DNA of 64,000 bases from Tetradesmus obliquus (lineage: Eukaryota > Chlorophyta > Chlorophyceae > Sphaeropleales > Scenedesmaceae): the NCBI GenBank assembly GCA_030272155.1, contig CP126198.1:4278001-4342000 (forward strand), written 5' to 3'. The notes under the pieces were generated by a model that worked only from the letters and a program-made list of their open reading frames with translations, did no database searches and was not told where the DNA came from. Shown here piece after piece: positions 1-64,000 of this stretch (the first letter of the stretch is position 1; the number at the start of each line of letters is the position of its first letter). Both the position numbers and the translations under genes were made by a program.

Positions 1-54
1 ATGCATACAGCCCCCCTGAAGGAGCGTGCTGTGTGTGCTGCTGCGCTGCCGCAG

Positions 55-3044
55 GGCAAGTACCAGCCGAGGTACCTGGCCAGCAACGCACCCGCAGCAA
101 AGGGCTGCCTGGCCTGCCCCAGGGGCACCACCACCAAGGCCACAGGCGCAGTGTCACAGGCGCAGTGCACAGGTGCGGCTGCTGCCTGCAGGAATGGCTG
201 TTGCTGCCTCAATATGTGTTTTTGAGGTGCTGCATTTTTGTGTTCTGTCAGCCATGTTGTGCAGCTGTTGTGCTAGCCGCAGCCGTCACTGCAGGAGTAA
301 CATTTTGTCCTGTGGTGACCCTTTCATGTATCCGCTGCACTTTGCGATGATACATTCCTAAGCAGTATCATGCGCTGGACAAACAACATGGTTGGCATGC
401 AGTGTGGCAGCCGCCACGCCTCGCCTCTCTTCCTACAACAACGCCAGCCTCAAACCACCCACCTGCTGTGTGCACAAACCTTCTACCCTTGCAGACTTGA
501 AGGCCGGCTTCTTCGTACGGCGGCTGGCCATGGCGCCTCGGGACAGCAGCAGCATCAGCAGCGCACCCGCTGCCGCCGCTGCACTGGCCCCTGGCTTTGA
601 AGTGCAGGAGTGCCCTGAGGGCAGCTACCAGCCGTATGAGGGCGAGGACCCAGTGTACAACTGCACCTCCTGCGGTGTGGGCTTGAAGACGGACGGCACC
701 GGCGCCACCAGCAGCGAGGCCTGCTGTGAGTGGCCTTGGCAGTGACAGCTGAGCGTTGGTGTTTGTTTTGGTGGCCTCACTGTGCCAGTATGCAGATGTG
801 GTTCCAAGCATAAGGTTAATTTGCTTAAGGAAGTTGCATACAATGCATGGTATGCTGTCGAGACGCTGAGCACTCACAACCTGTGCGCTCCAAATGGTTA
901 CCGGGGGTTTGAGTACTAGCGCGAGTACCGCACTGGCAGTGCAGCGAGTACTCAGCCAGTACGCAGCCTGAGCATCAGGCCTGGCCAGCTGGGCCAGCCA
1001 GACTGTGCCACAGGCGGCTATTCCAGCCAGTTTCATACAGGCACTGAGTCCTGATTCATGTGTTACATGTTGGGCAGCCCTGCTGTTGGGTGTCTAACAT
1101 CGCAAATTTGCGCGCCGCTCAAGCCGCAACAGCATGTAGTGGTGGCAGGCCTAGCAACAGCATGCCACCAGCGTAGTAGGTGAAACCCATTTCAGCAGGT
1201 AGACAATGCATGCACTTCTGCTGATACCCTGCAAAATGCAAGTGCAAGGCGGGTCGGGGGGTTCTCCTCAAAGGCGCGCAACAAGGCGAACCCAGCCTCC
1301 GGGCAACATCAACACATACATAATGCTGTAAAGCTGTGCCAATATGTTGTTATGCAAACTTTATCTTTTGTCAGGACAAGGTGGATGCAGGTTCATTGGA
1401 GGCACCTCATGACACTTCTGCATGCACATGTGGTGGAGAAGCGGTCCGCTGCAACGTACAGTACTACGTGCACTTCAACATCCACAGATTGCATGTGCAT
1501 GCCAGCAGCTGCCAAATGGTTTGTAAGCAACAACGTCGTGATGCAACCAGGGCCCTGGGTGTCTTCAGGGGCGCTCTGGCAACTCGACATGCCCACAACC
1601 ATGAAGCTGCTGCATCTGACATTCAGCACGCGAGCGTCGTTACTGCTCAGAACAAAACGCCTACAGCCTTCATGTGCACGACATCACAAGTAAAGGGCAA
1701 CTTCAGAATTGCTCTAGTTCAGAGGGACAGAATACAGTTGTGTCAGACACTGTCAGGTGGAAAAATCACACCGCGGTCGGATCACATCACACATGCAGAG
1801 CTTTGCACACAGCAAGATATGCATGCGCTGCCATTGCAGAATACAGTGATCAAGGCTGTCACGACTGTGTCACAAAACACATCAAGACCACAGCAACCGC
1901 ACAATGCCCAGGCATCAAAATACAGTGATTTGGGCTGTCACAACTGTGTAACAGAACACACCAAGACCACAGCCACCGCACAACGCCCAGGCATCAACCA
2001 CTTGCAGACAACTGGCCACTCAGCAACAACAAGCACTGTAAACACCAACAACTGGAACCAACGCAGTGGCATCAACCACTTGCTGACAGCAATCGTGTGT
2101 GCAACCTGCCATCCACATACGTGTGCTACAACACAAGGCTGGTGACACTGGTCTAAGCAGCACATGAGATTGCATCACGCTGTGCAATTGTTTGAACTGT
2201 CAGCAGGTGGCTGACTAGGACAGCCCAGCACTAGTGACTAGTACTAGCAACACCGTCTATGTATGTCAGACCATGTATGTATGTTGTACGAACGACCTTG
2301 TGCTTGCTGCAGCCATGTCACCACATCTCAGCACTTTCCTGCAAAATGTACACCAGGGATGCCACCCCAATTATACATCACGCCCAAGGTACAAACCCGA
2401 CCAACGGGCAGCGGCCAAGGAGTTGCCACGCTGCCGCCACAAGCCGCTCAGCCGCTCTTGCTGCCCTTCTCCTTGTTCTTCTCCTTTGCCAGCGCCGCCA
2501 GGTGCCGCGAGTACCCCGGCACGGCCAGCTTGAGCTCCTCACGCTCCCCCTCCGCCGCTTCCAGCGCTGCCCTAATGCTGCCAGAGGTCACCTGCAGCTC
2601 CTTGATGCGGTCAAGGATCAGCCGCACCTCGCGCCAGCGCGCCTTGCCATGCGGCTGCTTGCTGCGCCATGTGGTGTCGGGCGGCTGCTTCTCCTCGCAC
2701 TGCTGCACTGACATGCCCCCGCTCACAGGCGCCGTGTACCAGTCCCAGAGGCTCTTCACGCTGGGCTGGTTGCGCAGCACAGGCACAGCCTTGGCGACGC
2801 TGCTGACGCCAGCTGCTGTCGTGCTGTAGGGCGCATGCTCAGCTGATGTTGCTGCTGCTCTCACTCCAGCTGCCAGCGCTGCAGACACAGCCTGAGAGGC
2901 AGCAGCAGCTGCTGCAGCGCTTACTTCTGCCTGCTGTGCCGTGCCCCCTCCAGCGGTGACAGCTGCAGCAGCTGCTGCTGCAGCTGCAGCAGCTGCAGCT
3001 GTAACAGCAGCAGTCTCTGAAGTACCTCTTGCTACCCCTGCAGG

Positions 3045-3099
<55 letters not shown>

Positions 3100-6000
3100 C
3101 CACCAGTGCTGGTGTGCGCCCGCACGGCGCCGGAGCTGCTGGGGCGCAGCAAGCTGGAGAACGCTGCAGACAGCGAGGGCTGAGCTGCTGGGGCTCGCTG
3201 CAGCGTTGGTGCCGCGAACATGCGGCAGCTGCTGCCACTGCCAGCGCAGGCAGCTTGACCTGCCCGTGCTGTCACCAGCTCTGCCTGTGCAGCCTCCAGC
3301 TCCAGCTGCAGTCTGCGCACCCTAGCTGCAGCAGCTGATGGGCGGGCACCACCCGCTGCCGCACTCCGCCCTGCACGTTTGCGCTGTAGCCTGCGCTGCT
3401 GCGTGGTGTGCTGCTCCTCGTACTCCTCATCTGCATCTTCACAGTAATCGTCATCCTCATCCTCCCCGTAATCACCCTCCCCCTCCTCCTCCTCCTCCTC
3501 CTCCTCATCATCATCATCTGATGCTGCTGCTGCTGCTGCTGCTGCCATGCGTGCACTCCTGCTGCGGGTGCGGTGCGGTGTCAGCTGCTGCAGCAGGGAC
3601 AGCAGCTCCTCCTCGCCGACATCTGCTTCTTCATCACTGTCACCTGGGCCAGCCGACGCTCCTGCTGCTGCTGCTGCTGCTGCCGCCGCTGACGCACTGG
3701 CTGCAGCAGCATCTGCAGCGGGTGATGTGACTGGTGCACCGCGGCCTGCTGCTGCAGGCGCTTCTAAGGGCCCAGCTGCCTCTGCTGCATGCAGCAGGGT
3801 CTCAAACACCTGCTGCTGCTCCTCAGCAGCATCGCTGAGGTCACGCGGCACCCTGCGGCTGTCCATCTCATGCAGCACTGCCCTGCGGCCCAGCAGCATG
3901 TCGCGAATCTCCTGCACACCGTGTGCCAGGTCCATCACGCGCTCTCGGGTGCTGCGGGGGCGCAGGTGCTCATAACCACCTGCTGCCAGCTTGTCCTTGA
4001 AGATGGCCAGCAGCCGCCTGCAGCAGCCGGGAGGAGGTGTGCCAGCAGCAACAAAACAGACAACAGGGGCAGCCGTTGTCAACACATGAACGCAAGCAGC
4101 GTGACAGTGCATCATACTGCTGCAGCCATGTCACCCCGTCGTGGAGTACTTGATGACAGGCGGCATCTCAAGCATGACTGCAGCGGCTGCATGCAAACAC
4201 AGCTACACCGCACACAACACACAAACATCACCACTGCGTTCTGCTGCACCCATTTGGGCCCTCACCTGAAGCGCGGCTTCTCCAGCATGAACTTGATGCT
4301 GGGGTTGGCAGCTGCAGCCTCGCGCACCTCCTCGTTCTCGCAGCACAGCAGGCCGCAGCTGTCCTGAGCTCCCACCCTGCCCAGGTAGTCCATCACTATT
4401 GCCAGCGCACCCGCTGAGGGGTTCTCAGCCAGCTGCTTGCGCGTCATCTTGTCCACCTGCAGGCGGCATGTAAAAGAGGACCTTGAGTACAGCGCTGTAA
4501 ACAATGCACCTTGCTGCCACAGCATGCAGAATGCGAACTAGCTACGCAATGGCTGCAACAGAACAGGTGCACAAGGAGCATGCAGCGAGTAAACCCTGCA
4601 CACGAAGGTAGCCACGACCGCTGCCAGCAGGTGGCAGGTGCTCACACCACTGCGATGCGAGCAAGCATACCCACCATCGCCTGCGCCTCCTTCACAGGTA
4701 GCAGCTCGGCCGCCAGCTCTGCCATCTCCTCATCATCGTCGAAGGTCAGGCAGAAGCGCTCAGCGAAGAAGGCGTCCATCTGGTCCTGGGGCCAGCCAGC
4801 AGCAGCCAGCAGCCCCTGGGGCTTGAAGAAGCGCAGGTAGCACAGGTTGAGGGCGGTGCGCAGCCAGCGGCCCATCCTAGCGATCAGCTGCAAGCGGTGC
4901 AGAGCAGCCCAGCAACATTGTGAGATGACGGCAGAAGGGATGGTGGCAGCCGCCGGGACATCTAACTCTGCTTTGCTGCTGCTAGCATGCACAGCAGCAG
5001 CTGCTAAGCAGCGCGTGCGCTTCCTGCGGCATATGCTGCGTGCTGCCGCCCACCAAAGCGGGTTTCTCTCAGCAACTGCCCAGGCTCAGCGAGGCCACTC
5101 ACCCCGTCATCCACACCTTGCTCATCCAGGTCGCGCGCCTTGTACATCCTGAAGGCGTGCGTCACCTTGGTGATGATGATGCCGGCCGCCTCCAGGAAGG
5201 CCTTGAGGCTGTCTGCGTGCTGCGTGTAGCTGATGCTCTCGTGGGGGTTGTTGCCAGTCCACAGCGGGGTGTGGTGCCACTCATCAGGGTCCAGCACGTT
5301 CGGCACTGGGGCCTTCTCCAGCATGAAGCGGGTGATCAGGTGCCGCGCCAGCGCACCATGGGCGCACAGCAGCGGGTCCTTGTGGCGGATGGAGCCGGCA
5401 TAGGCCACCTTGCCACCAAACTGGCGCTTGCCACCCCGCAGCACTGCTGACAGCAGGATGGCAGGGTTGGGGCCTGCTCATCGAAACAAAGACGTAGGCG
5501 GCAGCAAGGCAGCGGCATGTTTGATGAAGGGTACACTACGTCCAGATTTGTGCAGAGCCAACAGTGTGCACAACGTGCTCCCAACACCGGGGCTGTCATT
5601 CTTATCGACATTATCTACAGCAGCACCCAGCATTGCTGCCGCATGCTACACCACTTCAGTTTTTGAATTGTCGAGGGTGATGTCAGCAATGCATTGCTGT
5701 TGTCTGGCACAGTTGCTATGTGCGCTGCTCGCATTTTGTCATAGTACACAATTGCATCGGACTGGATGCGGGAAATCATTGGCTGTTCTATACTTCACAC
5801 CTACCTATCACGCGCAGCACCTCTGGCGGCAGCAAGTCGGGCAGGAACACCAGCCGCGCATCGTCACCCCTGCCGATGGTCATGGTGAGCCACAGCGCCA
5901 TGGACAGGTCGCGCGCAGCTGTGGGCTTGTCGCTGCCCAGCATGGTCAGGCACAGCTTGAATAGCTGGTCGGGCGAAAGAGTGTCATCCACTGTGCCGAT

Positions 6001-7445
6001 CTGCAACATAAGAAAGTGTGGTTGGGTTACAGTTGTCCCCGCAGAGCCAGCATGCAAATAGTCCCCACTCACACAGCCCTATCGGTTGCTTCAACTGCCA
6101 CCAATGTCACCACCACGCAGAGACACATGCAGCAGTGCCAGGGCACTGCAATTGGCAAGCGCTGTGTGTAAGAGTGCTGTAAAACCACTGCTGATAGAGA
6201 ACAGATCTGCTTTCCGTATGATCACAGCACCAGCACATCACGAAGTGCCCTGACTGGAAAGCAGACAGTGTCACACTGTACAGTACAAACACCCAGCACT
6301 TGTCATAGCCACACAGCCTGTTCACCTGCGGGTCGCGGTCTGGCCTGGCACCCTTGTCTGGCAGCGACTTGGCCTCTGCCCCCGATGCAGCTGACGTGTA
6401 GGCTCCACCCATGTCGCCTGCTGAAAGGCCAGCTTTGAGGTGATGCAGCATCCAGTACAGCTTCACCATGCCACGGGCCTGCTTGACCGTGCCCAAACCC
6501 TGTGTGCAGGCAGTGCAGCATACAACCCCACGTTGGCTGTCATGCCTGGCATTGCTCACTATGGCAGCCGCTAGGCTGCAGCTGGGCTGCAGCTGAGTGA
6601 GGGAAGGCATAAGCTGCTTGGTCATTGCTACCGCACATCTGGCACATGCCTGCTACTGCACTGCCATCTGTCCTTGTTGTCACCGCTGCAGTGCTGTTCA
6701 AACGAGCCCAACGCACTGCAGTGGGTGTGTGTACATGTCCTTGTTTTACAGGAACATGTATGTGTATGCAATGGTAATGAAGGTGAGACCAGCAGCAGCC
6801 AGTGGTGTGGCTCAGCAGCTGAATCTCATGCACAAACAGCGCCGTTCTGCCAACACTCACGATCTGTTTCGCCTTGTTTGGGGCCTCCCAGCCAGGGTAG
6901 TTCTCGCCTACCCACATCATGAAGCTGGTGATCTTGGCCTGTCCATCTGGAAGCGACATGTCCGGGTTGTAGGGCGGGTCGCGTGCGCTCCCATCCTGCA
7001 AGTGCTCACAGTGCCACTACAGCAGCAGCAACAGCAGCAGCAAACTAGGCACGTGTAAGATATGCAGGGCCCTCCCCAGCCAAGAACAGCCGAGAAAGCA
7101 ACAGCTGATGGGTGCATCTATGCGCAGGCTTTTTTCTTTTGCCTAGTGGAGTCATGCTGCTGCGCAAGCCCCTACTCCCTTCAAGCTCACCAGGTAGCGC
7201 GCATACTGCGAGTCGTACTTGCGCTCAGTCTCAGGCCGCTTGGATCCCTCCATGTCATGCGCCAGGTTCTCCAGCTGCTCTGAGGTGATCCTGCAAATGT
7301 GTACATGCAGTGCCAGTGCCTTCTTCAGGCAACACCGACGCGCTTACTGCTAACCGCTGCATATCTGGCCTCTGCTGCTGACCTGACTGTCTTTCAGCAC
7401 GCAAGCTGCTGCTGCTGCTGATTGCCAACTGTAGTGCATGAACGG

Positions 7446-7484
<39 letters not shown>

Positions 7485-7529
7485 TGTTCAACAAGTAAAT
7501 TGCTCCCCAGTCGAAGCAGATGCACTGCT

Positions 7530-7575
<46 letters not shown>

Positions 7576-10500
7576 TGCTGCTACTGCTGCGCCCATCCTG
7601 CTGCTCTTCATGTGTGCAGTATGTGTAGTTAACTCAGCCACAACGCATTTGCATGTCTGTCTGTGCACAGCTTTTTGCTGGGAGATAAGGCAAGTGTAAC
7701 CCTACAGCAGCAGCATGCAAGCAGCAGCAGCATGCAAGCACGAGTGCTGCTCACTCTGCATGCGCATAGCCTCCGCCGTCGTCGCTGCTCTGTTGCTTAG
7801 CTTTCAGTTTGCGCTTCTTGGCGGGCACAGTGCGCTTTGGTTTCGATGCGGGTCGGGGTCTCTTGCTGGCCTTCCTGCTGCGCCTTCCCCGCTTCGGGGG
7901 AGGCTCTGGACTGCTAGACTCCGATTCATCATCAACTAGGTCATCTAATTTTTCCGTGTTGAAGCTATCGCTTGGCTTCGCCTTAGATTTGCGTGTGCTC
8001 TTCATGAGTTCAAATCATATTCAACTCCCAAGTGCCTCCGAAATGCAATCGCAGAGCACTGCGAGTGCCTTACATCAATAATAATACCATTAGATGGCGA
8101 GCGTCTTGCAGGATGCGCTGTGCGGTTCGTCAGGACCCAGGTTTTGGGTGGTAACTAGGGCCGTGGCAGTTACCACGGTTTGCGTACCCTCAGTGTGGTA
8201 CGCATGCGTACTGGTAACCCAGTGGGGGGGTACGCAAACCCCCTGGTAACCTTGAGTTACCTAATCAAATCTGTCCCACCTGCCTGCCATCTCTTTGATA
8301 TGCTGCCACAGATATTGATGAGGGCTTTGGCAGCCAGCTTGTGGGCGGCGTGCTGACAGCCTACCCCTGCCCGGCAGACACCTTCAGGCAGCTGGTTGCC
8401 ACCGGCATCATGCCTGTCGACTGTGACCCCTGCCCTGCTGCTACCAACACAAAGGGCAAGACTGGTGCCAGGAGCGAGGATGGCTGTGATGGCCATGCTG
8501 CAGGCTACGGTGAGTGCTGCAGTATACTGGCCGGCAAATTTGAATGTGCTCTGCTGGCATGGTCATCAAGCTGCCGTCTGCTACTGTTTGAGGTTGTCCG
8601 CTGACACTGTCAATGGGTGCATAGTGCATGTTCCGCATGTGGCGTGTGGCAAGCTGGTGATGTGTGCAAGAAGGGCCACAGCTAGTGTTGTTGGATTGCA
8701 CCATGCATGCTGTGCATGGTTCAGCCTCGCCTTCCAGCTTCAGCACGACCATGATCTCAGCGCTGCATCGGCGGCCAAAGACTGTTATGCTGCATGGTCT
8801 GTTCGACAGCGTGTTCTAACAAACAATCGCGCTGCACGCGCGCTGATATGCAGGTGCTGACAATGAAGGCACCATTGTGCAGTGCCCAGTGGGCTCCTTC
8901 AACCCTGCCAACACGGGGAACTGGCTCCCCTGGTGAGCAGCAGCGGACCAGGAGGTGCAGCAGCTACTGATCTGTTGCAGCTGCAACGGCGCAATAGCTG
9001 TGCATGGTCACCTACACCAATAGTGCAGGCATCACGCCATTTGTGTCAGTTGCGATTGCCATTTGTTGCCAGCACCAACAACCAGCAGAGCCTCTGTACA
9101 CATAGGCAAACACACCGAAGCAGCCACCTCATTGCTTGCAGGACACCCAGTCGTCAACTGTGCATCACACTTCTGCTGCTGCTGCTCCTGTCTCCACAGC
9201 ACGTTCTGCAAGTTTGGCCGCTCCACCCTCAGCGACCCAGCCAAGCAGGTTGCAGCCGCCGACTGCCTGCCCAAGCCTGGCCACGGCCTACAGTTCAAGC
9301 AGGGCTCCTTTGACTTTACCTTTGACCAGCTGCAGGCAGAGGCGACAGCAAGGCAGCTCAGCGTGTTAGATCTGCTTGCAGATCTGCCGATGGATGAGTG
9401 CCCTGCAAGCAGCTTCTCTGCTGCACCCTCCTGGGCCGCTGGCCTTGATGCTGCAGCAAAGGCACTCGCGCAGACTTGCCAGCCGTGCGCAAATGGGGCA
9501 GCAACAACGCCAGGCAGCAGCGGTGCAGCGTCTTGCAGCGCCGCAGGTGAGGGTTCAGGGAGGCAGCGTGGCACTAGCCCATGCATGCACTGCATGCACC
9601 ACAATGCTGCATGGTTGGCCTATCGTGCTTAAGCTGCATTACGCTGCACAGCCAGCCACATGTGCCTTTGAAACACACATGCCAACAACTGCATCACCAC
9701 CACCATCCACAGTGCATAGAACCCTATCAGGGTCGGATAATCTGCTATGCGCAGTAGCACAGCACATCTCGCACTACTAATCACAAGCAAAAGTGGCAGC
9801 CTCAGCAGCAGCACCTGGCGCTCCTGCCTGCCCTTCTCCAGCCTGCTAACATGCTGCTGCTGCTGCCTGCATACCGAATCTCACAGACTGCCCTGCTGGC
9901 AGCCAGAAGGACGGCGCTGGCGGCTGCAAGCCATGCAGCATCGGCAGCTTCAAAGATGGCACATTTGGCGCTTGCGAGGCATGCGATCCTCAGGAGTTCA
10001 ACCTGTTTGGTAGCGACCTGGGAGCAGTGCGTGCCACCACGCTGGCGCCTGGCGCCAGCAGCGCAGCGCAGTGCGTGCCAACCGTGTTCAGTGTGGAGCC
10101 TGACATGACAGACAGGATGCTGCACCCGGGCCAAGATGACGACTTTGTGACATATGACAACGTTACGAGTTTGAAGGCATGCGTCAGCAAGTGTACAGCG
10201 GGAGCAATCTGCATTGCCGGGCGCGAAAAGGACACAGGAGACTGCAAGGTGGCGACATATGCAGCGGCTGCCGGCGCCACAGCAGCACAGCTGGGAGCTG
10301 CTCAAGCAACTGTGTATGTTAAGGCTGCAGGGGAGCAAGCAAGCAGCAGCTATGTTGCACTGCTGTCAGCTCACACCTGGGAGAAATCTGCAGCTGCTGA
10401 CATTGCTGACATGCCAGCTTCCGCAGATGACGCAGTTGCAGGGCTGGTACAGTGTAAGGCTGCCTGCAGCGCGTCTAGCGAGTGTGTGGCAGTTGTATAC

Positions 10501-10587
10501 AAGCGTGCGGCTGCCACATGCACTTTCAAGAAGGCAAGTGTGGATTATGTGTGGGTGGGCTACCAGGCAGCTGTTGTTATGGGGTAA
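55..10587 (+). CDS. GCC2/GCC3-repeat and PAN/Apple-like cysteine-rich protein (5' end outside window)
   Basis: I trace exons 55-172, 495-725, 8312-8509, 8854-8932, 9200-9546 and 9887-10587; the phase carries through every junction. The earlier part lies to the left of the window. Repeated modules of the form C-P-x-G-(S/T)-(F/Y) ... C-x2-C-P ... G-A-x-S-x-x-x-C (for example CPEGSYQP, CPADTF, CPVGSFN) are GCC2/GCC3, ephrin-receptor-like disulfide repeats. The last exon holds two PAN/Apple-like segments (CVSKCTAGAICIA and CKAACSASSECVAVVY) and ends in TAA. Such proteins are normally secreted or extracellular parts of membrane proteins; the exact role is unknown. The intron 726-8311 is 7.6 kb and carries a whole opposite-strand gene. 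The junction reads EAC-Y-IDEGFG, the normal spacing between these repeats, which supports one gene rather than two. The stop overlaps a possible donor (GTAAGC), so a further 3' exon is possible. Confidence 0.75.
896..958. repeat. Left foldback terminus of the recombinase element
   Basis: Starts GGTTACC-GGGGGTTTG and continues with GAGTACT, GAGTACC, a GCACTG-G-CAGTGC hairpin and AGTACTC. GTAC recurs at roughly 10-20 bp spacing, as in the right terminus, suggesting recombinase-binding repeats. Confidence 0.6.
1841..1998. repeat. 79-bp direct tandem repeat, two copies
   Basis: Copies 1841-1919 and 1920-1998 both start ATACAGTGAT and end with CCCAGGCATCAA-type sequence, with about ten differences. 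They lie in the A/C-rich 3' region of the recombinase gene, inside the element. Confidence 0.8.
2448..8005 (-). CDS. Crypton-type tyrosine recombinase with GCR1_C domain
   Basis: Nine exons, phase-consistent: 8005-7755, 7290-7191, 6995-6861, 6499-6326, 6000-5805, 5473-5103, 4887-4675, 4456-4266, 4017-2448; 1066 residues. Residues 1-84 are basic and nuclear-localisation-like (KKRKLKAK). An N-terminal SAM-like core-binding region follows, then an Ndc10 domain II/tyrosine recombinase fold. The candidate catalytic set is Arg264 in GRGDDAR, Lys317 in RHKDPLLC, His391 and Arg394 in THAFR, Trp417 in GRW and Tyr426 in CYL. Residues from about 963 (SVKSLWDWY ... EEK ... WR ... LILDRIKEL) match the GCR1_C DNA-binding domain that ends fungal Cryptons and Gcr1. 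Between them is a roughly 350-residue acidic, Ala- and Gln-rich linker. All key residues are present and no break is visible, so the gene looks active or under recent selection. A domesticated role is the alternative. Confidence 0.85.
3048..3096. repeat. CTG/CAG run (polyglutamine in the recombinase linker)
   Basis: About 16 CTG units. Read on the minus strand in frame they encode the Gln tract before EPAGVARG in the recombinase linker. Confidence 0.95.
8169..8251. repeat. Right foldback terminus of the recombinase element
   Basis: GTTACC-A-CGG-TTTGCGTACC at 8169-8188 pairs with its inverted partner at 8229-8251 (GGTACGCAAACC is a perfect 12-bp complement). The 40-bp loop contains a 14-bp perfect palindrome (GTACGCATGCGTAC). 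GGTAAC/GTTACC occurs at least five times between 8150 and 8262. Confidence 0.7.
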
Positions 10588-13500
10588 GCTACTGCGGTCT
10601 GCACTGCGGTTTGCATTGTGTTTGTGGTTGTGAGTTTGGTCGACACACAGAGGAGCGCCAGATCTGAGTACTCTGGTGACCTTGTTTTTGGCCTGCGGCA
10701 CTGCCGTGTGTCTGTGTGGTACGCTGCATATCAGTTTTGTACAATGAAGCTTGCGGAGATGCAATGTGTCATGCTGCTGAGGTTTGTTGTGTGGCCTGCA
10801 CCGTTATGGTGGAAGCAATGCACCCAAGCAGCATTGCAGCGCGTTCGCCCGACATGAGCCTTGAGCATGCAGCTCAGCTGCATGAGCATATGCATGGTGT
10901 GCAGTAAAACCGCATGCATGACACGTGCTGTGCCACCTAAGGATGACTCACCTAAATAAGCGCACAAAGCACTTGCTGCATGTGCCGCTTGTGCATATGG
11001 CGTGTTTGGTATGCGGTGTCTTGATGCTACTTGATGTGACAGATGTTGTGGGCTTGGTTTGTTGGGCTCAGCAGTATGCAAAGCAAAGCCACCAAGCCTG
11101 TTTGCAAGCTGCAGTGTTGTGCGCGTGATGCTAACTCTGGCCTGTGGCCGGGCAGCGGTTGCAGTCGCCGCCAGCATGCAGCAGTGGGGCTGAAGATCGG
11201 GTAGCAAAGTTTGCGGAGAAGGATGGGGCTAGCAGCACAGCCGCTGTTAGCACCTTTACAGATGCCTGTGGACAGAAGACCGGCAGCTCTGGCACAGGAC
11301 AGTTGGGGCTGCGGAGCAAACGTTTGGGTTGGTGTTTCATGCAGCGTGGGGCGTGGCCTCTGCCCTGCCTGGCTTGATGCAGCAATGCAATGCTGCACAT
11401 CATGCACGCAGTGCATGTGGAATGATGGTACGGCATGTGCACTTTGTGGCATCTGGCAACATGGCTGATGGCCGTTGCTGTGATGCACCAATTAGTGGTA
11501 GTCGGGGCGGCTAGGTGTGGTGTGTTCAACGCAGAAACGGTTGAATGCATTACAGCACAATAAAGCATGAGTCAGGCTAAACAGTTGCAGTGCCAGCAAA
11601 GTGTGCACTTGCAGTTGCCCCCCTGGTTCCTTGCAGGTTGTCAGAGGTAGTGAGGGAGCCAAGCCACTTACAACGACAGTGTACTGTCTTAGAGCTGGGA
11701 TGTGTTTCTGACTCGCCTGCCACACCCAGTGTCAAAGCTGCACTGCTGTGTTGGTTTGGTTAGGCTCTTTTTATCCTGCAATGAGTGTACCAGCTGTGCG
11801 TACCTTGCGTGTTTGGCTTGGTTTGGCATCCAAAGCTCAGGACATCGATGACGTTGCGCTGTTAGTTGGCAGCGCCCCGCGGTGCAGTTCAGGCAGCAAT
11901 TGTTGGAATTGTACAGCAAGATACTTGGCCAAGCATGGCCAAGCGCTTGTTTTACTTGCATGACTTGGTTGCGCACGTGCAGCAATAAAGAGATGGGAGG
12001 GAAGAACTGCGCTTCTTGGCACGCATGCAGCTCTGCTGCTGAGCCTGTACAAGGATCTGTCTGAATGGTGTGAAGCTGAAGTGCTGAGCTTTGACTTGGG
12101 CCTGGGCCCATGCAGCGCAACGTGGTGAGTGTGTGTGGCCTTCTGGCTTCTGTCGTGGCTTGGTGTATCAGCATGACACACATGAAATCGAGTTGGTGTG
12201 CACAGTGGTGTGCCAGGGCACATTTACAGAGGAAGCACCATAGGTGCCGGTCTACTGTTGTTGACAGGTGCACTTGCGCTGTTGGTGAAGCCCTTGCACC
12301 AGGAACACATCTGCCAATGCAGTTGCATTGGCAGATGTGGCTTGGGGGACACTTGCTGCTTCAGGTTGGCTGTGCTGCTGTCTTGGTTCTTGAATGCCTT
12401 GTGTGACTTGTTTGTGGCAGAACCTAGAGCACGCACAGCACACTTGGCAGAGATGTGTGCTGTGACATTTCAGTGCAGCTGCCGTGTTGGGTTCTTTACG
12501 GTAGTATTGGCAGTAACAAGGCGGTAGTCTTTGCTGTGGTTGCAGTACTGTGCGGGGTAGCCGTTTGGCCACCATAGCATTTATACAATACTAACAGGCA
12601 ATGCTGCACCCATTTTGCGTGTGAGAGTAGCAGGTTACCCCAGTGTATGTGCACCCGTAGGCGTACACGCATGTTTTGTATGGGGCACCAGGCAGAACAG
12701 AGGTCTAACACTGCTTGAGGATACGTGTAGTCTGTGATTTGCAGCGCTCTGCTGTTGCTGTGCACTGCTCTGTGGTTGCAGAACCCTGAGTAACACATGC
12801 CATGCTCGGTGCTTGCCTATAGCCAGCACACTCGCAGTGACACACTGTTGGGTGTTTGTTCGAGTTTCTGCTGTTTTGAGTGGTGCTTGGTTACTGGCTC
12901 ATGTGAGTGCGGATTGTTGCCACCGCTGTGCTGCATCTGCATGTCCCTGGTTGGTGTGGTTCTGTGCTTGATTCGGGATTGTTTGTGTTGGCACGCTTTG
13001 TTTGCATTGCCTGTCGGTTGTTTGGTGCTAGTGTTGGCTTGTGATGGCTTGCTTGTGCCTCAGTCTTCTCTTTTGGGAGGGGGTGAAGGTGTAGGCTACA
13101 CACAGCGCTGACTGATAGACTTCACTGAAGCTTTGTGGTGTGATCTACCACAGCCAGAGTAAGGATGGAAAGGTGTTGCAGCTTCTGTGTGTACGCCTGC
13201 TGTGATAAAAGAGTCAGCCTGAGGCACTGCGCTTCCAGGTTCAGCTGTTATAACAGTGTTATGCTGAGTCAGCGTAACAGTTACAGCTACGGGTTATGAA
13301 ATGCCGTGAGTTGGCAGGTGTGAAGAAGAGAAAGGAAGTATGTTACAACGCTGTCAAGCGTGTGCAGACGATGTGGCCGTCGAATGTCACAAGGTAACAA
13401 ATCCAGTGCTACATACGGTCATTGAGTTTTGCAGAGCGCTGGGTGAGCATATCAACTGCATCTGCACCGGCAGCTGGCTGTGCTGGCACTGCGATGAGGA

Positions 13501-15030
13501 CATGCGACGGGAATTGCTGGTGTGCACGCAATGCAGAGTGCACAACGAGTGAGCTGCTCCTATGGAACCCTGCAGTGATGCAGTGTCTCTGGCACTGAAG
13601 GATGGATGCAGGCTTGGTTTACCAGAGGAAAAGACGATAGCGTGTGGGTGTTTTGGCTACGGCTGCCGCCAATCATATGTGCTTCTAGCACATGCAGTGC
13701 TGCCGGGACACTGTTTGCTGTGTGGTTGGCTGGTGGGGTAGGCTCAGGGCTAACTCTCTGCTGATGCTTCCAGCATGCTTGCTGCAAATGTGCCGGCAAA
13801 ACACACAGAGAGGAGTCTGCTACACGGACTGGTGTTGTTCACATCAAATTTGTATCAGGCATCGGTGGTCAGTTGCCATGAAGTATCAACTTCAGCACTG
13901 GCATTGCTGAGTTGGCAGTAATGCCAGGGCCAGGGTTGCTGCCGCTGTCATGCTGATTGATGTATTGCGTTTTGAGCAGTCATTGCAGTGTTGCTGCGTG
14001 TGCACGCGGCCTTCAATGCTTACAACATGCTGTTGCCTGTGCAGGCCAGTTTGTGCCTCATGATGTGCATGGTTGTGTTGGTAATCCTGTCAGCTGGCGG
14101 CATCTCAGGATGCCAGCAACAGCCGTATGCATGATTCACACCATGGTCAGCTTGTGGTTGACATTTTTGTCCGGGAACTGGTGCATGTTTGTGATGTGGA
14201 CTGCAATTGATGGCGATACAACGCTGCTGGGGATGCGGCGCTTTAGCGCATCTGGCTGTGACGCACAGACTCGGCCGCCTAGGGGCTGGCTGGGCAGCAG
14301 CACTGATTCATGATACCATCTTGCTTTGGCCTTTGGCGCTTGACAAAATGGCCCGTTGGGGCAACAACAGCAATCAAGTGCGCTTGATGTACGAGTATGA
14401 TCGAGTTGAAGCATTATGTGTACTTCTGCGCAGATGAACAGCACTGAAGCAGCTTGCGCTGTGATGAAACCAATCTCAAAGAGCCTCTGAGCATCTGCGT
14501 TCAGGGATTTGTGCTGTGAATGTTGTCCATGCTGCATGGGCCCATGCACGATGGGGAGTTACCCCACAGCCTGGAGTGTAGCCCTTGGTGGTATGCATCG
14601 TGTTGTAACACACAGAGATCCAGCCCCATCCAGCCTCACGCGCCTTTGAAGCCTAACCTTTCAAGGCTTACGTGAGGCGCAATGAGTATGGCAGCAGCAG
14701 CGCGCAACAGCACTCAGGCCCCAGGAGATGAGCCACTGGTCAGGCTGAAAATGTAACTTGCATGGTTCAGCCAGCCCGTTGACGGTGAACAGTTCAGACC
14801 TGCTCGATAGAGAAGGACCCTTAAGGCAAGCTCGCAAGTGCAAACACATGACACATATAGTGCCGATTCACGACGTTCATTGACTTCGCACTGCAATGAT
14901 GGAATGCGTCTGGGCTACTACTCGTGGTCAAATTCTTCTGAAAATATGAGTATGTGGCAAATAGTGGTATAAACAGTCCCGGAAGTTCAACATCCTGGTG
15001 GCTAGTGCTGCATCAGGAGGAACATTGGGC
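10588..15030 (+). other. T/G-rich downstream region with no convincing gene
   Basis: This 4.4-kb stretch is rich in T and G on the plus strand, as are the 3' regions of other plus-strand genes here. A TGTAA signal at 14604-14608 could end a very long 3' untranslated region. It contains a perfect hairpin (12306-12339) and an imperfect one (14633-14678, arms GCCTCACG/CGTGAGGC). Short Cys-rich frames at 11144-11377 and 13340-13552 lack support. Confidence 0.5.
12306..12339. repeat. Perfect 16-bp inverted repeat with 2-nt loop
   Basis: The arm CACATCTGCCAATGCA (12306-12321) is exactly complementary to 12324-12339 across a GT loop. It lies in the T/G-rich region downstream of the GCC2/PAN gene. 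Function unknown; it would form a stable RNA hairpin on either strand. Confidence 0.9.
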
Positions 15031-18000
15031 ATGGCTGGGCAAAGGGAGGATGCCTCTGTGCTGAAAAGGGTGAGCAATGCTGAGCTGGTCAAGTAAGCAT
15101 TGCAGGCCGACGACTGTCCTTTCAGCTCTGTGGAGGGTACCGCATGTGCAGGTGCCACATGCCTTACTGCTCATCTGCGCCTGCTGCATGTAGCACAGTC
15201 AGGCTCCTGCACAGTACTTGTGCCTTCTGTCAACCCATCGCTCTCGCTGTGGCCAATCATGCTCTGCTCAAAACCAACCACACTGTCAACAACCTTTGCT
15301 ACATGCAGGTTGAGAGGCTGGGCTTTCCTGTGAAAGCCACGCCGCAGCACCTGCTGCAGAGCCTGCAGCTACCCAGCCAGCAGCCCCGACAGCAACAGCA
15401 GCAGCATGAGGTCAGCCCTGGCAGCCCACCTGCCAAAACAACTTCATCAGCTACGGTTCACTTTGTCAGTCCCAGCAGGGAGGGTGACAAGAGGCTTCCT
15501 GCAAGGCTGTCCCTGCCAGGCCAGCTGCTGGCTCAGCAGCGCAGCAGCAGTCCCCCAGCAGCCAAGCTGCAGGTGTGCCTCTCAAAACCTCTATACACGA
15601 CATGTACGGCATGTTTCTAATCATCGTAAGGCATGCTACACAGCAGCAATTGTCTGTGCTGCTGTGGCTGGCCTGGCCCAAGATATCCATGCTTTGCTTT
15701 AGAATGGCTGCGGAACCAGTACTCAAGGCAACAGCTTGCTAACGTCGTCCTGCTCACAAATCGATGTCCATGTACCCTTATGCTTGTCTCAGGCACTCAG
15801 GGCATCCTCTCCAGTGCTGCAGCACCTGCTGCTGCCTCCGCTAACCGGCACAGGCAGCCGCCCAGGCAGCGAGCAGCCCTCGCCTTACCTGGATGTTAGC
15901 ACATCCATGTCGGCTTTCACAAACAGCAGCCCAGCACAGCAGCACCCACACTCACCCCTAGGCCAGCAGCAGCAGCGCAGGTGCTACAGCCCTGCCCAGA
16001 GTCCTAGCCCCAACAGCCAGCTGCGCACAAGCAGCGGTGGCAGCAGCCCAGCTTGGTGCAGGCTGTCCAGGCTGTCTGAGGCTGAAGCAGCCATAGACAA
16101 CACGTCTTCTTGTGCTGCTGGTCGTAGTGCTTCTGGTGGCGTTCTCAGTGCAACCAGCTGGCAGGGGCACTCGCAGTCGTTGCCAGCATCTGCGACAGCA
16201 GCTGGCCGGCAGGCGCGAGGCCAGACAGCGCCAGCCTCCAGGAGCGCTGCTGCTGCCAGGGGCAGCGCCAGCAGCAAGCAGCAGCAGACGCAGCAGCAGC
16301 GTTGCCGCTCTGCAGCAGCTGCCAGCGTTGGGTGCGTGGACGCTGGCCTGCGGCGTGCGCGGCGTGGCAGGCGTGGCAGGCGCGGCTGGGATGGCAACAC
16401 CAACCCTCCGCTGGAGCCCAGCTTTGAGGATGCGCTGATGGCCTGGCAGGAGGACACAGAAGCCGGGGTGTATGGTGAGCAGCAGCGCACCTGCGAGCTC
16501 AAGCATATCAAAGATGACTTAAGGCGACGCCTGTTTGCGACTGCGTACTGTTTGCCTGGTGCCGGGCAGTGCTGGGCCTTGTGCACAAAAAATGTGTGGT
16601 GGGTCATGTGTAAGCCTGATGATGTGTACGTGTTTGATGATTGCCTGCAGGACCCAAGTTCCTGGGCAGCTGGGCAGCGGTGAGCAGCGGTCAGCTCAAC
16701 TCAGCCACGGCAGGCGCCTGCTGCTTCAGCAGCAGCGGCAGCAGCAGTCCTGCAGGCGGCTCCAGCAGGGCGGTATCAGCCAGTAGAGCCGCAGCAGCTG
16801 CTGCTGCTTCTGCTGCGCCAGGCTATGAAGCTTCTGAGCTGGCAGCTGTGTTCCAGGGCTCAGGGGATGAGGCGATGCAGGCGCTGGAGGGGCTGGTGCT
16901 GAAACACCTGGCAGGCAGGCAGCACCTGACGCTCATGCAGCTGCAGCGCGGCATACAGGCTGTGTCCTGCCTTGACAGCCCCTTCCAGCTGGCGGCTATT
17001 GGCGTGCTTCTGCGGGGAGGCTGCTGGCTGGCGGCGATGCAGGTGCGGCAGGGCTGTGGCTGCAGCTTGATGCTTTCCTGCACATGTGGGCTGCTGCATG
17101 TGTTCAACATCATGCCCAGCTTTTTGAAACCTACCAGCCTGCACACGCGAAGCAGCTTACAAGGGGCAGCGGCAGCCAGGCTGTGGCGGCAAGCAACAGC
17201 TGCAGGCGTCCTGCAAGCTTACAAGATCGTGCTGCTGCTGCACATGTGCAGGTGGCGTATGCAGACCTTGCACTGCTGTGTGAGGTGCTGCTGGAGATGC
17301 GCCAGATGCTGGCCACCTGCCTGCAGCTGGACAGCCAGGTGAGGGCAGCATGCACGGGGTGCTGTGCACACCGCAGTCACGCATACTGCAATGTTGTGGC
17401 AAGAGCAAGCATGCATACACATGCAGGACATTTATGCACTTGCTGCCCCGCTTACATGGTCATGCAAATCAGCTTGCCTGTACCTCACCTGCGCACACTT
17501 CAATTCAACATTGGTATGTCTCTGTGCATTTAACTGCAACCTCTGCTGCCCGCAGCTGGCTGCTGCCATCTGGTTCTGGCACAGCGTGGACCGTGGCATG
17601 TTCCTGCGCGCCTTCAGGGGCCACGACCTCATCAGCCAGTACCAGCGCCTGCGCAGGCAGCACTGCCGCTTGCAACAGCTGCAGCAGCCAGGACAACGGC
17701 AGCAGCAGCAGGGCGCATACAGCAGCAAACTGTGGGCAGCAGCCTGGCAAGCTAGCTGCAGTTCAGGGGGCGGTGCTGCAGCGGGTGAGGTGCATCCGCA
17801 GCTGGCGGCGGCAGAGCAGCAGCTGCTGCTGGCTGTGGTTGACAACTACCTGGCGGATGCGACTGCTGCACTGCAGGCTCAGCAGGAGGCGGCTGCAGCA
17901 GTAGCTAGCGCGTCTGGGCTGCAGCAGCTGCTGTTCTCAGTGCTCGAGTTGTGTGAGGATGACGCAGCATGTCTCAATGAGGGCGCAGCATGTGGTGCTG

Positions 18001-18166
18001 CTTGGGCAGGAGATGGCAGGGGCAGCAGCAGTGCAGGTGATGCAACTGTAGAAGATGTGCATGGCTCAGCAGCAGCAGGAGCAGCAGGGCATCCGCTGCT
18101 GCAGACGCTGCAAGTCAGCAGCGACTGGCGGATCCTGACAGAGGCGCCACCAAGGGATGAGCATGC

Positions 18167-18235
<69 letters not shown>

Positions 18236-18769
18236 GCCTGAGCAAAAATCACTTCCTCCTGCACAGGCGTGCTTGCAGGATGCTGCATTGCTGCCAGGCA
18301 GCACTATGGACACCCTGCCCAACAGAAACCCAGCAGTCGCCAAAGCGGCTACACCAGCACATGCTGCTGGTTCAGCGCTGCAGTCGGCTACTGTGCGAGT
18401 AAGTGCCAGCAGCTCACATGGTGGCCCCAGCAGGTCATCTGAAAGCAGCTCATTGCCACATGTACAGCAGCAGCGGCAGCAGCGGCAGCAGCAACAGCAG
18501 CAGCCAGCACCACGAGCAGGAGCGGCTGCCACGGTCAAGTTGTCGCCAGCAAAAGCCACACTGGACAGCCAGGCATGCACGGGCGCTTCAGCAGTGAAGG
18601 CTGCCAGCAGGGGCAAGGGCAGCGCTAAGGGCGGCAGCAGTGGAGCCCTCAAGACTCAGCAGCCGAAGTTGCAGCAGCAGCAGCAGCAGCAGCTGTCTGT
18701 GTTTGCTGGGTCAATGGCAGCAGCGGATGTGCTCAGTGCGCTTGCAGCACCTCAGCAACATCAAGAAGT

Positions 18770-18804
<35 letters not shown>

Positions 18805-21799
18805 TGCTGCAGGAGCAGCAGGTGCTTGAGCAGCATCAGCATGCTGTGCACAGTGCCACAGATCTGCAAGGCCAGGAGTCAGGCGGCACTAGCAATGCAC
18901 AGCTGCAACAGCAGCAACAGCAGCAACAGCAGCAACAGCAGTCCAGCAGCACACATGAGCAGCCTGCACCTCTGCGGGAACATCATGAGCCGAGGCACCC
19001 AGAGCAGGGGCACACTGCTGGGCTGCTGTGCGACGAGGGAGGTCCGCCATCAGCAGGCAAGAGCACCAGCAGCAGCGATTCTGACAGTGCTGTCCACGGC
19101 AGCGGCAGTGTCCCAGCAGAGCGGCATGGAGCATCAGCGGATGTGCTGGGAGATGCCTCGCCAGCCATCGCAGCTCAGGGCCTGCAGGCAACAGCAGCTG
19201 CTGCTGCTGCAGCTGATGAAGCGGCGCCGGCAGTTACAGCAGTGCCAGGTGCTGCTGTTTCAAGCTCCCCTGATCAAGAACTTGTCCCTGCAGTGGTACC
19301 TGCCAGTAATCAGCAGGAGCAGCAGGAGCAGCAGGAGTGGTTGCATGGATCACAGGCAGCAGCCCTGCCAGCGCCGCCTCAGCAGCAGCAGCAGGAGGTG
19401 CCCAAGGCTCCTTCAGCACCCTGCAGCAGGCCGCAGTCCCACCAGGCCAGCCGCCGCAGCAGTGCAGCCTCGCGGCCCAGCAGCTCCAGCATGCACGGCA
19501 GCAGCAGCAGGCCAGGGCTCGCCAGCAACAGCGCCATGCTGCTGGCAGCTCAGCAGCGGCTGCTGAGTGGGCAAGGGGTTGAAGCAGCAGCAGCAACAGC
19601 AGCAGGAGAGGTGTCAGGGCTCAGCTGGTCTAGGCCAGGTTCTGCTGCAGCTGCACTGGGCTGCAGCAGCAGATTGGGTAGTGCAGCAGCCGGCAGCCCG
19701 CAGGGCCCGACCAGCCAGCTGTTTGCAGGCAGCAACAGTGGCAGTGGCAGCCGCCACAGGCCATGGTCTGCTGCTGGCTCTGCCTCTGGCAGTGCAGCGG
19801 CAGGCTTTGCAGCTGCAGGTGCCCGGCCTGCGTCAGCCGGGTGCATGACGCGTGGTGGCGCCGCTGCAGTTGAGGCAGGGCTGCAGCGGCTGCGCGACAG
19901 TTGCGCACAGCAGCGGCGAGACATGGAGGCAGCAGCGCAAAGCATTGCTGCAGGCGGAGCTGAAGCAGACAGCAGCAGTGCTGCTGTAGTCAGTTGTGCA
20001 ATATCTTCAAGGCCAGCATCACCGCAGCTGGCTGCTCTGGCCACAGCTACTGCAGGTGTGCGTGCTACTGCTGCTGCTGGCGCTGGCAGCAGGCCGGGCT
20101 CTGCTCTGCGGGCAACGAGCAGGTTGAGTGGCGACAGCAGCAGCCGGCCTGGCTCAGCGCTTGTTGGGCTGCAGGCGGTAAGCGGTGTAGGTGGCGCAGG
20201 CAGCAGGCCAAGCTCTGCACTGCAGGCAGCCAGCAGCGTGACTGCTGCTGGCGGCAGCAGCAGCAGGCCAGGGTCATCAAACACGCTAATGGTTGTAAGC
20301 AGCGGCAGTGCAGCAGCTGGTGTTTTGCAGGGTGGTATGTTGCTGGAACAAAGCAACGTATTGTTGCAGCAGCAAAACCAGCAGGAGGGATGCACATCTC
20401 AGCCGTCATGTGAAGAGGAGCAGAGCATGAGTAGCGCTGGTGCTGAGCTGCTGCAGCTGCCCAGGGTGCTGCAGCAAGTGCCTGAAGAGGACAGCAAAGC
20501 AGTGCTCAGCATGCAAGCCAGCCGTGAGCACCTAAGTGGTCCACCACTGGAGCAGCAAAAGGATATCAACAAGGCAGAGGATGCGGCTGCTACTGTGTTT
20601 GTGGCAGAAAGCGGGCGAGTTGCTGTAGAAGGCAGCGAGCAGCAGCTGCTGCAGGTGAGCTGCATGCTGGTCCCTGTACACGCGCATCCTGTGAATAGGA
20701 CGAGGGGTCAAGCGTACTTATACTTTGCCAGAAGCATCAACCTAGCAGCCACTCAAACCAGTAGAGCTGCATGCAGCATGCAGCTGCTCCGTGTTGCCTT
20801 TCCTGTCGCGCTCTGTGTGCAGCAGTATGCCTATGCATGTGTGTCACGAAGTGCTTACCCTGATGGCTGTTGCGGCTGCGCTGCCTCCCTGCCTGCAGAG
20901 CGAGCTGCAGCAGACGATGCAGCTGTTCCAGCAGCGGCTGCAGCAGACAGCACTGATGGCGCAGCAGCTGCTGGCACACCAGGTGGCAGGCCAGGCAGCT
21001 CGCTGCAGCGGCAGCAGGCCAGGCTCTGTACAAAACAGCAGACCTGGCTCCGCAGCAGCAGCGCAGAAGCATACCAGCAGCAATGCCCAGGGAGCTGCTG
21101 CGCAGCTGAAAGGAGGCCTTGCAGGGTCTGCCTCTGGTGGCAGCAGCAGCAGCGGGGGTTCAGGGCTGCGCCTGACGCCCCGGCTTGCTGCGCTGGGTGT
21201 GGATGAGCCTCCCAGTGCTGCTGAGGTGGCGGAGTATGCAGCATACCTTGGCATGGACCCCCAGCAGGTGAGCAGGCCCGGCTGCTTTGTCGCTCTTGCA
21301 GGAGCTATCCTGCCTGGTAGTTAGGTGTGTTGCTGTGCAAGTACAACAAATGCAAATGCTTGGGCTGCTCCTGCTCCTGCTGCTGCTGCTGCTGATGATG
21401 ATGATGACGTTGATGCCGTGTACGTCAGGCAGTTGAAAGAGCACGCAACGCAGTTGCCCGAGTCAACTTCTGCATGACTATACTGCTGCACAGCTGCAGC
21501 CCGGTGCTGTGCATTTTGCCTCACCATCACTGCTGCTGCTGCATGGTGCTTTTCTCTGCCTTCTGCCCTGCTGTCGTTGGCAGGATGCGGGCCTGCTGTA
21601 CATTGCTGAGCTGGCCCTCACAGCACCCTGCCCTGATGGCTGGACTGTGCACCTGGACAATGACGGCAATGAGTTCTTCTACAACCCCACCACCCAGGCC
21701 TCAACATACGAGCACCCCATGGACCAGCACTACAGGGATATGTACCAGCAGAAGAAGCAAGAGCAGCAGCAACAGCGGCAGCAGTCACAGCCCTGCTGA
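15031..21799 (+). CDS. CEP164-like WW-domain protein with a Gln/Ser-rich centre
   Basis: Eight exons, all in phase: 15031-15069, 15309-15572, 15793-16474, 16651-17042, 17252-17338, 17556-20654, 20899-21267, 21584-21799; 1715 residues. The C-terminus carries EVAEYAAYLGMDP, then DAGLLYIAE, then a WW module (CPDGWTVHLDNDGNEFFYNP ... YEHP) and HYRDMYQQKK. This order closely follows the start of animal CEP164, a distal-appendage protein of basal bodies. The second WW tryptophan is Tyr here. Residues about 489-1521 (one 3.1-kb exon) are low-complexity Gln/Ala/Ser with roughly ten SRPGS/SRPSS-type motifs. A short helical region (about 380-510) lies before it. The first exon encodes only 13 residues and was chosen because it gives an in-phase ATG; the 5' end is therefore the weakest part. 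Likely ciliary or centriolar, but WW plus coiled-coil proteins of other kinds are possible. Confidence 0.6.
18171..18233. repeat. CAG run of 21 units (polyglutamine)
   Basis: An uninterrupted CAG tract in frame as Gln inside the large exon of the CEP164-like gene. Further shorter CAG tracts follow at about 18769-18803 and 18903-18942. Confidence 0.95.
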
Positions 21800-22465
21800 T
21801 CAAGGTAGCTACAGCCATAGCGGGCAGCTGCAGCAGAATCAAGCAACAGCTGCATTGGCTGGTTGTATGAGTAGCAGGGTGCCGCTGTGTGAAGTTGGAT
21901 GATGACGGGATGGTCAAATGCATGTTTTGACCTGCTGAAATCTCCATCCATCAGCCATGTGTCACTGCAGTGATAGGCGGGTTGTGCAACAGGTGCTGGT
22001 GACACCTCAAGCAGTAGCCGCTTACCAATTGGGTGCATTTCAGACCCACAATGCGCCTTAAAAAAATGTACATGCAATGCATGCCTGAGCAAGTTCAAAG
22101 CTCAAGTGAGCGGATGCTGTTGCCCACTGGTGACCACTGGGCTGAATACGGACAAGCGACGGTGCTGAAGGCACGGAACGGTACAAAGAAAGCAAATCGT
22201 GCATTTTTGGTTGCGTATGAGATGTCATCAAAGCCCTTATCCGGCATTAGTCAGGATTTGAGCATGCTTCACGGGATTACATGTCATTTTGCCGTTTGTC
22301 ATCTCGTAAACTGGCATCCTACGCAGCCTGTTCCCAGCCCTTTATAGATGCAGCGCAGACATGGATTCAGTACTTGTGTGTCTGATTGAGTGCAGCGATT
22401 AGTAGCTCAGGATCTACACAACCTGCTGCTACTTTCTACTTCTCACTTTGCTGACATCAGCAACA
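21800..22465. promoter_or_regulatory. Intergenic region and isocitrate lyase A promoter
   Basis: A TTTATAG TATA-like element lies at 22341-22347, about 120 bp before the start codon. GCTGACATCAGC, a palindrome also found (with two extra bases) before the other isocitrate lyase gene, lies at 22450-22461, directly upstream of the ATG. I see no gene in this stretch. Confidence 0.5.
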
Positions 22466-23838
22466 ATGGCTTTCGCTGCCTCTGCCGACGACAAGCGCTG
22501 GGAGGGTGTCTCTCGCCTGTACACAAAGCAGGATGTTGAGAAGCTCCGCGGCAGCATGAAGATCGAGCACACTCTGGCCCGCCATGGTGCCGAGCGCCTG
22601 TGGAAGCTGCTGCACACCGAGCCCTACATCCATGCCCTGGGTGCTCTCACCGGCAACCAGGCTGTTCAGCAAGTGCAGGGTGAGTGCTTGCAGGGCTGCT
22701 GGCATTGGTCTCACGTACTCAGCTGTCGAGTTCCCGCAATTGTCTCACACTACGGAATTGGGTCCAGCAGAGCAATCACCGGCAGCTGCTATGCTAATGC
22801 TTCGCATTTCCATCAAGAGTAGAATATATGCTGACCTGCCTCGCTTGCTGCCCTGCCTGCCTGCCTGCCCTGCCTGCCTGCCCTGCTGCTGCTGCAGCTG
22901 GCCTGAAGGCCATCTACCTGTCTGGCTGGCAGGTGGCAGGCGACGCCAACAGCGCGCTGCAGACCTACCCCGACCAGAGCCTGTACCCTGCCGACAGCGT
23001 GCCCAAGGTCATCGAGCGCATCAACAACGCCTTCATCCGCGCCGACCAGATCCAGCACTCCCAGGGCAAGTCCGACATCCACTGGTTTGCGCCCATCGTG
23101 GCGGACGCGGAGGCCGGCTTTGGCGGCAACCTCAACGCCTACGAGCTCATGCGCGCCATGATCAAGGCCGGCGCCGCGGGCGTGCACTTTGAGGACCAGC
23201 TGGCGTCTGCCAAGAAGTGCGGCCACATGGGCGGCAAGGTGCTGGTGCCCACATCCGAGTTTGTGCAGAAGCTGCAGGCGGCGCGCCTGGCCGCTGACGT
23301 CAGCGACACCCCCACCGTCATCATCGCGCGCACTGACGCCCTGGGCGCCTTCCTGCTGACCAGCGACATCGACGAGCGCGACAGGGCCTTCTGCACAGGT
23401 GGGTGGGTGGATTTCTGGCTGCTGACTTTGTCCTTCGAACAGGATGCTGCTTGCTTGACAATGCTTGTTTCTGCTGTTGCATCTTGCATGCCCAGCTATG
23501 CTCTGTTGTATCTCAGGTCCTGCCGCTGTTTGTCACCACGTGCACCAAGCTGACTCCCTGCCTGCCTGACTGCTGCCTGCCTGCCTGCTGCCTCCTCCCC
23601 TCCCCTGCCCGTGTGTGCTGCAGGCGGGCGCACCTCTGAGGGCTTCTTCCAGATCAGGGGCGGCATCGAGTCTGCCATTGCCCGCGGCCTGGCCTACGCA
23701 CCATACGCAGACCTGGTCTGGTTCGAGGTGAGAAATCAGCCGTCTGACTTGGCTCCAGATTGTGCTTCTGCACTGCATGCCGTCACAGCCGTGCTTGCAA
23801 CGTGGGTGGTGGCAGTGCAGTCCAGCTGGAACCGTGCT

Positions 23839-23906
<68 letters not shown>

Positions 23907-24806
23907 GTTTTTATGGCATGTTCAGTGAAGGTACTAGCAGATGAAGGCAGGCAGTAGTACTGCAGGGCTTGCATTTGGCATGTGGCGAGTTGCAGCTCAC
24001 ACCAGACTATAGTGACTCGTATTGCTGTGCAACTTGCTGACTTCCCTGCTGCCTGCCGCTGCTGCTGCTGCTGTGCAGACTGGCGAGCCCAGCCTTGAGG
24101 AGGCCACCGCCTTTGCCAAGGCCATCCACGAGAAGTTCCCCGGCAAGCTGCTGGCCTACAACTGCAGCCCCAGCTTCAACTGGAAGAAGAAGCTGGACGA
24201 CGCCACCATTGCCAAGTTCCAGGCAACACTGGGAGCACTCGGCTACAAGTTCCAGGTGCGCGGCTGGGCTCGAAATTTGTACACATGTGGCAGTGCTGGC
24301 ATGATGATGTTTGCCTGCAGGTGCTGTGGCAGCATGTTGCATGTTAGATGAGCAGCTAAGGCATCGTCCTCGTGAATCCTGCAACATGTGGCACACATTG
24401 CTTGGCTGGCAGCAATGATCAGGCGCAGCCAGGTGTTACGCCAGCAGTGCATCTGCCGTGTCTTTTACTTTTGACACATGCACAACATGCTGACTTCCTC
24501 CTGCCCCTGCTGTCCCTGCTGCCCCTGCTGCTGCCACTGCTGCCCCTGCAGTTTGTGACTCTGGCTGGCTTCCACGCGCTCAACTTCAGCATGTTCACGC
24601 TGGCCCACGACTACGCCAGCCGCGGCATGGCCGCCTACGCTGAGCTGCAGGCCAAGGAGTTTGCGGCTGAGAAGCAGGGCTACACCGCCACGCGCCACCA
24701 GGGCTTTGTGGGCACAGGCTACTTTGACGACCTGGCGCAGGCCATTGCACAGGGCCAGGCCAGCACCACAGCACTTACCGGCTCCACAGAGGAGGAGCAG
24801 TTTTAA
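22466..24806 (+). CDS. ICL: Isocitrate lyase, copy A
   Basis: Five exons: 22466-22679, 22898-23398, 23624-23727, 24079-24255, 24552-24806; 416 residues and in phase throughout. The enzyme splits isocitrate into succinate and glyoxylate, the committing step of the glyoxylate cycle used for growth on acetate or fat. The signature KKCGHMGGK is at 177-185 with the catalytic Cys179. SGWQVA, the acidic metal-binding stretch ADAEAGFGG and the C-terminal [12 protein letters not shown] are all present. The length matches the algal/bacterial short form, not the roughly 575-residue land-plant form. No peroxisomal SKL-type ending is present (it ends EEEQF), so a cytosolic site is likely. The protein is identical to copy B, 5.3 kb away in inverted orientation; the 20 nucleotide differences are all synonymous. 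A TGTAA signal follows at 25624-25628. Confidence 0.97.
23854..23905. repeat. GCT/CTG microsatellite in intron 3 of isocitrate lyase A
   Basis: About 17 uninterrupted GCT units, absent from the matching intron of copy B. Confidence 0.95.
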
Positions 24807-26405
24807 GCTGCGGGCCTAGTAGTATGTGTTGCTGGATAAGCTGCTTAGTTTCTGATGTGCTGTTTTCAGGTGCTGCTGGTGTGTTTGTGTGCAGCGGTTT
24901 TGTTGTCGTTCACTGGTCATTCAGCAGGCAGCTGCATGTGTTGCTTACAGCAGCGGCTGTAGCTCATGTGTCATGCTGTCCTGCTGCCATTGGTAGGCAG
25001 TTTTGTTGCTGTGGCTTTGGGTGTGTAGTTGAGGTTGTTACTCCTCAGAACACAAGCACTGGCTGTGTGTTGTATCACATGCCAAGTTTTGTCAGGGCAG
25101 GTTGGTTTCCTGTGAACCAAGAGCAGAGTGGACCTATTGTACAGCAGCTGCTGTGCCAGACAGCAGCAAGTATGTGTCAGCATGAGGCTGAATGTGGGAC
25201 ATGCATTGTGAGGGTGTGCTTTTTTTGATTCAAAACTCGGAGTGCTGGGCTGTACATGCTGACCTGGGCTGGACTCGGCCAGTTTGCACAGTCAACACTG
25301 CTGCAGTTTGATGGTCAAGTGCGCAACACCAACATTGCTGCCAGCTTACAGCAGCTCTGATCTCCAGTGAAAGTGCTTCCTCAACTTGTCTTTGTATATT
25401 GTACCATTGCACAGGGAACCAGAGTGAAGTCTCCCTGCTGTTGTATCATGCATAACATACCTTGCAGCAAGCTACCGTTGTCAGATTGTGACAAACAAGC
25501 GTGCCGCATAGCTGCATTTAACGTAGAACTGTTTTCTGTGTGAGCAACTTTCAGCTGGCTGCTATGCAGCTGATACTGCCTTTGGTGTAGGGCAGGTGGC
25601 TCTGCAGTAGCTAGCAGATATCATGTAACTTCCATGAGTCATTTTTGTCTTTTCTGCAGTGTATACAACCTGGCAGACAGCAGCAAGAGTGGTACCAACC
25701 TTGCAAAGCTGTATACAAAAAAAGGTTTGCAGCTCTGGTGCCAACAATCATAGTCTGTTCCACGCCATAGGCACCTCTATCGGTACATGCAACACTGGAC
25801 ACTGTTCCACATTGGTAGCAAACTGGTTGGTTGGTAAAGACCTACAGGCTAGTAACTGCCAATACAGGTGCCAGTCAAATCAACGCAGGTGCTGCTGCTG
25901 CTGGTTAGGCTGGGGGAATGCTACAGTGCCATGGCAAGAGCCCTCAGCCTGAGGCTTGCCGGTCAAGCTGACCTAAGGGAAAGGCAGTTGTGGTGGTTGG
26001 CCCCAACCCCGCATTATATGGTCACTGCTTTTGTGATGTAGTGCATGCTAGAGTCTTACTGCATAATGGCAATGCCAGTAATGCTGCTTCTGGCCGGTAC
26101 CACGTACACAGAGCGTGGGAATCCCCCTTGCTCTGAAGCAAGGTCAAGTTGACCAGGTCCGTCGCCCTTGCTCAACCTGGGTCAGCATTCCGAAACCCAA
26201 TCGCGTATGTGCAACCAAGACGCAATTAACGCTCGATCAGCCGGCCTTTTGCACCAGGCCGATGTGGATATCTGCCTTTTTTCAAACAATGGGGTGCGGA
26301 TCAAGGCTCTAAAACCTTGTCACAACCTTGTGTGTAGAGTGTTTTTATGGTGCTGCTTTGTTTACCCACAATGTAGCCTTCACAACCGGCACACATACTT
26401 GCAGA
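24807..26405 (+). other. T/G-rich 3' region of isocitrate lyase A, then intergenic DNA
   Basis: T/G-rich to about 25640 with TGTAA at 25624-25628. Beyond it I see no gene; GGTCAA-G-TTGACC near 26143 is a small palindrome. Confidence 0.5.
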
Positions 26406-28038
26406 ATGCAGCTCGCGGACGACGACCAGGAGCAGTGTCCAGTTTGCGGCAAATGGTTCACCCACGACTACTTGCTGTTCCAGCATCCAAAACAGAGGTG
26501 CTTCGAGCATTTTAACATCACGGTAGCGAGCACGGCTGTGGATGCTACCAGGCAGGCTGCCCCAGCAGCAGCAAGCCTTGGCACCCGGGACCCTGCCTTG
26601 GCAGGCTCAGCAGCTGCTGCAGGGATGCAGCAAGGGCACGAGGACCAGACTCGCATGTCCCAAAGTCACACACCAGCAGCGGTGGGGGATGACACAGTAA
26701 TGCCAGCAGATGGCAACAGTGGCATAGCTGCCCGTATGCAGAACCCGTTACGGAACACCAGACTGCACTGCTGTTGGCAACACAGCCCCGTCAACCCTGC
26801 AAGATGAATTTGAGGCGTGGCTAGTTGCCAATTGCACAAGTGCGTGCCAAACACCACATGCAGGAAGTTGGTTGTTCGTGTGCTGCTTGCTCTATAGTTT
26901 GGCTGGCAGGTAGCACTGCAGCGTTTGAATCGCAACTGATGCCTGCAGCGCTAGTGCAAGAGAGCTGCTATTTGTATGCGCTGGCCAAAGGCCACACAAA
27001 ATCAGGGGCATTGTCACACAGTAAGTAAACAGGACCATGCACCAGCACAGCAACAGCAACTGCGATTGCAGTGCAGCTGTGCAAGTGCTGGATTGTCAAG
27101 ACAGTAGTGTCAACAGCAGCACAAGCAGCACACAGCACTGCTATGAGCAGTTTGATTCAGCATCTACGCATAACAGCCCAACACATCAAGTGTAGCCTGC
27201 TACCATGTTCACCATTCACTGCTTCAGTATGTTATGTCCGCCGGCAATGCTGCTGCTGCTGCAGCCGAACAGCTGCAGGAAGTGTACAACATCTTCGCAC
27301 TGTACCCCGGCCAAGCATTCACTCCCAGCTCTTTGGATGCTGAAGAGCTCATCAAGCAAGTTACCCAGGCCTTTCATGATCCATCACTGCTTAAAGGTGC
27401 GCAATCTTGCATTTACCACGCTCCTTTGGGATTCTAGCTGTGTAATTATGCCATTTTACCCAGGACTTTCGTTGGTTTAGGCTTTACATTTGAGGTGCGT
27501 GAGGCGGCAAAGATGTTGAAAGCAGCACATCCAATTCCTTAGCTGTTGACCATGTCAGGACATGCTGGTGGATGAGTGCCGGCAGTGTTTGGTTGGGCAC
27601 CAGGCACAAAATGCATGACAAAAACATACGGCTCCAGGGTCCCGAAGGACCATGGTAAATGCATATCTACGCACCTTCAAGAATGCTGGACCAGCACCAA
27701 CTAAGCACCCAGGCGACCCAACATGCATGATGCTTGCCAGATTTGACCACGAGCACTGCAACAAAAGCAAGTTTGCTGGCTGCTGTTGCTCTGCGCAGGC
27801 CCTCAACAACAGTGCAGCAAAGGTGGTAGCTGACAAGGGCGCCGCTGCCTGGACCAGCTCCACCATGCAGTCAGTGGCAGCGCTGCAGCACAGCAGCAGC
27901 GTTGACAGCAGCAGGGTGGGCCTGGGGCTTGAGGCTGCTGCTGGCAGCAGGCTGCTGCTGGGCCAGGCATTGCAAAGCTGCGTAGAGCTGCTGGCGCTGC
28001 GGGCAGCAGGCGCGAGCGCTGATGGCAGCAACTGTTAG
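26406..28038 (+). CDS. Uncharacterised protein with a C2HC zinc finger (exon model incomplete)
   Basis: I do not recognise this gene. An ATG at 26406 opens a frame with CPVCGKWF ... H-PKQR-C, spacing C-x2-C-x12-H-x4-C, as in a C2HC zinc finger, followed by an Ala/Gly/Gln-rich tail. A later exon (about 27228-27396) encodes an amphipathic stretch AEQLQEVYNIFALYPG ... ELIKQVTQAFHDPSLL. The last exon (27800-28038, after a CGCAG acceptor) encodes ALNNSAAKVVADKG, ends RAAGASADGSNC and stops at TAG. Codon composition supports coding, but the phase of the exon near 27396 does not match the last exon, so an exon is missing from my model. TGTAA follows at 29018-29022. Nothing in the flanking isocitrate lyase genes hints at a function. 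Confidence 0.35.
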
Positions 28039-28047
28039 CGCTGCTTT

Positions 28048-28151
28048 GGGCATCATATGCACCAGTTGGCTGTGGGCATCATATGCACCAGTTGGCTTTG
28101 GGCATCATATGCACCAGTTGGCTGTGGGCATCATATGTACCAGTTGGCTTT
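28048..28151. repeat. 26-bp tandem repeat, four copies
   Basis: Units start GGGCATCATATGCACC at 28048, 28074, 28100 and 28126, with one or two changes each, and decay to the right. The repeat starts 9 bp after the stop codon of the C2HC gene. Confidence 0.95.
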
Positions 28152-28242
28152 TGTGCATATTATGCACTGCATATCATCTGCGGCTGTGGCTGTTGACTGG
28201 GATGACTGGATTGCAGTGGTTTGGCTGTGGTCGACTGGCTGT

Positions 28243-28410
28243 CCCCGAGCGGCGGTGCCTGGATCAGCTCCACAATGCAGTCGCTGGCAGCGCTGCAGCA
28301 GCTGCGACAGTAGCGGTTTGACCCTGGGGCCTGAGCTCGCTGCTCAAAAAGGGGCTGCTCGGCTGTGCAGAGCTACGGAAGCTGCTGGCAGCGGGCGCGA
28401 GCGCTGATGT
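28243..28410 (+). pseudogene. Degenerate duplicate of the last exon of the C2HC gene
   Basis: GCCTGGATCAGCTCCAC and the following CAGCGCTGCAGCA match 27847-27890 with few changes, and the end GGCGCGAGCGCTGATG matches the end of the true exon at about 28010-28023. The middle has diverged and contains stops. It lies just beyond the 26-bp tandem repeats. Confidence 0.7.
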
Positions 28411-30102
28411 GGCTGCAGAAGTCGACTCTTCCAGAGGATTCCGAAGTGACCGTAGAGTGTATGGTGCAGACTAGCTCTTTGTGTGTCCAGGATTGTGATG
28501 ACTGCAGCATGTATATAACATGCAGGGCTGGTTGCACATGGCAGCTGCGCCAGGCACGGGCGCAGTGTCGCTTGCTGCTGTCAGCTTAGTAGGCAAGGCT
28601 GCCTAAGCTCCCTCAGCTTTCGGCTCATCCTGCATGCCACTGGCAGCTATGTGCCATCCATCCTGCTGGTTGGTGCAATGATGCTATGTGCGCCAGCCAT
28701 GGCGCTGCTATAAACCGGGGAGCGGGTACGGCAGAGGCACCCAGCATGGCTGCAGGGTAGCTAGCTGGCGTGGGCATCCCAGGTACAAGACAGCAAGCAG
28801 TGCATACAATGGAGCTGCAGTTTGGAGCAAACTCGGCGTGTTGTCACTGTGGCACCATTTTGGTTCTGTCACTGTGCAACCATGTTGACAGCAGCGTGTG
28901 CTGTGTGGGCTGGGCATTGTTCTGCCGTGCAACTTGAAGTTTGAAGCTTTGTGTCGAGCTCTGAATATGAGGTAGGGGACGTCCCTACATATATATGCGT
29001 CTTGGCTGCTTACATGCTGTAATCGGTACTGCTGCGTTCTTGTAAAGTCAAAAGTTTCTTTCTTTCTTGTATGGAGCCCCTCTTTCATCATGATTCCAGT
29101 ACCACTGACAGCTTCAAGCAAGAAGGTTCCCTTTTATTGTACCACAGAGGGGCGCATACAACTCTCTCTGCCAGCAAGATGTAATCATGTTGCAATGAAG
29201 CAAGCCACTGTCTGCCTCACTCCCTTCCCAAAGCCTGTCCAGCCAAGCAATTGTAGTCACTACCCGCCTTCCCTTTGACGGGCAATCACAAGTCCCAGAG
29301 CAATGGCAGCAAGACAAGAACAATAATCGTGTGCGCACAGTTGGCGCTGCAGCTGCATGATGGCACACGGAAGGCATACACACCATAGTACAGCCTGGGA
29401 AGGAATGACGGAACATGCACACCCCGCATTTGAGCGGTTTGATCGGATTTGTTGCAATCCTGCAAGTGCCACTGCTGTGGTGGTGAAAGACGCATGGTTC
29501 ATTGGTCCCCAAGTCAAAACATACACAAGTGAAACAGTTTCCAAACTCACATGTGAAAGCACACACTGCTTCACATCAACGAACATGCACAAGCAGTGGG
29601 AAAATGCCATAGGGTTTGCACCACTACAGCCGCGCCTGTCTGCTGCACGCACACTTTCCTGTGGGTGTCATACAGCTCTGAGAAGCTGACAAACTGTTAT
29701 AACACTGGTAAAGCAGATCAAGTAACACACTATGTAACAACAGCCCATACAGCCGTCCAGCAGGCATTCAACCTACTGTACAACTGCAAGGATCTAAAAA
29801 ACTTACACACAAGCTCCTGCATTTGTCCCTCACCGCACGCCTGCCCCTCACACACTTCTAATCTGTCCTGCTTTGCAGCACCCTCCCGCTGCACACTCCA
29901 TGATCTGCATGCAGCAACCTGCTGCAGCAAGCCTCCACAGCACTGTACACAACCTCAACTGCTTATGCACACACAGCCAAAGCGACGCGACAAGATATGC
30001 ATGCAACACAGCCAATGCTGCCACGCCACCTTCCAAGGTAATTGAAAGGTTGCAATGACAGGTGCAATCACCATCCCAACCAGGCAAGCCAGCTGCTGCA
30101 GC
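28411..30102. other. Convergent 3' regions between the C2HC gene and isocitrate lyase B
   Basis: Plus-strand TGTAA signals lie at 29018-29022 and 29180-29184. A minus-strand signal (TTACA on plus) lies at 29803-29807, about 300 bp after the copy B stop. The right half is A/C-rich on plus, as expected for a minus-strand 3' region. I see no gene. Confidence 0.5.
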
Positions 30103-32444
30103 TTAGAACTGCTCCTCCTCTGTGGACCCTGTGAGTGCTGTGGTGCTGGCCTGGCCCTGTGCGATGGCCTGCGCCAGGTCGTCAAAGTAGCCTGTGCCCA
30201 CAAAGCCCTGGTGGCGCGTGGCGGTGTAGCCCTGCTTCTCAGCCGCAAACTCCTTGGCCTGCAGCTCAGCGTAGGCGGCCATGCCACGGCTGGCGTAGTC
30301 GTGGGCCAGCGTGAACATGCTGAAGTTGAGCGCGTGGAAGCCAGCCAGGGTCACAAACTGCAAGGGGTAGCAGCAGCAACAGCAGCAGCAGCAGGGGCAG
30401 GAGGGGTCAGCGCATTGTGCATCACTTTTCGTACACAGTCAGCTAGCCGGGTGACTGCAGACTGGCGATGTGCCTCCTCAGTGCTGCCAAGCATTGCAAA
30501 ATGCTGCATCTGGCAGTAGACTATCTGGCTGCTTAGTCACCAGGCACAAGGAAATGCACAATACATGTGCAGCAGGACAAGGCCTTAGCTGCTTGAATGT
30601 GCTGCTACACTCTCAAACCACACCGCACCGCGCACCTGGAACTTGTAGCCGAGAGCTCCCAGTGTTGCCTGGAACTTTGCGATAGTGGCGTCATCCAGTT
30701 TCTTCTTCCAGTTGAAGCTGGGGCTGCAGTTGTAGGCCAGCAGCTTGCCGGGGAACTTCTCGTGGATGGCCTTGGCGAAGGCGGTGGCCTCCTCAAGGCT
30801 GGGCTCGCCAGTCTGTAGCAGCAGCAGCAGGCAGTGGCAGGCAGCAGAGAACTCAGCAAGTTGCACAGCATAACAGGATGAGCCACAATTCTGTGGATAG
30901 CTGCAGATCTCTGGCAAGCAGAAGGAAGCAATGGCAAAGTTGCCAGGCCTGTATCACCATTGCAGATGCAGTAGCAGTTTGCAGCAGATACCTTCTTCCA
31001 GCATTGAGCTGCAGGTTTGCATAGTACAGTAAGTAGCAAGCACCTCTGCACCAGCAGCAGCACTGCAGGCACAGTCTAGAGTCAAGCCTTCTCACCTCGA
31101 ACCAGACCAGGTCTGCGTATGGTGCGTAGGCCAGGCCGCGGGCAATGGCAGACTCAATGCCACCCCTGATCTGGAAGAAGCCCTCAGAGGTGCGCCCGCC
31201 TGCAGGAAAGAAAAGAAGGTAGGGGGGGGGGGGGGGGGGGCGCGGCAGGTGGGCACGGCAGGCAGGGAGTCAGATTGTTGCAGTCGCAAATGCACCTGGG
31301 TGATGCTGTACACATGCAGCACGCACCAGCAGTGCAGTACAACCCGGCATCCCAGTTGCAACACAATGACAATCTCCAGACGATCAAGACCATTGTGCAG
31401 CAAGTAGCAGCCCATCTACAAGGCAGGCAGCCAGCAGCCAGCAGCCCTCCGCCCTCAGCCCACCTGTGCAGAATGCCCTGTCGCGCTCATCGATGTCGCT
31501 GGTCAGCAGGAAGGCGCCCAGGGCGTCAGTGCGCGCGATGATGACGGTGGGGGTGTCGCTGACGTCAGCGGCCAGGCGCGCCGCCTGCAGCTTCTGCACA
31601 AACTCGGATGTGGGCACCAGCACCTTGCCGCCCATGTGGCCGCACTTCTTGGCAGACGCCAGCTGGTCCTCAAAGTGCACGCCCGCGGCGCCGGCCTTGA
31701 TCATGGCGCGCATGAGCTCGTAGGCGTTGAGGTTGCCGCCAAAGCCGGCCTCCGCGTCCGCCACGATGGGCGCAAACCAGTGGATGTCGGACTTGCCCTG
31801 GGAGTGCTGGATCTGGTCGGCGCGGATGAAGGCGTTGTTGATGCGCTCGATGACCTTGGGCACGCTGTCGGCAGGGTACAGGCTCTGGTCGGGGTAGGTC
31901 TGCAGCGCGCTGTTGGCGTCGCCTGCCACCTGCCAGCCAGACAGGTAGATGGCCTTCAGGCCAGCTGCAGCAGCAGCACGGCAGGCAGGCAGGGCAGGCA
32001 GGCAGGAACAGCAGGCAGGAGATGGTGTCAGTGATCCACCACAAATGCAGCGAGGCGGGGTAGAACTGCGAAAGCTGTATCCAATTATCAAACAACCATA
32101 AAAAGCATTGCAATTAGATTGCTTGTACTCGCTGGTGTTTGCTAGGCCTGACACTGGCAGTGTAGAAGGGTTACGAGAACGGACAGCTGAGTACGTGATG
32201 GCCAATGCCAGCAGCCCTGCAAGCACTCACCCTGCACTTGCTGAACAGCCTGGTTGCCGGTGAGAGCACCCAGGGCATGGATGTAGGGCTCGGTGTGCAG
32301 CAGCTTCCACAGGCGCTCGGCACCATGGCGGGCCAGAGTGTGCTCGATCTTCATGCTGCCGCGGAGCTTCTCAACATCCTGCTTGGTATACAGGCGAGAA
32401 ACACCCTCCCAGCGCTTGTCGTCGGCAGAGGCAGCGAAAGCCAT
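30103..32444 (-). CDS. ICL: Isocitrate lyase, copy B
   Basis: Five exons, with the same lengths as copy A: 32444-32231, 31964-31464, 31199-31096, 30812-30636, 30357-30103; 416 residues. The protein sequence is identical to copy A, including KKCGHMGGK and Cys179. By my alignment the synonymous differences are 3 in exon 1 (214 nt), 1 in exon 2 (501 nt), 2 in exon 3, 7 in exon 4 (177 nt) and 7 in exon 5 (255 nt). The introns (266, 264, 283, 278 bp) are not alignable with those of copy A (218, 225, 351, 296 bp), except for about 50 bp at the start and 40 bp at the end of intron 1. A TATATAAC element lies on the minus strand at 32569-32577. Both copies look functional. Confidence 0.97.
31222..31240. 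repeat. Run of 19 G in intron 2 of isocitrate lyase B
   Basis: A homopolymer on plus, poly-C in the transcript; it could form a G-quadruplex in DNA. Absent from copy A. Confidence 0.95.
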
Positions 32445-33913
32445 GTTGTCGCCGGGTTGCTGATGTGTCAGCGAATGATGGTCAGGCTCAGCGAGCTGGT
32501 TAATCGCAAGCCTTTCCGTGCTGTGAGGGATCAGGTGCAGGAGTGAAGTAGCAATGCACATGCATTGGGTTATATAGGCCGGGCAACAGGCTGCGTAGGA
32601 GGTGCTTAGTCAGCTGTTAGTTTGCAAATGACTCCTCGTCACCAAACGTAACCCGTCCAAATCCCCTTATCCGTTAAGCTAATCATCAAACAAACAAGAT
32701 GTTAAGGAAAGTTGTAATGGGGCAGAGACCAGCATCTGAAAGGTTCTGGACAGAGAGAACGCATACTTGTGCTCAAAGCCTCGGTTTGCACCATGCACGA
32801 CCGCAGGCATGGCGCCGTATACCCCATTTGCTTCTGGTGAAATTCTGCAAAGTTCTTGGCAGCACGGATCATCTACTGTTCCATCTACTTGAAATGTAAC
32901 TTGCAGTGATGTCGCGTCAATCTGCGCCAGTGACATAATGGCAGCACACATCAACTGTAGGCAGATACAACAATTTTGTGTTGAGGCAGTGTTGACGAGT
33001 GATGCCGTGTGCTGTTCTCGGCTGGCACCACACCTGCTGGGACCAGTCATCAACTGCAACAGCACTGCTGAGTGGACTGTTCAACAGCAACCAAGCTGTT
33101 ACACTGCTGTATGAGCACTTGGAACTGTACAAGCTTGCGCCAGGTGTGCTCAAGTATCTTGACAAGATTATATCTCGCTACGCCTGGGCAGCACCACTTG
33201 ACTGGCTCCTTGCAAGTAATTGCTTACCTACCAAGAGGTGCTCACCACGTGCTGCATGCCATGCTGCATAACAACTGCGGACGGATTATGCATGCAACAA
33301 TCACTCCATATCTCCGCCCCCATACATTGCATGCAACCTTCTGCAATCGCTAGCGCATAGGTTGGGTGATGCGATGCTTGTGTCAGCGCACCCTGCTTGC
33401 ACAGTGCATCTGCCCTGTTCTCCATCGCCACAGTCAGCACCACCCATGCCGTGCAGCATGATCTGCCAACTGTGGCTCAGCTTACCACCATCAAACACCT
33501 ACGAATCCATGCTTACAGATAAGCTGTAGAGCCGCCTGATGCAATCGCATGGTTATGCAGTGCTGTTGCTGACGCGGTTGGACACACCTTTGCAACATCT
33601 GTTGAAACACACGTGCAGCTCAGCAAAGGCCAGCTGGCACCTGTCCAATTCAACTGACTCGAGTAGCACTGTTATGCCTGATTTGATGCCTTTGCCCTGT
33701 TGCAAGGCAGCGCCACTTAGCCGCCTACGGCAAACGCACAGATGTGCAAGTCACATATCATGCAACATGCCAGCCTGCTTTGCAGGCGGTCACCACAGCC
33801 CTAACAAAATCAGCGCATGCTCTCAACACCAGGCTCCTCACTATATGCGGCACAAGACCCTCATCACACACAACACTCTACGCTGCCACAAAGCTCTGCT
33901 GCTGCCTGCTCAC
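32445..33913. promoter_or_regulatory. Isocitrate lyase B promoter and 3' region of the OPR-like gene
   Basis: GCTGACACATCAGC lies on the minus strand at 32457-32472, close to the start codon. The TATA-like element is at 32569-32577. TTACA at 33513-33517 is the TGTAA signal of the minus-strand OPR-like gene, whose A/C-rich 3' region fills 33500-33913. No other gene is visible. Confidence 0.5.
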
Positions 33914-34494
33914 TCAAGCAACGCTCGATGCTACTGGTGTCGCCTGACCAGCCATCCCCCCGCCACTCTCAAGCTGCAGCAGCAGCTGCAAGCACGCCTC
34001 CACACACACCTCACCATCACTACTCTCACCATCAACGGAACCACTCTGCTGCCCACCCAGCCCCTGCTGCCCCAGCTGCTGCGCTGCCCATCGTGCTGCA
34101 TCCACAAAACCCGCACTCGGCTGCACCTGCAGCGCCAGCAGCGTCCGCAGCAGCAGCTCAAGCTCCCCTGCCTGCAGCTCAACTAACCTCGGCTCCAATG
34201 CAGCCATTGCACTGCCAGCCCAGCTGCCATCTGCGCTGTGTCCCATGCTGTGCAATGCATCTAACACAGCCACTACGCCACTCGGCTGCAGCAGCGTCAG
34301 CTTGCTGGCCAGCTGAGCAGCAGCAGCCTGCAGCCACAGCGCGCTTGGCTGCAGGCCGCTTGCACGCAGCGCCAGCAGCACCGCAGCCAGGTCGTCCGCG
34401 GGGAACACAGGAAGCTTGGCTGCTGTCTCACGCAGGAAGGCACCCGCCCATTCCGCTGTCAGCAACTCCGCCACAGCTGCGCTGCCACCACTCG

Positions 34495-34529
<35 letters not shown>

Positions 34530-36457
34530 AGGTTGACTACAGCAGTCAGCAGTGCTGCCAGGCCTGCTGTGTTGAGGCGGGGCAGCTTCTGCTGCGCCTC
34601 ACTGCAGATTGCAGCCAGCTGGCTAGCAGCCAGCGGCAGCTGCAGCGCAGCAAGCCCAGACAGAAGTGCTGCCAGGTCCCTGGCAGCAAAGGCTGGCAGC
34701 TGCCGCTGCACCTGCTGCAGCACCGCTGAGACCCACTCTGCCGCCCGTGTCTCATCAGCAGCTGCCGCATTCTGCTGCTGTAGTATGGTGGGCTGACTGG
34801 TGCCGCTCCTGCCAGCTTGTACCAGCTTGCCAACTGCTGCCGCACTTGCCGCCAGCTGCCACGGCCTGTACTGCCCCAGATGGCTAGTTGTGCTGCAATA
34901 GTACTGCTGCATCCAGCTGCCAGGCGGTACAAGCTGTAGCTCACCCAGTGCAGTCAGCAGCTCCACCAAAGCAGCCACATCAGCAGCAGCCAAGCTATCA
35001 GCAGTAGCACCCCACAGCGCAGCTGCCAGCTGTGGCGCAGGGCTGTGCCGCGCCTCTGCAAACGCTGCCAGCAGCTGCGCGACATCATGCAGCCTGCACC
35101 CAGCCGGGCTGCGGCTGTTGTTACTGCTGCTGCTGCGCCGCAGGTTGCTGCTGCCTCCTTCCGCTGCTGCATTGTCGTCAAGCTGTTGCTGCTGCTGCCG
35201 CTGCCCCTGCGTGACCTGCACCCGCACTGCCTGCTCCACCAGGCATGCTACAGCCTGCTCCTCAAGGCAGGCTAGCCAGCTGGCTGCAGGCTTCACTCCC
35301 ATCTTGACCAGGCCCGCCAGCAGCTGCGACAGCTGGGACAGCTGCGCGGATTGCAGCTTGGCCTGCGCCTCCTGCAAGGCAACAAGTGGGCAGTATGCAG
35401 TAAGCTTTGCAATATGTGCCAGCTGGCTGGCGTCTTGTGGAGCCGCCTGCGCCCCCTGCAAGAGGGCGGGTGGGAGGTCTTTCTTCAAATCCAAACCACT
35501 CGCCACACCACACGTCTGATACTCCTTCTCCTAAGCCCCACACAGCTGAGCCCCACAGCCACTCAGTCACTCGTGCACTCACCTGAATGAGCCCCACCAG
35601 CCACGCATTGCTGGGCCGCACCCCTGCACTGCCTCCTCTGTTTATCATAACAATGCATCACACCACGCAGTTGAGCGCACACCGCTGAGCCGCAGTATAA
35701 AAAAAATCCCAAGTGCACCCACCTGCATGAGTCCTACCAGCCACACATTACTAGGCCGCACGCCTGCACGCGCCAGGCTGCCAGCCAGCCCCGCCAGCTG
35801 CTGCATGCGCAGCCCCGCCAGCCCCGCCCTGCCGCCTGCTGGGCCAGCCTCCAGCAGGTGTGACAGCCTGCCAGGCATGCTGTACTTGAGGGAGGCCAGG
35901 CAGCTGATGCAGCGCAGCAGGTCGCGCGGCCGCAAAGGAGCTGCTGCTGCTGCTGCTGCTGGTGATGGTTTTGCTGGAGTTGCTGTTGCTGGTTGGGGTG
36001 GTGGTGTCTCGCAGCTGGCATGCGCGTCTAACAGGTCGTACGCCTGCAGCCAGGCAGTGCAGAGGTGTGTGTTTACTTGCGCTGTGTGTGCCATGAATAC
36101 TGCAAGCTAGTCATACACTCGCAACAGGCAAGCTACTACAGAACAACAGCCTCTCTAACGCCGAGTACCCTGCTTGTGGGGGCAGCTTTCGCAAGTGCAA
36201 GTTCTCACGCATATCAGCAAGCAGGCCACACATCAAACACTGCAAGCAGCAGCCAACATAGCCAGGCAGTTGCTGTCACACTCACCAGCGACAGCAGCTG
36301 TTGCAGTGCCTGGTCTTCCACAAACACGCTGTTGCTGCTGCTGCTGCTGCTGCTGGCTGCACCAGCGCTGTGTGCCCGGCCGATGGCTGCCAGCTGCTCC
36401 ATCAAGCTAAGCATGTCAGCAGCACTGAGCTGCAATTGCTGCTGCTGCCCTTTTTGC

Positions 36458-36491
<34 letters not shown>

Positions 36492-37516
36492 CAAGTTGAA
36501 GAGCAGTCAGTACTGCCTGGTAGCTGCTGCAGTCTGCAAACCTGCTGGCAGGCATCTGCTTGCTGCTGGCTTGGCCTACAACTGCTGGCGGCCGCGGCCG
36601 TTGCTGCTGTTGCTGCTGCTGTTGCTGGCGGGGCTGCCTGCCTTTCCGCCGCTGTTGCTGCTGTTGCCGCTGCTGCCAGCTTTGCTGCTGCACAGAGGAG
36701 CGCTGCATGCTTTGCAGGAGCGGGTCCTCTGCTTGGGGCAATGCTTGCTGCTGCTCTTGGCTGTTGCCTGCTCGTACACCATGTGAGCCATTGCTGCTTT
36801 TTACCCGCCGCTGCTGCAGGCTTGCAGGCCCTGTTGGCGCCGCGAGGCTCCTGGGTAAGCCTGCTATAGTCATACCCGGCTGCTGCTGACTGTTGCTGTA
36901 GGGCCGCGGCACTTCACCAGCGCCCGTGGGTTGCTGCTGATGCTTGCTGCTGCTTACAGGAGGGCAGCAGCCACTCCTGGGACCTGCACCTGCTCTGTTA
37001 TGCTGCCAGCGACTTTGACTAGTACTGAAGGGCTGCTGAAGTGTTGCTGCTGCTACTGCTGCTGATGATTGAGTCCTGCTGAGCGGAGCCAGCTGTGCAT
37101 GTTGCAGGCATGGCGTGCCTGCGAAGAAGCACAACGAATGAGAATGCAACCGTTGCTAGGCGTGGTGGTGCGTGTTGCCGAGCAGGTGAGGTCCTTCTGC
37201 TGCTGTCAGTTGACAGCTCTGCGTGTGCACGGTTGGGGTAACCCAAGATAATCGTTTCCACGAGAAGATCGACAAGCTCGTGCTCGCTCAGTGCTTCTTG
37301 GTGTTGAGGCTGACCTGCATGATTCAGCAACTCACATGACCACATACGCTTGTAGGGTGCATTTGGCAGAAGCTTCAGCACCGCTTGTACGTCTTTACAT
37401 GTACTAATCGCTGCTTGCAAGGTCTGCGACCGCTCAGCATGGACTTGATCTTCAGCACATCTCGCAACCACCTCTGGCATTAGCAGGGTTGTGGGGAGGT
37501 GTAACTGCTGACGCAT
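33914..37516 (-). CDS. OPR-like (octotricopeptide-type) organelle RNA-binding protein
   Basis: Four exons: 37516 to 37243 (or 37231), 37118-36286, 36043-35723, 35371-33914; about 961 residues. It contains helical repeats with the pattern hydrophobic-x-P-(S/P)-x-x-W-hydrophobic (GVRPSNVWLVGLMQ, GVKPAASWLACL, LVPPGSWMQQYY, GLQPSALWLQAA). These resemble the OPR family of green algae, typified by Tbc2, which binds chloroplast mRNAs and controls their translation or stability. Repeated phrases such as LAALLSGLAALQLPL and LLTALGELQLVPP give the alpha-solenoid character. Long Gln tracts (CAG runs) interrupt the repeats. The N-terminus (MRQQLHLP) is not a clear transit peptide. An alternative acceptor at 35456-35458 would lengthen exon 4. 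Organelle and RNA target cannot be told from sequence. Confidence 0.65.
34497..34529. repeat. CTG/CAG run (polyglutamine in the OPR-like gene)
   Basis: About 11 uninterrupted units encoding Gln on the minus strand between two helical repeats. Confidence 0.9.
35445..35634 (-). pseudogene. Partial exon copies inside intron 3 of the OPR-like gene
   Basis: The stretch 35583-35634 repeats the end of exon 3 with a donor (GVRPSNAWLVGLIQ then GTGAGT) against the true GVRPSNVWLVGLMQ then GTGGGT at 35723. The stretch 35445-35463 repeats the acceptor and first bases of exon 4 (CTTGCAGG-GGCGCAGGC; 17 of 18 bases match around 35371). Used as an exon, the first copy does not keep the phase with a visible acceptor. 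Confidence 0.7.
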
Positions 37517-38911
37517 GCCTGGGCACTCGGTGGCCAGAAGCTCACCACATGTAACGCTCGCCTGAAGGCAAGCGTGTTTCTATGAATTCACGACATCAGG
37601 AGCAGCAGCACTTGCTGCAATGCCCGGTTGCGCTGCAAACGTTGAAACGTCGGCACAATATGGCATGCTGACATGCTTGGCCCCTCCATCACGCACATTG
37701 AAGTGCGCATTGTAGTGAAGGCAGTTGCCAAAGACCACTGTGATGTAAGAAGGGCATTAAAATCAACAAGTGGTGGCTCTTGAAGGAGCTCAATTTGGGT
37801 CTATCGAGATGCGCACGCGGCCACCCTTGCAGCTGCAGCCCAAAGCGATACCTGCTGCCACGCATCATGATCTGCTCAGCTCAGCTGATAGCCACACGCT
37901 TGTGCCCGTGGGGAGTAAACTCAGGGAGCAATGGCTACCGGCAGCATGGGCGCAACAGCGAGGCATGAGCAGTCCTGCCAGGACCGGGTCTGAGCACAGC
38001 CGCCAAGCTGGGCGCCAAGGGTTCATGCCTGCAGATTGGCAGTGGCAGCTGCACCTCTGTTCAGCAGCTGCACTGTAAGCTAAGCTGTTGCAGCACCCCA
38101 GCTGCCAACATCTGGCATGGGGCGCAGCATATGCCCTCAGCGCAGGCAAGAGGCCGCTGCAGCTGGCTGCCACGGCAGTGCCCTGCCTTTATAAAAGCGA
38201 AGCACGGTCGCTGTCGGACGCATGTTGCTCGTTAATGGGTGTCGTGCATATAAGTGCCAGGTATCCCATGCAGCCAACCAGCTGGTAGCTGCCTGCCAGC
38301 TGACCAGCCCCTATTTGCAGGGCCGGCCAGCAGGGTCTGCTCGAAGCACCGCATGGCATGCCGACCAGATTCAATGATCATGAGGATCATGGTGCGCCAA
38401 TCAGCACCTTCCTTTTCATAGAGCGTACGGTTGCTGTATTGTATTGTTCATGGTGGTGTAATACCTCTTATCATGTTACCTGTGCAAGTGGTATGTGAGT
38501 GACTGGACGGATCCAGTGCGCACTGCCTGCGGGTAAACCATGGACATCGCCACGAGGCAGCCGCGCCCTTGTATGAGATGGGGCTGCTGTTATAAAAAAA
38601 GAGATGCAAATATAAATATGGTTGCAAACCTCGTGCAACGATTCGACATCGATTAGAAGCATAACACGAGCGTTGTCGCTATGACTGACTCTCTGCTCCA
38701 GAGCTGGCAGACACAAGAAGCAGCTCTTCAGGAGGCCTGCATGGACATCAACAGCAAACTTCTTCCCTTCCACTGCTCAAAAGGAGCCTGTACCGCACGT
38801 TTACTCGATACCAGTACCAGAAGCTTTTGCTGGCCTGCAAGTCACCAGCGTGAATGCCTGCACTTTTAAGTGCGGCTAACATCGACATAGCTTTGTACTG
38901 CCATAGCAGCC
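37517..38911. promoter_or_regulatory. Divergent intergenic region between the OPR-like and Mpv17 genes
   Basis: TATA-like elements on plus lie at about 38189-38196 (TTATAAAAG) and 38591-38600 (TTATAAAAAAAG), the second about 320 bp before the Mpv17-family start. No convincing coding region; the frame 37770-38078 lacks family features. Confidence 0.4.
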
Positions 38912-41317
38912 ATGCGCAGCCTGGCCACAGCGAATCGGCAGGTGGCAGCAAGCAGCAGGAAGCCCAGTTTCACAGCCAGCAGGTACCGGCTCGTGGCGCA
39001 GCTTGCGCCAATGCATTATGTTTGTCTGTCAGCAGCTTGTCTACTTCAATTTCAGGGAAACCGTGCTGCAGTGTGGGCCCTCATGCACGCATGCCACGCC
39101 AGCAGCTACCGACGACGCCTTTGGCTCGCCTACGCAGCTTTTGGGATGATTCTTTTTTAACACAGATGGTTGTTTTCGCAGGAGACCGACCCTGGCTGAC
39201 CGTGTGCTGCGGGTGCCTGTCCGGGCCGTGGCGCGCAATGTAAGCACATTCAGCTGCAGCATGTGCGTGAAGCTTATGCACAGTGCTAAAAGATGTGATC
39301 TGGCATCGCTGCTCACGGTCTGACAGCAGTCGCAACCTTTCTGCCTGCAGGAAGAGGCAGCACCCATGCGGCCCTTGCCGCTGTTCCTAGGTGCCGCAGT
39401 GGGCCTGGGACTGCTGGCTCCAGGAGCCAGCATGGCACTGGAGCAGATGCCAGCACTGCTGCCACAGCAGGTGCGCTGGATTTTAAAAAGCACGCCAACA
39501 GCTGTGTGCCGAAGCCGCCTCCAGTGACCAGTAGATGCTCCTGCGGGCGTGCCAGCGACCCCTTGCTCTACGCGTGTTCAAGCACTGCCAGCTGTGCAGC
39601 TTATAATAATCTCTGTCTGTCTGCTGCGTGTCTGTCTGCTGCTTATTGTGCTGCAGGTAGCCGTGGAGGCAGCTGCGGCCGTGCAGCCTACTGCCGAGCT
39701 GGCCATGCAGTATGCACCAGACCTTGTGGACGGGCCTGTCACAGATTTGGAGGTGGAGATGGCTGAGTCACATGCAGGGGGCAACCTGCTTAGGAATGGG
39801 CTGGAGTGGATGGTGGAGGAGGGCCTGGAGGTCACCAATTTCACAGAGAGCAACTTTGCAGCTGTGGGGTGAGCATCTGCAGGCAGCAAGACATGAGCGG
39901 CGCGCTGCCATGCAGACAGCATGCAGTCATCCCATGTCGACTGTTGCGCATCCGCTGTCTCGCTGGTGGATTGCCGCTGTAATCTGCTGCTCACCTTGTA
40001 CTCTGCGCCTGGTTTGCTGCTGCACCGCAGTGCACCCTCGACCTCCATGTGGCTGAGCAACAGCCCCTGGTGCCTCATGTGGGACGCCTACTGCAACGTG
40101 CTCACAGCACGCCCTGTCGCCACCAAGCTGGCCACAGGCATGGTGGGCACATTTCTGGGTGACCTGCTCGCACAGTTCTCCCAGGGGCTTGTGCACACGC
40201 ACAACAAGGCAGCAGCAAGCATCCGCGACTGCCGCAGCAGGGCCAGCGGTGGCAGCAGTGCAGCAGCAGCAGCAACTGGCAGCAGCAGCGGTGCGGGCGG
40301 CGCGTTTGAGCTGGACTTGGCGCGCACTGCCCGCCTGGTGGCGTTCTCTGCACTGGTTGGCACGCCTGTGGCTTTTGTCTGGTTCAACCTGCTGGACCAG
40401 GTGCGTGGTGATTGGGTGCCATGAACATCGGCAGTGACCATGCAGCTCACAAGCAGGCAGCATGCCATGGCATATCTTGGAGAGCAGTACAACAGCAACA
40501 GCAAAGGCATCTCTGCCGCCGCATGGACTTGAGTTGTCAGCAATTTGCAGCGCTGCGACTCTTTTGCAAGCTGCAGGTGCATGTGTGAGCACCATGCGCG
40601 TAGAACTGATGATTCACCTCTGCACCCTCCACATTCCCTTTGCTGACACCGCTCTGTCTGCCCGATCCCCTCCCGCTGCAGTACGTGATGCCTGCCGACC
40701 CCACCAACCCGCTGGCGGTGTTCTCCAAGGTGGCGCTGGACCAGACACTCATGGCGCCCTGCATGACCTCGCTCTTCTTCGCCAGCATGGCACTGCTGGA
40801 AGGTGCCCGCGGCAGCCAGGTGGCAGAAGGCGTGAAGGCCAAGCTGAAGCCCACGCTGCTGGCCAACTGGACGGTGTGGCCCATCGCGCACGTCATCAAC
40901 TTTGCGCTGGTGCCGCCCGCGCAGCGCATCCTGTACATCAACGTGATCAATGTGAGTGGGAGGGGCCGCAGCAGAGCTTTGAATGGTGTGCAAGGGACAA
41001 ATGCTTCAGTAGCCTGCTCGACCTTTGCTGGCCATGGCCTGATTGCCCTGTTGCACATGCTGTATTGCATATGATATGCATACAGTGGTGCCCTGCTTGC
41101 TGATGTGGGCGCCGTTGCTGCTGCCTTTGTCGCTGTGTGTGATGTGTGACTCATGCACTGCTCCACCTGCTGCCGCCTTTTTGATGTGCTGCAGATCGCA
41201 TGGACGGCGTTCATGTCGCATATGGCCAGCGGCAGCAGCGAGGACAAGCCTGCTGAGCAATCTGCCACGGCTCGCAGCGGCAGCAGCAACAGCAAGCTGC
41301 AGCAAGCCAGCCGCTGA
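38912..41317 (+). CDS. Mpv17/PMP22-family membrane protein, probably plastid-targeted
   Basis: Seven exons in phase: 38912-38982, 39182-39239, 39351-39470, 39657-39868, 40031-40400, 40682-40951, 41195-41317; 407 residues. The C-terminal half is a clear Mpv17/PMP22 domain: WDAYCNVLTARPVATK ... GDLLAQ, then KVALDQTLMAPC, then NWTVWPIAHVINFALVPPAQR, then NIAWTAFMSHMAS. Family members are four-helix inner-membrane proteins of mitochondria, peroxisomes or plastids, proposed to form channels. The N-terminal 43 residues are Ser/Arg/Ala-rich with almost no acidic residues, typical of a transit peptide. A hydrophobic segment PLPLFLGAAVGLGLLAPGAS follows, then an acidic stretch absent from short Mpv17 proteins. 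A low-complexity Ser/Ala loop sits inside the domain before FELDLARTARL. The gene ends convergently with the ZIP gene; a plus TGTAA lies at 43359-43363. Confidence 0.92.
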
Positions 41318-43363
41318 ATGTACTACTAGCGTCATGGGCTTGGCTTCAACAAAAATGTGTGGTTTGTGTCGTCAACTGTTGTTGCTGCCTTTTCTGGTGC
41401 TGACGCTGATGCGTGCTTGGTGCATGATGTGTGGCGCTCCTGACAGTGTGACGCACTGAAAGCAGCTTGTGACAAGTGTGCAACAAGCAGTGGCATTATC
41501 CCTTGCTGTACGTACCACCACAAATAATCCTGTGTGTGCGGGCGTGTCACCTGCATGCCGTTGTACAATGCAACTCCCACAAACACCACATACTGCTGGT
41601 TTGTTTGTACTTGTGTGATGCGGCCCCACGTGACGTCTTTGTGTCTGCACCTCACACGAGGTGTGTGAAGAGTATCTGCTGTGGTGCGAGTCCTGTATTG
41701 CTTCGGGGCAGCTTGTCGGTGTGTGTGTTTTGGGGAGTATTGCATGCGCTGTTGTTGCCGCATGGCTTCCATGTGTGATGCAGGGGTGTCGCAACTGATG
41801 CCACCCCAATACCGTGTGAATGGTGGCGTGAGTGGTGATGCAGCAAATATGTTGTTGTTTTGGCATGGGCCAAGGATCTGCGCAGCTGCGAGACGTTGTT
41901 TAATTGGCAGCGGCAAACAGTAGTCATCCACATGGGAGGCTGCCGGACGCTGTGTGCGTGTACAATGCAGATTTGAGGAGCAATGAGCTGTGCGGGTGTG
42001 CTGTCCTGGCTCGCCGCCTGGTTGGTCCCACAGTTGCATGTCTGTGTTTGCGAGCACAACCGCCTCTTGCATGGTGTGTTGCCTTTCTGTGTATCAACTG
42101 TGTGTAGCTTGCGGCAAGGTGGGCATCCGTAGCTGCAGACTCTTGAGCCATGAGCGCCGTTGCACCTGCAGCTGCAGCTGCTGTGGTGGGTGTGTCAGCC
42201 ATCGCTGCACGCACACCCACCGCAGCAGCCAGCCTTCCAGCAGGTGCAGCGGCAGCGAATGGTTGTTGTTGAGCAGATGTTGGGGCGTGTGTGGGCATCG
42301 CGTGTGGGTGCATACTGTTTTTGCGTCAGGTTTTTGAACATGCTGCGCGTTGCTTTTAGGACATTGCTTTTAGGACATTGCCAAGGTGTACTCGGGTATT
42401 GCTACATACCATCCGGGGCAGGCTTTATGTTGTCTTTGTTTGCTGCTGCACACCATGCTCATATGCTCATATGATGTCTTCATGCGGCATGCTTATCTTG
42501 ACCAGCAAGCTTCGCTCAGCATGTGTGTCTGTTTGCTCGGTGTGGGAGGCCATGCTTTCTGCAGTGCTTCGCACGTCCCTGTGATGTGCCGGCAAATGCA
42601 GCCTTGGTTCACATTGCACTTGTGTACACTCTGTTACGTTCCTGCTGTCCTAGCCACTGCGCACACATGCATCGGGTCTGTTGATTAAGCGTGCACGCGG
42701 CTCAACAGCGGTCTTGAGGTGCAGCAGTGTGTTGATGGGATCTGGTTGAAGGTGCGGCAGCGGTGTCGTGCTTCAGGTCACCAGAGCAGTGCATGGTGGG
42801 ATTGTTTCTGCTGCATCTGTGTATCAAATGTTGCATGGCAGCTGTTGGGGCTGTGTCTGCAGGATGAAGTTGCATGCTGCACAGGTGATAACATGGAGTT
42901 TTCAGAGGTGGAGCCTGAACCATTTTGGGCCAACCGGAGCTGTCACAGCGTTGCGTGGATTACAGGCTGTTGCTGTACCCATCTGCAGACCATCTTGTCT
43001 GCATTTTGGCTGTAAAGGCAGTGATGCTTTGGCCGCTGTGGTTCTTGGCCGTCTTGGGCACACCTGCTCTACTGCCTTTCCACCTCTAGTCATGGTAGCG
43101 CGGCTAGCCAGTGGCTGCGCAATTGTCTTGCACGGCATGTATGGCCTATGGCTGGAGATGTCAATCTCAAGCCTACTGGCACCTGTTTGCATCATTGCCT
43201 ACCGCTGGCAACCATGTGACGAGCAGTTGCCAGCAGGATGCTCATCTGCAAGCGCGTGGCTGTCATGGCTGTGAATTTGTTATGTGTGCATGCAGGCAGG
43301 GCATAATTGCCACAATCTTCTCATAATCCGGCACTATGGTCTGCTGTGGACCGTCACATGTAA
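41318..43363 (+). other. T/G-rich 3' region of the Mpv17-family gene
   Basis: About 2 kb of T/G-rich plus-strand sequence without a gene, ending at TGTAA (43359-43363). It contains a short direct repeat near 42351-42380 (GCTTTTAGGACATT twice). Confidence 0.55.
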
Positions 43364-43399
43364 AACATGTTGTGAAATGATGAATTTGTGTCAATTACA
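43359..43399. terminator. Convergent polyadenylation signals of the Mpv17 and ZIP genes
   Basis: TGTAA on plus at 43359-43363 and TTACA (TGTAA on minus) at 43395-43399, 31 bp apart, exactly where base composition switches from T/G-rich to A/C-rich on plus. TGTAA is the established signal in Chlamydomonas-type algae; its use here is inferred. Confidence 0.6.
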
Positions 43400-44527
43400 G
43401 TGATTCTGCAGCCACGCAGCAGTGGCTGGTCATGCACCAGCTTTTGCTCACCACAGCTCGTATTATTGCTATAGCCAGGCTGGGCCTGCTTGCATGCAAC
43501 TCAACGCAGTTACTCCGTCGCAGCATACAACAGCTCAAGCAACAAGGCAGACAGCCTTGTCAGATAGTATGATCCCGGAATAAGCTGACCAAGCTGAGCT
43601 TATGATCCCCAACTGACTCCAAACGTCTATAAGACAACAGCTGGGCATGGCGCGGTTCCTCTGTGCAGACAACAGCATCAGCAGCCGCATGGCAGGCAGG
43701 CTCTGTGCACTATGGTAGTGCTGTTGCGGCAGGCCATGTAGCTGAAGATGTTCATGACCGCATTCTGAAGCTCAAGAGCCAGAGACAGACCACAGCGTTT
43801 TCCGTTTGATGCGTGCTGCAGACTACAGCTGACCACCGCCACAACTTGAAGCTAGTGCAACCTGCAAACACATCATATGCCTAGGACCTGAACTGCATGC
43901 CTGGATTATGTGCACTCTGACCTGTGATCAGCACTCGTGTGTACAACAGGCAGAGGCTGCGCCTGATGATCCCGTGCCAAACTGCATATGGCAGCAGCAG
44001 CCGTCCCAGATGCTCATGATGCCGAGAGATACAAAGAACCCAGACCCACCATGATTATGTACAGGCCCAACAAAGCTGCTGCGTCTTCCAGGTTTGCGTG
44101 CAGGTTTGCGTGCAGAAGGCACTCAGAGCCCACCACCTCCAAAATACAGAACAAGCCTGCGTGCAGGGTACAATGCCCTGGACCACAAAACAGTCACATA
44201 CCACTACCCCAGTGCGACATAACCACCAAAGGTGGTTGCTAGCCTGCTTGCATGCATCCGATTGCAATCTTCTGGTCTACAACAGAGCGATACACACCTT
44301 CCTGCGGGCCCCGGCGGCCGTCACCCGTACACACTTCCTTGAACAAGCTGATCCCCCACACAGGGCTGTGTGAGGAGTGAAAAAAGGATCTTCCCATCAA
44401 TAACAAAGCGATACACACCTTCCTGCAGCTCAAATTGCCACCACCCGTACATGTACTTCCGTGACAAGCTGACTCCCCACACACAGCGGTGTGAGGAATG
44501 GGAAAAAAGGGAAAGAATAGATGCGAC
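43400..44527 (-). other. A/C-rich 3' region of the ZIP gene
   Basis: About 1.1 kb without a gene, of composition expected for a minus-strand 3' untranslated region. It holds the 121-bp repeat and a small repeat AGGTTTGCGTGC twice near 44091-44114. Confidence 0.5.
44281..44520. repeat. About 121-bp imperfect tandem repeat in the ZIP 3' region
   Basis: AGCGATACACACCTTCCTGC recurs at 44286 and 44407. Both units continue with ACCCGTACA, CAAGCTGA and a GGTGTGAGGA/GCTGTGTGAGGA-type end followed by an A-run. Confidence 0.8.
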
Positions 44528-47500
44528 TCACGCAACGCCACCTGCAAGGAAGCCCGCCGGCCTGACATGCAGGCAGTACGGCGAGGCCATGCACAGCAGC
44601 CCCAGCAGCCCACTCAGCAGCACGCCGCAGCCCACCCCAGCCGCCACACCCACCGAGCACTTTTTCGGCCCCCAGCGCTTGCCCATCGGCAGCACCAGAG
44701 CCAGCAGCACAAATAGGTTGAAGCCGATTGTGAGGCCCTGCACGCTGTCTGCTGCTGCAAAGGCTGAGCCCTCCTGCACCCAGCTGGGCTGGAACAGTAG
44801 CACCAGCACTGCAACCAGCACAGGCGTGCTGCAGATGAGGGATGCTGCAGCGCCGATGAGCCGCATGCGGTGGCCCAGCAGCGGCTGCAGCAGGCCGACG
44901 CATGCAGCGCCAAACACCGCACCTGCAGGTGGCAAGCGCGGCACAACACCAAGGCAGAGGCATGAGTTGAGAGTGATGTCAGCGGCAGCAGCTGCGCATT
45001 GTAAAAACAGACACAACACCGCAGGACGCAGACCTGGCTGCACAATCCTGCAATTGGTTTCAAGAGAAAACTGAAATAGTTGTTTGTATCTCCTCGCTAG
45101 CAGTGCGCGCCGCAGTCAGCCAGCGAACACAACTCGCCAACGCGCATGCGACTGAGAGAAAGCAACCACTGCAGCCACCAAAATGCTCACCTAGCAGCAC
45201 CATTGGTGGCAGAACATGTCCGATGTGGTCCGGTGCAGCTGCCAATGCACCTGCCAGCTGCAAGCCCAACGCCCCGCCGCTGCCAGCTGCACCTGCAAGA
45301 GCCAGCAGGCTCGCAGCCACAACCGCCCTGCTGCTGCTGCTGCAGGCGCTGCTGCTGCCAGCCAGCAAGCCTCCATCCCTGCTGCTGCTGTCCCAGCGGC
45401 CTGGCAGCAAGCTGCCCCAGCCCTTTCCATCCCCACTGAGGCTGCGGGTGATGGGCAACACACAGTCGCCCCGGCCAGGCAGCGGCAACGGGCTGCCTCT
45501 GTTGCTGCTCTTCAGGCTCGCATGCAGCTGCTGCTGCTGCTGCTGGTCGTTGCCACAGCAGCTGCCGCTGCTGCTTGTTGAGTGCGTATCCCAGGCTGCA
45601 CTGCTTGCAGGTGCATCTGCATATGCTGCACCAGGCAGGTTCAGTGCCAGTGGCAAACCAGCTTGCCGCTGATGCTGCTGCTGCTGCTGCCATGAGCTGC
45701 TGGCAGCACCTGCTGCCTGCTGCCCACTGTGCGCCTCCCAAGCATCTGCAGCTGCACTGTGGCTGCTGCGCTGATGCAGGCTCGAGCAATCATACTGAGA
45801 CGCAGCTGCAGATGGACTAACAGCTGCCCCTGCTGCTGCTGCTGCTGCTGGCCAAGGAGGAGCCAAATCTTGCCGCCGCTGTTGCTGCTGCTTAGGGCTA
45901 TCATCCGTGTGGCCCTTACCCCCCGCCTCTTCACAGCTGCTTTTGCCAGCAGCACCCAACCCAGCCCCAGCTCCCGCCACCCACCCCTTGCGCACATGCC
46001 CCCACAGCAGTGCTGCAGCGCCGCACCCCACCAGCGGCAGCAGCACAGCACACAGCAGCCGCTGGCTGCTGCTGAGCAGCAGCTGCATCCAGCAGGCTGT
46101 GCTGTAGCTAGCCAGCAGCCCCACTGTCAGCCCAAGCACAAGCGGCCGCGCCCAGCAGCGCTTAGCTATCAGGCCTGCTGCAAGCCCTGGCGCCAGCAGC
46201 GTCGGCAGCAGCTGCAGCACCACCGGGGTGATGCCGAGCGGCAGCACCTCTGCGTAATCGCCAAAGGGCGATGACAGCGTGCCTGCTGGCGTCTCCAGCT
46301 GCGCGATGAACACAGAGAGGCCCTGCAGCCTGCAGGAACACAGCAGCAGCAGCAGCAGTGGCAGCAGCACGATAGTCAGGCACATGTTGAACAGCTGACC
46401 GAGTTGTCTTCATGTGTAAACCGCACCAGCGCTATGTACCCAAAATTCCCTGCCCATGCCAGAGTGCTGCCAGCAACACCCACAAGCTGCACCTGATCTA
46501 CTCAGCATGCATAACAACAAATTCACATCGTCCCTCAAGCGCTGCCGCTGCTGCTTTTGCCAGCCACTCACCAAGCCGCAGCCGCCGTGGCATATGTCGC
46601 CACCTGCTCAGCCTCAACCGCCTCCAGCGCATCCGGCAGCAGCTCAGCCAGCACGATCCAGATCATGCAGCCCGCAGCAAAGCCCAGCGCCAGCGGCAGC
46701 AGCGCTTTGAAGGTGTCCACAAACACATACGCAATGGGCGCCACGATGGCTTGTGGAAGTGCGGTGAGCGCTGTCCACAGCAGGGTGCGGCCTGGCGGCG
46801 TGCCTTTGGCTGCCATGACAGTGGCTACTGCCAGGCCCTCCGGCACGTTGTGCAAGCCGATCGCTAGCGTCACCAATGTGCCCTGCACGCGATCAATCAA
46901 ATGCATTGAAATGAGCGCCAGAGCTGCTGGCATGAACGTTTGAGTTTGTGCTTGTCATTGGCAAGCTATGCAAGAGGGCAACAGGACATGTCTGCACAGC
47001 AGCTCCTGGCTGGCTGGTCGGTTGCTGCTGCACGCTGCCGCTGCAACTTGTCTGCTGCTTTGGACATTTAGTGCATTACATCAGTTGCATCGTGCTGTCA
47101 CCGGCTGCTGCTAGCGTATGCCGCTGACACACCCATGCTCCACACACGCAGCTCCGTCTGCCATGCTACTGCTGCTGCTGCTGCTGCTGCTGCTCAGTGC
47201 GCCCACCCACCTGCGCCCAGCCCCTGTCTCCTGCAAAGCTCACTCCAACGCCGCCGCCCTCGCCCACTGCATGCACTGCCATCACTGCCAGGAACAGGAT
47301 GACCTTGCGCGCGTCAGCACCAGCCAGCTGCTCGAAACTGTCAACCTCGTACCTGCAGCAGCATCAGCATCAGCATCAGCATCAGAATCTTCAGCAGCAG
47401 CAGTAGCAGCGGTAGCAGCAACCAGCAGCCGCAAACAGATCGCGCTGGTATGCAGGTAACATGCGCATTAGGAAGCCAACTGCACTGCCCTACATACATG

Positions 47501-48464
47501 CATGCGCAGAGGCGTGCATCTATGTGTATTTGAGGGCAATGCACTCGACAGGAGCTGCCAAAGCAGCAGCAACACAACTGCAGTGATTGATGGCACGGCT
47601 GTGCGGCAACCGGCTATACGTGCCGCCAAACCAACACATGCCACTCACTGCTCCAGGTGCTCCTGGCTGAACTTGACAAACAGCACTCCCAGCAGCATCC
47701 CTCCGATGAGGTATGTGCCAGAGTAGGGTGCTCCCTCTGCAAGCAGCCCAAAGCTGGCTGCAAGCATCACGCCGCTTGCTACTGCATTGGCGAGCCCTGC
47801 CCAGGGCCTCGACAGCTTGGAGAAAAAGAAGTATGGCAGCACCCCAAGGGTGGACATGAGAGCCATGAATGCACTCATGGTGACAACTGCTGACAGCGGG
47901 ACACGTGGGCGCGGCCCGCGCGGCGCGTGCTGCGGCGGCATGTGCTGCTGCGGCGACTTATGCCGCTTGTTGGGCAGCAGGGGATCTGGTGTGCCGTCTG
48001 CGTCAGCTGCAAAGTGGCTGGCAGCATGTGCTGGAGCTGGAGGAGGGCTGAAGCCTGGCTGGCGCAGGTGCACCGTTGGAGGCTGCACTGGCTCAGGCAC
48101 ATCCTGCTGCCACTGCTGCTGCGTTTGCTGCACTCCCACAGGAGCCCCTGTCTGTGCCTGCGATCATGACGAGGGACGTGCAGCGAGTTTAGCAGAGGAG
48201 CAGGTGTCCGAATCAAGGCCATGTCCTTCCACTGCTGTACTAGGTTCAGTGCCCTTGGTGTGTGCAAGGCTTGCCTCGTACCCGTAGCACACGTGCTGCC
48301 AGAACACCCAAATATACAAGCAGTGTTACTGAGCCATCGCGCGTCCAGCCCTGCGCGGAGACAACAGCTCGGCCCACCTGCACCGTAGCTGCGAGGAGCA
48401 GCACTGCTAGCCATGCAGTGAGAGGTCCTCCTCGAGACGCTAGCACATGTCGTCTCATCTTCAC
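44528..48464 (-). CDS. ZIP-family metal transporter, plant At3g08650 type
   Basis: Six exons in phase: 48464-48378, 48157-47649, 47352-47211, 46882-46572, 46329-45191, 44922-44528; 860 residues. Exon 1 encodes a signal peptide (WLAVLLLAATVQA). The first ZIP half has PYFFF, WAGLANAVASGVMLAASF, VHAVGEGGGVGVSFAG and GLHNVPEGLAVA. The last two contain the HxxGEG and HNxPEG motifs that bind Zn or Fe in the transport path. GFAAGCMIWIVLAELLPDA then matches the same plant protein. The second half keeps the membrane helices (GFNLFVLLALVLPMG, end HVRPAGF after ASPYC) but its metal motif is changed: ALGLQLAGAL stands where the plant protein has a His/Glu-Gly motif. A loop of about 230 residues rich in Gln/Ser/Ala, encoded by exon 5, separates the halves and lengthens the protein beyond the usual 600. 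Probably zinc or iron transport across a secretory-pathway or plasma membrane. Confidence 0.92.
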
Positions 48465-49459
48465 TTCCCACCGGCAGCTACCGCGCTGGTGCTGCAGACG
48501 TGCAGGTCAGCGAGGTGTGACCCATCAAGGTCGGTGTATGTACGCAGCTGAAACTCAAGAAAACGGATATTGATGTTGACATACAATGTTGAGCCCCTTG
48601 GTGGGAACAAAGACGAACACTAGTCCGAGCACCGGTTTCCGACCTCTGCAGAGGGTGGCCAACCGAGCAAGCAACGATTTACAGCAAACAAACGCATAGT
48701 CTCCGAGGACATGCACTCGCCGGAAACAATGAGCGACGAATCTGGGCACTGGACCGAGGCTTAGGGCCTTGGTTTGAGTTGCGTTCTTAGTTGATGGCTT
48801 CAGGCCCATTCAACACTTTATTCACAACCTTTAACGAGCTGTCACGGCCGAACTGGTGCCAGGTGCTTTTCAGGCTGCAGCGGAAGTGGAGTTCTGGGCA
48901 CAGAGGAACGTTGTGCAGATACGACATTGCCTCGCTGTAGGAACGCACAGGCACATTGAAAAAACACATACAACTCAGTCGCATAGGCTGGCAGCGGTAG
49001 GCGGCATCCCCACCACCAGCTGCAGGAACGCTGGCCTGGACAGGAACACTAGCCTGAGCAACTCATGAGCCCAGCCTGAGGCACACCCTGGACAACCACC
49101 TGCGCAACTCAGTCATGCTGGCGTACTATCAGAGAAAGCTCGACCCTGGAGGCTGCTGCACAATGGATGAGTTGACAGAGCCTCTCCAGCGCAGCAGCAG
49201 TCCGAGGTGGGGCCCCCACTGTCGGACAGTTCCAAGCACATGCACTGTATCTGGTTGCAGGATGCAACGCAGTGGATTGCACCAACACACTTCTGAGTTT
49301 GATAAAATGTGCCGCTGCATTCTGCAAGCAGTCAGCTCTTGACACACCACTGTAATCACCACCGCGTACTGCTTGCTCCGATGTCGTTGCTGTACACACA
49401 GCAAGGACAAGGCGCTGCAATGGGAGACTGGGGCAGTCCCTGCCTACCTGCAGCCGCGC
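48465..49459. promoter_or_regulatory. Divergent intergenic region between the ZIP and GT77-like genes
   Basis: About 1 kb with no supported gene. It should hold both promoters, but I see no clear TATA element. The GT77-like exon may begin after a CACACAG acceptor near 49402, in which case a 5' leader exon lies here. Confidence 0.35.
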
Positions 49460-52400
49460 ATGCTTTTCCTGTACGTCGCGAGCGCGATGCTGCTAGTGGT
49501 ATGCCTGGCAACCCTCAGCCATCCACACCACAGCTATCTGCCTCATGCGCACCAGCAGATGGCACCACCCACTGACACCCAGCCACAGGACTCCACAAGC
49601 CTATCAGTCCCGCAGGCCCAGCTGCCTCTGGCAGTTAAAAGACAGGCGCACAGCATTTTGCTGGACGGACAACCCAATTACAGCAACAACTGTACGGTGC
49701 GTGCATGCTGCCATGCTGCTGCACGCCCCGTTTGTATGCAGAACAATTGTGAAATGTTTGGCTGCTCCTATACAGTCACGGACGGAGCGCATACTTTTAC
49801 AACAGCCGCATGCAACAGCTGGTTTTCTGTGTACTGCGAGCATCATCATCACAGAGCTTGCATCCAGCAAATCCATGTTCCTGCAAGCTTGGTGCCCCCA
49901 GGTGGCATGTTCACCTTGTGACACGCCGCCACCTGCAGGAACATGCGCAGGCCTTGGCTGCCGATGCTGCAAAGTACAAATCCTTGGGCAGAAAGGCCTA
50001 TACTCTGCTCCAAGACACCCGGTCTGCGTACAAAAGCGTCCGCGCAGCGGCTGACAAGGCAGCTAAGGAACTTCAAGCGCACTGGAAGGACCTCGCCCAG
50101 ACCAAGGCCCAGCTGCAGGAATTGCAAGAGCAGAATGCTGCCTTGCAGGCAATGGTCGAGCAAGACAGTTATGTTAAGGTTGCGCCAGGCAACGCAGAGG
50201 TGGCGCGTGGCCAGGCCAGCAGCAACACAACAGAGCAAGACCGTGAGCTAATTGTGCTTGCAGGACAGGTGTGTGGCGCTGCGGACAGGTGCATGACGTT
50301 GGGAGCGGTGCATGCTGCCTTCTCCTGCAAGCATCTGACATACCATACACACTGTAACACCACAGTTGCAACTTGTGTGGCTGTTTAATTTCCTGCTAGC
50401 GATTGTCATACACTATCCTTGCAGGAATGCTGCGACAAACGCTTCTGGACCTGCATATGCTTGCTGCACAGGTGGCACTGGCCGTCCCTGTCGCCTCCAG
50501 CACTGGCGGCGGCGCCACCACAAGCAGGGAGGTGGTGCTGGTTGTGTGTGATGCAGCACGCAGCCAAGGCATTGACATCTTCAGGTCCTGGTGCCAGTCA
50601 ACTGCACTTGCGGAGCTGGACAACACAATTGTGCTGGCTGCAGATGATGACTGCAGCCATGTTGCACGCGAGGCTGGTCTGCACAGCATCCTGTACTCCA
50701 GCCCCAAGGCAAGTTTGCAGGAAATGGAACACTTTTGCTGCATCAGGACTGGTACAGGACGGTTGCACAGTGCGTGGTGAGCTGTCAGTACAGTGGTTAC
50801 ATGGCGCTTGGAGGAACGCCCCAGTCCTGTGTACCGTCATTGCACCAGCGCACAAGCAGCATTGCTTGAAGGTGCGCAGTTGTGCCTTTATCATGCATGC
50901 TCTCTGCCTCTTCACAAGGCGTGGTGCAAAAAAGATCCCACGCAGTTGCTCATACGTGGTAAGCTTGCAACAGCCTGATGATGACGGCTTACACTCTAAC
51001 AAATTCCATGTCTGCTGTCTTGCCTGCTGCTGGTGCCACAGGGTGCCGAGAATGTGCAGCGAGATGCACATCCCCTGCACAAGTACGCAGCTGTCCAGGT
51101 GCTGCTGGCTGCTGGCTTCTCTGTGCTGGCGGCAGAGCCTGACATGCTGCTGGTTGACAGTCCATATCAGTACCTGCTGCCGAGCCCGTTGGTGGATCTG
51201 CATGTGATGTCTGGCGCACAGAGTGGAGATGGCCTAGGCGACGGTGAGGACCGCAGCTGCAAGCATTGATTATGCTGGCAGAGTCGACTAAGGACGTACT
51301 TGATCTGAGCTGGACGTCTGGTCAAGCGGCCTCTTCCGTTGCAGAGTCAGCAGCTCTGACACGGGAACCTGGTCCTTTTGTTAAGCTGCTGCTGTCACTT
51401 GATGTTGCGGTGCGCACCTGAATACCCCACAAACACTAGCCTACATAGTCCCTTACAGGAGCTTGATGTTAGCGCATACACACAACATGTGCCATCTGCT
51501 GCTGCAGAGCGTGCTGAGCTGCAGGATGACACAGTGCAGCACATGCACATTGTGCACATGGCAGGCCTCAGTGCAGCTCTGATGCACCTGAAGCCCAACA
51601 AGGCTTGCCTGGAATTGGTTGATGCTATGCTACAGGTAGGGTGTAGCAACATACTGCAAGGCTGCAGCATTTCAACTCGCTTTGAGCTTGGAGGGCAGGC
51701 TGGCAATGACCATGGCCCTCAGCATCAGCACAAATTTGATAACACGGTGTGCTGTGATCATTAGTGACTGGAATTGGTGCAATGTGCCATCCACATCAAC
51801 CTGCTCTTGCGCAGGGGCTGCAGGGCACCACGCACAGTGAGCAGCACCTGCTGGACCAGCTGCTGCTCTCACCATCACACATGCTGCCCAGCAGCAAGGC
51901 ACCAGCCAGCACAGCAGCACAGCCAGGTGCAGCACAACCTCAGGCTACAACAGCAGCTGCTGCAGGGCGGGGACAGCCAGGGGCAGCAGCCGCAACGGCT
52001 GCCACAACAGATGCCACACATTCGGCTACCCTGGACTCCTTTGTAACAGCAATGGGCATGCTACAACCGTCACCTAGTCAGCTGCAGGCCCCACCAAGGC
52101 TGCTCCTGTTTCCTGTGACCAAGTTCACATCCAGTGCTGTGTTGTTCGGGGTGCGCTGGGCGCAGCGAGTGGCTTGCGGTGAGTCACCAACCGTGCTGCT
52201 GGACGGAGCTACTCCACGCCGCTAGCACCGCAATCATTGATGTCATCGTCGACATCTTTCTCATCATTCTTGCCTTGCACAAGCGTGGGATGGGTCCGGC
52301 GCTTGGAGTTGCACTTACTCTGCCGCAACTATCCTTGTGCTGCATGCCACGCCACAGCTGGTCGAGCGACTGATGTGTTGCTGACGGCACGCTTGTAATC

Positions 52401-52715
52401 GCCTGCTGCTTCTGTTCTCATGCTGTCCAGCACACTGCCCCAGCAGCCATTCAGGTGGTGCGTAGCGCAGACCAGGCGCAGCGCATGGCAGCAATTGTCA
52501 ACAGCTACAGGGGCCTCCCAGGGCCTCTGGAAGCGCTGCCAGCGGCAGCGGACCCAGCACACTCAACGTTGCTCCCTGGCCAGCGCGCTGAAAGCGACAA
52601 AACCGCCAGTCGGAGTGTTGCTGGCCATTCCTTGCACGCGCAGGGTGTTGCCCACCTCATGCATGTGCTGCACCCTGTGGAGCAGCTGCTGGAGAAGCTG
52701 GGGCTGGAGCAGTGA
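49460..52715 (+). CDS. GT77-like type II membrane glycosyltransferase
   Basis: Exons 49460-49696, 49939-50268, 50400-50708, a small uncertain exon near 50919-50958, 51042-51243, 51345-51409, 51459-51635, 51815-52178, 52444-52715. All other junctions are in phase; the small exon is one base out. The N-terminus MLFLYVASAMLLVVCLATL is a signal anchor, followed by a coiled-coil stem (QAHWKDLAQTKAQLQELQEQ). The catalytic region has EVVLVVCDAARSQG, then DNTIVLAADD, then KYAAVQVLLAAGFSVLAAEPDMLLVDSP ahead of DLHVMSG. This is the layout of the nucleotide-diphospho-sugar transferase family (PF03407), which includes plant RRA/XEG113 arabinosyltransferases acting on hydroxyproline-rich proteins in the Golgi. 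The usual DxD is ExD here (EPD). Exon 50400-50708 ends in a GC donor (AAG then GCAAGT). Substrate is not deducible. Confidence 0.6.
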
Positions 52716-54056
52716 CCTCAACCAAATGACTCAGGCATGCAGTGCACAATGAGCTGTGCATCAGCGCATTCTTTCAAATCGTCAATTTAAGAAGACTGTG
52801 AGTGTTTGCTTTGGCTGGAAAGTATACTTGGCGTATTCTCGGGGATAGTGATCGAGGTGCGCAGGCGCTCCTTGTCCTAAGTCAACGATGACGGCTTTGC
52901 TTGGTGCCTTCAATATCATCTGTGTGCTTGGTTGGCGCACATGCAGTGGTACACACAGAAAGCATACTATGCAGCTAGTAACTGTACAACAGCAGTCGCT
53001 CTAGGCAGGCCTATAAAGTCACTGGTCGCACTTGTGGATGGTCTGCTGAAATGACCCTTTCCCATGCTTGTAGCAAACACCGTCGTGGTGGTGCCCTAGG
53101 TAGAGGGGTGTCAGGCTGGCGCCCTGATAGTGTGTCATAGGCAGTGTGCACATCAATGCAAGTGCGTGATACGCTGGATGTATTAAGCAGGATAGCAGTC
53201 TTCTGCTGTTGAAGTTTTTGGTGTGCGGGCCAGCCAGCTGGGTAGCATGACACCCTTTATGAAAGCTCTGCAACGCAATCCGCTTGCATGAGTCATCCAG
53301 GCATTGCACTTCACGTGTTTTGATACGGCGAACCTAGGACCTGGCGTGGTATGGAAAGTTCTTGTCTTATCTGATTATGTGTAGTGTTGTCAAGTAGCCG
53401 CAACCTGCATAGAAGATTTGCAGCCGCACTGCTGGACAGCAAACCTTGTGAGCCAAGGTTGGCCAATGCTGCAGTGGCAGGAAGTGCCGCAATGCGGCAT
53501 TGCATTAGATGGAAGGTTCAGGGATGCCGATGTTGCTGAGACACCAGTGGGTTACTCAGACGTCACCTCTGTGTCCTGCTGGGTGTTGTGCTTTTTATGA
53601 TGTTCTCGGTGCACCGTGCCACGGATAGCAGTCAAGTGGTCAAGAGGGTGCACCTTGCCTGTTCACGCGCACTGCAGGTGCTCCGCTATGGTTGTCAACT
53701 TCCAGCCTCCAATCCTAGGAAGCATTGAGTGCCACAAAAAACGCTGCACAAGCTCCGCAGCAGCACTATTGCACTTTCCCCTGTGTCACCTGGGCCACCT
53801 GTTCTGGCTCCTTTGACCCTTGGGGTCTAGGGCTGTGACCCATTGGCTGGAGGCTCCAGCCTGGAGCTGTCGCCAGTGCTAAGCATGCGTTGTGGTTCGC
53901 TTCCTCGCCGTGCGTGTTGCTCGATCTTCCTGCAAGAGCAACAGTTCCCTTTGGTTCTCCGTCGACACACTGCCACCGTGGCACTCCTACCGTTGACATT
54001 GTAGACCTTTGCAGCCCAAACGTTACACATTGACACTAAATATCGTTGGTGCTAGG
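52716..54056. other. Intergenic region before ORANGE
   Basis: About 1.3 kb, T/G-rich at the left as for a plus-strand 3' region. No gene or clear TATA element seen. Confidence 0.45.
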
Positions 54057-57000
54057 ATGCAATGCGCGCATCAGCACGCGGGGTGCCACCATGGCTTGGT
54101 GGCACCTCGGCCTGCTGCTGCCCGGCCCTCTCTCAAGTTCAACCCGCTGGGGCGTCACTACCCTCGTAGAGCTGCAGCAGCTTCTGCCGATGCGGGAGAG
54201 CCCAAGTGCGTGCAGTGGGACCGCATGCATGACTGACAGCCAGGACAGCAGCAGCTGGTGCCTCAACCTCGTTGCCTGCTCGCAGGAGCACGCTGGCGGA
54301 CTCTTCAGCGATGCCGGAGAACTTCTGCATCATTGAAGGCAGGGATGCTGTCAAGGTGTGCTGGTACTGCTAGTTGATCAAGTGCCCTAAGTCCTTGACT
54401 TCCAGTTGCCAGTCGCCCTGAAACAAAAAAAGCAGTCCAGGTAGCATCCAGTTGAGCAATTGCAGTGGTTCAGCATTCCTGCTGCTATCCGTCTTATGGC
54501 CTGTACAACAGGCCGTAGTCAGCACAGCAGCAAAGCCAGCACCGATGATGCAGCACTGGTGCTGCACGCGAAGGGGGTAGGGCCATGTTTCTCGTGGTGG
54601 CTCCCTGCCTTGTAAGACCGTGCGGGTGTTAACAGAGACCACGTTGCATCCCCCAACACCTTGATGAACATCAAGCAGCAGCGCCCAAGTAGTGGACCAT
54701 GCTTAACAGCAGGGCTGAGAAGTTGCAAGCATGTGTTATCGTACGACATTCCTAGTGACAGCCGAGGTATGCGCCCCACTGCACATGCACCTCGTCAAAG
54801 TTTTTGAGCAGCGACCATTGGCCACAATCCTTGGTGGGACGCAATCCTTGCAAGCCCTACTGCAACGGCCGGCTGCCTTGCTCCATTTGCTTGCAGGACT
54901 TTGCCAACATGCCTGCCGATGAGATCCGTGTGAACATTGCTAACCGCCGTGACAAGATCTTCCTGCTCATGGAGGAGCTGCGGCAGCTGCGCATTCAGCA
55001 GCGGCTCAAGGTGCGGGGCGTTACATGACGTCATTTACTTGTTACTATTGTTACTTGTGTTACTCACTGCCAGCTGTTGGGCCTAGCGTGTTGAAGCCTT
55101 TCTGGCAGCAGATGGCCAAAGTCCTTAGACAGATGAACCTGCTAGCACTGCGTGGAGCAAAGACCATTAGCAGCTTCATTCACGCAGTGCTGGCAGCTTC
55201 CTTCACATCATCAGCTGGCAGCGGCAGCTGGTAGGCTGGCAAGGGAGCAGCACTTGTAGCTGGCAGGGCAAGCTGGAAGGGCAACGGCAGCACATGCAGC
55301 TGGTGTTGCAGGAGCAATGCGGGGCCAGCAGGTTACACAGGCGCAAAGCAAGCAGGCTCTATGCCAGGCAGTGACACGGCTGGCAGGTGCAGGCTGCTGA
55401 TGCTGGCGGTGCACCAGCCAGCACTGGTCGGCACGTGTCTGTACGCACAAGTGCAGGACAGCAGACGATCATGCCACAATCAGCAGCAATACGGGTTATC
55501 AATAATCAAAGAGCATGCCAGCCTGCGTGCTTGGCACTGGCGATACAACTGAACCTTTACTTGAGCTCTTTATCCTGTGCGTGCTCCCTGACACCCCACC
55601 GCAGGGCGTGAACGAGCCGGCGCGCGTGGAGATTGAGCAGCAGAAGTACCTCAGCGCACTGCCTTTCCTGCCGCCACTGACCGAGAAGTCCCTGACCACC
55701 TACTACACCATCTACGGGGCCTTTTTTGGCGCTGTTATCCTGTTTGGTGCGCTGCTGGCGCCGCTGCTGGAAGTGCGCATCGGCTTGGGAGGTGCGTTGT
55801 CTTGATTGAGAGCTTCACATGGCGCCCTGCCTTTGCTGCCTTGTCACACAATCAGGCAGTGGCCACGTGCGCCTGTGTGTGAGTGCTGCGGCTGGAAGGC
55901 GCATCGGCGTGGGAGGTGTGCGCTGCTGAGTGATGCTGCCGTAAGACGTCTCTGGATATAACATGAGAGGTTTGGCGTTCAAGGGTGTGCATTGTGTTCT
56001 ACGGTGCTCACTCTCCTTTTCTGGTCTCAGACCTTGTGTTCAATGTGTTGTGGCTCATACCATCCAAGATGGTGCCAGGACCCACATGTATCTATCCTCT
56101 CATTGCGGCCCTGCTGTGGTATGCATGCATGAGCGCAAATTGGCTGCGGCTGGTTGGCTGCGGCTGGTTGACTGCGGCTGATTTGATGTGTGGTGTGGTC
56201 GTGGAACTGGGCATCGGCGTGGGAGGTGCGTGCTGGCAGCATTGGATGATTGTTTGGGCCTCCGGGTGTCCCTTGATGTGTGGTTTACCCAATGCGACAG
56301 GCCAAGCGCCGTGAGGATTGAGCTAGCATTCCAACATGCCATGGGCTCCTGTCAAGTGTCCCCAATGCACGAAATGCTGAAGCACAGCAAGCACTGTGGT
56401 GCAGTGGCACGCACGCACCACTTCTCGCTGCACATCACTGTCTGTTGAGCCGCCCATCTGACATCGCTCTCCTTGCTGTGTGACCTCACTCGATGACTTG
56501 CGCACTGCATCTGCTATTGCTGCTGCTGCGGCTACTGCTGCTGCTTTGCGTCTTTGTGTGTGTCCTGCAGGGACTTCGTATGTGGACTTCATCTTTGAGC
56601 TGCGCCTGCCTGAGCACATCTTGTCACATGTCCTAGTGGCATAAGCTTACCTGCTCTGCTGCTGCTGCTGCTGCTGCTGCTGCCGCCTTGCCAATTTTCT
56701 TGCAGGCACTTCATATATGGACTTCATCCACGGGCTGCACCTCCCTGAGCAGTTGGCTGAGGTGGACCCTATTGTGGCCTCCTTCTGTGGCGGGGCGGTG
56801 GGGGCGGTCAGCGCACTACTGGTTGTAGAGGTGAGCATATGTTAGTGTTTCTGTTGTTTTCGGGTCTGAACCCTAGCCAGCAGTAATGACAGCAACAGGG
56901 GTGGAGCTGTTCAGCTGACATTGCTTCTTCTGTGGTGGTGCTGTGGGCGCGGTCAGCGCACTGCTGGTCAAAGGGGTGAGCGTGCCCAGCCGTCTGACTG

Positions 57001-57510
57001 CCAGTTTGAGTTCTATGCAACAGTTGCATCCGCGACACAAGGACGCCATGCTTGTGCGGCTCTGCGTCTGGCCTGCACTGCGCGGTTCAGGTGAGGTCTG
57101 GTAGTGCAAAGCGCACACTGCTGCTCACGCAAGTGCACATGTGTCAGCGCTCTGCTCTAGCAACTTCTGGTGTTGCCGACAAACACGCTTGCCAGTCCAT
57201 CCTCCCGGTTGCATCATATTCTGCCTGCAACTTTTCCGTCATCTGAATGTGATGTTCGCTGTCTCACTGTTTCGCTGCCGCTCCCCGCCAGATCAACAAC
57301 ATCAAGCAGCAGATCCACAACCGCTGCCACTACTGCCAGGGCGCCGGCTACCTCACCTGCGGGCACTGCGTGGGCAGCGGCACCGACCCAGCCAGCCGTG
57401 AGAGCTGCGCCTTCTGCGCTGGCAGCGGCAAGGTCATGTGCACGGGCTGCCTGTGCACAGGCAAGCAGATGGCCACGGAGCACGACCCACGCATCGACCC
57501 CTTCACGTAA
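54057..57510 (+). CDS. OR: ORANGE (OR) plastid holdase with DnaJ-type zinc finger
   Basis: Six exons in phase: 54057-54205, 54286-54355, 54897-55010, 55605-55791, 56706-56830, 57292-57510; 287 residues. Known role: OR stabilises phytoene synthase and promotes carotenoid accumulation in plastids. The first roughly 45 residues (MQCAHQHAGCHHG ... PRRAAAASA) are a plausible transit peptide. Family landmarks then follow in order: ENFCIIEG, NRRDKIFLLMEELRQLRIQQR, FLPPL, a membrane helix AFFGAVILFGALLAPLLE, GLGGTSYMDFI, a second helix region CGGAVGAVSALLVVE, and four CxxCxGxG-type motifs (CHYCQGAG, CGHCVGSG, CAFCAGSG, CTGCLCTG). The C-terminus EHDPRIDPF is the family ending. Length is close to plant OR (about 307). 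The introns around exons 4 and 5 contain partial copies of those exons. TGTAA lies at 58616-58620. Confidence 0.96.
55891..56232 (+). pseudogene. Two partial copies of the end of ORANGE exon 4 in intron 4
   Basis: The copies 55891-55920 and 56202-56232 both contain GCATCGGCGTGGGAGGTG, matching GCATCGGCTTGGGAGGTG at the exon 4 donor (55778-55795). The donor GT is kept in both. Confidence 0.75.
56561..56622 (+). pseudogene. Partial copy of the start of ORANGE exon 5, with acceptor
   Basis: CCTGCAG then GGACTTCGTATGTGGACTTC copies the true acceptor and exon start at 56703-56725. It reads GTSYVDFIFELRLPEHIL against GTSYMDFIHGLHLPEQLA. The frame then runs to a stop at 56642 without a donor, so it cannot replace exon 5 as it stands. 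Confidence 0.75.
56919..56983 (+). pseudogene. Partial copy of the end of ORANGE exon 5, with donor
   Basis: CTTCTTCTGTGGTGGTGCTG then GGTCAGCGCACTGCTGGT and GGTGAGCGTG match the true exon 5 end (56780-56836). It lies in intron 5, about 100 bp after the true donor. Confidence 0.75.
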
Positions 57511-58620
57511 ATAATGCTGTGTTATGTGATGGGTGTTGTGTGATGGGTGATGTATTGTGTGGTGATGTTGAGCAGGGCATGGCGATAGGCACAGAGCATG
57601 GCATTGTGTGTGTGGTGTAAGGTTGGATCTTGCAAGGTGTTGTGGGACGTGCTGCAAGGAGTTGTGTGTTGCTGCGCCTGTGAGACGTACTTTAGGTGTG
57701 CAGTGCTGCCGGCAGTGTCGCGTGTATGACACGGCTTATTGTTGTTGCTGATTGCCCATACTGTGAGATACACACAGGGATCGCAGTTGTTTGCGTATGA
57801 GGTGTCCTGGATTCTTTATGCAGCTGCATCAGTCCACAACTTGTCTGAGAGTGGCAGATTTGGTGGAGGCACGTTTGTCATGTGAAAACAGCAGTGTTTT
57901 GTGCCCATTTTTGCAGTGTTTGGGCACTGACGATGCAGGAGACTCAAGTGTATTTATGTATGTCCTGCAGTGTACAGCCTCTTTCTTTGGCGGACGGAAT
58001 GCTGTTGCTGTGTGGCCGCATGCGGAGTTTTGGATGCAGCACGACATCTTATTGTCTTCGGGAGGCGAAACCCTGAGATTGTGCCGTAAACTTGAGCACA
58101 AGTTTTGCAGGTATGTGATGTACATGGATTCATCACATGGATGCATCACAGGAACGCTGTTCTGAGGGCTGAGACGTGATGACACGAGATGGTCATTTTA
58201 TGCAATGGCGCCTGCAGTTGTTTTTGCAGGGATCGGGCAGCTGAGTCAGCTGTACATGCAGCGCAGGGCTCTTGCTGTGTGTAGAGCTCAAGCAGCATGC
58301 TCTGCGGAGGTGTGGCTTGCAGCGCTGTGCACGCATATGCAGCTGCCAGCCAGCTGGACCAGCTGCAAGTGCCAATTGGTCAAAGAAGAGATGAGGTCAG
58401 ACACGGGTGACCAGGCGTATCTGCAAGTTGATGTCAGCTGCAGGTGGTGTGAATTCATCCTGTACATGCGCGTGTATGGCAACAGCACACCCTTGCTTAC
58501 TGCACTGCAGTTGCATGGCAGATGCAGCAGGTGTTGCCAGCCTGTTTGATGATGAATGCGGTCGTGGTTTGCATGACAGACGTGGCTGTCACATCCACAC
58601 AACGTTGTGTTAACGTGTAA
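57511..58620 (+). other. T/G-rich 3' region of ORANGE
   Basis: About 1.1 kb of T/G-rich sequence ending at TGTAA (58616-58620). It contains GTGATGGGTGTTGTGTGATGG-like short repeats near 57525-57550. No gene. Confidence 0.55.
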
Positions 58621-58788
58621 CGTTATGACACATTTCACCTCCGTTGAACGTCCACTGACCTGGTTGCACTGGCATGTCATGCTGCAAGTACGGCTGCCCC
58701 AGCCAGCTGTTAAGTCGGCAGAAGGCGGCTGGTAACAACATTCAAGGAGCATTTTGCGCAGCACAAGCACTCGGAGTTGTATGTTACA
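58616..58788. terminator. Convergent polyadenylation signals of ORANGE and the Q-rich gene
   Basis: TGTAA on plus at 58616-58620 and TTACA at 58784-58788. Composition changes from T/G-rich to A/C-rich on plus across this stretch. Confidence 0.45.
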
Positions 58789-61601
58789 GGATGTTCACTC
58801 AGAAGAGTAGCTGCCAGCTGTTGAATATATGATACCAACACAGCTGCATTTGAGGTAGACATTGCATTTCACACTAGTCGCCTCGTCTAACTAGGCTAGT
58901 CATGATCACTCAGTGACTGTGTGGCAAACCATGCCCAACAAAGTCATTGCTACGAACCCTGATCAAGCAGATGACAAAAGGATGGCAGTGTGCAGCCTGG
59001 CACAGAAGTCCAGGCTGGAATGTTGCTGCAGTATCCTTGGCGCTCACATACATTGGACCTGGTATGCTGCCAGCCGCTCGCATACTATGCAGTTGGTAAC
59101 TGCGCCACTTGGCATGACATTATGCCAAATCCATTAATGGATTAGTGATCCATGTCAGCCCAGATATCGTCAAACAATGCTGCCATACATAGGGCAGCGT
59201 TGCTTTCTGAGGAGCCTGAGCATGCACAGTGGCTGTACACACCATGCGGCAGCACCCAGCACATGCGTTGGCTGCAAACAGCTCAGCATAACGTGCCTGA
59301 GAAACTGCAGGGCAACAGCAGGATAGGTACTACGCAGCAGCCGCAGCAGCAGCATGCAGATCTAAGCACACAGCCATTGCCAGGGTTTGCAAGGAATCCT
59401 CTGCTATGTTTAAGTCGGTTGATGACTGCTGATTGACAGCAGCCATCAGTTCTACTAGAAGTCACTTCTAGGTCAACCAGACACACAAACCACAACACTG
59501 CTTGTGACAGCAGCAGCCCATTCCAGGGCAACAGGCTCTACCCAGAATGCTAGCAAGCCGGCTGGCTGCTTTGCAACAGCCGCCGACGACTTTCATGCAT
59601 TGCGCTGCAAAGTACACAGCCCAGCTGCGCATACCTATGTGTTCTTGTCTATGCATCAACAGTTGCCCAGCAGCTGCAAGCAAGTTGCTTGCAGTGGCTT
59701 GTAGAGCTTGGCAGTTGATATGTAACAGCACCACCATGTGCCCATGAGCAACTGGAAACCCGATAACAGAACCTGGCCAATGCTCGTATGCAGCCCCTAT
59801 GATCCAACCACAGGTGCAGCCAGCACATGCTGCAGCATCATTGGCCCTATCAGAATGAGGTGAATGAGTTGCACGGCACGTGGGTGTCAGCAGGCACCAC
59901 AAATGCTTGCTGTTGACGGGCCAACCGTGCCATGCATGAATGGTGTGTGTGCATGTGGCAGCACAAGGATAGTGTGATGATTTACAGCTAGCCAGATGCG
60001 CAAGATCAGCACTGCTAGCAGGGTTGAAAGTGCAACCCATGTCACTCTAAAACAAGGCCAACCAACGCCTCTAAGTGCTATGTAGCAATGTGTAGCAATC
60101 ACAGCAAGTCTAGACATCAACCGGCGTGGAGTTGGCTCACAGCATGCATGTGCTGCTGTGCAGCGCTGCTGCAGCAGCAAGCATGGCCATTGCAGCAGCC
60201 AGCAGGAAGCTGCCAGATCAATTGCTGCACACCTCCTGCCTTGTGCCACAACGCAGGCAACAGTGCTCGCCCCGTCAGCCAGACTTGCTGCATCCAGCCA
60301 ACCAAAAGCTGCTGGCATGCTACTGACTAACAAACTGCTGGTGGTTAACAACAAGCCATGTGATGGCCGCAGCCTCATTTGTATGGTCAAGCAGGTGTCA
60401 CCAGCAGACAAGGTAAGAGTAAGGCACAGACAAGGGTGATACTAACCACCCAACCTGTCAGCTCACATGCTGCTGACACCACAACAACTTGCACACAGCC
60501 TGGGTCCTGCAAGGTGCGCCTGTTTCTTAGTTTGTGGAGCACACGTCATGTTGCGTGCATGAATGCCCTTGCTGCCAACTCTGGCTTGAGCCGCAGCAGC
60601 AGCACCAGGCACCACTAAGCAAACACAAGCAACACAGCCCTACAAAAGTGCTTGTAGCAACGTCAAGCAAAAAATCCCAAGCTGCTGACTTTGTGACCAT
60701 GACCACACCACCACCATGGATCTAAGCTGATGCCAAGGTGTCTAATCCACCCCTTGACCTGCCAGCAACATGTGCAGCTGTCAAAGCTGCCAAGGTAAAG
60801 CTCAAAACGCACCATCTGCACCCCAGCAACCAGCAGCCTGAGTTGTGTGATTGAGAGGCGTGCTGTCAACACAACCACCCACACACAACACAATTGGACG
60901 TGTCACGCAGACAGAAAGATCAAGGAACTGGAGGTGCAATTCTGCTCAATGTGGTGACGTTCTGTAGCAGATAGGTTGCACAAGCTCCATTACTGCATGT
61001 ACACCAACACACACAACATCACGCCAAATCAGCCCTAGGTCAGGGGAGAGGGAGATAGCTTGCAGGCGCACGAGGATCAGCAACTCAGCAGCAACCACAA
61101 TTGGGTACAAACAGAGTCCCCTGGCAGCTTCATGCGCTGCTAGCACAGCATGGATAGATAGATAGATTTGCGCAATTGGCTGAGGCCCAAAAGTCAAGTG
61201 CAACTGCAGCATGCACATGATCCATAGCATACATACCTATGCAAATTATGATTCACACTGAAACCAAAGTAGCTATGCACTGTCCCACCTTTGTATGAAT
61301 GCTTGCTTGAACTTCTGATCCCCCAACAACCATGGGATACCATCCAGTGACAAGCTGCAGCTTGACATCTGCCCCCCTTGAACAAACACACAACCAGGGC
61401 TGCGCACACCATGCTTCCGCAGAGGATCGTGAAGAGTCCCCCGCCCAGACTTGCAAACCCCACGAATTTGCTAGCAGCAACCAACCAGCCTGACTCATGC
61501 ACACACCAGCAGCAGTGGCTAACAGCGCAAGTGCTGCACTAAGCGCAGAACCCGCAGCAAACATGCTGGCAGTGACAGGAGAACCCCAAACCCCACCCCG
61601 A
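58789..61601 (-). other. A/C-rich region downstream of the Q-rich gene
   Basis: About 2.8 kb, A/C-rich on plus. It may be a long 3' untranslated region of the minus-strand gene or may hide a gene I cannot recognise. A short GATA run (about 61152-61167) is present. Open frames such as 59152-59436 and 60158-60439 show no family features. Confidence 0.4.
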
Positions 61602-61902
61602 TCAGATGCTGCGCATGCGGCTCACTGGCTCCGGCCACATCGGCCGCCCAGCAGCAGCAGCAGCAGCAGCCGCCTGCTCCTCCTCATGCAGAATCGTCAG
61701 CATGCAGTAGCCATTGGGCCAGTAGGGCCAGGCGTGCAGCATGGCTTTGGCCATCTGCACGTGACTGGCTGCCTGAGCACATGAGTACATGATCATATTT
61801 GACACCATGTGCTCATGCTGCAGGCTCAGCTGAAGCTTGCCTAAAACCGCCTGCCACCTGTCTAGCCCATCTTCCCGGAACTGCAAGCTGCGCGGCGCCT
61901 CA

Positions 61903-61941
<39 letters not shown>

Positions 61942-62831
61942 GGGTAGCTGCCGCTGCTGCCGCCACCCATGCCGGCGACAGCCGCCACAAACGGGCCCGC
62001 TGGATCTGCCGTAACGTTAGTAACGTCATCGTCACTTCCGTGCAGCTCCCCGCACAGCTCGGCCATCTCCTGCAGAACTTCCTGGCGCTCTGCGCGTGCC
62101 TTGCCCATATGGTCCTTGTAGAGGCTGAAGCAGGCATCCAGCTTGCCGCGGGCCTCGCGGGAGAAGGTTATGCTGTGCAGCAGGCTGCGCCAGTGGTTGG
62201 GAGGGGCCTCCTCAAAGTCGCCCGACTCCAGGTTGATCAGCTTCAGCTCCCACAGGCCCACCCTGCAGGAGAAACACAACAGAGAAGGCAAGAGTGAGGT
62301 GCGGCACAGAAATGCGGTGTACACTGGCAGGCCCACCCAGAAAAGATTGGAGCAGCTGCAGCAGGCAGAGAGCCATGAGTGCTGGTCGTACAGTACATGG
62401 CAGCAGCTCAGGGGTGGGTGTGTGAAGCACCTTGCTGGTAAAAAAGGAGACAGGAGAGGTGCCGATGTTACGGCTTTACAGCAACAGCAACCAGCAGGCG
62501 CGCAGCAGGCAGTCGGCAGGTTCCCACAGGTGCCCCAGAGAATGAAAAGAGTCTAATTGAAACCCAAACCCACCTGTTGCGTGTGCTGAACTTGCGCACA
62601 CCCATGAGCAGCTCCTCCACCACTATGCACTGCAGCTAAACACACCACTGCAAATAGCTGGCGAAGCAAGTGGGAAGCACATAAAGTCTCACCTGTTTCG
62701 CGTGCTGAACTTCCGCACCCCCATGAGCAGCTCCTCCACCACCTGCACCAGCGCCAGCCCAGCAGCCACGTCAGGCACGTGCCTGTCCACACGAGGCAGC
62801 AGCTGGGACAGCGCCTGAAGCTTGGACCTGA

Positions 62832-62872
<41 letters not shown>

Positions 62873-63251
62873 AAGCAGGTGTTGATGGCGTGTGGATATA
62901 TAGTTTGGAGGGTGGTGCAGCATGCACAGCTGAGCAAGGCCGGGTTACATACATGGGCAGGGAATACACAGCATCAGCATTCTTGACTGGTCTGGCAGCT
63001 GATATATGTGACAATGCAACCATGGTGCCATGCAGCAGCATATCAGTTCACTAGCAGCACTGCAGCAAGCTGACCTCAAGCCAGCAGTCTCACCTGTACC
63101 ACTCCACGACTTGGTGCACATACACAAAGTCGGCGTCGCCTGATGCAGCAGCAGCAGCAGCAGGGAAGTATCCAGCAGCCTCGTGCCGCGCCTGCAGCAG
63201 CCGGCTAGCCATCAGCAGTGTCTCTGGAGGAGACCCGGCAGCAGCAGCAGG

Positions 63252-63306
<55 letters not shown>

Positions 63307-63442
63307 GGGATTGCTACAGGTGCACTCCCTGCCGAAGCTGCTGCTGGCAGGTCAGCACCAGCTGATGGAATGCTACCCAGCGGTGACATGAGGTCAGCAG
63401 GCAGATCACCTTCTGCTGCTGCTGCTGCATCCATAGGCACTG

Positions 63443-63477
<35 letters not shown>

Positions 63478-64000
63478 GGCAGGCCCTGGTGTGATGACAG
63501 CTCCTTATCAAGCAGCAGCATGAGCTCATCATCAAGCATCATCAGCTCATCTGTAGGCACAGGCATCAGGCTGCCAAAGTCACCCAAGCCACCGCCTGCT
63601 GCTGCTGCTGCCGCTGCAGGTTCCTGCTGCTGCTGCTGCTGCTGGCCATACTGCTGCATCACTGGAGGCAGCTCAGGCAGCGCAAACTGCTGCTGCTGCT
63701 GCATGGGGAAGCCTTGAAGCTGCGCCATCGGCTGCTGCCACTGCTGCTGCTGCTGCTGCTGCTGCTGTGGCGGCAGCAGGGGCTGCCGGCTGGCAGCAGC
63801 AGTTGGATTCGACCCTGAGCGGCGCATCAGCTGCTGCTGGTGGTGCTGCTGCAGGGCCATGCCTGGGCCTGATGTTGTGATTGTGAAGCCGCGCCTCTGC
63901 TGCTGCTGCTGCTGCTGCCAGCCAGCTGGTAATGCACCAGCTGGAGGGCCTTCTAGTGCCTCTGGGCCGGCCAGGAACTGCTGCTGCAGCATGTAGGGCT
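61602..64000 (-). CDS. Glutamine-rich protein, possible transcription regulator (5' end may lie outside window)
   Basis: Three exons seen: about 63992 (or beyond 64000) to 63094, 62827-62693, 62262-61602; in phase. The N-terminal roughly 300 residues are Gln-rich, with an acidic-hydrophobic patch TDELMMLDDELMLLLDKEL that resembles an activation domain. The C-terminal part is helical: VVEELLMGVRKFSTRNR, WELKLINLE, KLDACFSLYKDHMGKARAERQEVLQEMAELC, then HVQMAKAMLHAWPYWPNGYCML. The tail loosely recalls the C-terminus of algal bZIP-type factors, where a similar helix-pair ends in a YPW/YPD-like motif, but no basic region is visible here. If that reading is right, the bZIP lies left of residue 1 of my model. 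I cannot name the family. A partial copy of exon 2 lies in intron 2. Confidence 0.5.
62574..62631 (-). pseudogene. Partial copy of the end of exon 2 of the Q-rich gene
   Basis: It encodes VVEELLMGVRKFSTRNR followed by a GT donor, like the true exon end at 62693. The four base changes in these 17 codons are all synonymous (GGG to GGT, CGG to CGC, ACG to ACA, CGA to CGC). Confidence 0.8.
62833..63305. repeat. CAG/CTG runs in intron 1 and exon 1 of the Q-rich gene
   Basis: A CAG run at 62833-62868 sits directly beside the exon 2 acceptor. A CTG run at 63253-63305 encodes about 17 Gln on the minus strand. Confidence 0.9.

Follow-up and report, generated by a model that had tools for sequence, protein, structure and literature searches.

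A probable Crypton-like tyrosine-recombinase transposon in an intron of Tetradesmus obliquus, with a predicted recombination site at its joined ends

What has entered the unusually long intron of a GCC2/ephrin-receptor-like plus PAN gene in Tetradesmus obliquus, and by what route? In the window (the whole 64,000-nucleotide stretch analysed), this intron measures 7586 bp with GT-AG ends, and the next three introns of the host gene measure 344, 267 and 340 bp, in agreement with the preliminary description. The parts of the host gene around the insertion are as follows.

495..725, plus strand: host exon upstream of the insertion, an open frame ending ...GATSSEAC in phase 1, with an Ephrin_rec_like Pfam match
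726..8311, plus strand: host intron with the element, GT-AG ends, its joint crossed by proteins P0008 and P0009
8312..8509, plus strand: host exon downstream of the insertion, continuing YIDEGFGSQ...

Protein P0008 (99% over the whole query) reads straight through the 725/8312 joint and carries the same YIDEGFGSQ, and P0009 (67% over 55% of the query), whose name, GHRQ01023038.1, we take to denote a transcript assembly, is also continuous there, with YVDEGYGSR. The host reading phase is thus kept over the intron, as had been proposed. The prospect that the two host halves are separate, earlier named as grounds for rejecting an insertion, is countered by these proteins from other sources, which join both halves. 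Removal of the element leaves 227 bp, not the 211 bp first calculated, and the intron is then of ordinary size.

A whole minus-strand gene (8005-2448), already recognised in the preliminary description, lies inside the intron. It is predicted to comprise nine exons and to encode 1073 aa.

7755..8005, minus strand: exon 1, from GT-AG ends and colinearity with protein P0001
7191..7290, minus strand: exon 2
6861..7016, minus strand: exon 3, acceptor corrected by P0001, which has WHCEHLE
6326..6499, minus strand: exon 4
5805..6000, minus strand: exon 5, with catalytic Arg271 (codon 5871-5869)
5103..5473, minus strand: exon 6, with Lys308, His398 and Arg401
4675..4887, minus strand: exon 7, with Trp424 and Tyr433
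4266..4456, minus strand: exon 8
2448..4017, minus strand: exon 9, with a low-complexity tail, a GCR1_C-like segment at about 2776-2574 and the stop at 2448

P0001 is the 577-aa ORF of a 2068-base transcript-like contig that spans all eight intron positions, and it aligns with residues 1-564 of the window protein with 6 mismatches and no gap. Its last 13 residues have no match there, and only the first 14 residues of exon 9 are matched by it. The recombinase gene is open and very probably spliced. A TGTAA of its own had also been ascribed to the gene; the word is present on the minus strand at 1063, the sole one from the stop to the left end, but it lies approximately 1.4 kb past the stop and forms no clear poly(A) signal.

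The predicted protein gave an NDC10_II Pfam match above the cut-off (E=1.5e-9), and the residues R271, K308, H398, R401, W424 and Y433 are invariant in a four-protein alignment from which the partial relatives P0005 and P0006 were left out; inclusion of these partial sequences reduces the invariant set to K308 and H398. A GCR1_C match of the window protein falls under the cut-off (E=0.0084, 16.8 bits against 23), and both domains are above it in the distant relative P0007. Pfam revealed no DDE transposase or reverse transcriptase in the predicted protein and no DUF3435 match at E up to 1. Because the AlphaFold model of P0001, built with six sequences, was unusable (pLDDT 33), and PDB searches with the protein query and with a four-row profile yielded no tyrosine recombinase (YR) match, the assignment of the YR fold is based on Pfam and the motifs. 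Because low-complexity words probably overwhelmed the full query, the protein search was conducted with the recombinase core. One other candidate gene in the element was tested, a 269-aa plus-strand ORF at 1336-2145; it was rejected because 6 of the 10 copies or copy halves carry it in broken form. The possibility of a second family with similar ends, represented by a diverged YR at C8:1323922-1325466, was likewise rejected, as this is a single copy with one GTTACC and no dyad in 7.4 kb; further weak YR matches were observed on C2 and C6 (30%) and at C8:4526769.

Comparison with other copies in the genome placed the edges of the transposon at 897 and 8261, and the coordinates first proposed for them were not supported. 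The element and its end sequences are as follows.

897..8261, minus strand by its gene: transposon of 7365 bp, both edges common to other copies
897..902, plus strand: GTTACC, left 6-bp direct repeat, which also forms the innermost six bases of the left arm; present in 10 of 10 two-ended copies
897..916, plus strand: left inverted-repeat arm, GTTACCGGGGGTTTGAGTAC, aligned to the right arm
8150..8218, plus strand: three extra GGTAAC/GTTACC words (at 8150, 8169 and 8213) in the right subterminal region
8230..8250, minus strand: right inverted-repeat arm, reverse complement GTTACCAGGGGGTTTGCGTAC, aligned to the left arm
8251..8255, plus strand: CTTGA, predicted 5-bp centre of the dyad at the circle junction; single copies have it at right ends only
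8256..8261, plus strand: GTTACC, right 6-bp direct repeat, in 10 of 10 two-ended copies and represented by one 6-base stretch at unoccupied paralogous sites

The inverted motif reported earlier is real, with corrected bounds (897-916 and 8230-8250 in place of 896-916 and 8229-8251). Its arms share 19 of 20 aligned letters plus one inserted base, and the alignment score of 30 exceeds by a modest margin the maximum of 28 among 500 single-letter shuffles; recurrence of the arms at other copies is the stronger evidence. The right arm is offset by 11 bp from the right end of the element. The CAAAT words at 891-895 and 8266-8270 are present as described, but they lie outside the element, whose direct repeat is GTTACC. 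We rejected CAAAT as a target duplication, since it is absent as a repeat at the other nine two-ended copies, and regard it as a coincidence, a 5-mer being common to two random window 15-mers 16% of the time. Six GGTAAC/GTTACC words occur in the 7365-bp element, five of them inside the last 112 bp, and the extra words at 8150, 8169 and 8213 may represent additional recombinase sites. A 17-bp core, GGTAACCTTGAGTTACC, occurs 12 times at no more than one mismatch (reversed control, 0), and every occurrence lies at a right end, either of the transposon family or of its diverged relatives. On C5, C16 and C1, matches to the right end at 2-3 mismatches were treated as diverged relatives, not copies, and two left-end pattern matches at three mismatches were excluded from membership because the reversed control produced 8 matches when up to three mismatches were allowed.

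The preliminary description had called for a search for further copies, whose absence it held to be damaging; seven complete-length copies with fixed ends and differing flanks were found. Three of these, including that in the window, show no difference over their 7365 bp, a fourth departs from them by one substitution and one 9-bp gap, and the recombinase gene is frame-broken in one of the seven (C3c). Both ends are also kept in two shortened copies and in one 12.3-kb head-to-head dimer, and GTTACC stands at the start and end of all ten two-ended copies. Among the ten joined flank pairs, no two insertions have common flanks; two lie inside repeats (a satellite and a dispersed repeat), and others have distant paralogues. 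The copies with different flanks, the NDC10_II match and the six catalytic residues bear out the earlier view that a complete tyrosine-recombinase transposon occupies the intron, and the element has moved recently, since identical copies are present elsewhere in the same genome. In the diverged copies C12a and C5a, the gene shows 8 nonsynonymous/6 synonymous and 16/7 changes, respectively, with no strong purifying pattern.

Joining the two ends predicts a lox/FRT-like dyad, CAAACCCCC-T-GGTAAC-CTTGA-GTTACC-GGGGGTTTG, in which arms of 16 bp (CAAACCCCC-T-GGTAAC) and 15 bp (GTTACC-GGGGGTTTG) are arranged around CTTGA; in full, the predicted circle junction reads CAAACCCCCTGGTAAC-CTTGA-GTTACCGGGGGTTTG. 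Herein, we propose that the YR would recombine the two GTTACC repeats, excising the element, restoring one GTTACC at the site and releasing a circle. The circle junction would then present a dyad of the site type bound by lox/FRT-type recombinases, and the circle could recombine with GTTACC, or a word close to it, elsewhere in the genome, so only about six bases, the inner part of one arm, would be required in the target. The window copy would have landed in the intron with splicing of the host gene still possible. Overall, we consider it likely that the element is autonomous, Crypton-like and recently mobile by its own YR, moving as a circle with the crossover at GTTACC. The dimer on C12 has left ends on both sides, yet CTTGAGTTACC lies outside the right-hand one, as expected from a circle joined left-to-left; alternatively, homologous recombination via the shared arms could have produced it.

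Unoccupied paralogous sites bear on the origin of the repeat. At C3:433598, paralogue L063 (120/131 identical) carries a single GTTACC exactly at the insertion place, and the match to a second paralogue, L067, reaches only GT. The C5:6563864 insertion lies inside the dispersed repeat, and the alignment reaches the joint in 3 of 5 relatives, which are 80-86% identical and read GGTACC, GGTACC and GCTACC. In the satellite at C3:5009794, the ten junction-spanning alignments all read otherwise (8 GCTATC, 1 GCTGTC and 1 GCCACT, with an extra base beside the six-base stretch in one of the ten). At the C12 dimer site, two paralogues (71% identical) read GTTGCA and GTTGTC, and the paralogue of the C6 copy is too heavily gapped to be informative. 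The informative sites hold a single six-base stretch, and one of the two repeats is therefore assigned to the target. The exact word occurs in only one unoccupied paralogue, which suggests either a pre-insertion difference or an element-carried core. In the latter case, GTTACC would be wholly the element's own, the target would be loosely specific, and six target bases would be replaced with the heteroduplex resolved toward the element, as for the coupling sequences of Tn916. The satellite, dispersed-repeat and C12 stretches favour this reading, but the closest paralogue (92%) has the exact word, the dispersed-repeat relatives agree with it in 5 of 6 letters, and the other sites are 71-92% alike overall, such that the unit actually hit may have had GTTACC; we regard such replacement as rather unlikely, although deserving of consideration. 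Flanking bases offer no clear support for the predicted junction: among ten positions looked at, A at -1 (8/14, p=0.004) and G at +1 (6/10, p=0.04) fit it, whereas G at -4 (8/14, p=0.02) and C at +5 (7/10, p=0.008) do not.

Two further explanations concern the nature of the element itself. A DDE-type cut-and-paste transposon that has terminal inverted repeats (TIRs) and duplicates 6 bp of its target, carrying the YR as a passenger or resolvase, as suggested for Tec, would be in keeping with the inverted repeats and with the correspondence of one 6-bp repeat copy to target bases. However, such TIRs normally adjoin the duplication at both ends, and here the right arm is offset by 11 bp, the repeat is one constant word in 10 of 10 copies, and the predicted protein has no DDE transposase by Pfam, making this explanation very improbable. 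We find it hardly credible that a non-mobile YR gene or an integrated virus-like island was spread by segmental duplication, despite the distant single-copy YR on C8 and the YRs also known from integrating viruses (PMC12220804), as the ends are exact with differing flanks, the ten insertions share no flanks, the 269-aa ORF is broken as described above, and one viral_contigs scan with P0001 yielded no relative.

The boundaries of Cryptons are said to be difficult to delimit (PMC3212892). In the algal family the ends are sharp, some copies are identical, one contig resembles a transcript and a recombination site is predicted, so that movement of eukaryotic YR transposons as circles can be tested directly. 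In an alga of biotechnological interest, such a recombinase, eukaryotic and with a short target word, could also serve as a genetic tool.

Several known systems resemble the element in part. Starships of fungi are also DNA transposons mobilised by a YR, the DUF3435 captain, and have direct repeats and, in some, TIRs; the algal element differs in having no DUF3435 match, a length of 7.4 kb, one gene found and no cargo seen. The lox and FRT sites of Cre and Flp consist of two inverted arms flanking a short asymmetric centre, a layout shared by the predicted junction. The algal centre is predicted to be 5 bp, compared with 6-8 bp for YR sites (PMC3212892). In addition, the algal 6-bp repeat lies within one arm, not in the centre, and the genomic targets seem to need little beyond GTTACC. 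Tec elements of Euplotes have inverted terminal repeats. They too are DNA transposons with a YR gene, but Tec1/2 are described as also having a DDE transposase (PMC3212892), which was not detected in the algal predicted protein. The DIRS, PAT, Kangaroo and Toc retrotransposons place YRs in Chlorophyta (PMC4157794), whereas no reverse transcriptase domain was detected by Pfam in the predicted protein. The closest likeness is to Cryptons, particularly CryptonF, from which yeast Cbf2/Ndc10 is described as derived (Kojima and Jurka 2011, PMC3212892). As described there, these carry a YR-type enzyme alone, and the algal element has an NDC10-like YR domain with the catalytic R-H-R-Y, short terminal direct repeats (GTTACC, within 4-6 bp), neither DDE transposase nor reverse transcriptase in the predicted protein, and possibly a GCR1_C-like C-terminus, the weak match lying under the cut-off; a circle is the proposed intermediate of Cryptons and the probable one here. 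In contrast, Cryptons are described as having no TIRs (PMC3212892), and the algal element has 20-bp inverted arms forming a dyad; its host is green, and no green-lineage species appears in Table 1 of that paper. We tentatively raise the idea, at slightly less than even chances, that green algae have a YR DNA transposon group of their own, with a lox-like dyad, a direct repeat equal to the inner part of one arm, a half-arm target word and dimers from left-to-left circles; this biotechnological alga would then contain a site-specific recombinase system that is nearly portable and active at present. The best reading is a Crypton-like element set apart from the published Cryptons by inverted arms and a green-algal host.

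In the 17-contig genome (104.66 Mb), the window occupies C8:4278001-4342000. Its initial 10.6 kb contain the 3' portion of a gene encoding ephrin-receptor-like (GCC2) and PAN domains. The host intron (726-8311) measures 7586 bp, and the following three introns measure 344, 267 and 340 bp. Two database proteins span the 725/8312 exon joint: P0008, with 99% identity over the whole query, and P0009, with 67% over 55% of the query. The latter is named GHRQ01023038.1, presumably a transcript assembly. Since both are continuous over the joint, the host sequence to the left and right of the element is, judged by these alignments, one gene, consistent with the oversized intron within a single GCC2/PAN gene proposed in the preliminary description. 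The whole minus-strand gene proposed inside this intron was also recovered, with nine exons from 8005 to 2448 and a predicted product of 1073 aa.

A search of the same genome with 896-8270 as the query retrieved further copies, as had been suggested, and all copy counts are lower bounds. With the window itself set aside, full matches span from the first or second base of the query to base 7366 or 7367; the C5 copy was retrieved as two pieces. Reading the flanks of the copies placed the element at 897-8261 (GTTACCGGGGGTTTGAGTAC... to ...GTACGCAAACCCCCTGGTAACCTTGAGTTACC), and not between the edges 896 and 8251 assumed initially. At least seven complete-length copies of 7348-7442 bp were observed, on C8, C3 (three), C4, C5 and C12, together with three other two-ended copies:

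Other two-ended copies of the element
C3:433598-434073, internally deleted copy of 476 bp, both ends present
C6:5770505-5771366, diverged copy of 862 bp, both ends present
C12:667674-679999 (L051/L052), head-to-head dimer of 12326 bp, both ends present, deleted centre, GTTACC borders

GTTACC was found at both ends in all ten two-ended copies (10/10), the outer flanks of which differ; the CAAAT previously taken for the flanking repeat is shared by chance. Identity is complete over 7365 bp between the window copy and two others; a fourth complete-length copy has a single substitution and a 9-bp gap relative to the window copy, from which the remaining three diverge by 0.4-1.0% in substitutions. 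The element is mobile and is bordered by a 6-bp repeat. At least four pieces on C9 (contig end), C3, C5 and C2 retain a single end; C5, C16 and C1 carry diverged right ends. The left-end copy L062 (C9:5901078-5902500) extends to 22 bases from the contig end. The remnant L061 (C2:7161173-7161266, ~100 bp) holds 94 bp of the left end followed almost immediately by CTTGAGTTAC; it may represent a minimal derivative with two ends, in which GTTACT replaces GTTACC at the right. Within the left part of the element, outside the recombinase gene, two tandem 79-bp units (1837-1994) are 87% alike.

The eight introns of the recombinase gene are GT-AG in 7/7 complete-length copies, and six copies have an open reading frame, the exception being C3c, where it is broken. 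P0001 is a 577-aa ORF from a contig of 2068 bases and 19 member sequences. It covers exons 1-8 and extends into exon 9, with six mismatches and no gap against residues 1-564; its final 13 residues differ. As eight introns would interrupt such an ORF in genomic DNA, P0001 is very probably RNA-derived, and it defines where exon 3 starts (7016). The initial 1066-aa gene model gave an NDC10_II match (1.5e-9, above cut-off). The C-terminus is GCR1_C-like with a score under cut-off, and the Pfam scan gave no match to DDE, reverse transcriptase or DUF3435 in the predicted protein. An alignment of P0001, P0002, P0003 and P0007 shows no variation at Arg271, Lys308, His398, Arg401, Trp424 and Tyr433; once the incomplete P0005 and P0006 are added, Lys308 and His398 alone remain invariant. 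Elsewhere, L074 (C8:1323922-1325466) is a single-copy diverged tyrosine-recombinase gene of about 40% identity, which may be an ancient element or have been domesticated; no GTTACC dyad occurs in the stretch taken.

To find unoccupied paralogous sites, ten joined flank pairs were used as queries against the same genome; the alignment for the C6 copy was too gapped to read. The C3:5009794 insertion sits in a satellite array, and all ten of the junction-spanning unit alignments read have a six-base stretch in the place of GTTACC (8 GCTATC, 1 GCTGTC and 1 GCCACT; one alignment has an extra base beside it). The C5:6563864 insertion sits in a dispersed repeat, of which three of five relatives read align up to the joint (GGTACC, GGTACC and GCTACC) and two end before it. 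In the 92% identical paralogue of the 476-bp insertion, one single GTTACC lies exactly in place and similarity ends five bases further; the paralogues of the dimer site (71% identity) carry GTTGCA and GTTGTC. These words share three to six of the six letters of GTTACC. Because the unoccupied paralogues carry a six-base stretch at the joint, one of the two repeats corresponds to target bases, and GTTACC might direct target choice. Base usage beside the repeat is biased at four positions: the joined element ends agree with -1 and +1 but not with -4 and +5, and nothing is drawn from this skew. The satellite array itself (C3:5009300-5020450; L004, L073), of roughly 180-bp units, received one element copy; related units occur at C5:6732500-6733980.

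Joining the two ends through a single GTTACC predicts the junction CAAACCCCC-T-GGTAAC-CTTGA-GTTACC-GGGGGTTTG, a dyad in which one T is unpaired, the arms measure 16 and 15 bp and the centre 5 bp; the word repeated at each insertion makes up the inner hexamer of an arm. With no more than one mismatch, the core GGTAACCTTGAGTTACC was counted 12 times, at the right ends of the element family and its relatives; among diverged relatives it is unchanged in the one on C1, with one change in one on C5 and two in one on C16. The right subterminal region holds three additional GGTAAC/GTTACC words. We propose that the element ends join into a circle sharing one GTTACC and that the dyad might serve as the recombination site. 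The dimer has left arms at both sides, and outside its right-hand arm lies CTTGAGTTACC, elsewhere found at right ends. A circle joined left-to-left at CTTGA, followed by integration at GTTACC, would yield this end structure; alternatively, the dimer might have arisen by recombination through shared arms. The mirror case of the dimer is L053 (C1:1548760 to about 1549250), a short, diverged element in which each end resembles a right end.

No such element was recognised as described in the searched literature, including that on Cryptons in green algae, Chlamydomonas and chlorophytes, nor in passages of PMC4157794, PMC11630846, PMC5963040, PMC12220804 and PMC3537659. Table 1 of the 2011 Crypton survey lists no green-lineage species (PMC3212892), and tyrosine-recombinase transposons are stated to be without TIRs and without target duplications (PMC3627910). 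According to PMC3212892, published recombinase sites pair inverted repeats of 11-13 bp across a centre of 6-8 bp; the predicted dyad has longer arms (16/15 bp) and a shorter centre (5 bp). Cryptons have the same type of enzyme as the element and likewise 6-bp direct repeats, but are described as without TIRs (PMC3212892). The element is therefore judged to work like a Crypton, its closest counterpart, and is treated as a variant because, when tested for this stated Crypton trait, it does not lack TIRs.
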